Shown: positions 1-64,000 of the stretch, piece by piece | Layout: each line of letters starts with the position of its first letter | Position numbering within the stretch: position 1 is the first letter of the stretch | Source of the DNA: Brasenia schreberi | Taxonomy: Eukaryota; Streptophyta; Magnoliopsida; Nymphaeales; Cabombaceae | NCBI GenBank assembly: GCA_036023115.1 | Contig: JAYKKT010000059.1 | Location: 5,691,001-5,755,000 of the forward strand | Direction: 5' to 3' | Length of the DNA: 64,000 nucleotides | Notes under the pieces: model-generated | The model's database searches: none | What the model saw: the letters and a program-made list of their open reading frames with translations, nothing else | What the model was told of the DNA's origin: nothing | Position numbers and translations under genes: made by a program

Positions 1-802
1 TTGCAAGAAATCACGAGCTATTTGGATCAGTTTGGATTAGGTCAAATATCCAACTAACACAAGACCTTTAATTGGAATAGGTAGATAGCACCTGTTCCAA
101 GATTGGCATTGGATATAATTCCAGGGCCTTATATCTGCTTTAATATGAAGATCTTTGATCTGCTTGCATGTCGAAATATACCAATTAGATTATTTCAGGA
201 AAGCAAAAGCCAATTGTCAACACAACCAAATGTGGATTTGCAAAGGATTTCCTCGTACGAAACAATCAGAGTGAAGTCTAACTCTGTAACACCATTAAGC
301 ACCTGGAATTGCACCAATTGTGCGCCCAAGAATCTACACTGCCATAATTTAAAATGCCCCTTTAATTGTTCTCAACAAACTAGTGAAAAACCCTACTTCA
401 GAAAATTTTTGGCAATAATTTCATTATTGCAGTTGGTTATAATTCTAGTTCCAGAACTAGTAGCTTCAAAATGATTCCTAAAGGTTTTGTTTGATATGTT
501 TTTCTGTTTTCCTTTTGCTGGTAGTTTTGCGTGTAGACTAAATTGTAATTTGATTACTTCGACTTTGATTCTTTTTTCAATTCATAAATCAAACCAAAGG
601 TTTAATTCCATAGCTTACACTCGGTTATCTTATTGTCTTGTTATTTTTTTGAGTTACAACGACAACTGCCTTATTCTATCATGCTGCAAGGTTGCATGCT
701 ACTGTGGTAGAGTAAAACTTTTGGTTGCTACCGAGTTCTGCAAAAGTGAATAGCTTTTTGGCTCCCTGAACAGCACCTAATACATGTCATGTGCAGGTCC
801 CA
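1..802. other. Upstream region of the BPA1-family gene
   Basis: No coding match is seen. The reading frames here are short and do not resemble known proteins. A TGTGCAG acceptor-like site ends at about 796, just before the proposed ATG at 803, so part of this stretch may be 5' UTR or a 5' UTR intron. Confidence 0.4.
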
Positions 803-3800
803 ATGGATCCTAGCGTTTTGAGCACTGGAATGGAGAACCAATCAACTGTTACCCCGAATTGGATGATAGATGTTTCAGATGTAAGAACTCAAAATATATG
901 AAAACTTAAAGTTGTAGCTTGTATGTCTTTTTCTTTGAGCTGTAATGAATATGGCTGCTTATTTTCTTCTTGTGGGTTTAATGAGGGTGAAATTGCACAT
1001 GTTGAGCCATTACATGTCACATATGAAACCCATTTACTGGTTTTGTTTCTTTGAGTTGTAATGAGCATGTGCTCTGCTTATTTTCTTGTTATGGGTCTAA
1101 TGAGGATGAAATTACAGTTGAACCATTACATGTCACATATGAGACTCACTTACTAGCTTTTAGTTTCTAATGATGTTCAATTCTCTTTGCTTTGCTTCTT
1201 GAAGTGTAACCAGAAAGTGGAAGAACAAGAAGAAATGCTTGTACCTACGGTATCCTACATTCAAAGCGTATGCTTGAGGAGAGGAAAAGTCATATCAATG
1301 ACTTCTCCCTTGCCTCCCCTTCACTCTACCAGTAGGAAACTGTTACCTCTGTCTATATGCACAGCCAAGTGTAGTGGGTTCTATTAGGTATTTGCTCATG
1401 AAAGAACCAGTACTTTCTTTCAAACGATAAGAGGGAATGGTCAAATATCTCTGGTTAGGCTGCATCAGGGTTTCAAAATACTTGGGAGGAAGGGAGCATG
1501 CTTGCTAATAAATGGCTTATAACTCATTCTTAGGAAGCAAAGAACGATAAAAGAATGATAAAATGCACGGACAATCACACAACCATGAGACAAGATTTTA
1601 CATGGTTCAGAGGGAGCTAATTCTTGCCTCTTACCAAGTATGGCTGAAATCTACGGAAGAATGGATCAGGTTCCACATTAAACTGCAAAACTCATTCCAT
1701 CTGGTTTTACCCTATGTCTGTGATGTGGTTTATACAACATGAGAACCACTGATACCTTTATCTTTGCTTGAAAACAATAACTATTTCAAAATAGTGTAAA
1801 CAAACTGGTACTGAATCCATTTTATCGAAGATCAAATCTATATACAATCAGCCACACATGACTTAATGTTATTAAATACATGAGGAGTATTTATAGAGGA
1901 GAAGAGTGAAAGCCAGCAACACCGTTGCTGAAGGACAGTTTACTAGCCATTGGCCATGTGGTGGCCTAGGTGGCCTTAGTGCCAAGTGGTCCTAGCCCAG
2001 GTGATCTGGGTCCGGTGGGACCTGATTTAAAACACATACTTATGGACCCTGTTGACCCAACCCTATTACATTTTAAATCCTCCTCAAACTTATGGTGTGT
2101 ATACAGAAAATTTGTCTAACAACAACAAAATGTGAATTTGAGAGGGCACGACTTTCTTCGAAACATATTTCCTAAACCAAAGTTTCAATTTATTTTTCAT
2201 CCTAAGACCAATGAAGTATCAATACATGCATTCGCTCAATTTCTAAAACTAACAAGACAATTTATGATACATAATCAATAAGTCAAACCAAAAACTGAGT
2301 CAAATAAGTTCATGAAGTTGATTTTGCTCTAATTCAAGAAAGTCATTTGATAGAAAACATTGATATCATCCAAATAGGATTATCTATTATAACAAATAGG
2401 TTCATAAATCACTACAAACTTATTATATTGTAAGGAAACTTTGGTATGTCAAATAAGCTTTTTAAGGCAAAGCTAAGCCATTTAGTCAAACAAGCTTTAA
2501 CGTTAAGTTCAAACCCGAGTTTTAAGGACAAACTCGAACACAAACAAACTTTTAAGCAAAACTCAAAACTTTCAAGTCAAATAAGCTTTTTAAGGTTAAG
2601 CTTAAAACCCGAGTTTTAAAGACAAACTTGAACCCAACAAGCTTTTTAAGGCAAAACTCAAAACCTTCATACATACAATTCTCAAGACCCTTAAATATCC
2701 TTTAAACTCAAAAGTGATTCTATGGTTCCAAAAATAAGACAATCCATTAAGATTATCAAAACAAGTCAAGGGAATCAACTTCATGTTTTTCAAAAAGTCT
2801 CACAAGGTTTGTCTCACAATTCTCTTAAAACAATTTTATCAAATGCAAGCTAATCAACTTAACTATAAGTGTTTTTTAATATTGATTACTCTCCGACCAA
2901 AAGGCCAACAATATGAAGCATCTTAATCACAAAGATCTCCAATAAAAGGCCAAAAAGATCATAATCTCACGAAAAAAACAACCTTAAAGTTATCAAGATC
3001 ACAAATCCTCAAATAACAATAAGTGCATCTTCAAATATCAATTAATTTTCAACAAAAGGCCACCAACATAAAGCACCTTAATAACAAATGTCTTCAACAA
3101 AAGGCCAACAATATAGATCTTAGTCATACAAGTAGATGCAACTTATTGCCAACAAACATTTTTCCAATTCATTCAACAACAAAGTTTTAATTCTCAAATA
3201 ACAATAAGTACATTTTTAAACATTAATTGATTTCCAACAAAAGTCTAACAACATGAAGCACCTTAATCACAAAAGTCTTCAACAAAAGGCCAACAACATG
3301 AAGCACCTTAATCATAAAAGTCTTCAACAAAAGGCCAACAACATGGATCTCAATTATACAGGAAGATACAACTTATTGTTTTCCAATAAATACATTTTTG
3401 ATCTAATCAAAATAGTCAAGTTTGAAATCATTCAAATGTTGCAACACATTTTTCCTCTAAATATACCAATAAATAATTGATAAAATCGATATTAAAAACA
3501 AAAAGTTGGAAAGAGCACACTCGGATGAACTCGAATATGAATACCAAGCATGATTAAATCGGGTTCGAACATAGCCTAGGTCTGGATCCAAGACCAACAA
3601 AGACCTCCTACTAAACACAAAATGGGTTTGGATCCAAGGCTCAATTGTATATAAACGTGTCCCCTTGACTACGTATAAATGCGTCTCCACAACCACATTG
3701 GGATTCCGTGGACGGTATGGATGAGCAACAGTGCCACTCCCTCTCGCTTCACTCCTCTCATGGTGTTCTCTAGAAGCAGGACGCTCCGTCGAAGGAACAT

Positions 3801-6800
3801 GAGCCAAAGTCACTTCATTGTCCATCATTGCTGGCTAAAGCCTCCATCGCCCGCTGATATCCCACTTCCATTTATCGAGTCACGACCCCATGACAAACAA
3901 AACCTTGTCGTTGTAGGCAACCCCTGTTCTTGCCTTCCATCCACCGCTCCAACCACCCAACATGTTGAGAGCCAATCATCCCAACCTCAATATCATTGTT
4001 GCCATCGGGAATCCAATCACAAAGCCACTAACCTTCCACCCAAATCATCAGCACCAGTTCCACCATCTCTCTCTCTCACCTCAACCCAAAAACCACACCA
4101 TCCATGTCGGAGGAAGTCATCGATCGGTTGTCGGAGAATGAATTCCAGAATTCATCCGACGATCCATGCATCCATGAAAAGGAAGGAACTTCAAGAAATT
4201 GTCGAGCAAAGAGTCGCAATGCCATATGCAGAAAGAGGCTTCACAAATGCGATGAAGCAACCCAACCTTGCTATGATACCATGTAAACAAACAAGCACAT
4301 AATCCATTTTATTGAAGATCAAATCTATATGCAATCAGTGAAAGCCAACAATTGTGTTGTTAGTTGTTGAAGGCCCTGATCGCCTTGGTGCCAAGTGGCC
4401 CTGGCCTGGGTGGTTGTGGTTCGAGTGACCTGGATTCGTTGGGACCTGATTTCAATCAAACACATACTTATGGGCCCTGTTGGCCCAACCCTATTACATT
4501 TTAACAAATACAACCGCAGGCTGTGGGCCAATGATATAGTTCAGCTAAATGTATTTGTAAATCTATTGCGGTTTATATCATTGTTGCCCGCAGGTAAGGA
4601 CCATAAAAGTTAGCAATATCTCGTTACGTGCTTCAGAGCAAGTCATCAAGGAGTTTTTCTCCTTTTCTGGTGATATTGAATATGTTGAAATGCAAAGGTT
4701 AGTTTTTATCATGCATGACGTTTTATTGTGTGGGTTCTTGATGCAAGGCTTTTAGAGGATAAATTTCGCTCCCTTTGTTACAGAGAAACAGAGAACTCTC
4801 AGATGGCATATGTTACTTTCCAGGAATCACAAGGAGCAGACAGAGCAATTCTTTTGACTGTACGTATGAACCCCTTCAAATTGTATTCTTTTAGCACAAA
4901 AAGAAATAGCTCACCTGACCAGGGAATCGACTTAAAAGTTGAAGGTCATTGGCTCGATACCTGGGGTGTGCGTCTTTGGCCTTCCTGTCATACCAAAGAA
5001 AACAAAATTGTATTCTTCAATTGTAGACCATGTCTGCATGATGAATTTTATCAAGACTGTAGCCATGAACAGACAAAACTGTTGTTTTAGATCAATTGCT
5101 TTTCTCAGCTTTTTGGTCCCATGACCTTATTATGATATGCAAATGGTTCAGATTTACTTGGACTTCTAAGATGGGGTTCAAAAGTTTTTTCAAATATGGG
5201 CCTTCAAGTGAATTGATTGGATTTCAATCTGGGGATTTTCGCAGCGGTTTGGACTTTAAGGTATCATAGAAAATGGCCTTAACTTGTAGATGGATTCCAA
5301 TTTTCACAGTTTCTCAGCAAAAAAAGGTAGTTCGTTAAGCGTAATCTCAATCGCAGGGTACCGGACGTCCTTGCTGCTGCTGGGAATTCGACCCCCGGGG
5401 GTCCATGTGCGTGCGTTAGGTTTCACCCTCCCTCTGTAACCAAAACAAAGTAGTTCGTTGACACTAATTTGACTAAATGCGCATCAAGGAAAGAAAGCTA
5501 TTTTTGTTTGTGTACTCCTTTTACCTTGTAACACTGCTCTCTGGCAAGCCATTCATCTCCTTTATGCTTTGTGCAGGTGTGTTATTTGTGGGTGGAGAGA
5601 GAGAGAGAGAGAGAGCTGATGGGTTCTCCAACAATACTGTGATGTGGCCACTATCTTAGCCTAATTTGGCCAGTGAGATCAAAACTTATAACTTGAAGGA
5701 AAAGATCAGTTCCTCTTTTTGGTTTATCTTAAGCAGTTTAGCATTCAAAATAGCGGTAGTCTCTAAAGACCATTTCTATATCTTGTTGAACTACCAGGGT
5801 GACCTTTTGTCAAGTGGTGGATCATAAGCACAGTTTCTAGGAAAAAAGAACTTCAAATCAAGTCTGCTTGCAAAGGGAACTCTAGACTGTCTGCTGCAAA
5901 ATCTCATGAAACTTATACAGTTGACCTTTTTTAAGATTGAATTTCTATGAGCATTTTTATCGTGAATCTCTATTTTCAATTGGATTAAATCCAAATGTTC
6001 TGCACATTTTCATATATAAATCTTGTACGGTCTGGTTCCATTTTGCACAGTTCAACTGGATCAACTTGAAATTAGATCTAGGTTTTGATATGGGATTATC
6101 AAAGTGGACTATTGTCCAGAACAACTGATGGCAGATCTTTGGTTTCTTATATCAGTTTTATCTTTTGCTGTCACAGGGTGCGACAATTGTTGATCTTTCT
6201 GTTGACATTACACCGGCTGAAGACTACAAGTTGCCTCCTGAAGCTATTGCACAATTGGTAACAACTTTAGTTTTCTCAAGTGCATCATTCTTTTTTGCTG
6301 CATCCTTTGATTGTTCAACACAGCCATATGAAATTTGAAAATCAGCAAAGCTACTTGAAGAAATAATTGAAATGCCCAAATTCCACTATGTTTATGAAAG
6401 ATGCAGAATGCCTTAAGGATTTCGGTCATGAAAACTCTGCATTTTACTGACACGTTACTCCTACCATAGGAAAGCAAAGCCTCCAATACTTCTGGTTCTG
6501 CTGTCCAAAAAGCTGAAGAAGTGGTTAGCAGCATGTTAGCCAAGGGATTTGTCTTGGGGAAGGATGCTGTAAATAAAGCGAAGGCATTTGATGAGAAACT
6601 CCATTTAACTTCCAGTGCCACAGCTACCGTTGTATCTTTGGATCAGAAGATTGGACTGAGTGAGAAGCTAAGTATTGGAACGGCCCTTGTGAATGACAAA
6701 ATGAGGCCGGTTCGGCTATCATGAGCAATAGGTATGTCTCCACCAGTGCAACCTGGGTTTCAAGTGCACTGAACATGGTAGCTAAAGCTGCTGAAGATGT

Positions 6801-6984
6801 GAACCTAATGACAAAGGAAAAGGTTGAGAAGGCAGAGGAGGAGAAAAGGGTGAGTGTTCAAAAGGAAAGGACAGGGATGATCAGCAACCTCACACAGAAA
6901 CATCTCGATGAGTCGCCAGCAGATGAGGCTGCAACTCTGCCAGTTAGCACTGGTGATAATATAGTTAGACTTGGTATTATATGA
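803..6984 (+). CDS. RRM protein of the BPA1 (binding partner of ACD11) family, 3' part frameshifted
   Basis: Exons fit as 803-880, 4594-4697, 4784-4859, 6177-6257 and 6470-6724, all with GT-AG borders and matching phases. The protein has a short N-terminal extension, then an RRM (RTIKVSNIS as RNP2-like strand, EFFSFSGDIEYVEM, QMAYVTFQ as the RNP1-like strand, LLTGATIVDLSV), then an alanine- and lysine-rich helical tail (AEEVVSSMLAKGFVLGKDAV, SLDQKIGLSEKLSIGT). This layout is that of plant BPA1-like proteins; Arabidopsis BPA1 binds the sphingolipid-transfer protein ACD11. In the last exon the frame runs to a stop at 6722-6724 (about 197 aa). The expected C-terminal part (AGSAIMSNRYV ... LGII) resumes in another frame from 6706 to the stop at 6984. 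Roughly 25 residues normally found between VNEKVR and AGSA are missing, so the gene is either truncated or a young pseudogene. Intron 1 is 3.7 kb because of an LTR element. Confidence 0.8.
931..1168. repeat. Tandem duplication, two units of about 115-120 bp
   Basis: Two diverged copies, about 931-1045 and 1046-1168, each run from CTTTGAG-TGTAATGA through GAGCCATTACATGTCACATATGA-like text. They lie in intron 1 of the BPA1-family gene. No coding content. Confidence 0.7.
2440..3345. repeat. Degenerate tandem repeats inside the LTR element
   Basis: Two short-period blocks. About 2450-2680 repeats an AAGCTTTTTAAGG ... CCCGAGTTTTAA motif. About 2880-3345 repeats CAACAAAAGGCCAACAACATG and AAGCACCTTAATCAC, with two adjacent 48-bp-spaced copies near 3253-3345. 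No protein match. Confidence 0.6.
4270..4281 (-). other. Primer binding site (initiator tRNA-Met type)
   Basis: Minus-strand TGGTATCATAGC directly abuts the right LTR; 11 of 12 bases match the common plant PBS. Confidence 0.7.
5337..5449 (+). mobile_element. tRNA-derived SINE in BPA1-family intron 3
   Basis: The 113-bp body is flanked by a perfect 10-bp target duplication GTAGTTCGTT (5327-5336 and 5450-5459). A box A-like stretch (TAATCTCAATCGCAGGGT) is followed about 45 bp later by a box B-like GGGAATTCGACCCCC, and the 3' end is A-rich (TGTAACCAAAACAAA). Related pieces occur near 10.75 kb and 17.3 kb. Confidence 0.65.
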
Positions 6985-7935
6985 CATTGGGGTCAGTTTG
7001 TCAATATAGTAGTAACCATAAGTTGCAATCTTTGTGTTGTTTCTTTTTCTTTTTCCATGGCATTATCATGCTTCATAATCAATAAAAGGAAGTTGGAGAA
7101 TAATGGCACAGATCGTTTGCATATGCATGTACTTAGCAGAAACTCGTCATATTGGTTTCTATCATTTGCAATACCCGCACTGGTGATTTTAAATGCCGTG
7201 TCTTGGCTAGTACCTACAGCCAATGACATAGGTAACAATATGAATGCTATTTATTTAAAACCGACTTGTTCCAGGGAAACCAGGACCCCCGATTCTAAAC
7301 TGACGGTTCCAGTTCCATCAAAACCTGGGTCTGTGTCTGGTTTCAGTTTCATTTCAAAGATTATGAAATGGAGAAGGTGGGATTTTAGAACCAGCAGTTC
7401 TAAATCATAGTTATAGTTACTAAATGCACATCCCAAATTACTAAGAACACACTCTCTTTTCGTTACCAGCACCTCTCTCTCTCTTAGCCAGAACCGGCCA
7501 CTGAAGTCCGCCACCCCTTTCTCCCTCTCTCCTCTTGCCATCCACATCCGCTGGTCGTCTTTCCTCTCCCCTCCCATCTCTCCCCACTCTCTCATTGTCT
7601 CTCTCCCCTCTCTTCCTCTCCACTTCTCCCTTTCTTTGTTTTGAAAAAGAAAAGGAGACAGATGCGTCTCCGATGCATCTCTTTTGCATAATCGTGTGGT
7701 TGCGTATCCTACGCAAGGGAGACGCTCACCTTGCCTGTTTCTTTTATACAGGAGACAGTAATTTGTAGAGCAAGGGTAATATGGAGGTTTTCAATAATAT
7801 AGGGTGTGCCCTTAGTAAAAGGGTGTCTACCCACTGTATATTTGTTGCAAAAATAGGTGAAATGCAGTTAGTCTCATCAATCACCATTTCCTATAAAAAA
7901 AGTTGCAAATACTTGAGATCAACAAGGACAAGGTC

Positions 7936-8104
7936 CACTGACAGATCTAGAATTTTATGTGTGGTGGGGTGAACTGCCTGTTCGACCATTTAGGATGGGG
8001 CCAACTATGTATAGTAGTTATAGATTTGATCATGTCGTGTAACATTTGATTGGCTTTTCGAATTACAGGCGGGGCAGCCACCCCTCAATGTAGATCCACC
8101 ACTG
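7936..8104. mobile_element. Small hAT-like MITE (169 bp)
   Basis: It begins CACTGACAGATCTA and ends TAGATCCACCACTG, giving imperfect inverted ends of the CAGTGG-GGATCTA type seen in plant hAT-like elements. Flanks ACAAGGTC (7928-7935) and ACAAGTTC (8105-8112) match at 7 of 8 positions, as expected for an 8-bp target duplication. No coding capacity. Confidence 0.5.
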
Positions 8105-8755
8105 ACAAGTTCTGTAAATAATGGCATCAACAAGAACGGAAGTTCTCAAAGATTAAAAGGAGATATTTATTCTTGATTTCTCGACTCTGTGTTGGTTTTC
8201 TTAAGGAAAACTCTGACATAATTTGTATTCCAAAGTTTTGCTCGTTTGAGTTTCAGACAAGTTTTACTAACATCATTTTCACGGTGAAAACAAACCTGTC
8301 ACAAAGACTTGCTCGCTTCTCCTATCTCCCAGCTCATCCATTTATATGTAGAAATAAATCTCAAACTACCAGACCGCTCTACCTCATGCTGACGAACTCG
8401 GAACTAATGATGGAGAATAGGAATGAGAGGTTGTTAGACCTTAGGCTGGTTGAATTAAAAAACGTAGAACCTATGCATCACACATAATTCCAACACTAGC
8501 AGTGTTTCTAGTTAGTGGTATTGAAAGGTTGAGAATGGCAAACGAAAGTGCATCACTTGTGCCCTTAAATCCTAGATTTGACAACGAAAGTCGTGTATAT
8601 ATATATATATATATATGAAAACCGAATCCTGTCCACTTCTGAGGTACCACTTGTTTTTTTGATGGAATGAGTGTAATTTTAAAAAATTAAGATTTTGAAA
8701 GAAAGACTAAGGACTTTGTACTCATGCCCTTGAAAAGGAATTATGCAAGATACAA

Positions 8756-8786
<31 letters not shown>

Positions 8787-10017
8787 GCATATATATATAA
8801 AGAGAGAGATTCTAGGTAGAATCTTTGGAGGGGCTACGTAAGGTTGGAGCATAAAATTGTGTGTTTTTATGAGAAAAAGAGGAATATTATTAGGAAAGTA
8901 ATTCCATAGTTGCATGAACAAAAGCTAGTATAAACTCAAAAGCAAGGCATTGACAAAAATGAATTTAGATATTTTAGGGGTATCTTATTGTGCAATAGGC
9001 CCAGGCTTCGTAATAAAATGCAGACCTCTCTGCAAGGTCATATAACCTTGTTTTTACTCTTCTACAAGGCCTATTAGTGGCTCACCTCTGGGGTGGGACT
9101 GGGCCTGAGTAATAGTTATGTAATACATATATATGTGTGTGTGTGTGTGTAAAGTTGCTCTTGAGCAATTGAGAAGGTGAGCGGGCTGCAGTGGCACCAA
9201 GCACTTCTCTATCTCGTGTCTAGCCCACTATATTGTGCACAAGACACATGCATGCACACACACATAAATATATATAATATGTGTATGTGTAGAGAGAGCT
9301 TGGTAAACGTACAAACCAATTTATGTCAAAATTTTCTTAAACATCTAAACGGTTCAATTGAATGGCAATGATTGAGAACTCTAAGTGGATTTGAGCGTGT
9401 GACTACATATATAGAGATGGGTAGTTCTAAATGCATGTTTTTTAGTGCATACTAATACATAACCTTATCTGTTGTTTGATCTTTGATGATGAAAGTGATA
9501 AAATAAAAAAGTATTTAATACATATGATGCAGTGAATGATGTACTGAAGTACAACACTATTTTCTTACTTTCTTAATTTAAATCTCCATCGTTATTGTGG
9601 AGATGTTTACGCATGATTATGCACCAAAAAATATTATGCATCTAAAATTACATCTCTTATAAAAAGAGGAACATATATATGTATAATATGTGTGTACTCA
9701 GGAGTCAAAGGTTCCCGTTCTGGTTGAATCAGTCGAATCTGAACTGCTTCCGGTCACATTTTTGGAGTGGTGAAAGTGTAACTGAGTGCAGATTGTTGGT
9801 TTCACCACCCTCCAAACTGGTTCCGAACTGGCCTTGTCTATGTTTTGTGAGAAATGCTTCTTGTGATTTGCTGTTCTCAGACAATGACGTCCATTGATGC
9901 TGCTGGAAACACCGTTTTCATCTATCTGGTTCCTAAAACACGCTTTTAGAAACACACTTTTATAACTCGGTGACATGTATCCCCACCTAACACACATACA
10001 CATATACATGTATACAC

Positions 10018-10159
<142 letters not shown>

Positions 10160-10744
10160 GTTCATGTGTATACTAATTGATGGTTACATCCACTTAAACA
10201 TCTCAACCCTTCGGTTCACATGATCTAATTTTTAAAAAGAAAAAAATACCATTGTATTTTTCATACTTTCTATTTAATGCACTTTTAAAATTTAAACTTC
10301 CATATTTGATCATGCGAATCCATTTTTGCATATTTACTATATATATATATATATATATATATAAAGAGAGAGGGAGAGAGAGAGATGTACAAATGAAGCT
10401 CAAGATGTGTAGACCTTTCCAAGTGAAGCCAAACCCAGCTTAATCTCGTTAGGTTTGCAAACCTTACCTAAACAAGCTAAGCACGAATTGAATTGGCATT
10501 GCCACTCCATAATAATTAGCAAGTCAAGCATAAGTCTGGTAAACAAGCCGAACCAACCAAACACGGGCTGTTCATGTTCGACTCGTTTCCTAGATGAGTT
10601 AGCTTGTATCTATACATTTACCAACAATTTATGTTCAAACATGTTGACGGGCTGCTCATCATCTTATAGTAAGTGGAGTTCAAACACAACAAGCGAGTGT
10701 GAATTGGGTTATACTTGTCCCGGTCTCGTGTTTGAAACCAGTAC

Positions 10745-10825
10745 ATGACTCTCTCACTGCAGGTGGGGAATTCGAGTCTGGTGGTTTGCATATGCGTGTG
10801 AGTGTGTCAGGCTTCACCGAACCAG
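10745..10825 (+). mobile_element. SINE-like fragment
   Basis: The block CTGCAGGTGGGGAATTCGAG followed by GCGTGTGAGTGTGTCAGGCT parallels the box B and downstream part of the SINE at 5337-5449. No clear target duplication was found. Confidence 0.35.
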
Positions 10826-11138
10826 CTTCGGCCATCCCACAGTACCAAGAAAATAGACGAACTAAGAAGGAGATCAACCGAGCCAATCTATGAGCAGCTC
10901 GTTTTGTATAAGAGCCCTACTCAAGCAACAATAGAGCAAGAGAGTGAATGGCACTGATGCTATTTGGTTCAACGATAGGGGTGATTAATGTTCTGTAAAC
11001 CCTCGGGCGCCAATGATAGGTGTCCGCGGAAGCCTCAGCGATTTCAATTTCAACTCTCCGAACAGGAAAAGAGGCGCGATTCATTCCATTTCTGAAGAGC
11101 GAGAGGGTGTGGGGCGGAGGAAGAAAGCAAAAGGAAGG

Positions 11139-14100
11139 ATGTCTCATTTCGGTCGATCGGGACCTCCTGATATAAAGGATACTTATTCCCTTCTCGTCCT
11201 CAACATCTCCTTCAGTAATCTCTCCCTCACCCTCTCCCTCTCTCTCTGTGCAATTTGGGAGGAAACAGGAGACGAGTGTTAGACTCGTGTTATAGTCTAA
11301 GATTTGGAGTTTGGTGGTGTTTCTGATATACCCTTTACCTCGGTGTGTGCGTATGTGAGTGCAATGCGGGTGATTTGAACCTTGGTGGTCATTGTGGACA
11401 TGCCCATTTCCCTTCTCTTTCTCTCTCACAGCATGACTTGGAAATGGTTGCTAATTTTTTGTTTATCTTCTTTGACCAGGAACAACGGCGGACGATCTTT
11501 ACCCTCTATTTGCTAAGTACGGCAAGGTGGTCGATGTGTTTATCCCCAGAGACAAAAGGTGTTCTTCACAATCCCTAATTCGCATTTCTCGCCACCTATT
11601 GTGGGGCTTAAGGCTTAGCCCGTTTCGTTTTTAGCTCCTTGTCGAGCGGGAGTCTTAGGGTTTTATATGGTATCCTGATTCCAGTTTCAAATCTTACTGT
11701 GTGTCGTAGTGTATCTTAATAGTCATCTTTTGGGGATGTCAAATTTATTTGTTAACTTTTAGTTGTTCCTGTGTTATTTAGAGGGTTTTGGTTTTCCCCC
11801 AAGTTGAAAACTCTTCCGTTTTATTTCGTTCAGGACTGGTGATTCACGTGGGTTTGCGTTTGTCCGCTACAAGTATGCAGATGAGGCACAAGAAGCGGTC
11901 GAACACCTTGATGGTGGTTATTCTGTAACCTTCTGTTGTTATTAACACTTGATAGGGGCCAAATTCTGATTCGAGGGTTTGCATTCGTAGGGAGGAGGGT
12001 TGATGGGAGAGACATCATGGTGCAGTTTGCAAAATATGGGCCTACCGGTGAATCTATGTGAGTTGGATTTCCATAATTCCTTTTCATGATTGAGTCAACT
12101 TGTATCATATAAAGTTTGGTCTGTACGTAATCGAGAATTTCTGCAATCCTTCATGGTTGAATGGAATATGATTGTTTGGTTGAATGAACAATCCTTGAAT
12201 TTTCTGTGTCCAAGGATCAAGGATGTGGTTTGATTGGACTCCATATTAGGGGAAGAGAATGAAAACTCAAATATTAATTGTTAAAGTGAATCCAAACATC
12301 AGTTTTTTAGTAAGAATTGGAGATATGAGAAAATGAATCTGTTGATGCAGATAAGAAGGGATTGAGTTCTTTAGAATTCTTAGCATCAAAAGTTCTCATT
12401 TCCAAGTTGGGAAATTTCCAACTGCAACCTAAACTATTATGCCGTGCATGACTTTCGATTTTGTTTCCTACTATTGGACTATATGGTTTTCTTTTTGAAT
12501 TCTAACGTGGATGTAGTATGTAGTTACTTCTCTTGCATCAGGAAATGATTTTTATCACTGTCTCATGCTTCTCATCCATAAAAATTAAGATTGGCATACA
12601 TTACACTCATAGGGAAAGTTTTAAATACCTACGGTCCATTTTTTCAGAGGAGTGAAAAATTGATGGAGATGTTATGTATAAAGTTAATCAAGGTTGGAGA
12701 GTTGCATCATGTATTCTATGTGAAAAGAAGATACCTAAATATTCTAGAGCAACAATTAAATTCACTATATTTTGTAGTTATGAGTAGGCAGTTAGTCATC
12801 AACATGTACAAAAGATGTTTGTGGCATAAGTCAAGATGCTGAGATGAATGTGTGGTATACAAGGAAAGATTATATACATAATGAGGTTATTAGAAACAAA
12901 TTGGGAGTGAAACCAATAGATGATAAAATGAGAGAAAATCGTTTGAGATGGTTTGGATATGTAGAATGATGATTAAAAAAAAGAAAGAGGAAGAGGAAAA
13001 TCACAGAAGTGTTGGAAGGAAACAATAAAGAATTATCTACTTTATGTTAACTGTTAGCATGGCACATGATCGAGCTCTATGGAGAAAAGCAATCCTTGTA
13101 GCTGACCCCATCTAGTATGGAAAAAGGCTTAGTAGTTGTCTCATCTCTCATGCTTCTCATCATCATTATCTTATATTAGTTCTTCTTATCCATGTATTGT
13201 CTCAAGATAACTCATTGATTCTTGATTTGGTGCCCATGTGCAGCAAGAAAGGAAAGGTAGCGGAAATGATCCAAAGAACAAGAGGCAGGTCCAGAAGTCG
13301 TAGCCCCAGGTCAAGGTAAAATATTAGTTGGATTGAAAGTCGTCATCTTGGTTTGGTAGTAGTTTCAAGCTCTTGTTTACTGCCATAATACTGTTCATCT
13401 GCCCTTCTCTGAAGCGTTCTTGGAGGAGATCTATTTTGCTATGTCTAGGTTTAGTGTCTCTTTTGCTGTTTTGGGCCTTTAGGATTTATTCTGTTGTGTT
13501 AAGTAGTCACCTTATATTGCATCTAAACTTTTGTAATGTGTTTGACTTAGATTTGGTGGCCATTAATTGTTAGTATTGTTAGGTGCTTTGCTGGAGAAGG
13601 TTAAGGATATTCAAAAAGATATTGTTTCTGACGAGTTGGATTTCTAATTTGCATGGTACAAATTGACATGGTTATAAAAGTAGAATCTAGCCATTATCTA
13701 AAACTAGCCAACTAACCATTACTGGACGTAGTGATGAAAGTAGCGATATGACACCCAGATCATTTTCCTCCCACCATATATATTTTTAAAATAACCTAAA
13801 TAATCTGAAAGATAAGAAAAGAATGAAAGAGATCCAGAAAAACTGAAAAACCAGGAATGCACGTTAACTACAGAAAAAAATCCGTAGTGTATTGCATGAT
13901 AAGTTAAAAAATATACGTAACTTGGAATTTTCAATGATTACACCATAATAGGAACTTGAAAATGGTCAGGGTTGTATCAAGTATCAACATGCTCAATGAA
14001 AAGTGTGTCTTAGCGTTTTCCCATTTTCTGCCAATTCCTCTGCAAACAGAATTCTCTTGTCAAAAAAGTTAGAATTACTCAGGGAATACGAGTTATCTAG

Positions 14101-15807
14101 AGGAAAGAGCATCTTTATAGAGTCCATTTCTCAAGAGTGAACTCTCAAGAGCATCTTTAAATGTCAGCGTTAATGCTTATTACACGTTAACTTTTCTTGC
14201 ACTTCATAAGGGGTATATTTGTAAAGAATGTTGTAACAGTTGTATTATATCATGTATCTGAAGAGTCTTATATACAATAATACAAGCTTTTGGAGTTGGT
14301 TTGCATAGCTTCATAGTGCTGTCATTTCAAAATTTTCTTATCTTATTGAAATTGGAAAATTCTAGAATCATTATATATATCTACATATATAAATATCTTT
14401 TTGTTTTGTCGTGATTTTTGAGTTGCAATATTGTATCCTTGCCTGCATCTATGTGACAGTGGAAAAATAGTATAAGCATTAACGTTGATAATCATGTCTC
14501 AAGGGATAGAACATGCTAATGACATGAAAATCCTAAAGTGGACACTTCGAAAGTAAATATGGCACGTTTAAAGTAAATTTTTTGTGAACTTTCAATAGCA
14601 AAGTTTGAAAATATCACATGAATGCTAGTGAGTAAATGTGTTTGCCAACATACACATCTAGAGGAACTCGAAGGAAGTCTGGTTTTGTATGGAAGCCAGT
14701 ATCTTACCTTCCTAGGACTTGCTTTCAAGGAAGCTTCCCACTTGAGTTGATTTGGTAGAAGATTAGATAAATTTAGAAGAGGGTTTCACAGACAGAATGG
14801 TATCATACTTAAAGGAGGCCAAACTAGTAAAATCAGAAATAGTTGTATCTTAGCATGTGGCATGTCATGGAGTGATAATCTTGATTTAACAATGTGGGGA
14901 CTCTAATTGTTGGTGTCGATTTAGTCTCGGATGCTGCAGGAAATCAATAAATCGTACTGCATATGGTGTAATGCAATTTCCAAACCAATGCTTGAAATTT
15001 ATATCTCACTTGTTGTATGTTTCTATTAGGCATTTTCCGAAGATTCTGAAAAATTTAAACTACCATTTTGGTGCTATGTGCCTATGTGGTGGATGTCATA
15101 TTGGTCCTCCCCATTTGTAACTTTTGTCTGTTAAATGGTATCGATATAATCAATTCACATTTGTAGGTATCGTGGTGATTACCGTGAGAAGGATTATAAA
15201 AGGCGAAATCGTAGTCGCAGTCGGGACAGGTCTGATCGTGATAAATACCAAGGGAGGCAAAAAGAGTACCGGCGTAGAAGTCGAAGCAGGAGTGGCAGCC
15301 CTGATCACTCCAGGGGTCAAACTAGAAATCGGACTGATGATGAGCCACATAGAAAGAGAAGTCAATCATTTGATGGGTACTGTTTGGTTCACGGTTTCTA
15401 TTGAGGCCTTAATCTTTTGGAATACGTTTCTCCGATATGTATATGTAATTCTCTTTATATGTCTCAGGTCTCCTGCTCATCAAAGTCGTTCACCGTACCA
15501 AAGTCCCTCACCCCGCAGGTCTCCTCATGACAAAAGCCCCAGGGGGCATCGTGTTCGAAGGTCTCATGATGAGAGCCCTCAGCAGCATGCTCGTGAGGAA
15601 AATTCTCATCCTGAAAGTCCCGTGCCTCATGATCATGATGAAAGGTCTCCTCTGAGTATTTCCCCTTGCCGTCGTCATGATGAGAGGTCTCCATCAAGTA
15701 TTTCTCCTCGTCGACGTCATGGTTCTCGTAGCAGATCACCAAGGAACTCAGATGCTTGTGTATGTCTAGTATCTTGCTGTACTGGTTGTTTGTGGTGGTG
15801 TCTATAA
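11139..15807 (+). CDS. SC35: SR protein SC35 (SRSF2-type splicing factor)
   Basis: Exons 11139-11214, 11480-11558, 11834-11916, 11991-12057, 13244-13315, 15167-15376 and 15468-15807 join in phase into a 308-aa frame. The start MSHFGRSGPPDIKDTYSLL is characteristic of plant SC35. Residues about 15-95 form one RRM with RNP2 (LLVLNI) and RNP1 (RGFAFVRY), followed by an arginine-serine domain (GRSRSRSPRSR, RRRSRSRSGSPD, repeated DERSP-SIS blocks). Such proteins act in the nucleus in spliceosome recruitment and splice-site choice. The last few codons of the direct read (CVCLVSCC...) look like intron. Splicing from GTATGT at 15760 to the acceptor before 15876 would end the protein at ...SDACD instead; splicing from 15758 would give ...SDA. 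Intron 4 holds an RTE fragment. No disabling mutation seen. Confidence 0.92.
12577..13146 (+). mobile_element. 5'-truncated RTE-clade LINE in SC35 intron 4
   Basis: The 570-bp insert matches the 3' end of the RTE copies at 45.5-49.5 and 54.9-58.0 kb: the AAAGTTTTAAATACCTA region, the WFGHIER-like segment, CCCCATCTAGTATGG and the terminal GGCTTAGTAGTTGT. Perfect 15-bp target duplications CTCATGCTTCTCATC lie at 12562-12576 and 13147-13161. Frames are broken. Confidence 0.85.
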
Positions 15808-18473
15808 TGTACCATAGTTCTTCCGTTTTCCTTTCTCGTGTGCCTGCATGTAAACTTCTATGTTGTTCTCTGCAGGATTGACTCATGCAACTAGTGGTAC
15901 AAGCTGAATGCTGTAGGGACTCGTCAGTGTTACGGAGGCATGCAAATCCAGTTCATATTGGTAGCTTGTATGAACCTATATGTTTAAGGATCAAAGTTTT
16001 GTATGATTGATTTTCTAGAACCACTTTGTCTATTTTCCTCTTCTTGAAACTCTAAACATGGAGGTCGGAAGCTTTGTAATGCTTCGCGTTTTTGGCCACC
16101 TTCATTTCACCGGGACCTTGATTGTCATGTCATAATATGACTCCTGCATCCTGCATTTTATGAACGTGAACCAGGTGGAACTTCTGTTTCTTAGACAATT
16201 TTTTTATGTTTGATCACGCAACTTCTTTAGTTGAAAATCTTGTTTTATAGGCCGCTTATGGTGAAATATGTGCTGGATTTAATGTTGTTCAGGCAAGAGC
16301 TGTTTGCAGCTGATTGGCTGATGTTTAGGAAGAGGTTTCATCTTTGATCCTGCTTTTGTAGCTGCTGCTGTGTCTGTAGATGAACTACTTGGGCCAGTAT
16401 TTTGTTGGTTTTAGTTATAATACGATTCGAAGGCAGGTTTCTGTGCTGAGCCGGCAAACGTCTGAAATGTACTCCGTTGCCTATCATAGATGTTGCCAGT
16501 GGCCTTTGTTCTTTCATGTGTATTTGCTGATGCTGCAGAGGATGCCGTTGCCTCTATACTAGGTCTGGTAACGAATTAAAGTTTTGACTACTTTTTTGTT
16601 AATAGCGCTTATCTATTTATGTCAAATGACTTGGTCTAGTTCCTACGCTTTCTTGTCAGAATCTTGATTCATGGTTGATAAAATTGAGAGGTTGCGGAAT
16701 ACTTGATGGTAATCATCCTAACAGTGTGGGGAGGTGGTTTACCCCATGGTGGAATGGCAGCGGTTCGAGCCCGCTTATCTCCAGCTTGTGATCTTAGCAG
16801 AAGGTATATGATAGCACCAAATTGGAATCATGCTTCTTGGGCTCGTTTAGGGAAGAGAGAATATTGAACCGCTTTTTGCAACAGCATGCACGGCCGCATC
16901 TAGGAGAACACTGTGTTGTTTGATAACAGTTCACATTAGTCATGCTGCCTAGTGCATCAAGAATGTCTTGACTTTGGCAACTAGTTCTACATGAAGGTGA
17001 AGGTGTTGGGTATCTAAACCATTTCCTATGAACCGTTTCTGTGTATCTCTGTTCTCAAATAACAAACTTCTCGACACACTAGTTGCCGTATGGCTTTTGT
17101 AACGGAAAGCAAAGTCAGTGTTGCCGTTGTTTTTTCTCCTCGTTGCGTGACCGCAGGTTTTGTGGTCTTTTGACTTTGGTAGTTGAGCACATTGAAGAAT
17201 GTCAGAGGGAGAGAGAGAGAGAATCTCTTGCATGCGCCTTCAAAAAATGAAATGTTAAACTGGCTACTGTGTGCTGCTGTCCAGTATTCTTTCAAGTGAC
17301 TAATATCCAAGTTGGACTGAGAACGTTAGCTCAATGGCAGGGCTTGCTGTTGGCCTGCTACTCTAGCGTTGTTGCTGTTGGTGGTGGTGGTGGTGGGGGG
17401 GGGGGGGGTTGACTCCCAGATGGTGCAGGTGTTAGGATTCGGTCTCCTCTTGTAACAGAAAAAAAGAAAGACTAATGAACAATTTCGAAATTGCAAATCC
17501 CACTTGCTACTATTCTCCATAGACGCCGTGAGAGTTTTGTTGGGATACTGTGCATTAAAGCTGAAAAGACTCTATCCTTCGCAAAACTCGTCTTCCTCTT
17601 TCATCCGGGCTTGAGATGTACGTTAAGAATTAACCTCGGGCGTGGATAAGAGTTGGTCGCATTAAGTTGCATAGACATAATATTTCTTAATTTCTACAAT
17701 CGTCTATGGTCTTTCCAGTGCAAATCACTGGACTTTTGAAGAATTCTGAAGTTAAGAATGTGTGGACGAGAATGGTACTGAAATAGTCGGCCTTCTAGGA
17801 AAGTCTTGTGTTTTTCATCCTGTTACTAAACCGGCTCCACCCAAACAAAAGGCTTGGATGAGGTTAGGTCAAATATTTGCAACACCATATCCTCTCATTC
17901 AGAATATTTCAGGGCTGCCACGAAGTCTCTCTCTCTCTCTCACACACACACACAGGCACATACGCAACATATATATATATAATAAAGAACAAGAGGGGGT
18001 GGTTTCTACTTTATTAAGTAGGATGCACATAACCCTTACAGCAGCTTGCTGCTCTCTATAGTTCTGACCAACAAAACCATGCAATCATCAAAATAGCTCC
18101 CGTCACTATCAAAACCATGTAGAAAACCAAAAAACCACATATATACATTACAAATGTTTATATTCTCTTATATAGCTTTGATGGTAATAGCAACATTTTT
18201 TGACTGATGGATAACAGTTTTGACTAGCAAAAGAGTAATGACAGGTCGTGGAGGGTCGTGATCGGTGGAAGGTAGCGAAGCAGGATAGTCCACATCCTCC
18301 TCAATTGAGTAGGAACCACACTCGATACAAGCAAGAACCCAACATTAATGATTTGTAAAATGAAACACCATCGTTTGGATGAGCGAGAATTTTCTACCAC
18401 ACAAGTACATTTCTCTGTAACACCACGTGAACATTCCAAGCTTGTTAAACAGTCACACAGTTATACATACTGT
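15808..18473. other. SC35 3' region and intergenic DNA
   Basis: The first few hundred bases, including the possible terminal SC35 exon at 15876, are probably SC35 3' UTR. Further on I see a SINE (17305-17469), a box B-like GGTTCGAGCCC near 16771 and a short CT/CA microsatellite near 17929-17955. No other gene is supported. Confidence 0.5.
17305..17469 (+). mobile_element. tRNA-derived SINE
   Basis: Box A-like TAGCTCAATGGCAGGG at about 17326 and box B-like GGGTTGACTCCCA at about 17406 are separated by GTTGCTG/GGT repeats and a G tract; the end is TGTAACAGAAAAAAAG. A 7-bp duplication GACTAAT (17298-17304, 17470-17476) may be the target site. Same family as 5337-5449. Confidence 0.5.
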
Positions 18474-20538
18474 TCATGTTGATTTTCCTTCTGTTGCTGT
18501 CTTCTCTTTCTCCTGCTTCTTTCTTAACGATGGTGGCGGTCTGACCACAATACTTCTCTTCCATTTCCGATCAAGCTTCCTCGACAGTTGTTTGTTGATT
18601 CCTTCCTCAATCTCCCCTTCTCTCTTAACCGTCAGCATTCGTGCAATCTATGAAAAAATGCAACCCAGATATGGGAAGAATCAAGGAAAGGTGTTTTATC
18701 ATATGACGAGAAACAAAGAAGCCCATAAAAATGAATTGACAAAGTTGCAGTAGCGCTAATTATGAACTTTTTCTTTGTACAACAGGGAAGCGGAAGACAG
18801 ATGCACGCCCTCCGTATCATACTCATCACCTCGAACTTGTGAGTTGACCCCTTAGCCAGGTAAGATTGCTTTTTGTGCAGCATTAATTATGAACTTTAAT
18901 CAGTACAACTCATATATCCTTTCTTTAGTATTTGAGAAGTCCGCTAAAGGGCATCACATTGAAAAACTGTGATGATTCTCCTGGATGCAAATTAGACTTC
19001 TATTCTTTGCAAAGTCTCATAGCTGCACAACTATATTAGCAAGGACTTTCTTGTATTTGATTTCTGTCAAAGCAAGCTGAGACATAGCTGTGCATTTGAA
19101 ACAGATAAAACCGGTTTACAGTCTCATCTTCTCGAGCGTCTTATATATGCCTTGATTACTTTGACGAAGACACTTTTTCATGAGAGGTAAAACACTAGGA
19201 AAATAATTTTTTCGATAAATTAGTATGTAAAACAACAAGGGACTGTAACAATTACATCAAGAGTAGAGTAGACAAAAGTCTACCAACTCTACCATATCCA
19301 TGCTATTCCCAAAAACAGTAACCCTATACCAAAGGATGATAGTCTAAGCCAATTCCGCAAAAGAACACTCTCCACCTCCCCAACAGACCCTCGTATTCCT
19401 TTTTCCTCCAAAATTTTTGTTCAGCATATGAGCCGATCTGCTTTTGATCAAACGTGTAGTGGTACCTATTTCGTTTGGATAATGAATAACCTTCCAGTTC
19501 ACATGTATCCTGTAACTGCTTTCATTTTAGACGCACGGATTCTACATGACTGGCTAGAGACAGGAATTACGTTTATTCCTTGTATGATCACACAAACCTT
19601 TGAATCAAGTTTGTGTTATTTCTTCAAACACCAAAAGGCCTTCGTTTGCTTTTGTTTGCAGTTTATGGATGCATTACAAGAAACTACTGATTGCTGCCAC
19701 ACCGGGTCCAATTTGATATGTTCATGGGTATAGCTACATGCATTTTTAGTCGTCATTCAGATTAATCTTGTTCTTAACCAAAAAAAAACATGTTTTGTTG
19801 TTTTCTTCTAATGAGACATTCCTCTGCCTCTTTCATTTTGATATGTTCACCACCCAACTTCTCATACATTCAGAGAGCTCCTCGCATCGGCCTCGGCAAA
19901 TGACCGACCATCTTATGCGTATCTCGTTTTATCTACCATTGCTGCCACACCGGGTCCAATTTGTTACCCAGGGCTAAATTTTAGTAAATGCACCCCGCAA
20001 TGGTATATAAGAAACTACCGAATCAATACAGAAACCTCAAAACATGAAAAGAAGAACCAACCAATCAAAGACTAAGGAACAATAAGAAATCCAAAATGGC
20101 AATCACACATGGCTATTTTTTATGATGCTTCGTTTTAATTTCTTCTAATGTAGCTCTTTCTATTTAATTTAATGAAATAATTCTCTTCGCCACCAAAAGA
20201 GCACGCAGAGCACGCATATCATTTTCAGCTAAAGCCTAGCAATCACGAACTCAAACAAGACACCTTTAAAAAGAAAACAATAACGGTGGCTTTATTTGTT
20301 TCAGTTTTCCGGCGTAAAACGAAATGAAGTCTAAGGAAGCAAGAGTGGAATGCACCCTCTTCCGCATGCGACCGAACTCGCTGGACTTGAACTCGTTCCT
20401 GGCGGAACGTTGAAGTCTGAGCATGAAGAGCTCGCCCTTCAGATCAACCACTTCCTCGTTGATCTGTTCCGTCGTCATTCCCCTTATCTCCTCTTCCCTG
20501 TTCGCCATCATTACCGTCAATGTAGTAGCGGTCGTGGC
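18474..20538 (-). CDS. RPL29: Plastid 50S ribosomal protein uL29c, last two coding exons; N-terminus missing
   Basis: The exon at 20538-20356 encodes a piece running through NREEEIRGMTTEQINEEVVD and LKGELFMLRLQRSARNEF to GRMRKR. After a 1.7 kb phase-0 intron, the exon at 18647-18474 encodes IARMLTVKREGEIEEGIN, LSRKLDRKWKRSIVVRPPPS and a lysine/glutamate-rich tail with a TGA stop at 18476-18474. These are the conserved core and the plant-specific C-terminal extension of chloroplast uL29, a 50S protein near the exit of the peptide tunnel. The upstream exon with the start codon and transit peptide is not found. A gypsy LTR begins at 20540, so the apparent CAG acceptor is made from the last LTR bases plus one host G. 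Either the gene is severed, or exon 1 lies far upstream beyond the element. Both exons keep open frames. Confidence 0.8.
19690..19963. repeat. Short exact direct repeat (26 bp) within the uL29c intron
   Basis: The same 26 bases (core TGCCACACCGGGTCCAATTT) occur at 19690-19715 and 19938-19963. Their origin is unknown. Confidence 0.7.
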
Positions 20539-20539
20539 C

Positions 20540-22104
20540 TGTCACGGTGTTAAAATTTTGATGAAAATTTTTAAAAAGTCTTTCAACGCCTAGAATCCGT
20601 CGGATTCTATCAGCCTCTCACTGTACCGATTGGCTCATGTTGGAAACCCGCTCCTGTGCAGGTCCACCTATCCGGTTAGCTTAGACCTTTTCACTGATTT
20701 CCACGTTTAAGTACAACTTAAAATCACCTTCTTTAATTGAAACCGAGCAACACACCAAAATGATCACCCTACTACAATCGGGGTTCTCCTTACACTAGTA
20801 AAGGATTCGGCTGAACCCACACAAGAACCTTGCCTAGCTAGGACGAGGGGAGGTTTACCAAACCAATCCCAACACCAAACGACTGAGGCAGACGCGCTGC
20901 GCGAGGGATGAAGGCTGGCGCTAAACGGCAGGGACTGAATGAGTCCTGTCTAGGCGGGGAGCGGGTGTACCGCACCTGCTGTTGCTACGTGACAGAGGCT
21001 GGTGAGGCACATGGGTACCGCACCGGTTGCTGCTACTGCTGCGAATGAGACTGCTGCGGGACAGGGTTTACCCTATGACGGTGCGTGGCACACGGCTGGA
21101 GATCCTTGGCGAGGGCCGCAACGCTGGCTGCTGTGCACTAGAGTGTCCTGCTGCACACCCGGCTGAAGGTTGGAAGGATGAAAACTGAAAGAGGAAGGTC
21201 GAAGGTTGGTGTCATGGGCTAAAGGCCCTTTCGGTTGGAGATGGAAGATGAAGCTTCAAAGGCTGGCGTCAGGAGAAGGGGTTCTCGGCTGAGGCTGGGA
21301 AGAAGCGTCCGACTGAAGGCACCTGGGGAGGCTTACGGCGCTAGACGCATGACGCCCGGCTGAAGAAGTCTTCTGCACTGCACCCGTGGCGACACTCGTT
21401 CGATTCTGCACAAGGCTCCGCTCTCGGCTCTTCTCTGCACTCTCTCTCTCAGTTCTGCAAGTCCCTCTCTACTCTGCAAATGCGGGAAGGCTGGCCCTAA
21501 GAAGGGGGCCCGACCAATTGGGGTAACTGCCCCCTCCTTCCATGGGGGCGGTTACGCCAACCGTTGGGCGTAACTGCTCCCGCCTGCCCGCAGCGGGTGT
21601 GCTGGCCCTAGCATCAATGCTGGGGCCTCCACCTGTCCACCCGACATCTAACTGCCGCTCCTACTGTCTCCACCTGTCCTAGCCGATCCTAACTAGGCCA
21701 GGACCTAACTGACCCACACCAGACCGTGCCCTAACTACCTAGGACTCGGGTCAACTTGACCCACTAAGATCGAACCACGCCTAACCTAGGGTTAAACCGA
21801 CTTTGCTTTGGTCAAGCTTAACAAACCAACTTGACCTAGCCTACGCCCGACTAGTTCCTAACCAACTAAGCTCAGTTCAACTCAACCCATTTTGACTCAC
21901 ACGTCTAACCTAGACATGACTTAGTCTTGACTTGAACCTAACTCCACTAGACCTAAGTTCACATGACTTGACTCGTGTTTATAAACACACCCGACCCTTA
22001 CAAAGACAAATATTTACATGGACTAGGGGTGTGATACACATGCTGAAGCCCTCTGGATAAAGGGGCGCGGGGGTGCGCGAGCCCACGAACTCAACTCCGT
22101 GACA
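20540..22104 (-). repeat. 3' LTR of the gypsy element
   Basis: About 1565 bp with 8-bp inverted ends TGTCACGG/CCGTGACA. Its right part repeats at 27000-27576 with scattered differences. Its left edge abuts the uL29c exon. Confidence 0.85.
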
Positions 22105-23285
22105 ACTCTCCTCCAACGAAATTTGGACTCGTCTCAGAGGTCATGTGGTAGTCTCTCAACAACTGCTCATACTGCCACAACTTTAAGCATTGCACCCATG
22201 AATTGTCATCTATATTTCTGCCTTTACACTTAACCAGATACTGAGTCTGTCTACGAGGTCCGACTCCCTGGACTTGGTGAGCGATGATGGCCTCAACTGC
22301 TGGTATGTCCTCTCGGACCAGCGGCGGTGCTTGACGATCCAGGCTCTCTGGGTTTTCAAAGTATTTCTTTAACTGTGACACGTGGATGACCGGATGGATC
22401 TTCAATCGATCGGGTAACTCTAGTCTTTAGGCAACAACACCTACCCTCTGTATCACCTTAAATAGTCTGTCGTACTTCAGCTTCAAGCCCATGTAACTCC
22501 CTTCGTACACCTGCTTTCGTATATAGTCCGGTATCCGAAGCCAAACAAAGTCTCCAACCTCGAACTCAACTGTCCTCTGATGCTTGTTTGTCTGCCTGAT
22601 CATACGGGCCCCATCTCTCTCGAGTGAAGCTTTCGCTTTCTTATACGTCATCTGCCTATCGCGTATCTCATGCAAGGCTACGGGACAATGACCAGTCCCA
22701 TTCTCTTGTACAAGCTCTAGGGTCCAAGCGGCTGCCAACCCAAAGTAAGCTCAAAAGAGTCTTCCTGGTAGATGAGCTTTTGTGCGAGTTGTAACTTTAC
22801 TGCGCTATTTCCAAAAGTGACACTCAGTTCTTCTAGCTTGCGGACACGTAATGGTGCAAATACTCCTCAAGCATCGCGTTGAGTCATTCAGTTTGTCCGT
22901 CTGTTTGTGGGTGTTGAGATGATGAGAATAGGAGACGAATTCCCATCAGTCGAAATAACTCAATCCAAAATCGACTAGTGAAGCGAGCATCACGATCACT
23001 GACAATCTCTTTCGGAATGCCGAAATGTTTAACTACATTTTTGAAGAATAGACTAGATTTCTCTTTCGCACTACACTCACATGGTGCGGGTATGAAGACA
23101 CAAAACTTTGAGAACCGATCAACAATCACCAAAATTAACTCGAAGTCGTCTACTCTCGGCAATCCTGGGATAAAGTCCATGGAAACAGATTTCAAAGGTC
23201 TCTCTAGAATAGGAAGAGGCTGGAGCAAAACAGCTTGTTGACGTCGCTCAACTTTGTCCTGCTGGAATGTAGTACCCGCGAGCAT
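22091..23285 (-). pseudogene. Gypsy integrase and chromodomain remnants
   Basis: Integrase core at 23285-22884: SMDFIPGLPR, IVDRFSKFCVFIP, VSDRDARFTS, SSQHPQTDGQTE, with the D,D pair visible. Downstream, 22738-22427 gives the linker, and 22405-22091 gives HVSQLKKYF and a chromodomain (VEAIIAHQV, QYLVKCKGR, DDNSW). The conserved Trp of YLVKWKG is Cys. Frame breaks separate the pieces. Confidence 0.85.
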
Positions 23286-23901
23286 GGAAAGCTACTGTAC
23301 GCTCAATGAACGGATGTCCGGCATACTCCGCATCGTGAACCTCACGCATCAATGTCTTCCTCAAGTCTTCAGTACCAGGGATAAATAACCATTTGTCCTT
23401 GGTGTAAACCAAGCTATCTCTGATGTCATATCAGTCGATTATACCTGACTAAACTTGAGCAACGATGTGGGCATACGAAGTATCCTGGTCCTTTACTAGT
23501 CTTACTGATCAATCAAATCCCCTCTTACACGAGTAATGGCATTTAAAGTCTCAACCCTCTTTCTACTCAAGGCGTCGGCCACGACATTCTCCTTGCCTGG
23601 CCTGTAGATCTAATAAAAATCGTACTCCTCGAGAGTTTGAAGCCAACGTGCTTGACGCATGTTCAGCTTCTTCTAGGTTCTAAAGAATGTATTTGCCACA
23701 TTATCTGTAAGAACTGAAAAATGGGATCCTAGGAGATACACTATCCAGATTTGTAAGCAATGAACCACTGTCAGCAATTCTTTTTCATGTGCGGGGTACC
23801 GAGTCTCCGTATCCTTAAGATTTCTGCTCTCGAAAGCTATAGGGTGTCCGTCCTAGGTAAGAATACCACCGAGTGCTCAGTCACTCGCGTCCGTATGTAC
23901 C

Positions 23902-24690
23902 TCAAAGAAGTAGTACTAGATTCTGACAAAACAAGGCTTTAAGGGCCTCGAATGACTCTACACACTTGGGTATCCAATCCCAAGTTCTTTCCTTGTTCAG
24001 TAACTCGGTCAATGGCGTTGATATCTTCGAAAAGTCTCTGATGAACTTTCGATAATAGTTTGTCAAACTTAGGAAACTCCTCAACTCAGAAACATCTCTC
24101 AGAGTTTCCCATCCCTCAATGGCACGGACTTTCTTTGGGTCCATACGAATTTCACCTCCGCCAATGATGTGCCCAAGAAAAGTAATGGTGTTCCTTGCAA
24201 ACTCATATTTTTCCCTCTTAATATAAAGAGAGTGTGACTTGAGTCTCTCAAAGACTAATGTGAGGTATTGGACATTCTCATCCAGGGTCCGACTGTAGAT
24301 CACAATATCATCAAGATATACAACCACTAACGCGTCGATATACCCTGCCAATACCTCGTTCATTAACCTACAGAATATTGTTCGAGCATTCGTGAGCCTA
24401 AAATGCATCACCAGGAACTCATATGCTCCATATCGAGTTAGCATGACCGTCTTGGCCTCATCCCCAGGTGCAATTCTCACCTGCCAGTAACTAGATCGTA
24501 GGTCCAACTTCGTGAACCACATGGCTCCATCAAGTCGATCGAAAAGGTCGGCTACTAGTGGGATCGGGTAGCGGTCATTCACCGTTATCTTGTTCAATGC
24601 CCGATAGTCAACACACATCCGTAGAGAACCATCAGATTTCTTCTGAAACAGTACTGGCGATCCGAAGGGTGACTTAGAAGGTTGTATCAT
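23902..24690 (-). pseudogene. Gypsy reverse transcriptase (and start of RNase H)
   Basis: A 262-aa open frame with RT blocks CVDYRALNKITVNDRYPIP, KLDLRSSYWQVRI, the catalytic YLDD near 24303-24320 and FLGHIIGG, then LRSFLSLTNYYRKFI and the RNase H approach. Upstream minus-strand frames (25266-24715) cover the protease-RT connection. Confidence 0.88.
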
Positions 24691-25266
24691 CCCTGCTTAC
24701 AAGAGCTCTCTCAACTATTTCTGGAGTTCTTCCAGCTCTGGAGGACTCATCCTATACGCGGCACGGGCTAGCATTTTCGCCCCCGGTTCTAGCACGATCT
24801 CATGGTCTGTCCATCGCCTATGTGGTGAAGTTTTTGGGAGATCTGTCGGCATCATGTCCTGGAAGTTGAGCAGTACCTGCTCAATCTCATGTCGAATCCT
24901 AAAGTCTCCGGAGTCCATCTCACATTCTCTCAAGACTGCAAACAATGTGGGGTGGCCTTTTCGAAGGCCGGTCTTGAGCTGCATTGCAGAAAAGTAAATT
25001 GCTCCGCAGGTTAGAAGATTAAGAGCTTTACCTGGGTCGCATTGAGGTACGAATCCAGGTTGGGTAGGATCCACGCATACCAAACCTCCGAGGTGTGGGG
25101 CAGCCATCATGCTCGCTGCCTTGAAGAAGTTGCATCTAAGGACTACTCCAAAATTGTCCATCGTGCTAACGATGAAATCCAAACTACCGCTCCAACACCC
25201 AACTATGAGGCGCCAAGCTCTGGCTAATCCAGTAACTCTAGAAGCACTCGTATTAACCGTTTTCAA

Positions 25267-26551
25267 TCACTGCTCGGACTGCTCTAGCCGTAAACCCCAC
25301 TGTGTAGGTAGAGATGTGGAAATGATCGAGTGAGATGCGTCGATGTCTGCTAAGGCGCACACTACGGCTGTGCCTAACTGTGCTTCTACGAACACAAGAC
25401 TACGGCGCGACTCTTCCTGCACACTTGCGGCACCTAAGAGCTGGAACGATACTACTTGGGCGTTGGAGCTAGCGCCAGCGTCCTCTGCTGCTTCATTAGC
25501 GATCATCGCGACAATTTTTGCCTTTTTAAAGCAAAATCTCATAAAATGCGGACCCCCACAAATGAAACATGTATCCTGATTCTTCAAATCTCTTGGAGCA
25601 TGTTTTTGCCTTTACCATTCGATCCTTTCTTTGATTTTGCAGATGATCTCTTATTCTTCTTTTCTTTGTTCCATTTCTTAGACTTATCCTTACTCGAACT
25701 CAATTTCTTTTTCTTTTTCTTGAAATTTTCATCAGTCTTATTAGACCTTAAGTCCACAAACGTCTCAACTGCTGTGATTGCTTCAATGACGGTTGAGGGA
25801 TCTTGGTGCCTAAGTTCAATTAGGGCCCAAGGCTGCAATCCCTGCTTGAAGTAGAACAACTTGTCCTCTTCTGCCATTCCCTTAACATCTAAGATAATGA
25901 AGCTAAATTTCTGCACATACTCATGCAGAGTACCTGTGCATCTGAGTTTTGATAGAAGCTCTCTGGCTCTATGACGACAGTTTGTAGGAGTGAACTACTT
26001 CCTAAGTTTCATGCGGAAACCTTCTCAAGTCGTGAAAAGTGGGGCACCACCACTGGTGGCTGCGTCCTCTAAGGTACGCCACCATAACTTCGCATCGTGT
26101 CTAAGAAAGACGATAGCCACTAGCACTTTGCAGTTTTCGGCTACCTAGGATACATCAAAGTATCGCTGCAAATCCCATATGAAATTCTCTAAGACTTTCC
26201 TATCTCTAACACCACTGAAGGGTGTCGGCTCGGGGATCTTCACTTTCGAAGAGTTAAAGTTAAGAGTGTGTGCCGTTTCACGCAATCCTACGGGTGAAAT
26301 TGGAGTATGAAGTGGGGTTCCTGGTTTAATGTCGGGTTGCTTTTGAAGTCTAGCAACCTGTACGGCTAGTTGGTTATGATTAGCCTTCATAGATCCTGAG
26401 TGGCTCTCATTGACTCTTGAGCTGCTCTCATGGAGTCTTGGTTGGCTTGTAGCGCCTTAAATCTCTGTAGCAAGATGGTCATAATATCATCATCTTCAGT
26501 CCATTGGAAATGACTGGTTTCTTCCTCGACTGCTCTCTTGGTATTTGGCAT
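25267..26551 (-). pseudogene. Gypsy gag and protease remnants
   Basis: An ATG at 26551-26549 opens MPNTKRAVEEETSHFQW; the frame breaks near 26393. Gag continues (IPEPTPFSGVRDRKVLENFI, then a lysine-rich stretch) to a CCHC knuckle CFICGGPHFMRFC near 25570. A protease-like ALADIDASHSIIS follows near 25340, with Ala at the usual Gly. Confidence 0.75.
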
Positions 26552-27576
26552 TTTATTATAATTCTTTTTGAGTTACAAGACTGACAAAACAGAACATCAG
26601 TCCAAACCGAAACAAACTACATAGTTAGCAGAAATTTTCTACGACCTGCATAGATGACTTCTGACCCAACTTCAGACTCTTCCAAAAATGCGTACAGACA
26701 CTAAAACTTAAATCCAAAGTTACAGGACTATAGACCGAACTATAGAGAACAACTACACCAAAATTCGGCTGAAACCGACTTCGTTTGCTCAGTCAAAGAC
26801 GCTACCAAAAAATGCCCAAATCCAAATTTTGTGGTTTTTCTGCAACTTACTGAAAAGCGGTTTTCCGGCGGTTTCCACCACTTTTTTTGGCGAATCCTCT
26901 ATTGGTAAGTCCACCTGAACCTATTAGGTATCACTACCACTAAACAATCACTTTATTAGTTTTAGTTTTTACCAAAACAGATCCAAAACCACAGATTTAT
27001 GCCCCCTCCTTCAAGGAGGGCGGTTACACCAACTGTTGGGCGTAACTGCACCCGCGCACGCACTGCGGGTGTGCTGGCCCTGGCGTCAATGCTGGGGCCT
27101 CCACCTGTCCACTCGGCATCTAACTGTCGCGCCTACTGTCTCCACCTGTCCTGGCCGACCCTAACTAGGCCAGGACCTAACCGACCCACACCAGACCGTG
27201 CGCTAACTACCTAGGACTCGGGTCAACTTGACCCATTAGGATCGAACCACGCCTAACCTAGGGTTAAACCAATTTTGCTTTGGTCAAGCTTAACGGACCA
27301 ACTTGACCTAGCCCACGCCCGGCTAGTTCCTAACCAACTAAGCTTGGTTCGACTCAACCCATTTTGACTCACACGTCTAACCTAGACATGACTTAGTCTT
27401 GGCTTGAACCTAACTCGACTAGACCTAGGTTCACATGACTTGGCTCAGGTTTATAAATACACCCGACCCTTACAAAGATAAATATTTACATGGACTAGGG
27501 GTGTGATACACATGCTGAAGCCCTCCGGATGAGGGGTGCATGCGAGCGCGCACGCCCACCAACTCACGTCTCGACA

Positions 27577-28147
27577 GACTCCACCCTCAATCCGGTTTTT
27601 GCTCAATCTTAAACCCTTGAATTGTTGGGAAAAACAAGACACATAAATGCATGATAAAATGCCCAAACAAGCCGCATATCCAAAATAAGCCTAATGAACC
27701 CGTACATAACACAAAAAACACAAGCAAAAACTTATTTGTGTGAGTGTGGACTTTGGTGGAGAAATCATCGTCCCATAGACAAACCTCGATAAAATGCAAC
27801 TACAACTCCAAAAGCATGTATCGGGCTTCGAGTCGATCTCGAACGTGCCTCGATCACCTACCAGCCAAAGGAACTTTATCAACACCACATATAAAAATTA
27901 GAAAACGAAGAGAGAGTGAAAACAATGTGTTTAAGGAGGATCCCTAATAACCTATTGGTACACGTCTGGATCGCAAATTATAGATTCAATCCAAATGATG
28001 CATCATTTAGCCACAATTGTCCCGTCTTATCCAAAATCGTCCCACCTTATCTCTATCCATGATCATGAAAAACTCTTGATTATTAGATCAAAAACTTTTC
28101 ATATAAAAGATAAATCAAAACCCAAACCACAAACTCAAGCCCGGCCC
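27577..28147. other. Spacer between the gypsy and copia remnants
   Basis: No gene or repeat boundary is recognised. Confidence 0.4.
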
Positions 28148-30555
28148 GACATGTGCACGTGTGGTATAGTGTGTGCTCCTCAAAGTCTTTGAATTAAGGT
28201 TAATTAACTACCAAATATATAAAAAGACTCGTGGGTTTGTTACATTATTCAATATGTGACTAAACTTTATCTCCTCTTCATTATCTTTTACAAAAGTCCC
28301 TCATACGTTACTTTTTACACTTTATAACTTTCACATATATTAATTAAATATTTAAGGATATCAACATGAATTAAATGTCATTAAATATGTGTTCAATTTA
28401 ACAATCTCTCACAAAGACCTTAAGTATAAAAATACCCTCTTAACTCAACCATCATATTACACTTTTAGTAATAATACCTTCCGGTTTGAACTGTTACTTG
28501 AGTTATCTAATATTACCCTTATAAGAACTAGGTGAACATAGGTCTTGAACCAGAACCTTGGGTGTAAAGGTATTTATTGGTAACAACATAATAAAAGGTG
28601 TGATACATTAATGGTCATCTATCCATATCGTATATCATGATTTACTTTAGAGTACAACCCAATTCTCCTATTACGGTCACACAATGTAAATCACTTAGTT
28701 GGGCATCTCTAATGATGTACTACTATCATCTTATCCTACGACTCAAACCCATTTAAAAAATAATGTCTTGTTAAACTTACAGTCATGACACTTTAGGTTT
28801 ATAAGAAACAGATACACAAATACTAAAAGTATCACATAATACAAAGTGTCATCATATTCATCCAACAACTTGTTACTATCACATTTAACCTACTTCGTGG
28901 GATCTCCACTCAATTAGGTTGGGTTGTCACTTCTTATAAATAAATCATAGATTTCAGTCTCATCCTCAACCTCAATTTATCAATTAAGGCTACGGATAAA
29001 CCTTTAGTCAAAGGATAAACTATGTTATCTTTCGATTCAATAAAATCTACAACCATGACCCCATTATACACACAAGCTCTTATAGACTTTAGTTTGACTT
29101 CGATGTGTCTTCGTTGCTTTTGATTGTACTTAAAATTATTGATCTTTAGCAATTGTAGTCATGTTATCACAGTGTACTGAAATTGTATGAAACAACTTCT
29201 TTACTATTAGTAAATTGGACATAAGTCCCTTAAGTCATTCAACTTTCAATTCAGTGTCATCCAAAGCGCATAATTCTTATACAAAGCCTTAGATGAATCA
29301 TATGAGTCTTAACATATTTACAATTTCTATATTCACATCTTTATAAAACTTTCTCAATATAATGATACTGAGAGTCTACTATATCATTAGTAAATCTTGT
29401 GATTTTAAACCATAAAATCACATCAGTCATAGTCATGTCCTTCATCTCAAACTTACTACATAAGAACGACTTACTCTCATTTACTATTCTTATATCTAAA
29501 CTAAACAATAATATATCATCTACGTAGGCAAAAAATTATGAAAACGTTATTAATTAACTTTCAACAAACACACTTATCACTAGAAAGAAAGTCAAAAGAT
29601 AATATCACATAATCAATTTTTTCATACCATTATTTAGGTTGTTTGTTTCAAACCATATAATGATTTAACAAGCTTACGCACCTTAGACTTATTCCCACGA
29701 GTAATAAATCCCTCTAATTGATCCATATAAAATTTCTCATATAAGTTACCATATAGTTGTACCGACACAAAAAGAAGGATGGTGGTGGAGTAAAGTAGTG
29801 CAAAATAAAATCAAGGTAAAGAGGGTATGTTACAAATTACATTAAACTCGTGGGCCTGTTCGGTAACAAAATTTTCCTCTACCATTTGATACTTGGAACA
29901 AATTTTTCCTCTACCATTTGATACTTAAGGAACTTAGTCACAAAATACTTTTCAAGATCAAGGTCTTCAGTATTGTATTTCCGATACAAGGCAGTCCACA
30001 AATCTTTTGCTGTCATAAAAGGAAAAATAGTATATATCAAATAAAATATTTAACAGATAAAATAAAACTGTGACACATGGTGTCTTCCTTTCACTTAGTG
30101 ATTCTATCCTAGTTGTATCATCAGTTAACCAAATTTTTATATGTTGTTTTTAACATTTAAAATATAAACTACCAAACTTTTTCGACATCAAGGTCAAGTC
30201 GACCTTAGGTTAGATGGAAGCAGAAGTAGATTATAGTAAAAAATAATTTATCTAAGATTGTTTGGACCCGCTCCGACCCAACTTGGCATACATGTGCACG
30301 CGTGTGTAGTATAACATGCCCTCTTCAAGATCTTTGAATCAAGGTGTATGAGTTACCAATTAATAACAAAACTCAAAGATTTATCATATTCTTCAATATC
30401 ATACTAAACTTTACATTCTTAAATGAGACTAAATTTTGCCCCCTCTAGATCATCTTTTGCAAAAGTCTCTCCTAAGTTACTTTTGCATTTTAGGACTTTA
30501 ATATATCTTAATTAAATATTTAGAGATACCACATCAATTAAATATGTCGTTAAAT
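28148..30555 (-). mobile_element. Decayed Ty1-copia element with diverged LTRs
   Basis: Segments at about 28148-28403 and 30290-30555 are diverged direct repeats (shared ATGTGCACG, TTTTGCAAAAGTC/TTTTACAAAAGTC, TTAATTAAATATTTA). Between them, on the minus strand, are gag (DLWTALYRKYNTED near 30000-29930), RT (GFITRGNKSKVRKLVKSLYG near 29720-29650) and an RNase H tail (RRHIEVKLKSIRACVYNG, VYPLTKGL at 29152-28934). It is riddled with stops. An RTE scrap sits at 29762-29846. The right LTR ends about 310 bp before the uL23m start codon. Confidence 0.7.
29762..29846 (+). mobile_element. Internal RTE fragment inside the copia remnant
   Basis: It matches 56177-56260 of the long RTE copy almost base for base. 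It has neither RTE end, so its mode of arrival is unclear. Confidence 0.7.
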
Positions 30556-30800
30556 GCACGTGAAGGAGGATTTAGGTAGCCTTTGGAGAGAGGGACCGAC
30601 GTTGGAAAAGGCACACATATACCCAAAACGCTCTCCCACCCATATTATTCTCTCTCTCTCTCTGGATAACGCGGTGCCGGACGACAGAGGCATTCAGTTC
30701 CGTTGCATGAGATATCCGAATGCGATCCAGTTCTGGATTACCAAATAGGTCATGACTCTGGCGTAGTCCGCGACGACGGCCATTGGATAACAATGTACGC

Positions 30801-30807
30801 GCGCGCG

Positions 30808-30866
<59 letters not shown>
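30801..30866. repeat. CG/CA/GA microsatellite in the uL23m 5' leader
   Basis: A short CG run, a CA run and a GA run of about 25 repeats end 1 nt before the ATG at 30868. Polymorphic leader repeats of this kind can affect promoter or translation strength; that is inference here. Confidence 0.9.
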
Positions 30867-30867
<1 letters not shown>

Positions 30868-31638
30868 ATGGCGGGCAGGTTGGGAAGAAGACTTGTTCAC
30901 TTTGCAAACTTACCCATAAAGCTGCTTATGCCCTCTAAACTAGAAAATATAACGGAAATCGCCATCAAAACCATCCCATCTGCTTCCAAGGTGCCTCTCT
31001 CGCGCGCGCTTTGTTTTGTGGGTTCATACGATTTCTCTTTTTAGTTTCTGTTATTGGTTTGCTGGTGTTCGAAGCTTTGGTTAATAGTGGATTAATAGCA
31101 TGCTTGCCCATGGCACAAACGTATTTCCTCTTTTGCCCCCCTTTTTTAGGTTATCCCCTTGTTCTCGTATATGCAGTTATGCCATGCTCTTTTCATGTCA
31201 TCCAGCAAAATGGGGTTTTAATTTTCGGTCATTTATGTGACTTTGTATATGTAGATTGAGATAAAGAGGGTGCTTGAGAGTCTGTATGGATTTGAGGTCG
31301 ACAATGTGCGCACACTGAACATGGAAGGCAAGAAAAAGAAAAGGGGAGGTATTGTTTTTGCTAAACCTGATTACAAGAAGGCATATGTGACCCTTAAAAG
31401 GCCACTATCTCTTCCTTCAAATTTGTATCCAATTCGTTTGCTTGAAGAGGAGAAAACAATGAGTAATAAGCAGTCAAAATCGAGTATTGTTAATCAGCAA
31501 GAGGCAAGGACTCATTGGCTTGATAGCACAGAGGGAGGTTGCTCTAAGGTTGAAAGGAAGAAAACTAAGAATGGCAGTGAAGAAGCTGAGGGCAAGAAAT
31601 TCCCTTGGAGTTATATGTCTTCTTGGAAACAAATGTAA
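30868..31638 (+). CDS. Mitochondrial ribosomal protein uL23m (L23/L15e family)
   Basis: Exons 30868-30990 and 31255-31638 join in phase 0 into 168 aa. Exon 1 reads MAGRLGRRLVHFANLPIKLL and ends at ITEIAIKTIPSASK. Exon 2 holds IEIKRVLESLYGFEVDNVRT, NMEGKKKKRGGI, DYKKAYVTL and a basic tail ending in WSYMSSWKQM. The uL23 fold signature (VLESLYGFEV-VRTLN-G-KKKRGG-DYKKAYVTL) is clear. The family is a single-domain 60S/50S-type protein near the tunnel exit, and the plant members with this N-terminus are assigned to mitochondria. The start is supported by the conserved MxxRLGRR-VHFANLPIKLLMP. Borders are AAG/gtgcct and gtag/ATTGAG. No lesion is seen. The leader is a GA repeat. Confidence 0.88.
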
Positions 31639-34253
31639 TAAGTGTCAGATTCAGGCATTCAGCATAGTTTTTCAATGTCTTATCTGATACTTGATGTAAC
31701 TTCATCTAGATATATTTTAGACTGTTCATCGGTTCTTTTTGATCTTCTCTATGTTCATTGACACCTTTAATGTAATGATGGCCTGCATAAAATAACCTTG
31801 GTTTTTCGACCTTTGAGTGTTATATTTGAGCCCATCTTTGATGTGGACGTTTTTGTTGGATAGTGTTTCATGTTGTGCTGTATGCTCGTGAAGGAATTTG
31901 TATAGTTCGTAATGACAGCGTAGTTCCATGTTATTGTTTAATGCTCTGATAGACAATCACTTAGAGATTCATATATAGGGTATGTGATTGAGAATTATTT
32001 ACTTGTTTGCACATATGTAGACGAAGAGGATTCCTCTAGAGGTACAACTATGCATTGTTCCTCTATGCATGTTAGCACATTTAGCATGTATAGAAAACAC
32101 ATTTGAGATCAGCTCAAATTATCTTCTTGGTAGAAGATGTTGGTTTCAAGAGGACCAATGGAAATGCTAGTTGGGTGGAGCAAGGCAAGAATTTGGTGGT
32201 TTTCACAGGTTACTAGCCTTTCAAATTGGTCACAACACGTTAACTTGGTGAACAAGAACAAGGTCATTTTCAGATGAGCCGTCGGTGCACCTACAAAGAA
32301 CATAAGATACGATGTTAATAAGTCAAAGAGGTTGTATTCTTCATCCTTTTCAAAATCTGTCTCCCATGAAAATGAGATGAAGGTCTCATGAAGACAGTGA
32401 AGTTTGGGTGACCATTCCCATCTGGACTTTGATTAAATTCAATGTGCAGAACGAGAATGGTTGTTGATAATAATGGATTAATTTCTTCCCTTGAGCTCCT
32501 TGGAAGGGTTACCTCCTGTAAAGTTCGGAATTGAACTGGCCGAATCAACCCCAAATTTTACATAGATCTTTTTTTTAAAGAGTACAAAATGATGTTTAAT
32601 TACAACCAAAGAAAGATGAAAATTACAATAAGTGCCCGTCTGAGCTTCGTTTGGAACTCTTCTCACCCTGCTTTCACAATATCCAAAGACTTACAAAGTT
32701 GCTTATTTGTATCTTTTTGGTCATCACCATGGGATCCAATCTAAGAGAAATCCAATAGATACCCAATATCGCCAATAAAAGAGATCCAGTGAGAGAGTTC
32801 ACTGTCCACTTGAATGTTATAGCAGAAACATCTAGAAGAGAGATATCCCAGCAGTACCGTGTGTCAAGTGCTGAAGGAGATTATGTAGTCAAAGACCTGG
32901 TCCATACCTAGACAGATAGCTCCTAAGGGCTGGACTAGGTTGGAGAGTCCAAAATAGAACTGGAATCAGGAATATCAGTTCCGAGCCAAAGTTCCATGAT
33001 GCAAATGGGCCCTTAGGGTTGCTTATCAAGTGTGAAAACAAGAAAAACAGAAAACTTTGCCCATGCACAACTGGATGCTAGGTGAGTCAATATTGGCTTG
33101 CCTAGACCTAGTCAAGGACTAGTCATCCATTAGCCTTGATTTTGGCATAATATCAAGAAGCTTCAGCAGACACGTGAACAGTGAAGGTCTGAAAGTTTTA
33201 ATGTTCTGTATCTAAGGGAACTAATTTCCTAGCTTATCAACTTACGCTCTGAATCCTGGAACTTGATAAATGTTGGAAGGATAAAGTGCCAGAGTGATAA
33301 AGTGCCAGAGTGCTTTACTATGTCTTTGGTGCTGTAGCATCTTCTATTACTGGGTTGGGTTCTTCCCTGAAAATGAAAGCAAACAGAAAGCTTTTACTCC
33401 TCTTTTTCTGAAATGACAAAGGCAAATATTTTCCCACTGGAAAACCACATAGAGGAACCCACTTTTCATATTATGGACCAAGCTGGTAGATGGCATTTCC
33501 AGTCATTAGATCTGAACAATGATACTGATGAATCTCTGGATGATGAGGTAACCGATCAAAGAGAGTGCAGTGTCACCCCCTTGTTGGAAAAACAATTGAG
33601 ACCCTCACCTCATCACATTCGTGCTAAATATGCAAATATGCCTCCTCATTACATCAGTCTTTCTGTAGTCACCACCTTTTCTTCAGGTAATTAAAAGTGT
33701 AGCCCCATTATAAAGTGAACCATTGTATCATCCATCAAGTATCTCAGAAGATGCAGGGGTGTTTGAGCAGGAGTTACCCTTGGAAGACTGGATTATAGTT
33801 GCTCAAACATTCCTTTGTTTAGGAATTGGTAAGTTCACTCAAAAGTGTCGGGCATCACCCTGTACTCTCTATTTGCAACTTGAAAAGTATTCTTAAACAA
33901 AAGTTGAAGGATGCCTCACAAGGCATTAGTTGCTTGTGGTTTGGAGAATATGTTAAGTATGTAACAGAACAACAGGTAGAAAAGCGGATCTATTTGAATT
34001 GACACTTCATTCTGATATCCACATACAACAGGGGCACTATAGCTTCATAATGACAGTTTACTGGCACCCTTCGACTGCGTTTGTTTATTTTCATTTGCTT
34101 GGATGCTTTTTCCTTTTGAACTCTTTTCATATATTGTGCTTCAATTTTCGTCCAAGATTTATTGTTTAATGTTTTTAATGGTAATGGCCAGGGAAAGCAT
34201 GGCCCTGACCCAGTTCCATAACAAAACTGCACGGGCCCTAAGGGCCCGTGCTC
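31639..34253. other. uL23m 3' region and unrecognised intergenic DNA
   Basis: The first few hundred bases are likely 3' UTR. From 32.1 to 34.0 kb I recognise no gene or transposon; a 93-codon frame at 33413-33694 has no family resemblance. Beyond about 34.0 kb the sequence is probably LTR of the neighbouring copia element. Confidence 0.4.
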
Positions 34254-37200
34254 CTATTACATTAACACCTCCTTTAATCTTACGGGGTATAAACTGAAAG
34301 TTTGTCTAACAAGAATTGAAACCGAGTAGCCGATATGGACTTGGTGAAAAAAATCTGCTAATTGCATCTCAGATGTGACATAGCATAGTGAAAGCTTCTT
34401 ATTTAGATACTCTTCTAGAAGAAAGTGGCAATCCATCTCGATATGCTTCGTCCTTTTGTGGAAAATGTTGTTGGAGGCAATGTACATGGCGCTTTTGTTG
34501 TTGTAATACATGATGGCAGGACGCTGCAAAGTAACTCCCATATATGCTAGAATAGTTGTGATCCAAGAGATCTCCATTGCAACCGTAATCATGACTCGAT
34601 ATTCAGTTTTAGTGGATGAGAGCGACACTTTTTGTTACTTTTTGCACTTCCAAGAGATGAGAGATTTGCCTAGAAAAATACAAAAACCAGTCGTAGAGTG
34701 TCTATCGTTGATATCTCCACCCCAAACAATATCCGTATATATAGATAAATCAAAAGAGAAAGAAGAAGTTAAGATAACCCCCTTGTTAACAGTATTTCTA
34801 ACATATCGAATAATGCGTAAAACAACACTCATATGAATAGAAATTGGTGCCTGCTGAAATTGACTTGTTGTGTGGACTGCATGAGAAATATCTGGTCTGG
34901 TAATAGTAAGATAGGTAAGGGCACCTATGAGTTGTCGATTCGGGTAATTTCTCACCATAAGTGGATCTTAACTTGGTGCCTATAACTTCTAGTGTGTCAA
35001 CGATTTTGGTATTTGTAAGACCAGATTTTTCAATGATATCATTGACAAATTTTGTTTGAGACATAAAGTATCCACAATTGTTTTTAGTTATTTCAATACC
35101 TAAAAAGTAATTTATAAGGCCTAAGTCTTTCATGTCAAATTCATGATGAAGATTAAGTTTAACTTCAGTAATTCCTGCTTCATCACTCCCTATGATGATC
35201 GTATCATCCATATACAAAAGTAAGATAACAATACCTGATTCAGTTTTATGTACAAACAAGACAGAATTAGTATAGCAAGTCGTAAAATTGTGCAAATGCA
35301 TGAATTTTTCAAATCGATCACACCAAGCTTTAGGAGCTTGTTTCAAACCATACAGAGCTTTTTGCAATTTAAGAGCATGATTAGGAGGAACATTGAAACC
35401 AAGAGGACTCATGTAAACTTCTTTATTCAAATAACCATTCAGAAAAGCATTCTTAACATCAAGTTGATATATATCCCATTGCCTAATCGCACTAATGGTT
35501 ATGAAAATTCTAATTATGGTCATTCTAACTACTGGAGCAAAGGTTTAATCATAGTCAATTCCATATTCTTGAGTATAACCTTTAGCAACTAGTCTGGCTT
35601 TATATCTCTCGATGTGACCATTGCTATGAGTTTTGATTTTGTAGGATCATCGACATTCATGACTTTCTTATCCTTTGGTATAGGTGCTAGTACTACTATC
35701 CATGTCTGAGCTTTGTCAAGGGCGTTGAGTTCATCTTTTGTAACATCTTCCCATTCTGGAATACCTTTGGCTTGATGATAGAATCTGAGACGAAGAGTGA
35801 CAATCAAGTTTTTTCTTCGTAGTTCAAAAAGATTCATATGACACAAATCGTTGGGGAGGTCTTGAGACTCTAGGTTCTAAACTCGTATTATCAGGTTCTA
35901 TACGGGTATCATTGGTTTCTCTAGCGTGTCTTGTATAATGTGAGGAAAAGGGTTCAACAATTGATTGAGTATCAATAAGTGTATGCATTGTATCACTATC
36001 TTCAACAGGGTTGTCTTGATGATCTACTGAGTCACAATCATTATCTTCTTCTAGATCAAAAAAGTCTTGAGATATGAAGGATTCAGAATTTTCTAAGGGT
36101 TTAGACTTGTAATAAGCATCATTCTCAAAAAAATTTACATACTTAAAAACATATAATTTGTCTTCTATGGGATCAAAATACCTATAACCCTTCTTGTCTA
36201 TGCCATAACCAAGAAATACACATTCAATTGTCTTAGGTGACAGTTTATCATTTTTATCTGTATACACAAAACAGTTACATCCAAAAACTCTAAGTTGTTC
36301 ATAGTATAGAGGGATATTATATAATTTTTGAAAAGGTGAAGTATTCTCAATATTAGACGAAAGCATTCTATTTATAAGATAGACTGCAGTAAGAGTAGCT
36401 TCGGCCCATAAACATTTAGGAACATTACTAGCAATTAATATAATTCAATATGTTTCAATAATATGTCTATGTTTTCTTTCTGCTAGACCATTTTGTTGGG
36501 GTGTTTTAGTGCATGACTTTTGATGAACAATTCCATTTGATTTAATAAATTTTTGGAATTCATTTGACATATATTTTCCTCTCGAATCCGATCTAAAGAT
36601 CTTAATGGTGGCTCCAAATTGATTTTGAATCATATTACAAAAGACTACAAATTTTTCAAATACTTCGAATTTATGTTTTAAGATATATATATATATATAT
36701 AAGTAAAACGAGTAAAGTTATCAACAAAAATAACATAGTATTGAACTCCTCCTTTAGAAACAACGGGCGCGGGGCCCCAAACATCAGAATGTATTAAATC
36801 AAAAGCTTTGTTTGGTACATAGTTTCTTTCTCCAAAAGGAAGATGATGCATTTTTCCAAGGATATAATCTTTACATTCAAACTTTTTCTCTCTAATTGTT
36901 TTCATCAAAGGAATGTTAAATAATTTTTTAGAGTCCAAGTATCCAAGTTTTTTATTATGCCAAAGAGTAGCATCTTAGGCTATATTGCAAAACTCACATT
37001 TTGGCATAACAAGATAGTCCATTTTGTATAGTCCACTTTCTTTATGGCCTTAACCAATCACCTTCCTCGATAAGTGATCTATACCACACACTGTTGGGTT
37101 GAGAAAGTGACTATACAATTATTGTCACATATTTGAGCAACCGAAAGCAAGTTTAAATTAAGTTTTGGTATAAAATTTACGTTTTGAATCTTAAAATTTT

Positions 37201-38410
37201 CTTTTTCAAAGTTTTCAATTTTCTTGATTTGAAGTTTTGTTCCCTCGGTCGTAAACACATGTTTTCGAATAGTTTTATGAGATTTAATCAAAGAGTTTTC
37301 ATTATGTATCATATGAAAAGTTGCATCGGAATCTAAAAACCAAGACATACCTGAGAAGTGGATAGAGCATTCCCGGAGATGCTTGCCTTTTCCTTGAAAA
37401 TTTCTTCTATTTACGCTTTGATGTGGTTGGGCATGACTCCTCGTTCTTCTACGGCTCTTACGTTTTCACTCCTTTTTCGAAGTAGATGACAAGTGGTTTT
37501 AATATGCCCACTTTCTTTACAATAATGGCAAATGATATCTTTGTTGGGCCACGACTCATGATCTTCTTTGACATGCCTTTGTTATTCTTTACATGTGGAG
37601 GCTTGTAAGTCTTCAAATTGACTCCCGATTTTGATGCGGCAAGCATGACTTCTTTGACGACATTCATATTCTTCAATCTTGTTTTCTCCATAACAAGATC
37701 GACTAAAAAGGAATCCCCTCTAGGTCTAGGTTTTCTATGTATAAAGTTTGATCTAATATTTTCAAACTCGTCTCTTAACCCACACATAAACAAAAAAGAA
37801 ATATTGGTTGTCTAAGAATTCTTAAAATTCATTTAGTTTGTGAAGATTTCCAAATTTATAAATGCTTCTTAATTGAGTCCATAACTCCGAAAATTCATTA
37901 TGGTAGTATCTAATGCTTAGATTTTCTTGTTTAAGCATAATCATTCTTTCCATTAAATCAATTTGGAATACAAAATCTTTGGAATGAAGTTTTTTCAAGT
38001 TTCAAAGGCGTTTTTAAAAGCACTAATTCTATTTCTAAGTTTTTCATCCACATTTTGACAAATAATCCATATAATCTTTGCATTAATTTTTCTTACAATT
38101 TCAAATCTTGCTTGTATTTTTCGTGAGCTTTGACAATTTCATCGTCATCCAAACCATCAATATTTAAAGTTGATTATTTTATAGTTTTATTGATGTAGTC
38201 CCAAAAATCTTTTGACAAAAAATATTTTTTCATAGTCTTAACTCAATTTTGGTAACATTTTGGGTCTAGGATATATCTAAACGCCTCATTTTTTCCTTCC
38301 ATTTCGTGCAAAATCAAAAATTTTGAACTAACCTAAAGTTTGATATTATTCTTCAAAATTTACACCCGTGACACGCTTCTCAATTTCTTCAATCCGAAGT
38401 TCTGATACCA
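34254..38410 (-). mobile_element. Ty1-copia retrotransposon, internal region, decayed
   Basis: Minus-strand order is gag (37793-37458, CHYCKESGH-like knuckle), protease (37348-37079, WFLDSDATFHMI), GAG-pre-integrase and integrase (36938-35824), RT (35846-34798, LDVKNAFLNG, YGLKQAPKAWCDRF, YMDD near 35210) and RNase H (34958-34257, SSTKTEYRVM, KRTKHIEMDCHF). This is the copia order, with integrase before RT. A perfect 9-of-9 core primer site TGGTATCAGAAC (minus) is at 38410-38399 and a purine tract (AAAGGAGGTG) at 34268-34277. The frame is broken at many points. The sequences outside the two ends do not match each other (see findings). Confidence 0.88.
38399..38410 (-). other. Primer binding site of the copia element
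   Basis: Minus-strand TGGTATCAGAAC is followed on the + strand by TGTAAATATTCG, which would be the LTR edge. Confidence 0.75.
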
Positions 38411-38898
38411 TGTAAATATTCGTCGATAGTCGAAGGTTGATGCTTCACGAATCGAATCCAACAAGTCGCCAATAATGAAACGGAATTCAAAGTATGAATG
38501 TCAAACTTCAAGTATATCAAATAAGAGAGCGGAAGCATACAAAATAAGTCAAAAGTTGTGTCAAGACAGCATAATTTATTCATGTATTTATAAACATTTA
38601 TATGAGGAGCAAAGAGAGCAAAAAAGGGCTTAAGGAGGGGCTAGTACCGGCCGTGGCCAGCTTTTATAATGGGAGGCCGAAGCGTGAAGCACGGCCCATG
38701 TATCGAATTCACGAGCAACATACGAGTCCAACCCCTTGGCCAGATGAGCAATTGCTCGTCATCTCTTGGTACTGTTAAGTAAATATCTTTCAGATATTAT
38801 TATTTTGCACTAAAAGTTTAGGATTTAAGCGAGGTGCTTAAATCAATTCATTTCTATATATTTTAACTTTAATTTAGTACTTGATATTGGCAATCACT

Positions 38899-39020
38899 GA
38901 TTGCCTATTAACTGTTTGGTTGATGTAAATATCTGGTCGTACCGTAGTATGACATGATTTTGCTGATTGCCTGTTAACTGTTTGGTTGAATTAAATATAT
39001 GGTCGTACCGTAATATGGCA
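38899..39020. repeat. Tandem duplication, period about 66 bp, upstream of the KUP locus
   Basis: GATTGCCT-TTAACTGTTTGGTTGA ... ATCTGGTCGTACCGTA is repeated at about 38899 and 38965 with few changes. It lies about 310-430 bp before the start codon, in the presumed promoter or leader. Confidence 0.75.
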
Positions 39021-40903
39021 GCGCGGATATGTGTGTATATGTATGTTCTCGCGTTGCTCCGTCGACGGTTCTTCACTTCGATCCCATTCATCCGCACTCG
39101 CCTTTGCCGTCGCTTCCTTATTTTATGCTTCTCTGTGCTACATCCATCTGCTGTTCTAGAGTTTCCCAGGGCATCGAATCGTCGTGTTCCAGATGCGCGT
39201 AATTTCTGGCGGATCCCTGATTCTTGGCGTCGCTTCGTTTATCTCGATCTGAGTCGTTTGTTTTGCGTAATAGGATGACTTGAGTGAGGGGGCCCTCTGC
39301 CGCTGCTTAGTAGTTGTTCGTAGAGAGAGCTAATGGCGCAAGAACAGCTACGCGGGGTTTCGATGCCGAGGGTCGCTTCGGAGTCGAGATGGGTGTACGA
39401 ACTCCCCGGATGCGGAAAAACAGCTACGCGGGGTTTATCAGGAAGAAGATCGGTCCGACGAGAACGGAGGCGGAAGTGGTAACGAAGATGAGGACAAGAA
39501 TTTGCCTCCGTTGGTGAGTTCCGAGTCGGATGAGGACAATGCCACGCAGCGGCTCATCAGGACGGGACCGCGGATCGATTCCTTTGACGTTGAAGTGTAC
39601 GAACTCCCCGGCGTTCAGCGAAGTGACTATGAGGTATTTTCCGTTCTTCGATTAAATTTAGGGTTCCTCTTTAGCTCATTTGTTGTTACCTTCGAAAAAC
39701 ACACTAGTTATCCGATCATTTTATTGGGTTTTACGGGGAGTCCCTCCACTCGTATTATGTTCATGTAGATCTCGTGATCGACTATATTATCAAAATATTG
39801 CAGCATAGAATGCGTTGATTGCTCGATGCACAAAGTAGATCATTGTTGTGTTTGCCCAATCTTTCCTTGAGGAAATGTGTACTTGTTTTTGAAATGTATT
39901 GGTCATAGGTTTGCCTAGTCTTGTATCGTGTGATGTTCAGAAGATAGCCTTTTACGTTGACGTGCTTATATACTTTCTTTAATTTGAAGAAGGAACTTGG
40001 TGATTACGTTAGATATTTGAAATATATGCTCATCCGCGTCGCTACCAAACCTATCGAATCCAAAACATTGGAGAAAAATTATCTCCCAGTGTCTTAAAAT
40101 TTACAGAGCTCAAGGTCGTGTTACTTCAGAGCTTGGAACTAGAGTTAGCCAGGGAGGTAACGTATTGTAGTTCTCTCCGTGGAATACACCATTTTCCGAC
40201 CATCATAGAGGATATGTTGGATCTCTGGCTAATAAAGGATACCTCCAGCATCCACTTGTCATGTTCAGCTTCCTACCGGGTTTAAACTTTCTATCATGCT
40301 CAGCTTTTTGTTTTGGTAGTAGATCTAAGGTTAAGGTTCTGTACTTGTGCATTGGGAGGTAACTAGATGAAAAATAGTTGAAACACCACGGAATTGCCAA
40401 TTGTCTCGTTAGTGCAGGAATGCTACTTGGACAAATCAACTTGGTTTCTTGACCGGATCTGTTAATGCACCAGTTGACATATTAGATAGAAAATCTGTTC
40501 AATGACATACTTAATCATGAAGTCAATAAATAAGTGGAATGACGTCCTAACTTACATTTGTTTATTCAGCCATTATTATGTAGTGTTCGTTATATATCAT
40601 GTTTACGAGAAGAGCAAGTATTAAAGTCTCATGCACCAAGAATACCACTTGACAGCATAACAGCTGAAGTGAGCACTTGAAAATACTATTTTTGTTAGAC
40701 ACTACTTTTTTGGCAGTTTTTGACTAGCACTCGGAAAATAAAAATTCTAATTTGAACATGGAAAGCTACATAGTTATTGTGCTAGTACGAATAAGATTCC
40801 CTTTTCACAGGTTGTCAGCCTTGGTGAGAAGGATGGCATGGTGTTATTTGATTTTGGTATTTGGGTTTTCTCTAGTTGATGACTAGATGCTGGTGGTTGG
40901 CTC

Positions 40904-41173
40904 CTAGAATTCTAGCTCTAGAGGAGATAGATATAAGCCAATGAGAATCATCTAGATTAGGATAGTTTGCATGTGGTTGAAACAACTTTTGGTAACTCTT
41001 AATAGGTGTGTTTGTGACTTTTAGAATCCTTGAAGCTCTTGTAATTAATTGGCCGTACTAGAATTCTAGCTCTAGAGGAGATAGATATAAGCCTGAAACA
41101 ACTTTTGGTAACTCTTAATAGGTGTGTTTGTGACTTTTAGAATCCTTGAAGCTCTTGTAATTAATTGGCCGTA
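40904..41173. repeat. Near-identical tandem duplication in KUP intron 1
   Basis: Unit 1 is 40904-41057 and unit 2 is 41058-41173. Both start CTAGAATTCTAGCTCTAGAG and end AATTAATTGGCCGTA. Unit 2 lacks about 38 bp. Very few substitutions, hence recent. Confidence 0.85.
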
Positions 41174-41256
41174 ACGGCTCACCGAAACAACTAAAAAATC
41201 TGATTGAGGGCAGGGGGGCTAACAGAATAGTTTAGCAAGTGTAAGTCTCTTATGGA

Positions 41257-41850
41257 TCAGCTACAACCTTGAAGTTGTGGTGATTGGAAAACAAAAAGTT
41301 CATCAAGCAAAATATAAAATTGTAACAAAGGAAGCCCTTTCTTGGAAATTTTCCAGATGGTATTTTGAGAAACATATGTCAAGAATGCGTTCTTCAAATG
41401 CCGTTCCTGAATGTAGATAGAATCCATTTCCACGCATTTGGTACAGCTATTGAAAGCATTCTCACTGCCAATGCAAAGGGTGCTCCAGTTATCATAGGAA
41501 GTTCGTGAGGCCCCAAGATCAGCTACTTCTGTGTGAAAAATTAGTTGCTGCATACAAATGATGTTAGTTATGGTACTAGCCAATGCATTCTTCTTAAGCT
41601 TAAGATGATTATGGAACTTTTATAGTGTCATTTGCACTTCCAGAAAATCCATGAATCACCTAGAAATATTGTCTCCACCATAATAGCACCAACATCAGCA
41701 ATCATTTCTGACAGAGATGAACATAAAAGAAACAATCCCAAATCAATGGTATTTTAAGTTTTTAACTACATCTAGTTACGATACAATGACTATTTATATG
41801 AATGGAGGTGGATGCCTGTTGAAGAAGATCCAATTTATGTCTACGTGCTC
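41257..41850 (-). mobile_element. Copia RNase H fragment in KUP intron 1
   Basis: The minus frame 41583-41257 reads ASTITNIICMQQLIF, SENAFNSCTKCVEMDSIYI, ERHLKNAFLTYVS, resembling the copia RNase H block (ASN-FH-RTKHIE-D-HFI-E---). Plus-strand 41790-41830 resembles the copia segment at 34830-34860. No ends found. Confidence 0.55.
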
Positions 41851-43959
41851 CTTCAATGACAGTTTACAAGTATGGAATTTATAGTAAGAGTCAAAAAGCA
41901 AAAGTTTCATAGTCTTTCTCCAATATCTTAATGTTCTAACAAATTAAATGTTTGATCGAGAACATTACTTGCTTGTGCAATGAGCCAGAACTATATAACA
42001 TAGACATTTTGGCAGTTTGTTTTGGTGCATAAACAATATAGCAGTTATTTCAATTTCTATGCATTTTGCTATTTAATCTGTTTTCTTGGTTTCCTGTGCT
42101 GAAAAATCATCTATTTTATGTGAAAATTCTCAACTATGTCATTTTCTGCAATTTTGTTCAGTTTTTCTTTGTTGGTTATTGGACTTTGTTTCTTTTTGTT
42201 CTTCCTTCTTTACTCATATGCTTATGTATATCCATTTCATCTGTTGGTAAGAAGATGGTGACATGTGACTGTAAACCTTTCTTCTTGAAGCAGTGAAAAT
42301 GAAAGTTTAGCCTTATCTTGTCAAAGATGCAAAAACATAGAGAAGCGCTTTTCTTTGTTTATGAACGTACTCTTCCTAAATTTTCTGAATTTATGAAATT
42401 AAATTGCAGGATTTTACTTTGGGCAGGACTGTTCTGCTTACTTTGCAGACACTTGCATTCTTCTTTGGAGATGTTGGAACAAGTCCGTTGTATACCTTCA
42501 ATGTTATGTTTAATAAGGCTTCCATAAATGGGGAGGAAGACGTCCTTGGAGCACTTTCGTTAGTCTTGTATACATTGATCTTCGTACCATTGATCAAGTA
42601 TGTCTTGTTGTTCTTTGGGCCAATGATAATGGAGAAGGTGTGCAATCTATGAAGTGTACTATATTTCTTTCATCTGTTCATGGCAACATTATCATTCAGA
42701 AAGTCACAATATATTTTTGCTGAATGTTTATTTCAGGTGGAACATTTGCTTTATACTCGTTGATATGTAGACATGCAAAAGTCAGTCTCCTTCCTAACCA
42801 ATTGCCATCTGATGCTGGGATATCTAGTTTTAGGCTGAAGGTGCCATCTCCAGAGCTTGAGAGATCACTAAAGATTAAAGAAAGTTTGGAAACTTCATTG
42901 CCACTAAAAAGGCTGCTTCTCATATTAGTTCTTGCTGGTACTTCTATGGTGATCGCCAACGGAATTGTTACTCCTGCAATGTCAGGTATGGTGTTTTACT
43001 TTTATTTACTATCTTTTGGTAAACATGTTATCCAAACTGCCGCTAGGCATGAACTAAGTGCCTGACTTTAAAAGCTTAAGTGGGAATTAATTAGCATAAG
43101 TAGTATAATAGCTCTAAAGCATAAGTAAAGTTATACGTGTAATAATAGTTTGAGATAATAATATACATGTATATTTATCATTTCATGAATATGCATCAAG
43201 ATAAGATTCTAAAAAGCAAATACTAGGAATTGTGTAATTTATGAGTAACAAATTAAAACACCAATAACCTTGAATAAAGAAGAGAGAAACTGTAGTGGTA
43301 GAAGAAAAGAGAGTAAGAGGAAAGAGAAGAGGAAAACCATAGAATGAGAAAAAAATAGAAAGAAGTTGAGAGTAAAACCATAGAATAAGTACCTGCCTGA
43401 AAAAGTTTTTAAAGCTGGTATACAGAGTGTTCGTGTAAGTTCCCTGCATAAAGCCCATTGATGACATGAAACATTTTTCTCTAGAAATTCATAATTGGAC
43501 TGACTTGTTTTTTAATTGCTTGACACTCTGACCTGTGTAAAGCCCCCCCACCACCCCACCCACCCACTAGGCATCTTTTGATTTCTTGAAAAAAAATAGG
43601 AAGAAGTTGAGAGGAAAACTATAGAATGAGTACCTGACTAGTAAAGTTAAACTACAAAGAAACAGTTGAACAAATAAGTCATGGGTGACTGTATGATTGC
43701 TTTGTTTGTCTGCAAACAGACACATGTATACCTTACATGCACACATACACACACACAGAGATTGCTCGTAAGTACTGCCATTGCTGGTCAGCTTCTGGGG
43801 TTTATCTTGAAATCACAAGAAGAAGGTCCAATAGCAAGCCCTAATAAATAATAATTATAATTCTGAAAAAAGAAACAGAATATGCAGCACAACCTTTTTC
43901 CTGTAGTGTGGGATGAAAAGTGTGTTTCGTGATTGAAATTTTGATTTATTTCCTAGATG

Positions 43960-44132
43960 CTTTAAAAGTGGGAGAAGAAAAATGCAAGTGTTGGAAGGCA
44001 ACTATTGAACATGATATGGATTTTCCACAGTTTAATGCTAATACGGCACAAGATCAAGCTGTATGGTTCAAAGGACCTGTTTAACAACCCCACCTAGTGT
44101 AGGAAAAGGTGTGGTTGTTGTCATTGTTGTTG
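43960..44132 (+). mobile_element. 5'-truncated RTE end in KUP intron 3
   Basis: A diverged RTE 3' end (TGCAAGTGTTGGAAGG ... GTGTAGGAAAAGG, then TTG-rich tail). Flanks ATTTCCTAGATG (43948-43959) and ATTTCCAAGATG (44133-44144) match 11 of 12. Confidence 0.7.
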
Positions 44133-44231
44133 ATTTCCAAGATGTTTCCTTAGCGAGTGAGGCCATGTCAAAAATGTGATAAGATTCTCATGTAATTCTT
44201 TTTTGTGGCATTAAAGTAGCTCATGTAAGAA

Positions 44232-44442
44232 CTCCGCCCATATAAAGGATCACCCTTGCATGGCCGGTCCCAAGCCCGGATAAAGGAAGAGGGTTGCATT
44301 AGGCTTTCGACAACCAACGTAAAACTTTGTCGGACTTATTTACCATGGATTCTACAAATTATGATAGGGCTCTGTGGAAACAAAGAATTCTTGTAGCCGA
44401 CCCCATCTAGTATGGGAAAAGGCTTAGTTGTTGTTGTTGTTG
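44232..44442 (+). mobile_element. 211-bp RTE 5'-3' end fusion (SINE-like) in KUP intron 3
   Basis: The first about 130 bp match the RTE 5' end at 54852-54984 (CTCCG..., GATCACCCTTGCAT, CCCAAGCCCGGATAAAGG, CCAACGTAAAACTT). The last about 80 bp match the RTE 3' end (CTGTGGAAACAAAGAAT, CTAGTATGGGAAAAGG, TTG repeats). A perfect 20-bp target duplication TAAAGTAGCTCATGTAAGAA lies at 44212-44231 and 44443-44462. Confidence 0.85.
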
Positions 44443-45461
44443 TAAAGTAGCTCATGTAAGAAACTAAGATGCCTAGTTGGGGCTTAAGCAACCAAATGAT
44501 ATACTGTCTAGGCAACTATGTTAGGTGCTAGGCCAATGCCTAGGCACAATTTTGAGTCTAATTTAGCATTGCTGATTGATGTTGCCAAGTTCAAATTATT
44601 CTCTGTTTTATACCATTTGAAGTCCCTTTGTTATCTGCAACCTTGACAGAGGCATGTGGTTTTCACCTCCATCATTTGGCATTGCAGTAATGTCAGCTGT
44701 TGATGGTCTCAAGATTGGAATATCTGGAGTGAAACAAGGTGATTCATGAGTTGATTGAACAATGTAGAATGATTCCTTAGTGAACTTTTTGTTATTTCCT
44801 TTCCCTAATCTTTGCAAGACAATCTTTTTCTCATGTTATGGTTGCCTGTATGCAGGGGAAGTTGTGCTGATATCGGTGGCATTCCTCATTGTCTTGTTTT
44901 GTGTACAGAAATTTGGCACAAGCAAAGTTGGCCTGGCCCTTGGTCCCGCTTTATTTTTATGGTTCTGTTCTCTTGCGGCAATTGATATCTACAACATTTT
45001 GAAGCATGACACAAGTGTTCTGAGGGCCTTTAATCCTCTACACATCTACTACTTTTTCAAGCGGAATTCGAGCAGAGCTTGGTTGTCACTTGGCGGGTGT
45101 TTTCTATGTGCTACTGGTAAGTACATCTAGAGGTTTACGGTTGCAGAGTTTCTTGCTGCCGTGTGATGCATTTGAAATCTTCCATTCCACCTAGATCTGA
45201 TGAAAATTATTGAATTTTATTCTAGTCAGTAGCCCAGGCCTAAAGTTGTCTGTATCCTCATGCTTTTAAAAAGATTTGTATTGCTCTAATATCTTAAAAA
45301 TGATTAATATGTGGAACTGTGAGGCCTGATAATGCTGACTATTGGAGCATTTGTTGATGAAATATCTCTGGTGTTTGGTTATGCTGGTTAGATTGTTATC
45401 ATAATAATGAGCACTCTACAAGCCTGTTATGCACAACCTATTTTGGTACCTTTTTACTTCA

Positions 45462-48400
45462 AAAAAGTATATAAACCAGTGTTGTCTGACGCATATCGTA
45501 TCGTGTATCGCTGGGCTTCACGATACGGGCGTATCGTATCGTATCGTACTTTAATATTAAAATAATACAAAAATTAATTAAAAATCAATAAAAATTAGTA
45601 AAAAATAAATAAATAAATCAGGAACAATTCAGGAAAAATCTGGTAATTGCTTTAAATTCATATACTATAAGTTTAGTACAGATTGAGCATTCAACATTGA
45701 ATAATTGCATCTCAATTTACATATTTTGAATTCAAAAAATGAAATACACATTACAGACACAGTTACATTTTACAAATTGTAATCAAGATCATCAACTAAA
45801 TAATTTTCATCTTTTCCTTGTTGCAGATCCTCATCATCATCATCAGCGACACCTTCTTGAAAATCAAATTCTTCGTTGCGCTCCTTCCAAATTAATCCAA
45901 GCAACGTCTTCTTCAATTAGGAGAGCATTTTCTTCAGTGTCTTCCATAACCCAATCTTCTAATATATCAAAATTATCCAAACTTATTGGATCGAAGTGAC
46001 TTTCTTCTTTATTTACTTTTTTTAATTGCCTACGACAAACAAAGATAAACAATTAGTAAATAATATTAACAATTGAAGACTGAAGTTAAACTATATTGAA
46101 TTGAAAATTTGAAAGTAATACAACATTACCTTTCACGAAGGTGCATGTTACAACGAATATAAACTAAATCATTTAGTCTTTTGTGTTTCAACCTGTTGCG
46201 CTTCTTTGTATGGATGTGTTCAAAAACACTCCAATTTCTTTCACAACCTGTTGCACTACAGGTTTGGCTTAAGACTCTCTGCAAAATCTTTAAGGTTTGG
46301 ACAATCAGTTCCAAACCTGTTCCACCAAACATCTGTAGAAAAAGACAAACATTATAGACATAATCCACAGTAATGTAAGATGAAACTTAAATATGAAAAT
46401 AAACAATTTACCTGGATGCATCGTACTGCAGTTGCAAATTGCAACAGGCAAACCCATAAGTGAAGAGTATTATCATATATCTCCATCTCTCGATGTATCG
46501 CATCTGCTATGCTCTTATCAGGGACTAATCTGTCGATGCATTCAATGATTCCTCGATTAACCTCACCGTCCCTTTTGAAGGTTGTTGAGTACCTCAATGA
46601 TGGGTTTAGATAGTAGGTTGTTGCATGAATAGGCTCATGCAATTGTTTATTTCATCTACTATCAATTATTTTCCACACGAGCACATAATCTCTTTTTTTT
46701 CCATTAAAGTTATTTCTGATTGCTTCTTTTGCCCTGTCCATGGCTTCATAAAGGTAGCCCATAGATGGTTTCTCCTCGCTGTCAGTCAATCTCAAAACTT
46801 TCACTAAAAGACAAGTAATTTTCAATAATCTGATACATGCATTCCAAAATGAACTTCTAAAAATCGTTTCTGCAATCTCATTCAATTTTCTGTTCCTTCT
46901 GTTTTGAGGCAACTCTGCAAATTATTACCACTCATCTGAGGAGAACATTCTCTTTAAAGCTTGCTTCTGTCTCACAATACTCTATAGTCTATACAGATAA
47001 GAAGTTTGTTGCGAACCGAGTTGCAGCTGTGCGAAGAAGCTCTGCACCTTCTGTGTATCTCCTCATCATACACAAAACAAATGCATGGTTGTAAATGAAT
47101 TTTGTAATATCTTGGCAACACTCAGTTGCTGCCTTTATTTCATTCATCTCACCAATGTCCTCGAGGATGAGATCTAAACAATGGGCTGCACATGGTGTCC
47201 AGTAGAAAGTCCCATAAATATCAGCTAACTTCTTCTCAGCTGCTTTGTAGTTAGCTGCATTATCTGTAATCAATTGGACTACATTTTCTAGCCCAACCTC
47301 CTGTATAACCTTATCAAATTCCTCTCGTAGGATCTCTGCATTATCTGTAATCAATTGCATTTTCTAGCCGAATCATCAGACTTTGAATGAGAGTCTCTAC
47401 CACCCCTTCCTGCCATCTCAATAGAGTACTTTAATTCAAACAAAAACCTGAAAATAAAAGCACTTTGTAAATCCCCCAATCTTCAAATAACACTCAAATC
47501 GAGTTTCTCCCACTTCATGAATGCAATAAAAATCGTATACAAACACTTAATAACTTCATATTTTGTCATTCAAAAAAAAATGAAATAACAAAAAAACAAT
47601 AAATATAAAAGGAAAAAATAGAAAAAACATTCAAAATATACCTTAATCCGAGTTTGGAGGCTTGGACGGATACCGTAGGGCACGATTTTAGAGCTTTAAA
47701 CACCAAGGAGGCGAAAACCGACTCTTAGGAAGCTTGAGAAATCCAAAAGGAGAGAGAAAAACCCACGAAAAATTGCGGGTTTCTCTCAGGCCGGGACCTT
47801 TATAAGGGTCCCAGGGCGTATCGTGCGATACGGCCCGTATCGCACGATATGGTGCGATACGCCCGCACCTGCAATACGGGCCCCCGTATCGTATCGTGGT
47901 ACGTGTACGGTGTGATACGGACAACACTGATATAAACCATTATTTCTACCGACATATTCAAAAGAATGAAGTCAAAGAGGCTCTTAAACATATGAAAGGT
48001 GGTAAATCGGTAGGACCAAACAATATTCTCATAGAAGTTTAGAAAATCCTAAGAAAAACAGGAATCACTTGGTTCACAAGACTATTTAATGAAATATGGA
48101 GAAACCAAAAGATCCCCTAGGAATGGAGAGTGAGTACACTTATACCCATATATAAGAAGAAGGGAGACATTCACAATTGTGTGAATTATCGAGGTATCAA
48201 GTTAACGAGTCATACTATGAAATTATGAGAAAGAATTATCAAACGTAGGTTAAGACAAGTATCAAGTACAACAGAGAACCAATTTGGATTCATGCCAGGC
48301 AGATCTACTATTGAAGTGATTCACCTTTTGAGAGATCTTATGGAACATTTTAGAACAAAAAAGAAAGACCTTCACATGATATTTATTGATCTAGAAAAAG

Positions 48401-49462
48401 CTTATGATAGGGTACCGAGGGAGGTTCTTTAGAGAACCTCGGAAAAAAGAGGTATCCCATTGACATACATTAACCTTATAAGAGACATGTACGATGATGC
48501 AAAAACATGTGTGACGACTCATGAAGGAATGACAGACTTCTTTGAAGTTAATATTGGGTTACATCAAGGATCAACTTTAAGTCCATAGTTATTTATAATG
48601 GTGATTGATGAGTTAACAAAACATATTAAAGATGAAGTACCTTGGTGTATGTTATTTGCAGATGACATTGTATTAGTGGAGGAGTCTAGGGAAAAAGTTA
48701 ATAGAAAATTGGAATTATGGAGAGAAACATTAGAAAGCAAAGGACTCCAACTTAGTAGAACAAATACAGAATATATGGAATGTAAGTTTGATCATTTGGT
48801 TACCTTAGAGGATATAGAAATTAAAATTGGCACACATTGCATCCCCCAAAAGGAAAGTTTTAAATACCTAAGGTCAATTTTTCAGAGTGATGGAAGAATT
48901 GATGGAGATGTTACGCATATAATTAATGCTAGTCGGTTAAAATGGAGAGGAGCATAGGTATTCTTTGTGATAAGAAGATACCATTAAAGTTAAAAGGTAA
49001 ATATTTATAGAGCAGCAATTAGACCTGCCATGTTTTATGGTTCTGAGTGTTGGGCAGTTAACCATCAACATGTACAAAAGATGTCTGTGATAGAAATAAA
49101 GATGTTGAGATGGATGAGTGGTCATACAAGAGAAGACCGTATACATAATGAGGTTATTAGAAACAAATTAGGAGTGGCACCAATAGAGGATAAAATGAGA
49201 GAATATCGTTTAAGATGGTTTGGACATATAGAAAGAATATCAAAGGAAGAACCTGTAAGAAGGTATGAAAACTAAATTTGAAAAGTATTAAAAGAGGTAG
49301 AGGATGACCACAAAAGTGTTGGAAAGAAACAATAAAGAATGATCTAGCTTATTGTGAATTAACTGCTGACATGACACATGATAGAGCTTTGTGGAAACAA
49401 AGAATCCATATAGCCGACCCCGTCTAGTATGGGAAAAGGCTTAGTTGTTGTTGTTGTTGTTG
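45462..49462 (+). mobile_element. 5'-truncated RTE-clade LINE in KUP intron 5, split by a hAT
   Basis: RTE text starts at 45462, is interrupted by the hAT (45477-47929 plus its 8-bp duplication) and resumes at 47938, ending in TTG repeats at about 49462. Target duplication TTTACTTCA lies at 45453-45461 and 49463-49471. RT motifs seen: [57 protein letters not shown]. Stops include TAG at 48430-48432 and 48586-48588. The endonuclease half is absent. Confidence 0.9.
45477..47929 (-). mobile_element. hAT transposon with disrupted transposase, nested in the RTE
   Basis: Perfect 10-bp terminal inverted repeats CAGTGTTGTC/GACAACACTG and a perfect 8-bp duplication ATATAAAC (45469-45476, 47930-47937). 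Both ends are dense in CGTATCGTATCG/GATACG subterminal motifs. Minus-strand frames at 47360-46989, 46912-46652, 46642-46352 and 46368-46126 give hAT transposase pieces: LITDNAANYKAAEKKL, WTPCAAHCLDLILEDIG, the mid region, and the C-terminal dimerisation motif SATGCERNWSVFEHIHTKKRN. The start MAGRGGRDSHSKSDDS near 47420 runs almost straight into the catalytic part, so the BED-finger region is deleted. Not autonomous as it stands. Confidence 0.92.
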
Positions 49463-51887
49463 TTTACTTCAGAAAATGGAAAGTATCATGAAAATGTGAC
49501 AGCAAACCATACTAAATTCTTTACATTTAAAAAGGAACCAAAAACTTCTGTTTCTCTTTTCTTTGTTCTCTCCATTGTTTCTTTTACTAGAGTTCAAATA
49601 TTAATTGACCCAAAACCTGATGGCTTTGGAATTGATCTATTTCAGGTTCTGAGGCTATGTTTTCAGACCTGTGCTACTTCCCTGTTAGGTTGGTACAGGT
49701 ATAACCAATTTGAGGGTATTAATGCAGCTGTCATGTAATGATCATTATCTTGTTTACTTGTTAAACATTTTGGAGAAAGCATTGCTTATTAATTTATCTC
49801 ACATTTTACTGATTGGCATTAACTAATGTGATTGCAGGTCACGTTTGTTTTCCTAGTCCTCCCATGCCTAATGTTAGGATATCTAGGGCAAGCTGCCTTT
49901 TTGTTGAAAAACCTCGACAAATCTGAGCGTCTTCTTTTATTCTATACCAGGTAATTTAACAATTGTGGTTGCAATTGCTCCTACCTTCGTAGTTATATTA
50001 TTTAAGAAACTAAATGACATTACATTATCAATGACCACAGATGGAGCTTTCTGGCCTGTCTTTATCATTGCAAATGTTGCTGCACTAATTGCTAGTCGAG
50101 TAATGACATCGGCTATATTTTCCTGTATAAAGCAATCAATCGCTCTTGGCTGTTTTCCTCGTCTTAACATCGTACACACTTCGAGGAAATTTATGTGCCA
50201 GATATACATTCCTGTCATGAACTGCTTCCTGCTCGTTTTCTGCTTGTTGGTTGTCACCACCTTCACGAGTACAAATGAAATCGGAAACACTTATGGTATC
50301 TTCATCTAACCTCATGGCTCTATGTTTTAGAGACTAGAGAGTACTAATTTGATTCCATTTGATTGGTTATCCATCCCCTAGCTGTTATTATCTTCTGATC
50401 AACAGGAATTACGGAGCTTGGGATGATGATGGTGACTACCGTTTAATGATTCTAATATGGCAGATCAACATTGTCATTGTGCTCGCCTTCTGTCTTCTAT
50501 TCCTGGGAGTTGAGCTAGTATTCTTTTCTTCAGTTCTTTGGAGTATCCTTGATGGAAGCTGGGCCATTCTGCTATTTGCAGCTATTGCATTTATGGTGAT
50601 GTATATATGGAACTACGGTAGTAAGCTGAAATATGAAACTGAGGTGCGGCAGAAATTATCAACTGATATAATGAATGAACTGGGCCCTAGCCTTGGAACT
50701 ATAAGAGCCCCAGCAATAGGCCTGCTATATACTGAGCTAGTCAGAGGGGTCCCAGCAATATTTGGGCAGTTTCTGACTACCCTTCCAGCGATTCATTCTA
50801 TGATCATATTTGTATGTATTAAGTACGTCCCAGTCCCAGTTGTTCCACAGAATGAACGGTTTCTTTTCCGGCGAGTGTGCTCCAAGAGTTACCATATATT
50901 CCGCTGCATTGCAAGGTACTGCGGACTTGCCAAGACTTTCATAAACTTTTATGCCTTAATGTTTGTTCTTCCTCTTAACCGCTTGTGTCACAAATGAACT
51001 ATCTTCCAAGCTTTTAAAATTCCCCTTTATGAAAGTTTTGATTTTGCAAACTTGGGTGTGTTTCATTCTTGGGGTGTGCCCAACAATAATAGATTAGGGA
51101 AGGAAATGTTTACGGGCTCTTATGTTGGCAGCCACATTAAGATAGTCATTGAGCTAGGTCCTACAGGACTAAAATGACCAGAGTTGCTGTCTCTACCATA
51201 ACGTTGACGTGATTGTTTGTGTCCATGTGAGAATTTCGAACCAAATTTCAGAATGGAGCTTATTTCCAGGATACCTGAGTTACATAGCCATGTCATCCGT
51301 GTCTTTCTTTACGTTTTCTTTTGCTGATAAGTTCATGTTTGTTTGGTTTCTACAGGTATGGCTACAAAGATGTGCGCAGAGAGAATCATCAGGCATTTGA
51401 GAAGCTTCTTATAGAAAGCCTTGAGAAGTTCATCAGGCGGGAAGCTCAAGAACGTTCACTGGAGAGCGATGAAGACAGTGATTCTGAAGAAGAGGATCCC
51501 TCTAGGACCCTTATTGCTTCAAATGGCAGTGTATATTCACTCACAGTGCCCTTTCTGTCTGACATCGAGAGCGTTATTCAGCCACCCACAGGGTCAAGCA
51601 CCTCCATGGAGATAACCTCAGCAAGCGAAAGACAAGCCGAAATATCCGCATTAGAGGGAGACAGCCTCGAGAGGGAGCTGTCATTTATACGGAGAGCCAA
51701 GGATTCAGGGATGGTCTATCTTTTAGGACATGGAGATATCAGAGCAAGGAAGAATTCTTGGTTTATCAAGAAACTGGTTATCAATTATTTCTATGCGTTC
51801 TTGAGAAAGAATTGCCGAGCAAGTATTGCAACACTGAGTGTACCGCACACAAACTTAATGCAAGTCGGAATGACCTACATGGTATGA

Positions 51888-53190
51888 GACATATCACGTC
51901 GACTCCGCCGCTTCCTTTTCCATTTTTCCCTTTTACTGGTCTGTCCTTGTGGAGAAGCACGGGGAGGGCACACATTGTGGCATTTGACATTGTATTCTTT
52001 TCGTAAACTGGTTGATTGTGTCAACGTCGCCAAGAGGAGAGCAGTATACAGGTCCATAAAATGGCAAAGCATGTTTTGATTCACGTATAGCAACAAGATT
52101 GCTGTTATATACAGGTTAGTGTTGTACGCATAGCATCAGCTTCCGTTTTTACTGGAGTACATGCTGTTACGATGACCAAAATTTGAGCTAGTGTGGATAG
52201 CTTTTCCTAGACATGTAGTTATGCTCGTCACCTATATGCGAACATGCCCTTATCTGTATCGTCCTGACTGGCTATGATACGAATATGCTAAATTTTCTGT
52301 ACATTTTGCTTGATTTTATTTCTCAAACACGGTCCAATTTTGTTTTCATTCAATGATAATATAGGCAGTGTCAACACGTTAAAAGAGGGAGACAAGACTT
52401 GAGTGTTGGAATCAAGTCGATAAAATATGTGTTTGATGGCTTCTAGTTAAATGCTAATAACACAAGATCGAGTACAATAGCGATCAAGAATCTGGCCGAC
52501 TAACCGACCCCACTTAATGTAGAGAAAGGCTTGGTTTTAGTTTTGGAGTGATACAGGAAAAATGGATTTAAGTTCTTGCCCCACAATTTGGCCATTTTAT
52601 GGTGATAGCACATCCCTTCCCATTCTGCATAGCGCGTCAGTGATCCTTGAAACCATCTAGCCAGCAAGAAATCTGGGAGGTCTCAGAGTGGTTGAAATGC
52701 AATCAGTTTTAGATTGTTTTACAGATTAAGCTGTCCAATAACATATTAGCCATAGTTACACAACTCACCCTCGGTTCACGAAAGGGTCGGCTCTTCAAGT
52801 CTATATTGAATTCAGTGCTCGAGTGGAAAAATCATATAAGTCTGCCTCCCCGGCTCGCTTGTGCACGTGCACGTGCACACGTGTGCTTTGCAGAATCCAA
52901 CCGAAGCATGCATGCACCCGATGCACTGCTCGTTTAACTTGCGTGGCAAAACCTTCTATGATCCAGGAAACATGAAATAGTAAAGTTCAGTTTCAATCTG
53001 GATGAAATAATTAACTAAAAAAGTGTCCCCCAACGTTAGAGAAACCGGCAGTAGCAACTATTCACCGCATATTCAAGGATTACATATACTGCAGTTCCCA
53101 AAGGGACCAAATCGATGCCCGCATATAACAAGTGAAGACTATACACCACTTAGCTAATAAGCACATTTAAAGTGGAAAACAAAAACAATG
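51888..53190. other. 3' region of the KUP locus and intergenic DNA
   Basis: Convergent spacer between the KUP locus and the NSA1-like gene. It contains one degenerate RTE 3' end (52375-52545) and nothing else recognised. Confidence 0.55.
52375..52545 (+). mobile_element. Degenerate RTE 3' end
   Basis: AGTGTTGGAATCAAG ... CACAAGATCGAG ... CCGACCCCACTTAATGTAG followed by AAAGGCTTGGTTTTAG parallels the RTE 3' terminus. Ends and target duplication not resolved. Confidence 0.55.
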
Positions 53191-54647
53191 TTAATCTATT
53201 GCCCGTCTCTTGCACTTTAATTTAGCCTTCTTGGAAGCTACCTCACGATGTTCCGAACCATTCAGCTTAAAGGTTCTTTTCAAACTACTTGCATCTTTTA
53301 CGTCTTCAATTTCATTTGTCGTAATCAAGTCTCCCTTGGACTCAACAGAAGTACCTAAACCAAAAGGAACCATCAATGTCAAAGACCCTAAAGAAAGCGG
53401 CAGAAAAGCTCAAAACTGATCTAGAAAAAAACATGGTCAAGGAGCTTGGTTGATAGCACAGAATAACGTCTTCAGATTGGCTTCCACTGGCATAAGTTCA
53501 AACCACCAAGGAGCATTTAAAGAACAAAAGTTGTTTGCAGAGAAAGGAGAGCTGCGTTTATTCAGAGATTTAATATTATAACATCACATGAACAGAAATT
53601 GTCCTTGCGCCCTTTAGCAGCTAACCAAGCATGAGACCAACTACATTTGCAGCGCTCACCCAATGAATATACAACAACTAAGCCTTTTCCCATACTAGAT
53701 GGGTGCTCACCCAATGAATATAGCTTAGGAAATACAGAATTCCAAATCCCCATCCCTTGTTGGCTATGGCTTGTTTGGTTTATGCCCCAGTAAACAAGGT
53801 TTCCTCAGATCCTCAGCAAACCTTGTAAAAAACTAGGTTTACAATTTTGATTAGACTAGGTTTTGCTTTTTGGATGACAGTAAATGTCTCAGAGAGAAAG
53901 GAATAGCAACTCTACTTCACCAAACCCAGTTATTGCAAAACAGCATTTACGCCAATAAATTATTGCGCATCTTTGCAGTTTTTGACGAATAATGAACTAG
54001 CAAAATAAAAGGTCATAGCAGAATGAGTGTGAAAGAAATACCCGAGGCAACGAAGGAGGTATCAAACACCACGCTCGTGACTTCTTGTTTGAGAAATACC
54101 TGTTCATGTTTACAAATTGTATTATTGAGACAAGCAGCATAGTAAGCTCGAACTCAGAATTAGGGGAGCAAAATTTAACAGCAACTTATGTCCAAACAAA
54201 AAAACAAAAGAACGCATAAAAAGATTTTCATACATCATGGTAATGAAGAACTGCAGTGCAGTATGGTTTCAAGATGAAAGAGAACAATAAATTGCAGACC
54301 AACAAAGCGAAGTAAGTGAAAGCAATGATGGGGTGATCATTTTGGGTTCCTTAATGTATGTCTAACAAGAAAATGCATTTTAAAACCATTCCAACTCAAA
54401 ACACATAAAATAGTATAAACTACAACAAGAGGTTGAACAGAATTCGGGTCGAGGGCTCTACCCAGAACCCCCAAGCAAAGGTGTATTGCTCCCTCTAACA
54501 TCTCAGTGAGCTCACCGCTGAGCTCGACCTGTGTCCCGTATGGAAGAGTAAATCAGACCCCAACGGTTTGTTTGGTAACACAATATGATTTCCGCATTCT
54601 ACTTAAGCCACCTGATCGAAGTAACTTTGACGAACTTCAGTAAGAAT

Positions 54648-54702
<55 letters not shown>

Positions 54703-57700
54703 ACAATTAAAGGCCGAAGCTATATGCATGCCTTAAGAGTCAAACTTGCAGTCTACAACCTGCAAGGCAAGAGCCCTACTAACTGGGGTAACGCCTTGAG
54801 TGATGGTCTCTAGATGTATAATTTTATCGAGTTGATTAATCTAAAAAGAAACTCCGACTATGTAAGGGATCACCCTTGCATTGCCAGTCCCAAGCCCGGA
54901 TAAAGGAGGAGGGTTGTGTTAGGCTTCCGACAGCCAACGTAAAACTTCGTCGGAATTTTATAACATGGATTACAAAAATTATGAGCACTCCTTTGGAGCG
55001 TCCCCGCCTAGCGACGTGTTGCATAGCCCAAATACAGTTATAAGTAAGCAAGGGTCACTACATTTTCACCCAAATGTAGTGAAGCAATTGCCGAGAGGGT
55101 TTCCACCTCATGGACGAGTGTGGGTAAAGAAGTTAGTCCCGCTACATTTCCGCCCGAACGTAGTGAATAATTTTCAAAGAGGGTCTCCGCATTTTGAATA
55201 TAGACGGATGACGGGGGTAAGGAAGCTAGTCCTATATAATAAGATTTGTATTGGTTCTTGGAATATCGAAACATTATCCGGTAAGCTAATGGAGGTGGTA
55301 GATACTATGATTCGGAGAAAGATTCATATTCCATGTTTACAAGAGACAAAATGGGTTGGTAAAAAAGCAAAGGAGATAGAGAATACATGTTTTAAATTAT
55401 GGTACTCAGGTAAAGAAAAGGCTCGAAACAGAGTTGGTATTATCATAAATAAAGATTAAGATAGTGTAGTAGACATACAACGATACGGTGACCGAATCAT
55501 GATGTTGAAATTAGTGTTAGGAGCAGAGGTTTTGAATATAGTTTGTGCTTAGGCACCCAAAGTAGGACTAGAAGATAGTATAAAGACGACTTTTTGGGAA
55601 GAGTTAGATAAGGTGATTCAAAAGATTCCACAAAGGGAGATGATTTGTTTAGGAGGAGACTTCAATGGTCATATCGGTAAAGAGGCATTAGGATATAAGG
55701 GATTCATGAAAACTTTAGTTTTGGGGATATAAATGAGGAAGGTAGGGAGATTTTAAATTTTGCTATGGCATTTGATCTCTTTATAGTCAATACAATCTTC
55801 AAAAAATGAGATCAACATTTAATTACTTATAAAAGTGGCCTTTCACAAACATAAATTGATTACTTTATTTGCAAAAAAAAAGATAGTGTGTTGTAAAGAT
55901 TGCAAGGTAATTCCAGGAGAAAGCTTAACCACCCAATATCGACTTTTAGTTATGGATTTACAAATAAAAAAATGGACAAAGAAGAAAAGAATGCATCGAG
56001 CTATTCAGACTAAATGGTGGAACCTCAAAAGCGAGAATGAAGATATATTTAAACAGAAAGTCCTTCAAGGAGATGTTTGAAATTATGTTGGTACACCTTG
56101 TGATATGTGGAACAATATGGCTATACATATTAGGAAAGTGGCAAAAGATGTGTTAGGTGTATCTAAGGGAGGTGTACCGACACAAAAAGAAGCTTGGTGG
56201 TGGAGTGAAGTAGTGCAAAATAAAATCAAGGCAAAGAGGGCATGTTACAAATTACATTATGCTAAGAAAACTAGTGAAACATTAGAAGCTTATAAAAAAG
56301 CAAAGAAGGAAGCGAAAAAGGCCGTTAGTGAAGGAAAAGCTAAGATTTGGGAGGAGTTATATAAAAAACTCAACTCAAAAGAGGGTGAAAGAGACATTTT
56401 TAGGATAGCTAGGGCTAGAGATAAGAAACCTAAAGATCTTACTTATGTTAGATGCATAAAAGACGAGGATGAAAAAATTCTAATGGCAAATGATGATATA
56501 AGAAATAGATGGAAAAACTATTTTTATAATCTTTTTAATGAAAATAAAGATGTTAGTATTAGTTTAGGAGATTTAGCAAAGTCAGAAAAGTATATAAACC
56601 ACAATTTCTACCGACGTATTCAAAAGAATGAAGTCAAAGAGTCTTTTAAACATATGAAGGGTGGTAAATCGGTAGGACCTGATAATATTCCTATAGAAGT
56701 TTGGAAAATACTAGGAAAAATAGGAATCACTTAGATTCATATGTGTAGGTTAAGACAAGTATCAAATACAACAGAGAACCAATTTGGATTCATGCCAGGC
56801 AGATCTACTATTGAAGTGATTCACCTTTTGAGAGGTCTTATGGAATATTTTAGAACAAAAAAGAAAGACCTTCACATGATATTTATTGATCTAGAAAAAG
56901 CTTATGATAGGGTACCGAGGGAGGTTCTTTAGAAAACCTCGGAAAAAAGAGGTATCCCATTGACATACATTAACCTTATAAGAGACATGTACGATGGTGC
57001 AAAAACATGTGTGAGGACTTATGAAGGAATGACAGACTTCTTTGAAGTTAATATTGGGTTACATCAAGGATCAACTTTAAGTCCATAGTTATTTATAATG
57101 GTGATTGATGAGTTAACAAAACATATTAAAGATGAAGTACCTTGGTGTATGTTATTTGCAAATGACATTGTATTAGTGGAGGAGTCTAGGGAAAAAGTTA
57201 ATAGAAAATTGGAACTATGGAGAGAAACATTAGAAAGCAAAGGCCTCCAACTTAGTAGAACAAAGACATGATATATGGAATGTAAGTTTGATCATTTGGT
57301 TACCTCAGAGGATATAGAAATTAAAATTGGCACACATTGCATCCCCCAAAAGAAAAGTTTTAAATACCTAAGGTCAATTTTTCAGAGTGATGGAAGAATT
57401 GATGGAGATGTTACGCATAAAATTAATGCTGGTTAGTTAAAATGGAGAGGAGCATCAGGTATTCTTTATCATAAGAAGATACCATTAAAGCTAAAAGGTA
57501 AATATTATAGAGCAGCAATTAGGCCTGCCATGTTTTATGGTTCCGAGTGTTGGGCAGTTAATCATCAACATGTACGAAAGATGTATGTGACAGAAATGAA
57601 GATGTTGAGATGGATGAGTGGTCACACAAGAAAAGAGCGTATCCATAATGAGGTTATTAGAAACAAATTAGGAGTGGCACCAATAGAGGATAAAATGAGA

Positions 57701-59935
57701 TAATATCCTTTAAGATGGTTTGGACATATAGAAAGAAGATCAAAAAAAGAACCTGTAAGAAGGTATGAAAAACTAAATTTGTAAAGTATTAAAAGAGCTA
57801 GAGGACGACCACAAAAGTGTTGGAAAGAAACAATAAAGAATGATCTAGCTTATTGTGAGTTAACTGCTAATATGGCACACGATAGGGATCTGTGGAAACA
57901 AAGAATCCATGTAGTCGACCCTGTCTAGTATGGGAAAAGGCTTAGTTGTTGTTGTTGTGTTCCAGTTAGAATCAAGTTTTCATGGTCACATGAACACCTC
58001 ATATTGTTCTCATTCTCTGGAAAAAGCTTGAAGTCTCATTCTTGGAAAAGACATCTGTTAAGGTTGGGAGGAAATCACTCTGATTAACTCAGGCATGACT
58101 ATGTGATATCTTTATGAGGAAGTCACCCTAATCACCTCAACCCTGCCAACAGTGCCCATTTATTGTTTCATGTGCTTCAGCTAACCTGCCGTGAACTCTG
58201 CAGTGCTTGAAAGAATAATGAGAGATTTCCGTTACAGAGAGGAACAACAAAATAAATGGCATTTGATGCATCGGAAACCATCTGCTTTAAGGGAAGAGAC
58301 CTAGGTATTAGGAGGGCCAGAGAAGTTAACAGAATTCTTAGTTCCTGGACTAGCTTGGGGGCATTGTGTAACACCAGAAGAACCTTGATTGGATATACTT
58401 GAGAAGTATTCAGTTTGAGTCTTTATGACATCAAATTCCAAGACGTCACATGTGAGAATCAGAAAGGGATTAAAGAGAGCATGTCCACAATTAAATGTTG
58501 AACTATCCGGAAAACATGGGAAAACATGTCCCTTCGGTTTGGTCTAAATACATGACACTTTTGAGTGGCTGGCTGTCTATTGTCTTAGTGCTAAGGTGAG
58601 GCAAATGGTGGAAGAGTTTACGCCTCTTTCATCTCTAGTCACTAATAAGTTTCTGCAGTTTTTCACATCCTTGAGACTCAGCTTGCAGTGCATAGGTGGA
58701 CAATCCATTAGAATGCTTGATCGATGGGATGTCAGCAGATTTAGACACCGTCAGCAGGATGTGAAGGACACTATCCAAGAACGGCTACATGCTGCTAACC
58801 TAGGTCATAACCAAGTAACGTCTCTGTTATACATCAACAGTCACCACGTATGGAATAAGTGCAACATTCTAACCCCCCCAAGGGATTAGAGAAGTAGGGG
58901 AGAGAGTTGGATGGGCAACCAGTGTTCACTTCCCTTCCACTGGCGTTGTCTCCTGGTCAATTACAAAGTACAGCTAATGCCCCAAAAGTGATGGCACTAG
59001 ACTTAGAGTTTTACACTACTCAAGAGAAGGGAATGTAACAACTGTTAAAAAAAATTGCAAGGTTAGCATCTTATGTGTGTGATTCACTGACATTTATGTT
59101 ACAAATGAAACACCAACCCTAATATTATTAGGCCCTATAGGAATGCAAAAGAATTTGGCTTAAGAGAATAAACTGAAATAGCACTTACTGCTGCAAGAAG
59201 ATGACGTGTTTTTACATCCCAAAAACGCAAATAACGATCCAAACCTGTATAACAATAGTGAGATTTTCCATGCCAACAATCCAACTCTGGTGGATGCAGT
59301 CAGTGACACACACGCGCGCACGTAAACACACAAGAAGCTAAACATAACTGACAAAATGTTTGCTGATGGTTCTGAACAGGTCCAACAGAAATAAATTAAA
59401 ACAAAATCATTTGTGATCAGCAGCAGTAAGGGACCATTTGATAGACCATTATGGGCAAACTTTGCTCAGACTAAAGCTGTGTTAATATCTTACTGGAAAC
59501 ATGCAATAACAAGGATGCAAGCTAAACACACCTAAACATGGGACTGCATGTTATTGACAGGGAATTAAGTCCATCGGAATGTGGTGGAGTTTCTCCAGTC
59601 ACTTTTTTGTTATAAAACAAGGAGCAAGGTTGACCATGACAAACGCTCCTCTTCTCCAAACGCACAATTTGGCATCACAGAGTTCCTCAGTGGCATTCTC
59701 CTTTTCTCACAATTGATGGCAAAAAGACTCTTTATCATGATGCACTAGCAAGATAGTAAACTCAGAACATACACCGCACAAAAGACTAATTCCCAAAGCA
59801 GAAGGTTGCGCCATGCAAGAGAATGTTAAGGATCTCGTCACTCACCACAAGAGGCAATTATTGGCAACTCAGGGTGTCTTGCAATAGATTTTATGCTTCC
59901 ACAGCTCTTACCAATAAAGGAACCAATCAATTTCC
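53191..59935 (-). CDS. NSA1/WDR74-like WD-repeat ribosome-assembly protein, 3' exons only
   Basis: Four exons on the minus strand join in phase: 59935-59846 ([29 protein letters not shown]), 59244-59189 ([19 protein letters not shown]), 54099-54042 ([16 protein letters not shown]) and 53354-53191 (acidic then lysine-rich tail ending [11 protein letters not shown]). The order [50 protein letters not shown] is that of the last WD repeats of plant WDR74/yeast Nsa1 proteins, nucleolar factors in 60S subunit assembly; the lysine-rich C-terminus fits nuclear location. Upstream exons (the start and earlier WD repeats) are not found before 60.4 kb, where transposons begin; they may lie beyond 64 kb. 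The 5-kb intron between 54100 and 59188 holds a long RTE, and the intron at 53355-54041 a 33-bp RTE scrap. No frame lesion in the visible exons. Confidence 0.8.
53672..53704 (-). mobile_element. 33-bp RTE 3'-end insertion
   Basis: Only the terminal RTE bases are present (minus-strand CTAGTATGGGAAAAGGCTTA plus TTG repeats), flanked by a perfect 18-bp duplication GCTCACCCAATGAATATA at 53654-53671 and 53705-53722. Confidence 0.85.
54650..54699. repeat. (AT)n microsatellite
   Basis: About 48 bp of uninterrupted AT, in the NSA1-like intron. Confidence 0.95.
54852..57958 (+). mobile_element. Near full-length RTE-clade LINE, inactive
   Basis: It has the RTE 5' leader (CTCCG..., CCCAAGCCCGGATAAAGG), then a frame from 54965 with endonuclease blocks ([20 protein letters not shown], and [14 protein letters not shown] near 55660), then RT blocks ([51 protein letters not shown]) and the terminal TTG repeats. 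Lesions include several stops (55466, TAG at 56930 and 57086), the catalytic FADD changed to FAND near 57165, and a gap of about 180 bp at 56733 compared with 48065-48245 of the other copy. No clear target duplication. It sits in the NSA1-like intron in antisense to that gene. Confidence 0.92.
57959..59188. other. Intron DNA of the NSA1-like gene, unassigned
   Basis: A minus frame at 58374-58177 vaguely resembles a gypsy RNase H approach ([25 protein letters not shown]), too weak to call. The rest has no recognisable content. Confidence 0.4.
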
Positions 59936-60633
59936 CTGCGATAAGTAGGAAATATGAACTTTGGCAGGTAAAAATACAAAATCAGAATAGACAAACAGAG
60001 ATGCTCAAGTGACTTAACAGAGCACAGAAAGAGGACCTTTTACATCATATTTTTGGTTAAGGATTAAAATTATCCATCAAAAGTTCCTCGATCGTGCAAG
60101 GGGCAGGATCATAGCACTTTTGCCAAGAAAAAAAAATGCATCATATTGCATATGCACATCAAGGCTATTTCATCTTGTAGAGCTAGCACAAGTGACCTAT
60201 AATTCGTGGTTCATGAACAATCCTTTACTTATGAGTTTTGATGTCCTTTTATGTGCATTGATTGTATAGCTTTTCTACCTCACTACACCCCAAAAGCATT
60301 AACCCGTTTTGCATCTTATCATGCAATCCGTATCATAACATAGTGTATCCCTAACAAAAAGGGATATGATACAATGTTGTATCAATACAGAAGGGCGTAC
60401 TGCACGATGCATAGTGTATTGTACGATATGCATGTGTATCACACATAATGTCTGTATCGCGTGATACTGCTGATATGTGCCCTAATTTCGTTTACGATGG
60501 AGCCTGCACGAAGAAACATACTTCCTCTCATTGTCTCCTTACATTTCCGTGGTGGTGGAGGGTGTGGGGGGGTTTTGCAAAAAAAATGTTCGATTACAAG
60601 CATGTGTCTTTACCTTCTATGGACGATTTCAAC
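59936..60633. other. Unassigned DNA upstream of the visible NSA1-like exons
   Basis: No further WD-repeat exon is seen. 60290-60480 is rich in GTATC/GATAC motifs that recall the ends of the hAT at 45.5 kb, without identifiable termini. Confidence 0.4.
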
Positions 60634-61372
60634 CTATGTCACATGGGTGCGGGTGCGGGATACGGTAAATTTCAAAAATTTTGGGTGCGGCGACACGGCT
60701 AGGGTATATAATATTATATATTATATATAATATTCAACCTAAATAAATCAATCATAATACAACTAGTATTTGCTAATTTTGGGTGCACATAGGTATCAAT
60801 TAGCAAGTTCTCACATAATGATCTGAAACTTACAATGATTTTATGAGCTACAAAATATCGAAGTTATGGATTCAAAGAGTTTCGAGATCTTTAGTAGGAT
60901 ATAACATATACTAGTATTTGTGCTAGGATCCACTAGTGATGTCATACTCTTCTGTTCTATTGATCAGGTAATGTTCCTAGTCTTTAAATGTGTTTGGTGA
61001 CAAAGATTATTCTGTGCAAAGGCATACAGTATGGAGTCAAGAATCCAATCAGATTGAGTAATAAGAAACCAATTGTTCGCACCCAAAATCATTAAAGCTA
61101 ATATGATATACAACTACAATAGCAAGTACACAACTTTATAAGTTTATATTAAAGCAAAACATATAAATGGTAAACAACTACTAATTTCATCATAATACAC
61201 AAATCAATCTTCATTATCCGGACCCATTTAACCGTGAGTTACAAAAATATATATTTATTTATTTATTTATTTATTTTGCAAAATTTTTTTTTTTGCCATG
61301 CCGCACCCGACACGGTGTCGCACCAATGTCGAGGTCGACACTCCACCCCTTAGAAGTGTCTGTGTGACTTAG
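60634..61372. mobile_element. hAT-like element A (739 bp), deletion derivative of the RRM-carrying type
   Basis: Ends are CTATGTCACATGGG and (inverted) CTAAGTCACACAGA. A perfect 8-bp duplication ATTTCAAC lies at 60626-60633 and 61373-61380. Subterminal GGGTGCGGGTGCGG and GACACGGTGTCG blocks match element B (63226-63862). It contains no gene, but keeps the CCGTGAGTTA splice-donor text that follows the RRM exon in element B. Confidence 0.8.
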
Positions 61373-63225
61373 ATTTCAACACATTTTTTTGGACTTTTCA
61401 GGTATAGAACATTCATCCTAATCCATATTTCAACCCTTATGTTTAGATTTTTTATTTTGACTTGTATTTGTTAGATTTTTATTCCCTTTCAAGCAACAAC
61501 AACTAAGCCTTTTCATGGATTCTTTGTTTCTACATAGCCCTATCATGTGTCATGCTAGCAGTTAACTCAATATAAAATAGATCATTCTTTATTGTTTCTT
61601 TCCAACGCTTTTATGGTTGTCCTCTTCCTCTTTTAACATTTTCACAATCAAATTTTTCACTTCTTATGGGAGCGTCTTTTGGTCGTCCTTCTACATGTCC
61701 AAACATCTTAAACAATTTTTCCTCATTTCATCCTCTATTGGTGCTACTCCCAATTGGTTTCTAATAACCTTATTATGTATAAGGTCTTTCCTTGTGTGAC
61801 TACTTATACATCTCAAGATTCTCAACATCTTCATTTTTGCTACATACATCTTTTATACACATTGATGATTAATTGCCCAACACTCATAACCATAAAACAT
61901 AACAGGTCTAATTGTTGCTCTATAATATTTACCTTCCAACTTTAATGGTATCTTATCACACAAAATAACTTTAATGGTATCTTATCACACAAAATACATG
62001 ATGCCCTCTCCATTTTAATGGACCGACATTAATTCTATGTGTAACATCTCCATCAATTTTTCCATCACTTTGAAAAATTGACCCTAGGTATTTAAAAATT
62101 TCCTTATCAGCGATGCAATGTGTGTCAATCTTAATTTCTATGTCCTCTAAAGTACCCAAATGATTAAACTTACATTCCATATATTTTTACTTTATTCTAC
62201 TAAGTTGGAAACCTATACTTTCTAACGTTTCTCTCCATAATTTCAATTTCCTATTAACTTTTGACTAACACAATGTCATATGCAAATAACATACACCAAG
62301 GTACTTCATCTTTAATATGTTTTGTTAAATCATCAATGACCAATATAAATAGACTTAAAATTGATCCCTGATGTAACCCAATATTAACTTCAAAGGAGTT
62401 TTCTTATGAGTCCTCACACATGTATTTGCACCATCATACATGTCTCTTATAAGATTTATACATGTCAATGAGATACTTATCTTTTCTAAGGTACTCCAAA
62501 GAACATATCTTTGCACCCTATCGTAAGCTTTTTCTAGATCAATAAAAATCATGTGAAGGTTCTTCTTTTTTGCTCTAAAATATTTCATAAGACGTCTCAA
62601 ACGGTGAATCGCTTCAATAGTAGATATGCTTAGACGGCGAATCGCTTCAATAGTAGATCTGCTTGACATGAACCCAAATTGGTTCTCTATTGTACTTTAT
62701 ACATGTCTTAACCTACGTTTGATAATTCTTTCTTATAATTTCATAATATTGCTCATTAACTTGATACCTCGATAATTCGCACAATTTTAAATGTCTCCCT
62801 TGTTCTTGTATATGGGTATAAGTGTACTCGCTCTCCATTCCTCGAATATCTTTTGGTTTCTTCATATTTCATTAAATAGTCTTATGATACAAGTGATTCC
62901 CGTCTCTCCTAGAATTTTTCAAACTTCTATAGGAATATTATCCAGTCCTACATATTTACCACCATTCATATGTTTAAGAGCCTCTTTCACGTTATTCCTT
63001 TGAATATGTTGGTAGAAATTATGGTTTATATACTTTTCTCATTTGGCTAATTCTCATAAGCTAATACTAACAGCTTTATTTTCATTAAAAAGCTTATAGA
63101 AATAATTTTTCCAAATATTTTTCATATAATCATTTGTCACTAGAATCTTCTCATCCTCATCTTTGATGCATCTAACAAAAGTAAGATCCTTAGTTTTCTT
63201 ATCTCTAGCCTTAGTTATCGTAAAA

Positions 63226-63862
63226 CTATGTCACACGGGTGCGGGTGCGGCAAATTTCAAAAATTTTGAGAACGGCGACACGGCTAGGGTATATAATAAT
63301 ATAATATTCCAGCTACAACAAGTGAGACATCATTAACATAAGTATATGACAATAGCAAGTACACAACTTTATATTAAAGCAAAACACAAACTGTAAACAA
63401 CTACTCATTTCATCATAATACAGAAATCAATCTTCACTATCCAGACCCATTTATCCAAAAAGACCCGAACTTCAAAATTGATACCATATTTTGAAGCGTG
63501 GAATATCCACACAAAAGGAAGTGAAGAAGGTCCGCGTTGAGATATTTTTCTACGTTCATCGAAGAAGTTTCATGGGAGATGATGGAATACAAGCTGAAGG
63601 AGCATTTTAGAAACTATGGTGAGGTAACTCAGGTGGTCATCATGGGAGATAAGGTCACAAGTCGACTAAGAGGCTTCGATTTCATCGTCTTCATGGACTA
63701 CTCCCTCTTTGATCGGGTTCTCCATGATAAATACACCATACACGGCAGAACCGTGAGTTAAAAATAATAATAATAATAATAAATTGCATTTTTTTTGCTA
63801 TGCCGTACCGACACTGTGTCGAGGTCGACACTCCACCTCTTAGAAGTGTTTGTGTGACTTAG
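63226..63862 (+). mobile_element. hAT-like element B (637 bp) carrying a captured RRM exon
   Basis: Ends are CTATGTCACACGGG and (inverted) CTAAGTCACACAAA, the same as element A. A perfect 8-bp duplication TCGTAAAA lies at 63218-63225 and 63863-63870. Inserted inside the minus-strand RTE, so it is younger than that copy. No transposase. The interior holds host-gene sequence at about 63500-63757. Confidence 0.85.
63500..63757 (+). pseudogene. Captured hnRNP-type RRM exon inside hAT-like element B
   Basis: The plus frame from 63537 reads EEVSWEMMEYKLKEHFRNYG, EVTQVVIMGDKVTSRLRGFD, FIVFMDYSLFDRVLHDKYTI, HGRTV: beta1-end, helix 1, RNP1 (RGFDFIVF, with Gly to Asp) and the DRVL-DKHTI-GRTVE signature of plant two-RRM hnRNP (RNP1/Musashi-like) proteins. 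RNP2 is lost through divergence (RYFSTFIE). The exon ends at GTGAGT, an intact-looking splice donor. Likely not functional alone. Confidence 0.75.
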
Positions 63863-64000
63863 TCGTAAAAATATCTTTCACCTTGTTTTGAATAAACTTT
63901 TTATATAAATCCTCCCAAATTTTGGTTTTGCTTCACTAACGGTCTTTTTCACTTCTTTTATTGATTTCTTATAAGTCTCAAGTTTCACTAGTCTTTTTTG

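What the first reader, a model, noticed from the sequence alone, without database searches (positions are those of the whole stretch)
63226..63862. Pack-type hAT-like element carrying an hnRNP RRM exon, with a second copy that lost it
Elements A (60634-61372) and B (63226-63862) share termini, subterminal blocks and internal text, and each has a perfect 8-bp target duplication (ATTTCAAC, TCGTAAAA). B carries an RRM exon ending at a GTGAGT donor. In A the text before and after the exon (CCCATTTA then ACCGTGAGTT) is joined directly, so A comes from an exon-bearing ancestor by internal deletion. Gene-fragment capture is well known for Pack-MULEs and Helitrons, but less so for 8-bp-duplication elements. 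The exon keeps its donor site and could be spliced into flanking transcripts.
Basis: partly seen in the sequence, partly recalled or inferred. Interest (0 to 1): 0.8.

Follow-up and report, generated by a model that had tools for sequence, protein, structure and literature searches.

The report
Jumping DNA that multiplied a gene's exon
In this plant genome a small non-coding jumping element picked up the start of a gene for an RNA-binding protein and spread it to well over a hundred places, and a younger branch of the same element then lost the piece; gene capture of this kind is known in plants, but the readable stages and the high copy number make this a clear example.

Summary
B (63226-63862) and A (60634-61372) are non-autonomous, hAT-like elements with perfect 8-bp duplications. 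The home genome (1.055 Gb) holds many copies of each. Exact or one-mismatch duplications occur in 24 of 38 B-type and 29 of 30 A-type copies, against 0.66 and 0.96 with shuffled flanks. The B-type cargo comes from a plant hnRNP1/Musashi-like gene: a short leader piece, exon 1 without its start codon, and about 9 bases of intron 1. The nearest of six genes read is C87:10084395, 182 of 198 nt. One gene reads ACC|GTGAGTTACC exactly at the exon end. The same text in A is therefore a remnant of the captured gene, so A descends from an exon-bearing ancestor. But A is not one damaged copy: the 30 A-type loci read share the junction (26 exactly), so it marks a subfamily, apparently younger. A third, apparently older, low-copy type (L115, about 17 loci) keeps leader and start codon. 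Exon changes among B copies look neutral. Pack-hATs are already described. No transposase with these ends was found; splicing is untested. Verdict: a new, high-copy member of a known kind.

The parts
63218..63225 (+). target-site duplication TCGTAAAA, left of B
63226..63862 (+). element B: non-autonomous hAT-like Pack element with hnRNP1 exon-1 fragment
63226..63237 (+). left terminus CTATGTCACACG
63349..63455 (+). middle block shared with A, origin unknown
63528..63554 (+). captured leader/upstream piece of the donor gene (matches 146-119 nt before its ATG)
   Evidence: 85.7% over 28 nt, E 8.6e-4, for the family consensus; short match
63555..63752 (+). captured part of hnRNP1 exon 1 (RRM from FIGGVSW to GRT in the consensus); start codon and codons 1-8 missing
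63753..63760 (+). captured start of intron 1 (GTGAGTTA; family consensus GTGAGTTAC)
   Evidence: gene L111 reads ACC then GTGAGTTACC
63842..63862 (+). right terminus AGAAGTGTTTGTGTGACTTAG
63863..63870 (+). target-site duplication TCGTAAAA, right of B
60626..60633 (+). target-site duplication ATTTCAAC, left of A
60634..61372 (+). element A: member of the exon-less subfamily
60740..61115 (+). A-specific block replacing about 40 nt of B; origin unknown
61223..61242 (+). deletion junction of the A subfamily: CCCATTTA joined to exon end ACC and intron start GTGAGTTAC
61373..61380 (+). target-site duplication ATTTCAAC, right of A

Best explanation
A non-autonomous hAT-like transposon captured, at the DNA level and probably once, leader, exon 1 and the first intron bases of a plant hnRNP1/Musashi-like gene. 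An early low-copy form (L115 type) kept leader and start codon. A derivative (B type) that had lost most of the leader and the start codon was amplified to at least the order of 200 and perhaps 600 copies, presumably by a hAT transposase acting in trans. From the B lineage a form with the exon deleted (A type) arose and was amplified, apparently more recently. The exon is passenger DNA that decays neutrally. Shown: ends, duplications, dispersal, gene origin including intron bases, the shared A junction. Inferred: a hAT transposase in trans, the order of events, and that the exon was lost by abortive gap repair or a similar deletion.
For: Duplications: within one mismatch in 24 of 38 B and 29 of 30 A copies, against 0.66 and 0.96 with shuffled flanks. 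Target preference T at positions 2-3, A at 6-7 in 39 exact duplications. Cargo: consensus exon 182/198 identical to gene L113, and ACC|GTGAGTTAC as in gene L111; a leader piece of the gene joined to the exon at codon 9. Splice position: 117 of 120 listed database ORFs do not go on with next-exon text (EAK-like) after this point; that search admits only proteins near exon length, so it favours such ORFs. One capture: consensus B and L115 share four changes absent from six genes. A from B: the intron remnant stands in 30 of 30 A loci read (26 exact); A copies 98.6% to their consensus, B copies 95.5%; A lies mostly on short branches inside B diversity. Copy number: the exact exon-intron junction occurs 192 times, control 0; 13 of 40 B copies have it exactly, hence about 600. 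Neutral exon: syn/non/stop 103/167/14 against 91/178/15 expected.
Against: No transposase with matching ends: in 30 hAT loci, each with only 1.5 kb on either side, one poor left-end match (L101). Each set of 40 was the top of a ranked list chosen by similarity to the window copies, so age and copy-number comparisons are biased. The tree is midpoint-rooted and one B copy (L032) falls inside A. The gene nearest by exon (L113) reads GTAAGTTAC, one base off; only L111 matches the intron text exactly. The leader match is 28 nt. The A-specific block is unexplained, so A is not simply B minus the exon. 14 of 38 B copies have two or more mismatches in the duplication.
Confidence: 0.87

Rival explanations
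1. The exon-less A form is ancestral and B gained the exon by insertion between CATTTA and ACCGTGAGTT; the donor-like text was there by chance.
For: A is also abundant (3235 first-look candidates) and lacks everything from CATTTA to the exon end in one step.
Against: The 12 nt ACC-GTGAGTTAC equal the exon end and intron start of gene L111. L115 has the gene's text from 87 nt before the ATG through exon 1 into the intron in one run. A copies are closer to their consensus (98.6% against 95.5%) and mostly nested in B.
Confidence: 0.05
2. The exon family is retained because it acts on the host hnRNP1 genes, for example as a source of small RNAs or as a 5' exon for neighbouring transcripts.
For: High copy number with 82-92% exon identity to six genes read; donor GT kept in 33 of 40 B copies.
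Against: Exon changes match neutral expectation; the B consensus has no start codon; the successful A subfamily lacks the exon.
Confidence: 0.07
3. The elements belong to another superfamily with 8-bp duplications rather than hAT.
For: No transposase was tied to these ends.
Against: 8-bp duplication with T at 2-3 and A at 6-7, short imperfect terminal repeats, and hAT transposases abundant in this genome (150 of 150 scored over cut-off, 8037 candidates).
Confidence: 0.07

Closest known systems
Pack-hAT elements of maize and rice (Gisby and Catoni 2022, PMC8903248; abstract, passages and sections 8-9 seen)
   Same: Non-autonomous, terminal repeats, 8-nt duplication, host coding fragment inside; they also describe a cluster with and without the gene insert (a PIF family) and a hAT element that gives a maize gene a new splice donor.
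   Different: Here leader-bearing, exon-bearing and exon-less forms can be put in order, with intron bases marking the loss; 192 exact junctions here, while their largest maize clusters hold 'more than one hundred' elements. Their capture mechanism was not tested here.
Hatvine-6 of grapevine (PMC2528002; passages seen)
   Same: hAT elements carrying exon and intron sequence of the host.
   Different: Those share a transposase sequence and hold cargo that is unique or shared by few; this one is short, has no transposase, and one cargo is shared by very many copies.
Multicopy Pack-TIRs of animals, e.g. hAT-N8_XT with CAPSL 5'UTR (PMC8277862; passages seen)
   Same: hAT non-autonomous element with a host leader fragment, moved to several places with different duplications.
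   Different: Three copies in frog against well over a hundred here.

Membership tests
hAT superfamily | 8-bp target-site duplication | tested here: met
   15 of 38 B and 24 of 30 A copies exact; shuffled flanks 0.40 and 0.79
hAT superfamily | target preference with T near the start and A near the end of the 8 bp | tested here: met
   39 exact duplications: T 19 and 25 at positions 2-3, A 22 and 21 at 6-7; flanks are 32% T, 33% A. That hATs prefer such targets is recalled knowledge
hAT superfamily | short terminal inverted repeats | tested here: met
   CTATGTCACA / CTAAGTCACA; first 12 bases CTATGTCACACG in 24 of 40 B copies
hAT superfamily | mobilised by a hAT transposase (autonomous relative with the same ends) | tested here: inconclusive
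   30 of 150 scored hAT loci, 1.5 kb either side, scanned for the ends: one weak left-end match; longer stretches were not given
Pack-TYPE (Pack-hAT) | host gene fragment between the terminal repeats, no transposase | tested here: met
Pack-TYPE (Pack-hAT) | mobile after capture: dispersed copies with cargo and own duplications | tested here: met
Pack-TYPE (Pack-hAT) | DNA-level (not RNA-level) capture | tested here: met
   intron bases follow the exon

The most novel reading that the evidence does not exclude
The hnRNP1 first exon is a recurrent cargo: besides this family, 21 of 120 listed database exon ORFs share one unusual end and 19 of these an extra leader, as if another plant lineage had amplified the same exon independently. 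A shared benefit, such as interference with the host's own hnRNP1 messages, could explain the repetition.
Probability: 0.08. Interest if true: 0.75.

Novelty: new member of a known kind. Interest (0 to 1): 0.42.

Why it matters
It gives one transposon family in which a donor gene, the captured segment with its intron edge, a start-codon-bearing stage, a high-copy exon-bearing stage and an exon-less stage can all be read in a single genome. That allows the timing and deletion steps of Pack element evolution to be measured, and suggests that a host exon can ride to hundreds of copies and then be dropped without stopping amplification.

Tried and rejected
A protein search with the window's own fragment found nothing, because no candidate shared enough words; a small alignment with recalled plant RRMs did. 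The consensus exon ORF matched only P0001, so no other species with this family was identified. MAFFT of A against B forced false matches across the long gaps; a low gap-extension alignment replaced it. An autonomous partner was sought in 30 hAT loci without success. A density estimate from fetched flanks gave 2 places in 210,578 letters, too few for more than an order of magnitude. The A junction could not be counted genome-wide. I considered A as a single broken copy (rejected: 30 of 30 loci read share the junction), a retrocopy origin (rejected: intron bases), and selection on the exon (not supported). Searches of print; in their listings and in the passages read I saw no such family, but the terms were general and the library is partial.

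Full report
What is there. The window is taken to be plant DNA: it lies in a genome of 1,055,133,615 bases in 92 contigs, holds exons of a KUP-type potassium transporter at about 50.4-51.9 kb, and the nearest genes to the cargo are plant-type hnRNP1 genes. At its right end stand two short elements in the same orientation, A (60634-61372) and B (63226-63862). Each begins CTATGTCACA and ends TGTGACTTAG and is flanked by a perfect 8-bp repeat. They share a left, a middle and a right block (E 9e-23, 4e-33, 2e-17 within the window). B alone has an RRM fragment, A alone a block of about 375 nt.

Copies. Searching the genome with B gave 2857 first-look candidates, of which 40 were scored, the window copy included, all spanning nearly the whole query; searching with A gave 3235 candidates, 40 scored. 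I read all 40 B loci and 30 of the 40 A loci, the window's own copies included. Both ends were recognised in 38 of 40 B and 30 of 30 A loci. Duplications were exact in 15 of 38 and 24 of 30, and within one mismatch in 24 of 38 and 29 of 30; with right flanks shuffled among copies the means were 0.40, 0.79, 0.66 and 0.96. Three B loci on one contig (L027, L028, L036) share flanks and are not independent. The 39 exact duplications favour T at positions 2-3 and A at 6-7. These features fit hAT, as does the wealth of hAT transposases here (150 of 150 scored matches over the Pfam cut-off), but no transposase was tied to these ends: of 30 such loci, with 1.5 kb on either side, one (L101) has a poor match to the left end.

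The cargo. The consensus of 40 B copies (666 nt) has the RNP motifs that the window copy has lost: FIGGVSW and RGFGFIVF against FIEEVSW and RGFDFIVF. A search with a plant exon-1 protein gave 1814 candidates, 150 scored: six genes at 88-91% lead the list; counted by hand, 33 of 150 rows start at residues 1-6 and 117 at residues 7-11, the pattern expected of B-type copies, though these rows were not checked one by one. By exon the six genes fall in two groups of three. The consensus exon is 182/198 identical to L113 (C87:10084395), 178/198 to L110, 172/198 to L111 and 82-83% to the others. The exon ends at ACC in L110, L111 and L113 (GCC in the other three), followed by the donor. L111 continues GTGAGTTACC, L113 GTAAGTTACC, L110 GTGAGATACC, and the element GTGAGTTAC. 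So about nine intron bases were captured; the gene nearest by exon differs from the element at one of them. Upstream, consensus 327-353 matches the L113 gene 146-119 nt before its ATG (85.7% of 28, E 8.6e-4), and the text then jumps to codon 9: 141 nt with the start codon are missing in the B lineage. This leader match is short and the weakest link.

An apparently older stage. L115 (C82:24854270-24855060) ends with the same right terminus but has the gene's text from 87 nt before the ATG through exon 1 into the intron in one run (87.5% over 321 nt). Its left end was not fetched. It shares four changes with consensus B that none of the six genes has, so one capture explains both. Its RRM frame has one stop. 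Its first 425 bases found 27 candidates, all scored, giving 41 matches. I group these into about 17 L115-type loci (76-93% to L115 besides itself); gene-like places that match only from about position 294 or later (C68:15252476, C88:33708118, C87:10084308, and C60, C17, C32 and C89 places that I did not examine); and two places (C85:17614068, C49:11485987) that hold the middle part without gene text, so that part is probably a separate repeat lodged in the leader.

Loss of the exon. All 30 A loci read carry GACCCATTTAACCGTGAGTTAC: 26 exactly, three with one edit, one (L055) with two. Consensus A and B are nearly identical in the shared blocks; A lacks B's text from CATTT to the exon end. As ACC-GTGAGTTAC is gene text, A's ancestor had the exon. 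A copies are 98.6% (97.2-99.4) identical to their consensus, B copies 95.5% (93.4-97.1); both sets were picked by similarity to the window copies. A tree of the shared blocks puts A on mostly short branches inside B diversity; it is midpoint-rooted and one B copy, L032, falls within A. The A-specific block shows that A is more than B minus the exon; I cannot say which state of that block is older.

Copy number. The exact 18-base exon-intron junction occurs 192 times (89 forward, 103 reverse), the reversed control 0; one of the 100 or so places listed is gene L111 (C68:15252785), and L115-type copies count too. Since 13 of 40 B copies hold it exactly, some 600 exon-bearing copies are likely; this is rough, because the 40 were chosen by similarity. 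The A junction could not be counted; that request did not complete.

Function. Among 40 B copies, single changes in the RRM frame were 103 synonymous, 167 replacing, 14 stops; 91, 178 and 15 are expected from the family's own mutation spectrum. The frame is free of stops and indels in 23 of 40. Changes are mostly C to T and G to A (669 of 1167). The donor GT survives in 33 of 40. In the gene the fragment is the first exon, so it brings no acceptor, and in B it has no start codon. It is most likely passenger DNA. Whether any copy is spliced or makes small RNA cannot be told here.

Comparison. Pack-hAT elements are described in maize and rice, with 8-nt duplications, and one hAT element supplies a new splice donor (PMC8903248: abstract, passages, sections 8 and 9 seen). 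Grapevine Hatvine-6 elements carry exon and intron text (PMC2528002, passages). In animals multicopy Pack-TIRs are rare (four, 1.4%), one hAT case having three copies (PMC8277862, passages). This family therefore belongs to a known kind. What stands out is the number of copies and the readable series of stages.

Noticed in passing
database proteins P0022, P0026 and others: 21 of 120 listed exon-1 ORFs end in TIDA(R/K)TV-like text with an immediate stop, 19 with an M..DGLLE-like leader; one named record (P0114) is Quercus suber. They look like another amplified hnRNP1 exon 1 in a different plant.
   Followed up: partly
window 61400-63200 and 63871-64000, minus strand: Text resembles a decayed non-LTR retrotransposon; B appears to be inserted in it. 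Judged by eye only.
   Followed up: no
L115 about 29-294; G000:C85:17614068, C49:11485987: A roughly 266-nt block inside the captured leader of L115-type elements also occurs, in part, without gene text, probably a second repeat inserted there.
   Followed up: partly
window 60740-61115: A-specific block of about 375 nt with no known source, present in the A consensus.
   Followed up: partly
window 50353-51884: Exons of a KUP/HAK-type potassium transporter (Pfam K_trans, K_trans_C).
   Followed up: no
window 23902-24696 and 34801-36444, minus strand: Retrotransposon pieces (Pfam RVT_1 in the first; RVT_2 and SH3_retrovirus in the second).
   Followed up: no
G000 hnRNP1 genes L109-L114: Six hnRNP1 genes in two groups of three close copies, which may reflect genome duplication.
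   Followed up: no
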